From: a virus
Strand: one strand, 5' to 3'
Length of the DNA: 21,347 nt
IMG/VR virus record: IMGVR_UViG_3300020141_000686
Location: 1-21,347 of that record
A program made the position numbers and the translations under genes. The number at the start of each line of letters is the position of its first letter. Positions within the stretch are counted from its first letter, which is position 1. Positions 1 through 21,347 of this stretch are shown here, one piece after another. A model generated the notes under the pieces. The model was not told the DNA's origin, did not search any database, and was given only the letters and a program-made list of their open reading frames with translations.

Positions 1-785
1 GTTGGTTTTACTTTATCCAACACGTTGGTTATTTCAGCAAGTTTAATTACAACCACTTGATTATCACTTACTTTATTCTTTGACGAACTAATAATCTTCT
101 TAATCTTTTCAATTTCTTCACATACAAATGTTGCCAACGAATTGGTGTTTGAAACATTTAAAATGTATTCACGTATAAGGGTCTTTTGATTTTCATCAAA
201 GTCTTTATACTTGGTATTCATTCCTTCCAAGAGTAATTTATAAGCGAGTAGTCTAATATCTTCGCTTTGTTGTTTATAGTATTCCAGTAGATTTTCTTCA
301 GTATCTGATTTTTTCACAACCACATTACACAAACATTCAATAATTGATTCTCTGGATTGAATTACTTCTTTAACGTCAAACTTAGAAGCTGTCTTATTTT
401 CAAAAACTTTGTATATCGATGCCAAAATACGATAATTTTTAATATTACCCTTTAAAAAATTATCAATTTGATAAATGTCTTTGATTTCACGGATCAATTC
501 ATACTTTTGTTGAGCTAATACTTTGTCATTAAGTTGAGAACGTGATTCTAGTACCACGCTCATGATTCTCTCAGCGTGTGATGTGTCTCTAGCCTTTTCG
601 TTTAATAGAAAGGTATATAATTGGTACTCTTTTCCTAACTCGGTGTTCTCGGAAAAATACTTAAACAAAATTTGTTTGGCAGCAGACTCATCTTTACCAG
701 CGATAATATCAGCTGTAATTTGACGGGTAAGCAACTCAAACAAAATTCCCGTATTTTTGAACTTTGAATGCTTAGATTTATGCAT
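1..785 (-). CDS. Conserved head-region protein of unknown function (C-terminus beyond window)
   Basis: The frame opens with ATG at 785 (peptide MHKSKHSKFKNTGILFELL) and stays open for 261 codons to the left edge, so the C-terminus is missing. The visible part is charged and mostly helical by eye, with no signal peptide, membrane segment or recognisable catalytic motif. Its place is informative: it lies 56 bases downstream of the portal gene on the same strand, where T4-like phages keep prohead core, scaffold and protease genes. I infer a head-assembly or scaffold role from position alone. The N-terminal sequence resembles hypothetical proteins I associate with marine T4-like phages, but I cannot name the family. 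There is no Shine-Dalgarno sequence before the ATG; a TATAAATT box lies 12 bases upstream. Confidence 0.8.
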   Translation of the reverse strand, partial: MHKSKHSKFKNTGILFELLTRQITADIIAGKDESAAKQILFKYFSENTELGKEYQLYTFLLNEKARDTSHAERIMSVVLESRSQLNDKVLAQQKYELIREIKDIYQIDNFLKGNIKNYRILASIYKVFENKTASKFDVKEVIQSRESIIECLCNVVVKKSDTEENLLEYYKQQSEDIRLLAYKLLLEGMNTKYKDFDENQKTLIREYILNVSNTNSLATFVCEEIEKIKKIISSSKNKVSDNQVVVIKLAEITNVLDKVKP

Positions 786-797
786 ATTATTAGTTAT

Positions 798-805
798 AAT
801 TTATA
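798..805 (-). promoter_or_regulatory. Possible T4-type late promoter box (TATAAATT)
   Basis: On the coding strand TATAAATT matches 7 of 8 positions of the T4 late -10 box TATAAATA. It ends 12 bases before the ATG at 785, in the only gap (786-841) between this gene and the portal gene. The region is so AT-rich that a chance match is quite possible. Confidence 0.3.
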
Positions 806-841
806 AATATATCAATATTTGATGAAACTCCCATATTTGTA

Positions 842-2728
842 TTATTCCAATATATTCGTTTCATCCATAATGGATTTGTTCTTATTTTCAGACAACAATT
901 CCTGTTTTTCTTGTTTGGTTGTCTTGAGATACAAATCTAAATTAGTTAGTTCCTTAGATATATTTTCAAGACTGAAAACTGATCCCCCAGCATACTTGTG
1001 TGTAGGCGATCTATCAGATTTGAAATCTCGATTTATTTCGAGTCTCCCTGTGGGATCTTCTCCGAAAGGATAGTTTTCAGCTTTCTTTTGTCCTTTTTGT
1101 GAGGGACGTTCATAATCGGATTTAGCCTTTTCTTTAAGAGAAGGTGCTTCTGTAGAAGCATCTTTTTCGCCTGCGTCTGCTGTTTCCCCACCTGTTGTAC
1201 CACCTCCAGTTGCAGTCGTTTCACCTTCTTTACCAACCTTTTGAAATGATTTTGCTGGATCATTGCCTTCTTCTTCAATTTGTTTGAAACGATATGATTG
1301 TTTAGAATCATCGACAATATCGTTTTTCAAGTCGTCCATATCGTCAGATGACATATGAAATACGTTGTCATATACCCATTTTTTGCTGAATAACTTATTT
1401 TCAATCATGTCTTTTGCGACACTCACCTTGTCCGACCAAATTGCAACCTTTTCCTTTTCAAATACCGTAGAAGGATTGGTCAATTCCAAACTAAAATCTA
1501 CCAAACTTGCATCTTTATATCCTTGAGCATACAAATGAACGATTCCAATTTTAGTCAATTCACTAATAATAATACGTTGAATACGTTCAATTGTACGAGA
1601 GAAACGAACGTCTTCTTGTGCTAATGTAGCTTTACCGCTCAAATCCTCATCGTAACTCAAAAATGCCTTGGGAATCTTAAGAGCTGCCATCATCTTCCTA
1701 CGAAGATATTCAATGTCGTCGATACCGGTAAATTCCATACCAGCAAGAGGTTGAATATCAGTTCCACTATCGCCACCACGTACAGGCAAGTAAAAGTCTT
1801 CAACCATGTTCTGTAGATTGAATCTGAGATTGTAATCTCCAGTCTTTTCATCAATATACGGAATCTTCTTGGTCTTAGCGATCAACTTTTCCATATAAGA
1901 GTCAATTTCGTTTGGCGGGATATTACCAACGTCGATTTTGAATACTCTTTTTTCAGGAGCACGCATAATACGATGAATCAACATTGCGTCTTCCATCAAA
2001 CTCAATTGTTTCCATACACGACGAGCGCCTTCTAACATACTTTTACCATATGGTAGAAAATTACTATCACTCAACATACGAAAATGTGCTATTTGATAAT
2101 TTTCCAAATCTTCCACTTTACCACCGTCGGGAAGATTTACTTGAAACTTAACATAGTTCTTATTGTATAAATCACTATTTTCAACACGTGTAACATTATA
2201 AGCACTAATTGGTTCAATCATGTATACACCGTATTCTGGACTAATATACAACCGAAGATAAAAATCTCCGTACTTGCACATGTTACGAACATAACTCCAA
2301 AGGTTAAATTCTATATTCATAATATCATAATACAGATTACGTAAAATCTGTTTGATATTATCATTTGGTGTATTAATTATTAAAATATCACCCAATTCAT
2401 TGCGAGTTAATGATTCGTCTGCATAAATATCCAACGCCGAACTGAGAATCGGATCCATATCCATTGTATCATAATCACGAAACAGTTCTATACGAGCTGC
2501 TTGATAACTGAGTGTGAAATCTCTACTATATTGATTGTATGCAGAAGTACGAATACGATTAAAACGATCTCTGAGCGTATTTCTATCAGTTGCGTATGCT
2601 ACTTCATCGGTGTCAACGACTTTTAATTTTTTACCACCGACATTACGAACAATGACATCGGTAGAAAAAAGTCTCTTAAGTCGAGCAAATAATGATCTGC
2701 TTTTTAAATCTGTTGGTTGATCTGCCAT
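842..2728 (-). CDS. Portal vertex protein, T4 gp20-like
   Basis: 628 residues. Portal proteins form the dodecameric ring at one head vertex, nucleate prohead assembly and act as the DNA channel and terminase dock. The T4 gp20 family pattern is clear: an N-terminal segment with IYADES (residues 101-106), the region HFRMLSDSNFLPYGKS (215-230), EDAMLIHRIMRAPEKRVFKI (246-265) followed by DVGNIPP, then VEDFYLPVRGGDSGTDIQPL (309-328). T4 gp20 is about 524 residues; the excess here is a C-terminal tail from about residue 498, first Gly/Thr/Glu-rich (GGGTTGGE) and then Lys/Glu-rich. The large terminase gene lies 40 bases upstream on the same strand, the usual pairing for headful packaging. The start is the ATG at 2728 (MADQPTDLKS); no Shine-Dalgarno sequence is visible. 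Confidence 0.95.
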   Translation of the reverse strand: MADQPTDLKSRSLFARLKRLFSTDVIVRNVGGKKLKVVDTDEVAYATDRNTLRDRFNRIRTSAYNQYSRDFTLSYQAARIELFRDYDTMDMDPILSSALDIYADESLTRNELGDILIINTPNDNIKQILRNLYYDIMNIEFNLWSYVRNMCKYGDFYLRLYISPEYGVYMIEPISAYNVTRVENSDLYNKNYVKFQVNLPDGGKVEDLENYQIAHFRMLSDSNFLPYGKSMLEGARRVWKQLSLMEDAMLIHRIMRAPEKRVFKIDVGNIPPNEIDSYMEKLIAKTKKIPYIDEKTGDYNLRFNLQNMVEDFYLPVRGGDSGTDIQPLAGMEFTGIDDIEYLRRKMMAALKIPKAFLSYDEDLSGKATLAQEDVRFSRTIERIQRIIISELTKIGIVHLYAQGYKDASLVDFSLELTNPSTVFEKEKVAIWSDKVSVAKDMIENKLFSKKWVYDNVFHMSSDDMDDLKNDIVDDSKQSYRFKQIEEEGNDPAKSFQKVGKEGETTATGGGTTGGETADAGEKDASTEAPSLKEKAKSDYERPSQKGQKKAENYPFGEDPTGRLEINRDFKSDRSPTHKYAGGSVFSLENISKELTNLDLYLKTTKQEKQELLSENKNKSIMDETNILE

Positions 2729-2768
2729 ACGGTTGTATTGTATTTCGTAAATAAATAGTGTAATATCA

Positions 2769-4367
2769 TTATAATAACCAAGTTAAACTCTCTTTTTGAT
2801 TGTTTATACCAGTTGGCATTTCCCACGATTGTGGTGCAATAGATTGTTTTGTATTATACACTGGAGATGTTTGATTTTCAGATCTATTAATATTACCAAT
2901 CATATTTTTTGTAAGATCAATTGATTGTTGTCTCAACTTTAAAGCAGTGTCTCGTACCCACAATCCAATAGCAAATGCCATTACTAAATCGTCATTGTAA
3001 TTCCTCATTGCTTCAGCCTTACCATTATTCCATATGAATGTATACAATTCATCTATCAATCGAGTCGATTGAATATTAATAGATTTTTCACGCATATAAC
3101 TTTCTAACCGTGAAATAATCAACTGTCTAGTAACCGAAGTCGTAGTAAATCCAGGCGTCATTTTCTTCTCTGATGAATGTATTCGGTTGCTCATTTGATG
3201 TTCAACATCCACATACTTTAGATCAGCACTACTATAAAATAAATTAGGATACTTACGATCCAATGCCTGTTGAATTGTACCCCAACCAATGTTAAGATTT
3301 TCAATAACTAATAAAGCGTTATTATATTCAGTTGCTACATTCACTAACAAGTTACCATAATCTTTCGTGCCAATTTGACTTTTATATTCAGCAACTTGAG
3401 TAAAACTTTCTACATCGATAACATGAAATGAGCTATAGTCAGCACCGTCACCACGAGCAACGTCAGCACAAACCAAATATGATCTAGTGTAATCTGGATA
3501 TTCCCACAGCCATAGTGCTTTATCCATTCCTCTGGTTTCAATTGGATCACGTACCATCGACTGTTTATAAAAATCAAGTATTGGAACATCTACAACTGTA
3601 TTACCGGATGTTGCAAAATCACAATCACATTCCTGCGCAGCCATCTTTGGTCCAAGAAGTTTTGTTTGTTCATCTCGCCAAACTTGGTTTCGTTCTGGAT
3701 GAAGAGACCACGGCAACCGAATAGTATGAAACTTATTCTTTTTTGCATCCGCTTCTACCCATGTTTTATGAAAGAAATTACCCACACCGTTTGGAGTAGA
3801 TAAAACAATTGCTTTACCTCCAGTTGAAAGTGTAGATTGTGCAGATGTCCAAATTTCATCAATGTTATCAATAAACGCAGCTTCGTCTATGATCAACATT
3901 GACAGTGCAGCAGAACGACCAGCTGTACCAGATGATGATACAGCTTTAATTTGTGATCCATTTTTAAGACGCAATGATAATCGATTATCTTCTACACACG
4001 GAACTTTCAACCAGCTTGGAAGATTGTCATTTGCAAAACGTACACGGGTAACAATTTCTTTTGATGTTTCTTGTGTAATACTAATACACAGAATATTTTT
4101 ATCGCTGTTAAATATCATCATCCATAAACTATAAGCACTACTCAATGTAGTAATACCCAACTGACGACTTTTGAGGATTATGTTATAATCATGATCAATT
4201 ATTTCTTGTAATGATTTATCCTGAAATGGATATAGTTCAAAAGGAATAGTTCCACGTTTAGGATGTTGAATCTTAACGTACTTCTTCATGAAATACATCG
4301 GATTTTCAAGACACTTTTTATATTCTGACTTGATAATGTCTCTCAAGGATTTCTGATCATTCGACAT
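2769..4367 (-). CDS. Terminase large subunit (packaging ATPase and nuclease), T4 gp17-like
   Basis: 532 residues. It would cut concatemeric phage DNA and pump it through the portal. The N-terminal ATPase shows the P-loop KSRQLGITT (66-74), Walker B LIIDEAA with D161 and catalytic E162, and the coupling motif STPNG (190-194). The C-terminal RNase H-fold nuclease shows acidic residues D302 (VCADVARGD), E356 (LVIENLN) and D459/D460 (YNDDLVMAFA). The P-loop lacks the usual Lys before Ser/Thr; K66 at the start of the loop probably replaces it, as described for lambda gpA. The last residues are ESLTWLL. The ATG at 4367 overlaps the end of the upstream zinc-finger gene by 11 bases, suggesting translational coupling. 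A GGAG stands 10 bases before the ATG, one of the few Shine-Dalgarno-like sites here. Confidence 0.96.
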   Translation of the reverse strand: MSNDQKSLRDIIKSEYKKCLENPMYFMKKYVKIQHPKRGTIPFELYPFQDKSLQEIIDHDYNIILKSRQLGITTLSSAYSLWMMIFNSDKNILCISITQETSKEIVTRVRFANDNLPSWLKVPCVEDNRLSLRLKNGSQIKAVSSSGTAGRSAALSMLIIDEAAFIDNIDEIWTSAQSTLSTGGKAIVLSTPNGVGNFFHKTWVEADAKKNKFHTIRLPWSLHPERNQVWRDEQTKLLGPKMAAQECDCDFATSGNTVVDVPILDFYKQSMVRDPIETRGMDKALWLWEYPDYTRSYLVCADVARGDGADYSSFHVIDVESFTQVAEYKSQIGTKDYGNLLVNVATEYNNALLVIENLNIGWGTIQQALDRKYPNLFYSSADLKYVDVEHQMSNRIHSSEKKMTPGFTTTSVTRQLIISRLESYMREKSINIQSTRLIDELYTFIWNNGKAEAMRNYNDDLVMAFAIGLWVRDTALKLRQQSIDLTKNMIGNINRSENQTSPVYNTKQSIAPQSWEMPTGINNQKESLTWLL

Positions 4368-4965
4368 GATTTAGTTTCTCCAATTTCTGTTCAATCTTAA
4401 TAATCTGTTTATCAATCTTCTTTAGATCTTTTTTCAAATCCTTCAAAATATTTTCTTTGCGTTCAATTGTCCATTCATCAAGAGTTCCGTCTCCATTTGG
4501 AAATGAAATCTTTTCGTGAGTAGATACAAAATCAAAACTCTCTTGAACTTTGATTCTGAACTCTTTGGCTTGACTCAATTGATTTTGAAGCAATTTCTTT
4601 TGTTCATAATCATCGTATTTACCTTCTACCCTTAGTTTGCTTTCAAACTTAGTTATACATTCTTGACACATCCCGGTTTTATTGAAAAAGATTTCGTCAT
4701 ATCTATTTCCCCAACGAATATCCATATTACAATCCTTACAATGACGTTTAGTTGCTTGAATGATAGATGAATTAACGTTATTAATTGCACGTTTAGTTCC
4801 ATTTTTCTTTATCCACTTTTTGTTATTTACATCAATCCAGATTTCACCTTCTTTTTTATCGGCGAATTCAGAGTCTGTTGTATAACCCACTTGAATAAAT
4901 GGACGGTTGCCGTCAAGATAATCTCTGACGATTGCCAAATTGCTTTTTCCTAATGCTCTTTTCAT
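4357..4965 (-). CDS. Zinc-finger and coiled-coil protein; candidate terminase small subunit
   Basis: 202 residues. The middle holds a probable treble-clef or zinc-ribbon site, C76-x2-C79 and C100-x2-C103, around RWGNRYDEIFFNKTGMC. The C-terminal 40 residues are Lys/Glu/Leu-rich with heptad-like spacing (DLKKDLKKIDKQIIKIEQKL), so a coiled coil is likely. The N-terminal half (GEIWIDVNNKKWIKKNG) looks like a small beta domain. No enzyme motif is seen. The gene ends 11 bases inside the large terminase gene, the position normally held by the terminase small subunit, which recognises DNA and oligomerises through coiled coils. I therefore infer a small-terminase or packaging-adaptor role; no sequence match to T4 gp16 is apparent to me. 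The ATG at 4965 is preceded by an A-rich leader and a TATAAATC box. Confidence 0.85.
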   Translation of the reverse strand: MKRALGKSNLAIVRDYLDGNRPFIQVGYTTDSEFADKKEGEIWIDVNNKKWIKKNGTKRAINNVNSSIIQATKRHCKDCNMDIRWGNRYDEIFFNKTGMCQECITKFESKLRVEGKYDDYEQKKLLQNQLSQAKEFRIKVQESFDFVSTHEKISFPNGDGTLDEWTIERKENILKDLKKDLKKIDKQIIKIEQKLEKLNHVE

Positions 4966-4978
4966 AACTTTTTATTTT

Positions 4979-4986
4979 GATTTATA
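4979..4986 (-). promoter_or_regulatory. Possible T4-type late promoter box (TATAAATC)
   Basis: Coding-strand TATAAATC matches 7 of 8 positions of the T4 late box and ends 13 bases before the ATG at 4965. The box overlaps the stop codon of the flavoprotein gene. It would drive the zinc-finger, terminase and portal genes as a late packaging unit. The assignment rests only on sequence and spacing. Confidence 0.35.
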
Positions 4987-5737
4987 CTTCGAATGTATTA
5001 TTAAATACCGTGACAGCTTTTGAATATGATTTTTTTGTTTCATCTTTAGCATCATCCGTGTATTGCCAATTCCAAAACAATTCATTTGGAGTTTTAAATC
5101 CATAAAATTCTAACATTTGTTTTTGAGTACTGATAACATTCTTGCCATTCCAATTTTGTCCTATCGCAATAACACCCACATCAATGTTTTTTATAATATT
5201 GGACTCCCCCAATGTTGTATGACGATTTTCCAACCATGTTAAACGTTCAATCAATTTTTGATGAATGCTATTGGTTTGACCCCAACGAATTGACGTAAAA
5301 AACACAACAGTATCGCTTTCAAACAATGGTTTAGTTATCTTCCAAAGTTCATCTGATTTATTATTGATACTCGCCCAACACCGGTGATTACCGGTGGGGT
5401 TTTTTTCTTTATCTTTTAATGCAGCATCTTTTAGTCCACAATGATTTCCCCATTTAGATGATACGTTACCCTCACATGCGGCAATATTCAACTTACTCAC
5501 GTCAATAAATTCACACTTATCCGTACCCAAACGATCAGCCACCAACTTTGCAAGTTGTGTAGATTTAGCTTCATCATCTTTATGACCATCCCATCTATTT
5601 GATGTAGCAATCAATAATACCTTTTTCTTGGTTTGAAGATATTTGACGGTGTTATCAAGACGTAGTGAATTTTTCTCCATATATTGTTCACTAGAACTTG
5701 AAGCAGCTTCAACAAGAAAATCAGTTAATTTTACCAT
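4982..5737 (-). CDS. Flavodoxin-fold (FMN reductase-like) protein with a capsid-targeting-like N-terminus
   Basis: 251 residues. Residues 38-70 (KKVLLIATSNRWDGHKDDEA and on) resemble the first strand and phosphate-binding loop of NADPH-dependent FMN reductases and flavodoxins. Residues 143-166 (TVVFFTSIRWGQTNSIHQKL then IERL) resemble the second flavin-contacting loop, usually written P-x-Y-x-x-x-x-x-x-LK-x-x-x-DR. Residues 186-196 form another strand. Cysteines C88, C100 and C120 lie between the two loops and might bind metal or act in redox chemistry. The first eleven residues, MVKLTDFLVEA, align with the T4 internal-protein capsid-targeting peptide (MKTYQEFIAEA), including an L-V-E site that fits the T4 prohead protease rule (L/I)-x-E. 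A Ser-rich linker follows. The gene sits beside the packaging genes. The fold is fairly secure; substrate and partner are unknown and packaging is inference. Confidence 0.8.
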   Translation of the reverse strand: MVKLTDFLVEAASSSSEQYMEKNSLRLDNTVKYLQTKKKVLLIATSNRWDGHKDDEAKSTQLAKLVADRLGTDKCEFIDVSKLNIAACEGNVSSKWGNHCGLKDAALKDKEKNPTGNHRCWASINNKSDELWKITKPLFESDTVVFFTSIRWGQTNSIHQKLIERLTWLENRHTTLGESNIIKNIDVGVIAIGQNWNGKNVISTQKQMLEFYGFKTPNELFWNWQYTDDAKDETKKSYSKAVTVFNNTFEV

Positions 5738-5757
5738 ATTGTCTTATAAATATTGTC
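5736..5757. repeat. Short direct repeat (ATATTGTC, two copies) over a start codon
   Basis: ATATTGTC occurs at 5736-5743 and again at 5750-5757 on the plus strand, 14 bases apart. The first copy overlaps the flavoprotein start codon. It could be a tandem operator half-site or chance in AT-rich DNA. Confidence 0.4.
5739..5756 (-). promoter_or_regulatory. Leader element shared with the gene starting at 17912; possible promoter
   Basis: Coding-strand ACAATATTTATAAGACAA lies directly before the ATG at 5737. A near copy, ACAATACTTATAGACAA, precedes the ATG at 17912: 16 positions match, with one substitution and one deleted base. Two otherwise unrelated genes sharing this leader suggests a promoter or other initiation signal. 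The TATAA ends so close to the ATG that a transcript from it would be leaderless or nearly so. Confidence 0.35.
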
Positions 5758-5759
5758 AA

Positions 5760-8075
5760 TTAATCGTAATATGGAACTTTCTTACCATTAATAGATAACC
5801 AACCATCTGGCGTTTTCAATGGACATACCACGTCAACAGTACCAGGCGTTGCTGCAAGAGATGTACTGGTTACCGTTTGAGACACCGTAGTGGGTTGTGT
5901 ACCGATAGGTACCGTCATAGTAGTTACTGCTTCTAGTGTACTAAATCTTCCAGTACCAGTCGTTGTTACTCCAATATTAACATTATCCATCGTTCCAACG
6001 GCGGTTGGTTTGATATCTAACAAGTCGCTTGGACGTATGTATACTTTGCCGCCAATTGTAGATACTGACTGTGGACTAATACTAATAGTTCCTTTCTTTA
6101 TATGAAATGTTGCATCAGTTACACTGTGATCACTACTTCCACTTGATTCAAAACTAAATCTTGAAGAATCCAACATTGTTATTCCCTGTGATGGACTAAT
6201 TTGTTGAGTTTTGACCGTCATGTTGAAAATTGTCAATCCATTAGTAGTATCACTGGATGAAATACCGGGGATGCTTTTGTATACAGTTGATCCGGATACA
6301 TCAAATGTACTGATTGTACGAAGATCAGAATATACCAAGTTTGAATTTACATCAAATAGTTCAGCTTTAAGTTCAAACTGTTCTCCAGCAACCGACACTG
6401 GAAATGGAATGCGTGTTATAAAAATATCAGGTGAAAATGATGGCTCCGAATATGTAGTTAGTTTAATATCCGATAATGTAGCCGAACAATTGTTTGTATA
6501 AATTACCATCGTTCCATTGAACGAATTTTTAAACCTACTATAAAAAACACTTGGATTTGGATTGTATAAAGAAGATGACTGTTCGTCTAAATAAAATTCT
6601 CCGAGTTTAACTCCTCTGTTTACATCATAATTTTCATCTGAATTAATTTTATCATATAAAGATGATGTAATATAAAATGAAACGTAAGCTGGTTTTGCCG
6701 TATTTAATTTTACAATTCGTGATTTGCAAGAAAGTTTATATGTTACATCAGGATACAATTTCATGAAGTTACTATCATATCCCATTCCGGATTCACTGAT
6801 ATTCTCAGCCTCATTATATGGAGAATACACATGCGTTTTACTACCACCATTAGTGTCGTTCTTTACAATAATATAACGTTCTGTATTGCCAACATTATCA
6901 ATTTGAATAGAATCCATCAAATGTGAAGCTGATCTATGCATAATGATATCCGATGAACTACTATACCAATAGTGTTTCAGATGATCTTCATTTGGAAACG
7001 ATCCTAGACTTTTGAAAAAGGTATTAGGTGTAGTTGCATCAATCAATACATCAGAATCTAAAATCGGCTCGTCAGCAACAATCTCAAAATCGCCAGCTGC
7101 ACTTAAACTTCTCCGATACAATTTGTGACGATATACATTGCCACAAAATGTTTTAATATTAGAATATTCAACGAACGCAACTGATTGATTATCAGATGAA
7201 CTGGTAATAAATCTCGTATCATATCTTATATTAGTAAATGACGTATTGAGTTTTGTATCCGTTGAATTAACAATGATTTTTTTATTTTGACTGTTAATGT
7301 AGTAAATCGGATTTTTTAACTTTACTGTTTTTTCATCAATAATGTCGATAATGACATTAGAAGATGTGATGTTTACAGTCCCGTCAACATCATCGATTTT
7401 TGAAACGTACAGATCAACCAATGAATTTTTCATCGATGACGATAATATTAATCCAGCATTCAATACAGTTAATCTGTAATCTATTGGTGTTGAATTGATA
7501 TCAAACGTGCCATAATCATCTCCCTTTCGTGGAGTTACAGCATATGTGTATACCGGCGAATTAGTGATTGTTTGTACATAACCGGATGATCTATCTATAA
7601 CAATCGGTACAAATGATGAATTAACTTTTAATGTGGGGGCCTTATAAAACAAAACTTTGGATGTATTTTGAACCAACGAATTAATTTGTATATTACCAAC
7701 CCACCGAACTATTTTGTTCGTTTGTTTTTCACGACTTACAAGAATGATTTTTCCAACACCATACGGTGTATCACTATAAACATAAACTGCAATTCTAATG
7801 GCACCGCCTTCTTTGTAAGCAATGGTATTGGTTTTAGCAACTTCAATGTATAAAGAATTGCCAAAAATATCCAACGCTTCAAATTGTATAGGAGTTCCCG
7901 ATGCAAGTTTATCGGATCCGTTTAATAAAAATGTATTTTTTCCAGCTGTAAATTTTGGGTTGTATTCGGATAATACAAAATACTCGGACAGAAACGAGGT
8001 ATCTTCAATATCAACCCGTAGACTTGAAAGATTCTGTTTCTGTCCGGCATTTCTTGCATTTGATATAATTGCCAT
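5760..8075 (-). CDS. Large virion structural protein, probably tail or tail-fibre associated
   Basis: 771 residues from the ATG at 8075 (MAIISNARNA). The frame extends upstream to a TTG at 8093, but the ATG is followed by a typical structural-protein N-terminus and is preferred. Residues about 45-130 look like an Ig-like beta domain. Residues about 312-370 contain GNVYRHKLYRRS and, later, HLKHYW, a pattern I associate with tail proteins of large marine phages. The C-terminal third is Ser/Thr-rich beta sequence ending in DGWLSINGKKVPYYD. Low Cys and abundant Ser, Thr and Asn suit an elongated virion protein. I see no enzymatic motif. It lies between the recombination nuclease and the flavoprotein gene, away from the main structural block at 13157-21347. 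Its start codon lies in a predicted hairpin (8072-8102). A precise role is not assignable. Confidence 0.85.
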   Translation of the reverse strand: MAIISNARNAGQKQNLSSLRVDIEDTSFLSEYFVLSEYNPKFTAGKNTFLLNGSDKLASGTPIQFEALDIFGNSLYIEVAKTNTIAYKEGGAIRIAVYVYSDTPYGVGKIILVSREKQTNKIVRWVGNIQINSLVQNTSKVLFYKAPTLKVNSSFVPIVIDRSSGYVQTITNSPVYTYAVTPRKGDDYGTFDINSTPIDYRLTVLNAGLILSSSMKNSLVDLYVSKIDDVDGTVNITSSNVIIDIIDEKTVKLKNPIYYINSQNKKIIVNSTDTKLNTSFTNIRYDTRFITSSSDNQSVAFVEYSNIKTFCGNVYRHKLYRRSLSAAGDFEIVADEPILDSDVLIDATTPNTFFKSLGSFPNEDHLKHYWYSSSSDIIMHRSASHLMDSIQIDNVGNTERYIIVKNDTNGGSKTHVYSPYNEAENISESGMGYDSNFMKLYPDVTYKLSCKSRIVKLNTAKPAYVSFYITSSLYDKINSDENYDVNRGVKLGEFYLDEQSSSLYNPNPSVFYSRFKNSFNGTMVIYTNNCSATLSDIKLTTYSEPSFSPDIFITRIPFPVSVAGEQFELKAELFDVNSNLVYSDLRTISTFDVSGSTVYKSIPGISSSDTTNGLTIFNMTVKTQQISPSQGITMLDSSRFSFESSGSSDHSVTDATFHIKKGTISISPQSVSTIGGKVYIRPSDLLDIKPTAVGTMDNVNIGVTTTGTGRFSTLEAVTTMTVPIGTQPTTVSQTVTSTSLAATPGTVDVVCPLKTPDGWLSINGKKVPYYD

Positions 8076-8102
8076 ATATATTGTGTTCAACAATACATAT
8101 AG
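8072..8102 (-). promoter_or_regulatory. Hairpin sequestering the start codon of the structural gene
   Basis: Read on the coding strand, CTATATGTATTGT (8102-8090) pairs with ACAATATATATGG (8084-8072) around the loop TGAAC (8089-8085). This gives 13 consecutive pairs, two of them G-U. The ATG (8075-8073) lies in the 3' arm, so a transcript running in from the nuclease gene would bury it. No T-tract follows, so it is not a standard terminator. T4 has comparable hairpins that silence late genes on early transcripts. Confidence 0.55.
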
Positions 8103-8105
8103 AAA

Positions 8106-11100
8106 TCATTGGAAATTAATACGTGAAAACCCATTGTCTTTGATTATCTCCAGTCGAGTATCAACCATATCCTTCAATACATCCAAGTGACTTACGATCC
8201 ATACAAAGTCAAAGTTACTCTTCAAAAACGAGAATAAATTAGACATAGCAGATAGATGATCACTATCAGCACATCCGAATCCTTCATCAATCGCAATAAA
8301 GTTAGGACGGGGTAAATTCGATACATTAATCAATGCAACTCTAATTGCCAATGAACTTACAAACTTTTCAAGTCCACTTGACAATTCCAATGGCCACTTT
8401 TTATCTTCATACACAATATAAGTCATTATGTTCTTTCCATCGGTATGAAATGATACGGTAAACTCTACAACCTGATTGAGAATGTTATTGACCTGTGCCT
8501 CGATCCCAGGCAACGCTTTAGAGATGATTTGATACTGCAATCCATCTCTAGACACTGCATCAACATAATATGTGTAGGCATTATAAATCTTCTCAGTCTC
8601 CTTCACTTCAACAATTTTGGCTTCAATTTGAGACTTCTGATAATTCCAATTGTTGATTTTGCTCTTAGTATCCGTGATGTTAGAGTTAACATTACGAATG
8701 TTAAAGTCAATATTTTTAAGGTTTGATTTAATATCATCAATTACCTTTTGAACCGTAAAATTGGATTCAATAGCGTCCTTTGCATTATAATATTCTTTGA
8801 TCTTGGTATTGATTGATTCCAAAAAATTCTTTTCCTTAACAATCGTATTCTCGCGTTGTAATTGAAGATTTTCAAGATTAGAAATATTCTTGGTCAACGT
8901 CGATAGACTGTTAACAAGGTTTCTATACTCCTGATATTGATTTGCAATAATCTCAACGACACTCAACTTGTTTTTTACGCCATTCAATTTTTCAATCAAA
9001 CCTTTAACGTCAATCTTATCATTTTCAAGATCTTCTTTGGTCTTGATTGCATCTTGAACAAAAACGTTATTAACACAGAAAGTACAATTTGGATCATACT
9101 TGTGATTTTCAAGTTTTTTCAACTTGTCCAACTTGGTTGTAACGATCAACTTTTTACGTTCCAACTGACCTTCAATATTAGACGCTTCCAACTTCAAAGT
9201 ATTATACTCTGAATACTTGGACTCGATATCATCAGACTTGAACTTTTCAACCTTATCATTAATTGGTTTAATATCATTATTTAACTTTTCAATGTTCGGA
9301 ATTTCAGTGTCATACTTTAACTGTTCACTAACGATCTTTTTATCGGTGTTAATACGTTGTGACTCTAATCCAGAAACGTCAGTTGTGGTGATATTAATCT
9401 TGATCAACTGTTTGGTTGTATCCTCAATCTTTTCGTTTTCAACATCACGACTTTCCATTAACGTCTTTAGTTCGTCATCTTTTAAACGAATTACAGACTC
9501 AGCATTTGTAATGTTGGTCGTCAAAGTTTCCAACTCTACGTTATAGTCAACCTTAGCAAAGTTCTTCATCACAACTGCCCATTCACGCATTTTATCATTG
9601 GCCAAACCATGCAATTTATCAAAAATGGTAAGTCCCATAAATTGTGCCAATAGATCCTTACGTTCACTCTGACCAAGATCAATAAACGAACCAGTTTTAC
9701 TGTTTTGAATACTCAATACGGTAAGAATAAAATCATCATATGTACCGACATAGTCTCTGATAAGATCATTTGTATTACGACGAGCTTCTCCATTAAGTTC
9801 AATTACTTGACCATTCTCTTCTTTCCAAAACTTGACATCTACCTTTACACTTCCCTTTTTGTCAGCAACTCCAATACGTTCAATGAAATAATTGATCTTA
9901 TCAATTTCAAAATTGAACTTACAACGAAATGACATTTTTTGTGTATTCATAACGTGAATAGCTTTAAATGCGCGATCACATTTATCAAAAATACAAAATG
10001 ACAATGCTGAAAGAATACTAGATTTGCCACTTGCGTTTGAAGCAAATAAACCCACAACATCCTTCATTTTACTAAAATCAATTACGTTACCTTCACCGTA
10101 ACTGAACATATTGTCAAATTCAAACCGCTTCGGCTTCCATCGAATATTCTTAGCAGTAAGATCTTTTACAATCAAGTCATTCAGTTCGGTGTTGATCTTT
10201 TCAACTTCTTTAATAAGAAGATCCGGGATATTTGTGTGTTTATCCTGAAGATATTCTGAAATCAACTTGTTTTGATATGTAATGTTGGATAGTCCATGTA
10301 CATTCAAATTAGGTACAGTCGAATTAGTCAAACTAGAAATCAAATTATCAACTCGTAGATAATTGATGTCGATCAATTCAGTGTGTTTACGTATCTCTGA
10401 TATGATTGATTTCATTTCAGATGCAACCGTTTCCAGTGACTTAACACGTAGAGTTGTTTTCTTTGGAATCGTTGTTAAATCCGTGATCAACTTTCCATTA
10501 TCAACTTCAACAGTAAAATACCCATATTCGTTTTTAACTTCAACGTGTTTAAACTTAAGAGTTTTTAGATCCCAATATACAAATCCGTGACCACGTAGTT
10601 CTTCACCATGATTCTGTTGAATCAACGAACCACAATAAACAACCACAGGTTTACGTACATTGTTATCATCGGTTCTATAGGTCTGAAGAACTTGATGACG
10701 ATGAATGTCACCAAGCAAAATGATTTGATGTCCATCAAACAGTTCGTTTTTGGTGTTACTACTGACCTTATAGCCAATATCAGTTACAGCACTATCAACT
10801 GGTCCATGATATAATCCAATACAATAAGTAGCGTTGTTAACATACGTCTTTGGAATATTCTCAAATTTTATATAATTCTCAGGAGAGTGTTCGTCGAATA
10901 CTGAAAAGTTATTAAACAAAATATCCCCTAGAAGGTATACTCCGGTGTCCTTTAGGTAAAACAAATTTGGATGTTTGATTGCATTGACGATTGGACTCAA
11001 ACTATCCATCCTATTTTTATTAGTCAATGTTGCGTCATGATTACCAGCTGTGAGGACAGTTGGACGGATATCAGCCAACCTCTTCAAAAATTGGGACGCA

Positions 11101-11315
11101 ATTTCAACGCATTCGGGACTCAGATCGCTTTTGTTATGAAAAACGTCTCCAACTACACAAACGACAGTTGACAGTGGTGTCTTGTCAATTGTCTTATATA
11201 GATTTTCAAATACCTCACGATATTCAATATGACGTTTAGTCAACAGAATGTGAATATCTGCGATGTGGATAATATTGGTGAAGTTTGATACTTCACATGT
11301 AAGTTTTGTAACCAT
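8106..11315 (-). CDS. Fused SbcD-SbcC (Mre11-Rad50) recombination nuclease, T4 gp47-gp46 equivalent
   Basis: 1069 residues from the ATG at 11315; the frame also has a TTG three codons upstream at 11324. The N-terminal third is a metallophosphoesterase nuclease of the Mre11/SbcD type: D20-x-H22, GDVFH (56-60), GNHD (91-94), YHG with H170, and GDIHRHQ (202-208). From about residue 390 it becomes a Rad50/SbcC ATPase: Walker A GLFASNASGKSS (422-433), Q-loop near Q537, coiled coils about 600-740 and 755-910 flanking the zinc hook C744-T-F-C747, ABC signature LSSGLEKF (978-985), Walker B FIAIDE (1006-1011) and H-loop SHLD (1042-1045). In T4, E. coli and most organisms these are two genes. The protein would resect DNA ends for recombination-dependent replication. 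The ATG lies five bases after the primase stop codon, so the two are likely co-translated. Confidence 0.96.
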   Translation of the reverse strand: MVTKLTCEVSNFTNIIHIADIHILLTKRHIEYREVFENLYKTIDKTPLSTVVCVVGDVFHNKSDLSPECVEIASQFLKRLADIRPTVLTAGNHDATLTNKNRMDSLSPIVNAIKHPNLFYLKDTGVYLLGDILFNNFSVFDEHSPENYIKFENIPKTYVNNATYCIGLYHGPVDSAVTDIGYKVSSNTKNELFDGHQIILLGDIHRHQVLQTYRTDDNNVRKPVVVYCGSLIQQNHGEELRGHGFVYWDLKTLKFKHVEVKNEYGYFTVEVDNGKLITDLTTIPKKTTLRVKSLETVASEMKSIISEIRKHTELIDINYLRVDNLISSLTNSTVPNLNVHGLSNITYQNKLISEYLQDKHTNIPDLLIKEVEKINTELNDLIVKDLTAKNIRWKPKRFEFDNMFSYGEGNVIDFSKMKDVVGLFASNASGKSSILSALSFCIFDKCDRAFKAIHVMNTQKMSFRCKFNFEIDKINYFIERIGVADKKGSVKVDVKFWKEENGQVIELNGEARRNTNDLIRDYVGTYDDFILTVLSIQNSKTGSFIDLGQSERKDLLAQFMGLTIFDKLHGLANDKMREWAVVMKNFAKVDYNVELETLTTNITNAESVIRLKDDELKTLMESRDVENEKIEDTTKQLIKINITTTDVSGLESQRINTDKKIVSEQLKYDTEIPNIEKLNNDIKPINDKVEKFKSDDIESKYSEYNTLKLEASNIEGQLERKKLIVTTKLDKLKKLENHKYDPNCTFCVNNVFVQDAIKTKEDLENDKIDVKGLIEKLNGVKNKLSVVEIIANQYQEYRNLVNSLSTLTKNISNLENLQLQRENTIVKEKNFLESINTKIKEYYNAKDAIESNFTVQKVIDDIKSNLKNIDFNIRNVNSNITDTKSKINNWNYQKSQIEAKIVEVKETEKIYNAYTYYVDAVSRDGLQYQIISKALPGIEAQVNNILNQVVEFTVSFHTDGKNIMTYIVYEDKKWPLELSSGLEKFVSSLAIRVALINVSNLPRPNFIAIDEGFGCADSDHLSAMSNLFSFLKSNFDFVWIVSHLDVLKDMVDTRLEIIKDNGFSRINFQ

Positions 11316-11320
11316 AAAAT

Positions 11321-12283
11321 TCAAATAGATAATTTATTACGAAACAACGATTCAAAATCAAGAACTGGTGTATTATTAATCAATTCCCACGTTTTTATAA
11401 ATCCAAGTTCGGACGGATCTTTTCCATCAAGTTTAACTAACCGTGTGTCAATATTATTTTTCAATAGAAACTCGCTAATTCTAATAGAATCAACCAAAGC
11501 ATCATTATCTAAAACTATGTTGACGTTCTTCACTATATTACAGATCAAAGCGGATTTCAACTTATTTGAAAGTGTTTTTCCGAATAAAGGAATTGCATTG
11601 TTTCTGACTGAGATCGCATCAAATACACCCTCAACCAAAGTTATTGGCTGATTATAATCCACAAACATTTCAAAGCCAATAATATCCTTTGATACAAAAC
11701 TATTGACGTATTTCATTTTGACATCTTCAAATACGCTACGAGTTGAATAGAAATTTAAATGGCCAGACGAATCATACGATGGAATTAAAACTCTACCATG
11801 AAATTGTCCACCATCACAATAACCGATATTATAACGCAATACATCATATTTGGTAATGTTGCGACTTCTGAGGTACTTCAAAGCATGTCGGCCGGTCAAC
11901 GTCAACTCGTCATCATAAAATGACCGATATTCTTTTGGAAGAATAAGTTGTTCAATAATTTCAGATTTCTTTTCTGAAAATATTTCTAAGATTGCACTGA
12001 TGTCATTTTGTGGCAGTTTTCTATAAGACTCGGTGTTTTTATAAATCTGACTTAGATAGTCACCTGATAACCCTAATTTTTTGAATAATGTTTTTAATGA
12101 AGTACCTGACAAACCACATACCCAACAATGATATTTTCCAGTGACCGTATTAATCTCAAGTTTTCTTTTGTAATGTTTACAGATCGGACAAAAATACACA
12201 GCATCAGTCCCCTTACGAATCTTGGCGGACTGCTTTAGTGCTTTATTTAAAATGGTGACAACTTCTGTCTGATACAACAGCAT
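11321..12283 (-). CDS. DNA primase, DnaG/T4 gp61-like
   Basis: 320 residues, close to T4 gp61 (342). It would lay RNA primers for lagging-strand synthesis together with a helicase that is not in this window. An N-terminal zinc-binding domain is shown by C32-x2-C35 and C53-x2-C56 (FCPICKHY and YHCWVCGLSG). A TOPRIM core follows: LVEG with E218-G219, then VLDND with D259 and D261 as metal-binding acidic residues, and the conserved GKDPSELG (287-294). The middle segment GRVLIPSYDSSGHLNFYSTR (163-182) is typical of the DnaG N-terminal catalytic domain. There is no C-terminal helicase domain. The resolvase gene lies 39 bases upstream and the nuclease gene starts five bases downstream. The ATG lies in a predicted hairpin loop (12268-12300). 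Confidence 0.93.
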   Translation of the reverse strand: MLLYQTEVVTILNKALKQSAKIRKGTDAVYFCPICKHYKRKLEINTVTGKYHCWVCGLSGTSLKTLFKKLGLSGDYLSQIYKNTESYRKLPQNDISAILEIFSEKKSEIIEQLILPKEYRSFYDDELTLTGRHALKYLRSRNITKYDVLRYNIGYCDGGQFHGRVLIPSYDSSGHLNFYSTRSVFEDVKMKYVNSFVSKDIIGFEMFVDYNQPITLVEGVFDAISVRNNAIPLFGKTLSNKLKSALICNIVKNVNIVLDNDALVDSIRISEFLLKNNIDTRLVKLDGKDPSELGFIKTWELINNTPVLDFESLFRNKLSI

Positions 12284-12300
12284 ATTACTACTGTATCAGA
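12268..12300 (-). promoter_or_regulatory. Perfect 9-bp inverted repeat around the primase start codon
   Basis: TCTGATACA at 12268-12276 and its exact reverse complement TGTATCAGA at 12292-12300 flank 15 bases that contain the primase ATG (12281-12283). In RNA this would place the start codon in a 15-base loop closed by a nine-pair stem; in DNA it could be an operator. One arm lies inside the first codons of the gene. Confidence 0.45.
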
Positions 12301-12322
12301 ATAATAATCAAAATCAACAAAA

Positions 12323-12826
12323 TTATGCTTTAAATAAAGCACATACTACCGCATCATACATGTCACCGTTACGTTCGTCCCAACTTCCTTTTTTCTTTTT
12401 CTTGTCGTATTTGACGACATCAAAAAATTGAACAACATTGGCTTTAACAAATTCTTTGGGCTTTATACCTTTGACCCTGGCCTTTCCAAACAACTGTTTT
12501 CGCATGGTGTTGACATTACATAAATTGATTTTGAGTTTGGTTTCTTCTGAAATGATATACTCAAACACGGCATTGAATCTTGCCAACTTAATAATAACTT
12601 GTTGACTTGTTCGTCCACCTGCAAATCCACTCAATGCTGCCTCCAAATTGATTTCATCCACACGATTAAGTAATAGTGTAGACCGGAGATGTTCCAAAAC
12701 AAAAAAAGACTTCTCTTTGGAAGTCTCTAAATGTGATATATCTAAAAATCCCGCATTAACTATTTTAGTATCATCCGAAAATGCCCATCCAACCGTAGAT
12801 GTGCTTGCATCTAATCCTAACGTCAT
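12323..12826 (-). CDS. RuvC-like Holliday junction resolvase
   Basis: 167 residues with an RNase H fold of the RuvC type. The N-terminal strand MTLGLDASTSTVGWAF carries the first catalytic aspartate (D6) and the T-x-x-x-GW pattern. NLEAALSGFAGGRTS (about 60-74) supplies the conserved glutamate, and the C-terminal NGDMYDAVVCALF gives the D-x-x-D-A pair. RuvC-type enzymes cut four-way junctions symmetrically; a phage copy probably clears branched DNA before packaging and during recombination, the job of endonuclease VII in T4. Length is usual for the family (about 160-190). It is followed by primase and the fused nuclease, forming a recombination-replication cluster. The start is the ATG at 12826, preceded by an A-rich leader with TATAAAATA but no Shine-Dalgarno sequence. 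Confidence 0.9.
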   Translation of the reverse strand: MTLGLDASTSTVGWAFSDDTKIVNAGFLDISHLETSKEKSFFVLEHLRSTLLLNRVDEINLEAALSGFAGGRTSQQVIIKLARFNAVFEYIISEETKLKINLCNVNTMRKQLFGKARVKGIKPKEFVKANVVQFFDVVKYDKKKKKGSWDERNGDMYDAVVCALFKA

Positions 12827-12843
12827 AACTTATTTTATATTGA

Positions 12844-13125
12844 TTATTGTTTATATCGTGCGGTATCAACTACACGATACAATCCTGTCTTTGACAATGC
12901 AGCGTCTGTAAAATTTTCACGACGACTTGTGTTCATACCAGTAGTAAATCCCGGTTCAATGGTCAAAGTCTTTGACAATTGCGTATATCCAAAACCACCT
13001 TGAAGACCAAGAATCGCTGTGTTTGTGCCAGCTTTCTTTGCATCAAACGCACCACCGGTACGGTCTGAAAAATATCTTGATGCGAGATCTTTGGTTACTG
13101 ACGTTCTTTCAATTGAATTTGCCAT
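12844..13125 (-). CDS. Small protein of unknown function
   Basis: 93 residues starting at the ATG at 13125 (MANSIERTSVTKDLASRYFS). Composition is rich in Thr, Gly, Ala, Arg and Lys; there is no Cys, no membrane segment and no signal peptide. The central part LGLQGGFGYTQLSKTLTIEP looks like a short beta region and the ends look disordered. I recognise no family. It sits between the last gene of the structural block (31 bases upstream) and the resolvase gene (17 bases downstream). It could be a small virion protein or a DNA-metabolism accessory; nothing in the sequence decides. Gene-like spacing, strand and amino-acid composition argue that it is real. Confidence 0.75.
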   Translation of the reverse strand: MANSIERTSVTKDLASRYFSDRTGGAFDAKKAGTNTAILGLQGGFGYTQLSKTLTIEPGFTTGMNTSRRENFTDAALSKTGLYRVVDTARYKQ

Positions 13126-13156
13126 AATATTAATCTATGTTTTATTATAAATATGA

Positions 13157-15502
13157 TTATACGTCCCATTTAACCAAAAAATTTAGTGGATATTCACCAC
13201 CGTTTTTAAGAGGAGACGATAATTTTGCTACCGCAACCAAGTCTGACCCGCTATATAACCCAATTGTAGTAATATAGGGTGCCAAATATGAGCCAGTAAT
13301 GTCAAGTGATGAACTCTCTTGATAATCCAAGAAAGTAGATTTGATACTAGGTATTCCATTTGTATTAACATATTTAGATGTCTTTGATGTTATATATGAG
13401 ACAACATCCGAAAGCGTTTTTCTAGTTGATAACGGATTGATTAATAAATTGTAATTTTCAATTCTAAGAGAACCAATAAAGAATTTCCAGAATATTTTGG
13501 CATCATTTATTGAAACCTTTCCATCACCATCAAAATCAAATTGTGATTCCAAATCAATTAACTGTGATTTATATGTTGCGTATTGTGACTTTAATGTTGT
13601 TGGTCCATATCCATAATATGTTTTATAATATTCGAATACACTTCTTTCAGAACTTGTTTCGATAACATATTCATCCCAAAACGTATCGTCAGTTGCAAAA
13701 TTTGGATTTCCGGGAGTATTGATATCAACGATGTACAATAATATCAAATTAACATCTCTAAAATCAACTTCTCGGTTTCCCATCAAGTCAAACCCCGGGC
13801 GGGTTTCATCTAATGCTGTAGGATTTGTACTAATATTAAATTCACCAGTATCAACTACACATATTACAGATTTCTCATTGATAGTATATTTGCTCTTATA
13901 AGAAAGATCATATTCATATTCATCGTTATCCCACGTTTTTAATATTTCAGTAAATTGTGATCCAGTATTTGAAAAAACGATTTCACCGTTTCTATAAAAA
14001 ACGTTACCAGCGTGATAATCGGTTCTCAAAGATGACAGTGTTGAAAAATAGACATGTCCTTTAACATGATCCATAACAGTCAGCGGTACACTAGGACTTA
14101 CTGTAAACGTGTTACTCGACGTGAAATCATTAATAATCAGTGGCGATCCAATTACAATCGATTTATCAGAAATAGCTACATCATATGCATATGACATGTA
14201 AGAATATCCTACAAGTTTCTTTTTATAATCATAAGTCACTGAAGATACTGACGATCCGGTTCTATCTAATAAAATGTACTGACCATTATAAATTGGATAG
14301 TCACTGAATGATTGACTTATAGAACTTGAAATATTTGATTTAGTGCAAAAATCAATACTAGAACTAATACACCCAACAATAATATTGTTGTTCCATACAT
14401 CAACCGCACAACCCAATTGATTTCCTTTGATCGTGTTTTCATCGCCGATATATTTATCTATCAAATCCCAATATGATTGTGACTGTTGATAATAAATGCT
14501 TCCACTATTACTTAACTCGGTATAATCAGTTGGACAATCAACTCTACCGTACACATAAACAGAACCACGATTATATTTAATAGTAGATCCAGAATATTCA
14601 TAGTACGATGCATCTTTAGGGGCACCGATTACAACAGTGTCCTTATTAATTTGAATACTTTTACCAAATTGATCATATGAATTTTTTACATAATTATAAG
14701 AATCAATATCATCAAATGGAAGATCAATTGAACCGGTTATTGATGTAAAAGTGTGAGAACGATACCAACCAGCTGACGAACTTGTGTATAAAAACACTTT
14801 GGGTTTTTCAACGGAAGATGATTCAGCAATCAAAATTGTATTTGATCCGCCCTTATCAATACGAACTTCAGAACCAAAATATCTATTTGATATTAATCCA
14901 TCAATTTTAATTGCAGATGAATTATAATTAAAAGTGTTTGATCCGGTAGTATAACTATAAATGTATACGCTTCCTTCATTTGAAGCACCTGTGTTTTTTG
15001 CACCAACTACAATATAATTATTATTTATTGACACCGATCCACCGAAATAATCAATCGATGAGGGTATTGTGGTATTGATTTTTTGTGCAGTATACAAGTT
15101 TTGTACAATAGAAGATGTCGGGTTTAACAAATATATGTCAACATAACTTTCTTTAATTTGTGTCACACCATCATAACTACCAGAAAAATATGGATCACCC
15201 ACCGCTAATACTCTATTATATAAATCAAATGATAATCCATATCCATCATAATTAATAGCAACACCACCACCTGCTGTGCCTGACGTACCTGCTGTGCCTG
15301 ACGTACCGTATGCTCTTAATGTCTGTGTGGTACCATAATACGAATACGTTCCTTTAGAAGCATCATATCGATAAACATCTACACTTCCGGTACCTTGTTG
15401 TCCAGCATGTTGTGGATTCGGAGACCCTACGGCAGCAAACCTATCGTGTGCTTCAACCTTGTATCCAAACATCGCGTTTTGTCGTACTATACCTATTGAC
15501 AT
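13157..15502 (-). CDS. Virion protein with seven FG-GAP-like propeller repeats and a dockerin-like calcium-binding region
   Basis: 781 residues. Seven repeats of the form FG-x-S/K-V/I-x-I ... VVGAP ... G-S-V-Y-V-Y begin near residues 12, 88, 153, 209, 280, 363 and 439 (for example FGGSVSINNNYIVVGAK and FGKSIQINKDTVVIGAP). This resembles an integrin-alpha/FG-GAP beta-propeller with the usual seven blades. A Gly/Thr/Ser run, GTSGTAGTSGTAGGG (66-80), is inserted between blades one and two. Next come a degenerate loop at 571-582 (DLMGNREVDFRD) and a canonical EF-hand loop at 656-667 (DFDGDGKVSIND), a dockerin-like pair. The C-terminus holds TTIGLYSGSDLVAVAKLSSP (745-764), shared with the gene at 16028-17275. 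The likely location is the baseplate or tail periphery, possibly for surface binding; this is inferred. The ATG at 15502 has a weak Shine-Dalgarno (TAGGA). Confidence 0.88.
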   Translation of the reverse strand: MSIGIVRQNAMFGYKVEAHDRFAAVGSPNPQHAGQQGTGSVDVYRYDASKGTYSYYGTTQTLRAYGTSGTAGTSGTAGGGVAINYDGYGLSFDLYNRVLAVGDPYFSGSYDGVTQIKESYVDIYLLNPTSSIVQNLYTAQKINTTIPSSIDYFGGSVSINNNYIVVGAKNTGASNEGSVYIYSYTTGSNTFNYNSSAIKIDGLISNRYFGSEVRIDKGGSNTILIAESSSVEKPKVFLYTSSSAGWYRSHTFTSITGSIDLPFDDIDSYNYVKNSYDQFGKSIQINKDTVVIGAPKDASYYEYSGSTIKYNRGSVYVYGRVDCPTDYTELSNSGSIYYQQSQSYWDLIDKYIGDENTIKGNQLGCAVDVWNNNIIVGCISSSIDFCTKSNISSSISQSFSDYPIYNGQYILLDRTGSSVSSVTYDYKKKLVGYSYMSYAYDVAISDKSIVIGSPLIINDFTSSNTFTVSPSVPLTVMDHVKGHVYFSTLSSLRTDYHAGNVFYRNGEIVFSNTGSQFTEILKTWDNDEYEYDLSYKSKYTINEKSVICVVDTGEFNISTNPTALDETRPGFDLMGNREVDFRDVNLILLYIVDINTPGNPNFATDDTFWDEYVIETSSERSVFEYYKTYYGYGPTTLKSQYATYKSQLIDLESQFDFDGDGKVSINDAKIFWKFFIGSLRIENYNLLINPLSTRKTLSDVVSYITSKTSKYVNTNGIPSIKSTFLDYQESSSLDITGSYLAPYITTIGLYSGSDLVAVAKLSSPLKNGGEYPLNFLVKWDV
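15271..15306. repeat. Perfect 18-bp tandem repeat (two copies) encoding GTSGTA
   Basis: CTGCTGTGCCTGACGTAC occurs at 15271-15288 and 15289-15306 without mismatch. On the coding strand it encodes GTSGTA twice, inside the propeller protein. Identical codons in both copies suggest recent duplication. Such Gly-x-x runs are known in phage tail proteins and may be length-variable. Confidence 0.9.
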
Positions 15503-15514
15503 ATGAAAAATTCC

Positions 15515-15522
15515 TATCTATA
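15515..15522 (-). promoter_or_regulatory. Possible T4-type late promoter box (TATAGATA)
   Basis: Coding-strand TATAGATA differs from the T4 late box TATAAATA at one position and ends 12 bases before the ATG at 15502, in the 32-base gap. Its last bases overlap the weak Shine-Dalgarno TAGGA. Confidence 0.3.
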
Positions 15523-15534
15523 ATTATTCGAAGT

Positions 15535-16023
15535 TCACAGAGAAGAAGTTATTTCAGTATAATTAATGAAATGTGTACCCTCTACATATAGATTTCCATA
15601 GGAATCATCCAAAATAGTATAATTTTTATCTTTGGAATAATCGTATATGATTACAGAATCACGTAATATGGATTCTCCAAAATATGTTCTTGGTAAAGTA
15701 ATTCTAACGCACGTATCTTGAATTATTTTTATAACTTTATCCGGATCGGTTGTTTCCAATCCAAATGACTGTGCAATATTACTATTATAATATGCGTTTT
15801 TGACAACTTGATAAACCAATCGTTTATAAGTGCCATTATCGTTTTGAGGTTCTACCGCAAAACCAAATGCAGCAGATGATGCTGAATCGTAAAAATTATA
15901 ACTGCTACTAACAAAATAGCCCTCCTCAACCGTTTGAACCGAACTTGTAGAATTTAGTGTCCACAATTTGTTCGTAATAAACGGCGTATTGAAAATTTCA
16001 TTCGACTGAATGGGCTTTATCAT
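15535..16023 (-). CDS. Small virion structural protein, unknown role
   Basis: 162 residues from the ATG at 16023 (MIKPIQSNEIFNTPFITNKL). The N-terminal part WTLNSTSSVQTVEEGYFVSS is Ser/Thr-rich. The C-terminal part RITLPRTYFGESILRDSV, followed by a strand and then YTILDDSYGNLYVEGTHFIN, resembles a short beta domain I associate with structural proteins of large marine phages. There is no catalytic motif, membrane segment or signal peptide. It begins four bases after the upstream structural gene's stop codon (stop, TCAA, ATG), implying translational coupling, and is followed 32 bases later by the propeller protein. I place it in the baseplate/tail module from context; the exact role is unknown. 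Confidence 0.83.
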   Translation of the reverse strand: MIKPIQSNEIFNTPFITNKLWTLNSTSSVQTVEEGYFVSSSYNFYDSASSAAFGFAVEPQNDNGTYKRLVYQVVKNAYYNSNIAQSFGLETTDPDKVIKIIQDTCVRITLPRTYFGESILRDSVIIYDYSKDKNYTILDDSYGNLYVEGTHFINYTEITSSL

Positions 16024-16027
16024 TTGA

Positions 16028-17275
16028 TTAGAAGTCCAAACGAACCTTAATCAAAAGTTCATTTGAAAATGTCTTTTGTGCTGGTCTACTCAATTTTGCA
16101 ACAGCAACAAGTTCGTTGTTACTATTATACAACCCAACAGATGTAGGATACACTTTTGGATCGGTCAAGAATTCCGTTTGTTTAATATCACCACGTTGAT
16201 TTGTTTCACCGGTTACCGCATCCGTCGTAGAAGTTGAATATGTAAACGTAGGATTGTTTGAATAATTAAAATCACGATTCTTTACACGAATGAAATAATG
16301 ACGTGACGGAACGTATTCACTACGTCTCAATCTCATACCAACGGATGACGCACGAATCATATTATAGATAGACTGATTAAACAAATAGTTTTTAACATTC
16401 GTCACGGGGTCAGGAGCTGCTACTCTTGGACTGGTTACACCTGTATCAGGAATTGGAATCAATGGCACAGGTCCAGCCCCGGATACTCCGGCATTATTAA
16501 CGTTCAATAAGAAATTTAAATTCAAAATCACAACACCTGCTTTTGGAAACAACAATCCAATTCCAGTGTTTGGATGATATTGAGCAACGCTTTTATTTCC
16601 ATTATAACTTGTGTATCCAGAATATAAACTACCACTTGGATATGAAGTATAATTGTTATAATTTACTTGACCTGTAGATGTATTATAGTTACCCAAAATT
16701 AAATTGTAATATCCAGCCGATCCACTTTGACCTGTAATACTAGAATCATCAATAAGATTAAACGAGTAATTTGTTTGATCATTTTCCACAGTCATTTGAA
16801 ATTGTCCAACATCAATTCCATCCCGAATCTTTTGTGAATTAAATGATAGAGCAATAAAATCAGTTGACAGTGTTACATTAGATATACTAGCTCCGGGTGA
16901 TACTTGTGATTTAACAGAGAAATTTTCCCCGGCGTTTAATGCGTTAACATATTGACTCCAAATTGCCCTTGTAGGACTTGCTTTGATGTTGGTATACTCA
17001 TCATAACTCGTACCATATCCATTAGCGTTACCGTATGCTATACTAAAAATGGAATCGTTAGAACTGGAGGTTGCAGCAATACTTGGATATACATCAAGAT
17101 AATAATATCCGTTGTATACATCGTATCTATTTGATCCAGAAATTGTAGCTTGAAGACTTCCAGATGCGAAGTTACTTTGAACCAGAGATACTTGGCCGTT
17201 GTTAAAAATGCCAGTAGATACTTTCGTCGATCTTCCGGCTACAATATCAGACTGCTCAAATTGTTTATAGATCAT
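16028..17275 (-). CDS. Virion structural protein with a C-terminal module shared with its neighbour
   Basis: 415 residues from the ATG at 17275 (MIYKQFEQSDIVAGRSTKVS). It is a Ser/Thr/Asn/Tyr-rich beta protein with no Cys and no enzymatic motif. Features seen are IAYGNANGYGTSYDEYTNIK (79-98) leading into a Trp-containing helix (RAIWSQYVNAL), a central Gly/Ser/Tyr-rich part, and a C-terminal SSVGMRLRRSEYVPSRHYFI segment. The last 40 residues, TSVGLYNSNNELVAVAKLSRP and on to IKVRLDF, match the C-terminus of the propeller protein. The N-terminal phrase SDIVAGR also fits structural proteins I associate with large marine phages. It starts four bases after the preceding gene's stop codon. A role in baseplate or tail assembly is inferred from context. 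Confidence 0.85.
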   Translation of the reverse strand: MIYKQFEQSDIVAGRSTKVSTGIFNNGQVSLVQSNFASGSLQATISGSNRYDVYNGYYYLDVYPSIAATSSSNDSIFSIAYGNANGYGTSYDEYTNIKASPTRAIWSQYVNALNAGENFSVKSQVSPGASISNVTLSTDFIALSFNSQKIRDGIDVGQFQMTVENDQTNYSFNLIDDSSITGQSGSAGYYNLILGNYNTSTGQVNYNNYTSYPSGSLYSGYTSYNGNKSVAQYHPNTGIGLLFPKAGVVILNLNFLLNVNNAGVSGAGPVPLIPIPDTGVTSPRVAAPDPVTNVKNYLFNQSIYNMIRASSVGMRLRRSEYVPSRHYFIRVKNRDFNYSNNPTFTYSTSTTDAVTGETNQRGDIKQTEFLTDPKVYPTSVGLYNSNNELVAVAKLSRPAQKTFSNELLIKVRLDF

Positions 17276-17279
17276 ATTT

Positions 17280-17912
17280 TTAAGAAATTCTTACGGTGAC
17301 TGGAATGGCTATTGATCCACCACTTTCGTTACCCACTATCGTAATTGTTGTGGATGTTGTCACTGTCAATGAAGTATTTGGTACAAATTTGAATCTGTTA
17401 CCAACTACAGCTTGTGATGTGGTACTAATTAAATCATTAGCAAACGATGGAACCGTGTTTGTTGTAGTACCTGATGCATTTGATTGATCCACAATCAACG
17501 TACCAACCTTTTTATTTGACAATATAGCGGTGTAACCCAACGTCAAATTGTATGCTGGATTTGTGGTTGGTGAAATAATGCTGTCGGATTTATTATCCTT
17601 TTGAAGATCAATTGATTGAACATTCAAACTAATCACCGGTATCGAAGTAACACCTTGTGCAAGCGTCACCAACTTGTACTTCATAGATTGTGTTTCGTCT
17701 GACAATGGTTGAAATACAGGAGTATTTCTGATGGCAATGTCGTAATATGCACTGCCTTGTGGGTGATTTGGATTGTATAGTCCATAATCTACTTCGTCAT
17801 CCGCCAATGCAAATGAGGTAATATTTAAATTACCAGTCTGTGCCAATAGCTCTCTTCCTCTTTTAGTTAGAACTGCGTCCACAGTAATTGTTTTATTATC
17901 TACGTATGCCAT
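17280..17912 (-). CDS. Virion structural protein, probably baseplate/tail, unknown role
   Basis: 210 residues from the ATG at 17912 (MAYVDNKTITVDAVLTKRGR). The N-terminal 110 residues are the most distinctive: LTKRGRELLAQTGNLNITSF, then ALADDEVDYGLYNPNHPQGS and AYYDIAIRNTPVFQPL, a pattern I associate with structural proteins of jumbo and marine phages. The rest is Thr/Ser/Val-rich beta sequence, ending SGGSIAIPVTVRIS. There is no signal peptide, membrane segment or catalytic motif. It lies 50 bases downstream of the giant baseplate-type gene and four bases upstream of the next structural gene. The leader carries the ACAATACTTATAGACAA element found also before the flavoprotein. Confidence 0.85.
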   Translation of the reverse strand: MAYVDNKTITVDAVLTKRGRELLAQTGNLNITSFALADDEVDYGLYNPNHPQGSAYYDIAIRNTPVFQPLSDETQSMKYKLVTLAQGVTSIPVISLNVQSIDLQKDNKSDSIISPTTNPAYNLTLGYTAILSNKKVGTLIVDQSNASGTTTNTVPSFANDLISTTSQAVVGNRFKFVPNTSLTVTTSTTITIVGNESGGSIAIPVTVRIS

Positions 17913-17918
17913 ATGTCT

Positions 17919-17935
17919 TTGTCTATAAGTATTGT
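17919..17935 (-). promoter_or_regulatory. Leader element shared with the gene starting at 5737; possible promoter
   Basis: Coding-strand ACAATACTTATAGACAA lies six bases before the ATG at 17912, in a 50-base A-rich gap without a hairpin. It nearly duplicates the leader of the flavoprotein gene. TATAGACA in it only loosely fits a T4 late box. Confidence 0.35.
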
Positions 17936-17962
17936 TTTAACTGTCTTTTTGTTTATTATTTT

Positions 17963-20900
17963 TCATTGAACCGTTAGAACGCCGTTATTACCTGTCGATA
18001 CAGAGGTATTTGATACAATTGTACTAATCACTGGTAAACTTTTATCTGGATTGCCACATGAATCTACAGTATAATTTGATGTCTGTTTTGATTTCACGAA
18101 ATATCCATATTTTGTTACATTATCAGATATTACAGTAAATAAATCCCAACGAATTGGATTATGTCTACTCCCCAAGAAATTTTGTGTAGATCCACGAAAA
18201 ACTGGTCCTACAGTATATGGAAATAAATCATATGTTTTCTTCGGAGTAACTACTAACTTATTCAAGATCTTGGTATATGAGTGTACAAATCCCGATGTAT
18301 CATATTCTTGTATTGAAGCACTATATGGTACCATCCATGTATAATGTGGTACTGACTCTGAAATATCAGATGATCCGCTTATTACAACATCAAAAAATGT
18401 AATTCCGAAGTTATTTGTAGATTCCAATTCGCTTGATGTCACCAATTCTTCGTTTGTTATAACATCATTTATGTAACTATAACTTCCTTGGAAATTGTTT
18501 TGTAAAAGTAAAGATTGTGAAACAGGAAATGCTATAATAGGTTTCTTATCAACGAATTGAAGATAACTACTAGAATTTTCCGTTTGATATTGATCGTTAC
18601 GCCATACCGTAATATTCTCAGCTGAACACGAATGAACAAGATCAGCAAACTCGACTGTGTCCTCAACGATTTCGGATTCAATTGGTTTCAATGGAAACTT
18701 GATACGTTCCAAAATAGTTGGTTCAACCAAAATACCATTTAATAAAATGTTACGTGCGGCAATTACGTTTCGAATCGATTCAAATATACTTGAATCAAAA
18801 TAAAGTTTATAGATACTTGTAAATTCCTGATATAAAATACGACCGCTATATGTTGGCGATCCAGATGAATAATATGATGCCTTCATATTATCAAGTACCG
18901 AATAACTAGATGAAAATTCTTGTCTTGGATCTCCCAATTCACCCACTACATTTTTGTCACCAAAGTATCTTAGAATTTCTTCATTTTTACTAGATACCGG
19001 TGACATAAATACACCAATTAATGGTGAATCATAATCGGTATCTGTTGATGTACTTCTATCGAATGGTGTCAACACAGAAAGATCTTTATGATCTTTAATG
19101 GAAATCTTATTATTCCATAATAAGTTAGGTCCATAATTCGACATTCTGTATGATTGATTTATATTATACTCAATGAAGTTATATGGATAAGCAGATGACG
19201 TTTCCCCCAAACATATATTGGCATATGGATACAATGAACTAGTAGAATAACTACCAGAATACATTGATCGTATCATTAAAGTTTCATCATATAAGTCTGG
19301 ATTATTCTCTAATGAATCGTATGATATATTGGCACTAACCGATGTGGTTGGGATGTTATACAAATAAGATGTCAATACTGATCCATTTGACTGATATTGA
19401 TATGTTTCTACAAATGTATTTAATCGTCTTGGATAATTATATGCAAGTCTGAAGTACAAATTATTTCGTATATTTGAATCATTTGCCTCATAGTATGAAT
19501 CGAAATTATTAACATGTTCCTTAAAATTATTATCAGTAATAGGAACATTCCACAAATTAAGTTTATCAATTGATCCACTAAATTGAGTAGATCCCAATTT
19601 TAAAAATTTAGATGTGCCAGATGAAAAAGCAACATTTTGTTCGTATTCAAACGTTTGTGATTTTATAGACCGCAATCGACTATCACCGTTTTCATTAATT
19701 TCAACGGCTAATTCATAGGTAGTTGGTAACTCATTGATATTCGATGATGTTAAATAATTATCAGATGGATAATTTCTACGTAACATTACACTATATGCGT
19801 TACCATCAAAAATAGGAAGCAAATCAGATGAAATTTCAGCATCACCAATTTCAAATATGATTTTACCGTTATTACCCAATGATTCCTTATAAGCATAAAT
19901 TCTGTAATCCGGCTCTGAAGATGATGCTGGATATTTTCTCAACAAATCAATCCGACTTTGTTGAGCATATGTTTTGCTATACAAATTACTAAACGCAAAC
20001 TTAAATTCAACGGTATGAATATTTTCAGAGTACGGCGTGACAATGTTAGATTGTGGATTCAATCTTAACAAATATGAATGTCTGTCAAACGTATATAGAG
20101 ATTGTGATATGTCTGAATACGCGCCGAATTCTCTGACATTGATGATGTTATGTGGAACACCGTAACATGCCAATAATAATTTTACACTTTCAATGGTACC
20201 TTTTGCTTTTAAAATCGCAGGCAAACTATTCAATATTCTATTATTAATAATGTTCGTTTTATCAGCGACAGAATCATAATTGCTACCAGCAAGATAGTTG
20301 GTTGACAAATTAACATCATTAACAGACGATTGCATTTTCCATCCAAATGATGCTAACATGCCATCTAAAATCTTATTTGGAATTATAGTATCCGATCCAA
20401 TACTGTTATATGATAACATCGGAAACTTATCGATGTATATATAAATGTTATCAAAGTGATGTCCTATCATTGATAGGAAAATTAAAAAGTCATCATTATT
20501 TGCGTCACCCAACAAATATGTTGGTAGATTATTCGTCAAACTATTTCGATTGTTCGCATCATACTCATCTGCATCATCTTCATATGATTGTGGAAAACGA
20601 TTTACATTATTGTAATAATCGTTCGTCCAAAGATAATATTCGTATCCGTCAAATGACATTTTGATATCATTGATTTCTTTGATTAATGCATTTATTTTCT
20701 GAACTGTATATTGATCTGAATATGTTGCAGAATTGAGTTCTGTTAAAGATGATTCTTTACTGTTGATCGACTTTAATTTATTTTTATAAATGACAATACG
20801 TGTTTTAACCGAGGAATAAACAACGAAATTTGAAAAATCAGTATAATCAACGTCAATATTAGAAAATCTTTGTTTAAGAACCAAATCGATATTTTCAGCA

Positions 20901-21347
20901 CTACTAATATCAGCGTCTGTATAATTTACAGACATTGATGTTTTCTTGTCATTTACTTTCAAATTTGTATTTGCTGGCTTGATTGTAAATGTATTGAACG
21001 TAGGCGTAGTTGTAAGAACTACATTTTGTACAATAGGCGCAATTGACGTATTTGTAATCCAAAACGAAGTATTTACACCAATAGTATTTGGTAGAGATTC
21101 TTGTAACTTAATTACAAGAGTACCATCAGAAAACGGTGTGGATGACAGAATCTTGATCATTTGATTCTGACCAAAATTGACTGAATTCTTTAACGGACCA
21201 ACATATTTCTTGTCGTATTCATATTTGATGTCGGCCAAATATTGTTGAATTTGACCATTAAAAATATTATATAAGTACGAATAACATATGATAGTATCGT
21301 TGTTATCAATGTCGTGTATATTTTTAAGTCTGATTTTTATTGTCTCA
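17963..21347 (-). CDS. Giant structural protein with a gpI-like segment and a lectin-like domain (N-terminus beyond window)
   Basis: The frame is open from the stop at 17963 to the right edge: 1127 residues are visible and the true start lies outside. A TTG at 21238 is not a convincing start, because the 36 codons upstream (ETIKIRLKNIHDIDNNDTII and on) read smoothly into it. Around visible residues 273-410 the phrases DNIYIYIDKFP, ILDGMLASFGW, LPAILKAKGTIESVKLLLACYG and VREFG resemble the P2 gpI tail-protein signature (an R/K-x-L-L-x-x-x-P, then K-G-T and a conserved G). Residues about 436-610 (EFKFAF, then SGSIDKLNLWN) look like a concanavalin A/LamG-type jelly roll. P2 gpI is the counterpart of T4 gp7, a wedge protein of about 1030 residues, so a gp7-like baseplate wedge role is plausible but unproven. 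Confidence 0.85.
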   Translation of the reverse strand, partial: ETIKIRLKNIHDIDNNDTIICYSYLYNIFNGQIQQYLADIKYEYDKKYVGPLKNSVNFGQNQMIKILSSTPFSDGTLVIKLQESLPNTIGVNTSFWITNTSIAPIVQNVVLTTTPTFNTFTIKPANTNLKVNDKKTSMSVNYTDADISSAENIDLVLKQRFSNIDVDYTDFSNFVVYSSVKTRIVIYKNKLKSINSKESSLTELNSATYSDQYTVQKINALIKEINDIKMSFDGYEYYLWTNDYYNNVNRFPQSYEDDADEYDANNRNSLTNNLPTYLLGDANNDDFLIFLSMIGHHFDNIYIYIDKFPMLSYNSIGSDTIIPNKILDGMLASFGWKMQSSVNDVNLSTNYLAGSNYDSVADKTNIINNRILNSLPAILKAKGTIESVKLLLACYGVPHNIINVREFGAYSDISQSLYTFDRHSYLLRLNPQSNIVTPYSENIHTVEFKFAFSNLYSKTYAQQSRIDLLRKYPASSSEPDYRIYAYKESLGNNGKIIFEIGDAEISSDLLPIFDGNAYSVMLRRNYPSDNYLTSSNINELPTTYELAVEINENGDSRLRSIKSQTFEYEQNVAFSSGTSKFLKLGSTQFSGSIDKLNLWNVPITDNNFKEHVNNFDSYYEANDSNIRNNLYFRLAYNYPRRLNTFVETYQYQSNGSVLTSYLYNIPTTSVSANISYDSLENNPDLYDETLMIRSMYSGSYSTSSLYPYANICLGETSSAYPYNFIEYNINQSYRMSNYGPNLLWNNKISIKDHKDLSVLTPFDRSTSTDTDYDSPLIGVFMSPVSSKNEEILRYFGDKNVVGELGDPRQEFSSSYSVLDNMKASYYSSGSPTYSGRILYQEFTSIYKLYFDSSIFESIRNVIAARNILLNGILVEPTILERIKFPLKPIESEIVEDTVEFADLVHSCSAENITVWRNDQYQTENSSSYLQFVDKKPIIAFPVSQSLLLQNNFQGSYSYINDVITNEELVTSSELESTNNFGITFFDVVISGSSDISESVPHYTWMVPYSASIQEYDTSGFVHSYTKILNKLVVTPKKTYDLFPYTVGPVFRGSTQNFLGSRHNPIRWDLFTVISDNVTKYGYFVKSKQTSNYTVDSCGNPDKSLPVISTIVSNTSVSTGNNGVLTVQ

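Follow-up and report, generated by a model that had tools for sequence, protein, structure and literature searches.

A flavodoxin-fold protein of uncultured T4-like phages carries a putative T4-type capsid-targeting peptide

The window analyzed here is the full 21,347 nt of the virus record IMGVR_UViG_3300020141_000686. Its features relevant to this report are as follows.

4982..5737 (-), flavodoxin-fold FMN-reductase-like protein of 251 aa; ATG at 5737, stop at 4982-4984
5708..5737 (-), capsid-targeting-type peptide MVKLTDFLVE, residues 1-10, assigned from the invariant L4, D6, L8, and E10 and the T4 capsid-targeting sequence (CTS) rules (PMC9026906); predicted prohead-protease cut after E10
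5681..5707 (-), Ser-rich linker (AASSSSE stretch), residues 11-19; variable and of low model confidence
4985..5680 (-), domain common to cellular homologues, residues about 20-251, with TSNR...KST phosphate-loop-like and SIRWGQxN motifs and invariant C88, C100, and C120
5745..5752 (-), promoter-like element TATTTATA, 7 nt upstream of the ATG and kept in many homologues
2769..4367 (-), large terminase; the packaging genes come after the flavoprotein gene
842..2728 (-), T4-type portal protein gp20

The original prediction had placed a gene at 4982-5737, and an ATG-started open reading frame (ORF) lies exactly there, although on the minus strand, which the prediction had left unstated. Both the N-terminus MVKLTDFLVEA and the Ser-rich stretch it described are present in the translation. 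On the coding strand the flavoprotein gene is preceded by genes for an uncharacterized 777-residue protein, an SbcD-SbcC-like fused ORF, and a DnaG-type primase, and is followed by those for a 202-residue uncharacterized protein, the large terminase, and the portal. In the fused ORF an SbcD/Mre11-like metallophosphoesterase and an SbcC/Rad50-like ATPase form a single 1072-residue chain (8106-11324, minus strand) with a matching 1068-residue ORF in the relative G002, whereas T4 gp47 and gp46 are separate proteins. Among cultured phages, Flavobacterium phage immuto (53.5% identity) and Microcystis phage Mel-JY01 have the nearest terminases. The flavoprotein clade consists of uncultured T4-like phages, mostly from freshwater. 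As the whole record is a 21 kb fragment, within which no second tagged gene was found, genome-wide tests were done on relatives.

The protein had been predicted to have flavodoxin/FMN-reductase character, to be checked by profile search and structure prediction. The profile search gave a divided answer: the window protein matched neither FMN_red (PF03358) nor Flavodoxin_2 (PF02525), whereas some homologues gave sub-threshold matches, at most 22.0 bits against a cut-off of 24 for the former and 17.3 against 27 for the latter, the curated Pfam cut-offs being reached by neither the window protein nor its homologues. Nor did the window protein find a useful family match in Pfam, PHROGs, NCBIfam, or PDB sequences. 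The structure prediction was clearer. A model made from viral sequences alone reached no more than pLDDT 66 and gave way to one that included cellular homologues in the alignment (pLDDT 91, pTM 0.88), which has the alpha/beta flavodoxin fold of the flavodoxin-like FMN reductases. Structural alignment to FMN-binding reductases covers residues 36-251, with Z scores of 11.9-15.4 among the matches listed. The best solved match is SP1951 with FMN (2oys; Z 15.4 over 163 residues, rmsd 2.9), followed by RosB (5mji; Z 14.2) and by AzoR and the NQO enzymes (NQO1/2) at about Z 12-13. The predicted fold, together with the sub-threshold matches of the homologues, thus bears out the reductase character. 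Within the domain T45-S46, R48, K58-S59, R151-W152-G153, and the cysteines C88, C100, and C120 are invariant, and the protein may bind FMN.

The N-terminus lies outside the confident part of the model, residues 1-20 being poorly ordered (block means of 53 and 62). For the packaging of T4 IPIII its ten N-terminal residues are enough, positions 4 and 7 acting in targeting and positions 8 and 10 in processing, and the protease gp21 cuts after L/I-x-E (PMC9026906). Direct reading of the T4 sequences confirmed that IPII and IPIII start with MKTYQEFIAEA, as had been stated. The alignment of this peptide with that of the window, claimed to be residue for residue, is indeed ungapped (BLOSUM62 14 over residues 2-11) with identities at F7, E10, and A11, but D6/E and L8/I are only conservative changes. 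The 28 unique clade members aligned in the same register all have M1, L4, D6, L8, and E10, with either F or L at position 7; residues 3, 5, 9, and 12-15 are variable. All 28 therefore have suitable residues at the targeting positions 4 and 7 and L/I-x-E at 8-10, and the fit of L8-V9-E10 to the cleavage rule is upheld for a cut that is itself predicted. Because the invariant or kept positions 4, 7, 8, and 10 are those that matter in T4 IPIII, a targeting reading is favored. At the sequence level the peptide belongs to the T4-type CTS class in every respect but direct proof of cleavage.

All six Leu codons are used at L4 and both Glu codons at E10, indicating that selection acts on the peptide. 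For this reason (the six codons of L4) a conserved DNA element was rejected as the source of the conservation. A true start at Met20 was also rejected, since Met20 is replaced in three members and so is no hidden conserved start.

Orthologues lacking the conserved F-L-x-E N-terminus had been named as grounds for doubting the prediction. Within the window clade 28/28 unique members keep L-x-D-[FL]-L-x-E, but over the wider tree 33 of 39 viral representatives (window included) are tagged and six are not. Viral homologues only 50-65% identical to a cellular one are mostly still tagged, with peptides such as MMKLSNILSEI, MIKLKDLLSEV, MKLLNLIEEID, MRSIKELLLEE, and MGRLADLLLEE, among others; the atypical tags of L168, L239, L242, and L243 were counted as tags by our own judgement. 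The untagged lineages are L152, L166, L169, L178, L179, and L181. Tagged viral proteins cluster in the tree without forming one clade (6 label changes versus 21 expected by shuffling), the untagged L178, L179, and L181 form a subclade nested within a tagged clade, and the tag type switches between sister proteins. Untagged flavoproteins of other phages are also found outside head clusters. That of L152 sits next to the capsid gene in a phage with an S77 protease. In L152 (5986-6735) and L151 the untagged flavoprotein is directly downstream of the capsid gene and has a C-terminal extension, ILNKTAIHEIKLSIKKLLKF, which might be a C-terminal targeting tail.

Scanning genome contigs yielded 36 cellular homologues, with identities of 52-63%, from Sulfurovum, Patescibacteria, archaea, and others. 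None of them (0/36) has the tag; most of the alignments start at phage residue 20-33, and proteins with a judgeable start codon start at about phage residue 20-27. Judged by these alignments, the first ten residues are a phage-only addition separable from the body. The active-site-like residues are strictly kept between the phage proteins and the free-living cellular homologues. No shared functional context was found among the neighbors of the cellular homologues, and no flavoprotein relatives were detectable among annotated phage genomes. Three cellular homologues (L111, L112, and L113) lie in SR1/Gracilibacteria-type bins; read with table 11 they contain in-frame stops, which recoding of TGA would be expected to produce.

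The scan of N-termini that had been proposed for the full phage genome was run on relatives and turned up the tag on further, unrelated proteins, both effector-like ones and members of the head cluster. In G026 five adjoining unrelated proteins start MIRLGDILNEI, MIKLTDILKEV, MIKLADLISEI (the flavoprotein), MIKLIDILKEV, and MIKLSNILKEV, and in G004 the flavoprotein has tagged genes on both sides (MIRLNNILSEV and MISLTDILNEV). The flavoprotein of the sister lineage G043 starts MNLQENIIRIRQMM and its neighbors start likewise, MNLHENINRIKEMM and MNLQETIRRVLRED; this tag cross-matches 7/318 proteins of G043 itself and two in G001, with no matches in the remaining eight records. Six neighbors of the L166 flavoprotein (G049) start like MKHIKLFEEFVNE. 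In L166 (1525-3072) the flavodoxin domain is fused upstream of a second domain that starts MKHIKLFEQFVKES, a tag inside the polypeptide that resembles those of the six neighboring proteins. The tag type goes with the phage rather than with the enzyme body. The co-tagged proteins include an ADP-ribosyltransferase domain (ART-PolyVal, 35.2 bits versus a cut-off of 31.2) and a second, weaker one, an NT5C nucleotidase, a GNAT-lysozyme fusion, a scaffold (MSDLLKEALADAK), and a 167-residue protein, MISLVKLLSEQ, whose gene is just upstream of the protease gene.

Three further observations concern tag-like N-termini. In immuto (L148, 101023-138585) an island of tagged proteins upstream of terL includes MENFDLKKFLVENKLT, MENTFDLKKFLVENKLT, MADNFNLRSFLTENKLT (annotated PduO), and an NT5C nucleotidase. 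A second tag dialect, MNLQENIxRIKEMMG, is found on several unrelated large-phage proteins (G043 L248-L257; L179), and uncharacterized GP88-family proteins have tag-like N-termini (MKLTELKQLIKET and MKLIDILLES; L137 3452-4591 and L317 10265-11407).

To count such N-termini, a loose motif, [hydrophobic][LIVM]xE, separated poorly from background (9 versus 5.7; 10 versus 5.3), whereas also requiring a hydrophobic residue at position 4 separated the tags, with a background rate of 1-2% per N-terminus. The fixed tag pattern was found 9 times versus 1.5 expected in G007 (P 2e-5) and 7 versus 1.0 in G008, both close relatives of the window and both counts including the flavoprotein, and 17 times versus 3.7 expected in the cultured phage immuto (P 3e-7). 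The tagged N-termini of immuto are concentrated in the late and head region (12/42, versus 5/153 elsewhere; Fisher P 7e-6). A profile made from flavoprotein tags only found 15 other N-termini in ten records versus 2.1 expected. Enrichment with the own flavoprotein tag was weak or absent in G028 and G032, and in G002 no other N-terminus passed a strict 99.9% match to the tag of its flavoprotein.

These counts bear on two alternatives. Three hydrophobic residues and a Glu arise easily at the background rate given above, and the motif could be a chance amphipathic helix inherited in one clade with no sorting role; its invariance in all 28 unique sequences despite differing codons, its recurrence in distant lineages, and enrichment P values from 2e-5 (G007) to 3e-7 (immuto) make this very improbable. 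The protein could also be an ordinary cytosolic auxiliary metabolic enzyme that is never packaged and that uses its N-terminal helix to dock onto a partner from the phage or the host. The enzyme works without the tag, since untagged homologues exist in phages and cells, and N-terminal amphipathic helices commonly serve as docking elements. We nevertheless consider this unlikely: the same peptide is on many unrelated proteins and in immuto clusters in the head region and the late region next to it, the tag type tracks the phage and not the enzyme body, and the invariance of L8 and E10 fits protease processing better than docking.

Processing would require a prohead protease. The window ends before the protease gene would lie, and a gp21-type S77 protease was found in 19/20 close records and in 14/33 more distant or fragmentary records. 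Several large tagged records (G027, G032, and G043) gave no detectable S77 protease and therefore may use a diverged one. Given the tagged phages in which no S77 protease was detected, and the six untagged viral lineages, not every member of the family would be packaged. The capsid proteins of the relatives and of immuto have an invariant Glu in sites like LLDE-A, LIKE-A, LISE-A, and LINE-A just before the conserved core, where T4 gp23 has FLTE-A; by this analogy the conserved hydrophobic-x-E site would be the one cut by the protease.

The timing of expression is suggested by the element upstream of the gene. In many homologues TATTTATA is found 3-7 nt upstream of the start codon. The window holds only three copies (5745-5752, 13146-13153, and 802-809), all on the minus, coding strand and two of them shortly before start codons. 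In G002 the element precedes only 8/147 genes, and four of these, in addition to the flavoprotein gene, lie around the head genes in the first 15 kb. It looks like a late promoter, possibly one giving nearly leaderless transcripts.

Taken together, the loading of the protein into the head, as originally proposed, is supported by a tag that is present in 28/28 clade members, absent from cellular homologues, and recurrent on unrelated proteins, and by the protease in 19/20 close records. We assign a probability of about 0.7 to the reading that the flavoprotein is a CTS-targeted, cleaved internal head protein injected with the DNA as a redox enzyme; that it works like T4 CTS cargo is well supported by sequence. 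Since its tag is of the kind that T4 uses for head loading, the enzyme is probably in the particle and delivered with the viral DNA. We infer a course that runs from late expression through cleavage, packaging, and injection to FMN-dependent action on a host target. A phage-borne FMN-dependent reductase-like enzyme would have acquired a T4-type capsid-targeting sequence and would be made late, together with the head genes. Through its ten N-terminal residues it would dock in the core of the prohead, the gp21-type protease would cut after E10 (L-V-E|A), and the folded flavoprotein would stay inside the head. It would enter the host with the DNA, along with similarly tagged cargo such as ADP-ribosyltransferases, and there reduce a quinone, flavin, or other acceptor, plausibly buffering redox stress or altering a host or defense target at once.

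Injection takes a further step than head entry, because cleaved structural proteins of T4 carry the same type of tag. The gp24 N-terminus, MAKINELLRES, read from the T4 sequence, is as close to the window tag as is that of IPIII, and gp22 starts MLKEQLIAEA. As gp24 is a gp21-cleaved shell (vertex) protein, peptides of this type are not confined to injected proteins, and the flavoprotein could enter the prohead by its tag, remain as a minor head or core component like gp24 and gp22, and never be injected, the fold serving structure or assembly redox chemistry. Against this stand the strict conservation of the active-site-like residues between phage and free-living cellular homologues, the effector-like enzymes among the co-tagged proteins, and the untagged versions in other phages outside head clusters, and we judge it quite unlikely.

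The mechanism of the favored reading, an injected head cargo, is known from T4; what looks new is that the cargo is a redox flavoprotein and that the tag is so widely used. Searches of the open-access literature turned up no account of head cargo that is a flavodoxin-type enzyme, and broad surveys mention none, which is weak evidence for novelty. A search for virion proteomics of phages of the flavoprotein family, including via ADP-ribosyltransferase homologues in GAP32 and CBB, found none. A wider reading, to which we give even odds, is that a general system for head cargo exists in aquatic T4-like phages resembling immuto, whereby lineage-dialect tags on many unrelated enzymes (flavin reductase, ADP-ribosyltransferases, and nucleotidase) lead to their being packed, trimmed, and injected as a set, with the flavoprotein the first redox enzyme in such a payload. 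If so, the T4 capsid-targeting sequence would be a general sorting code for enzyme loading, beyond three small proteins, injected cargo could be read from genome sequence by its N-terminal tag, redox chemistry would be among the first acts of infection, and new tag variants would be available for loading proteins into the capsids of other phages.

Among known proteins, the quinone and azo reductases of the Flavodoxin_2/FMN_red group (SP1951, RosB, AzoR, and NQO1/2) resemble the window protein in predicted fold over residues 36-251, but identity to them is about 10-17%, scores are below the Pfam gathering values, and the window protein has a long insert with the three invariant cysteines (C88, C100, and C120). 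The likeness to T4 IPII and IPIII lies in the ten-residue peptide with a hydrophobic or aromatic residue at positions 4 and 7, L/I at 8, E10, and Ala11, and in a phage with a gp20 portal and, in relatives, a gp21-type protease. The tag letters outside those positions differ, and the putative cargo here is a conserved enzyme with cellular homologues whereas theirs are small and phage-specific. T4 Alt, a head-packaged ADP-ribosyltransferase of a kind thought to be widespread in myoviruses (PMC9503650), is processed at both ends (PMC9026906). Like the proposed cargo, Alt is an enzyme carried in the head and injected, and related phages of the flavoprotein family also have a tagged ADP-ribosyltransferase; the flavoprotein differs in fold and chemistry. 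The gp24 propeptide is the closest T4 N-terminus in pattern (I4, L7, L8, E10, and S11), although gp24 is a shell protein and not an injected cargo.
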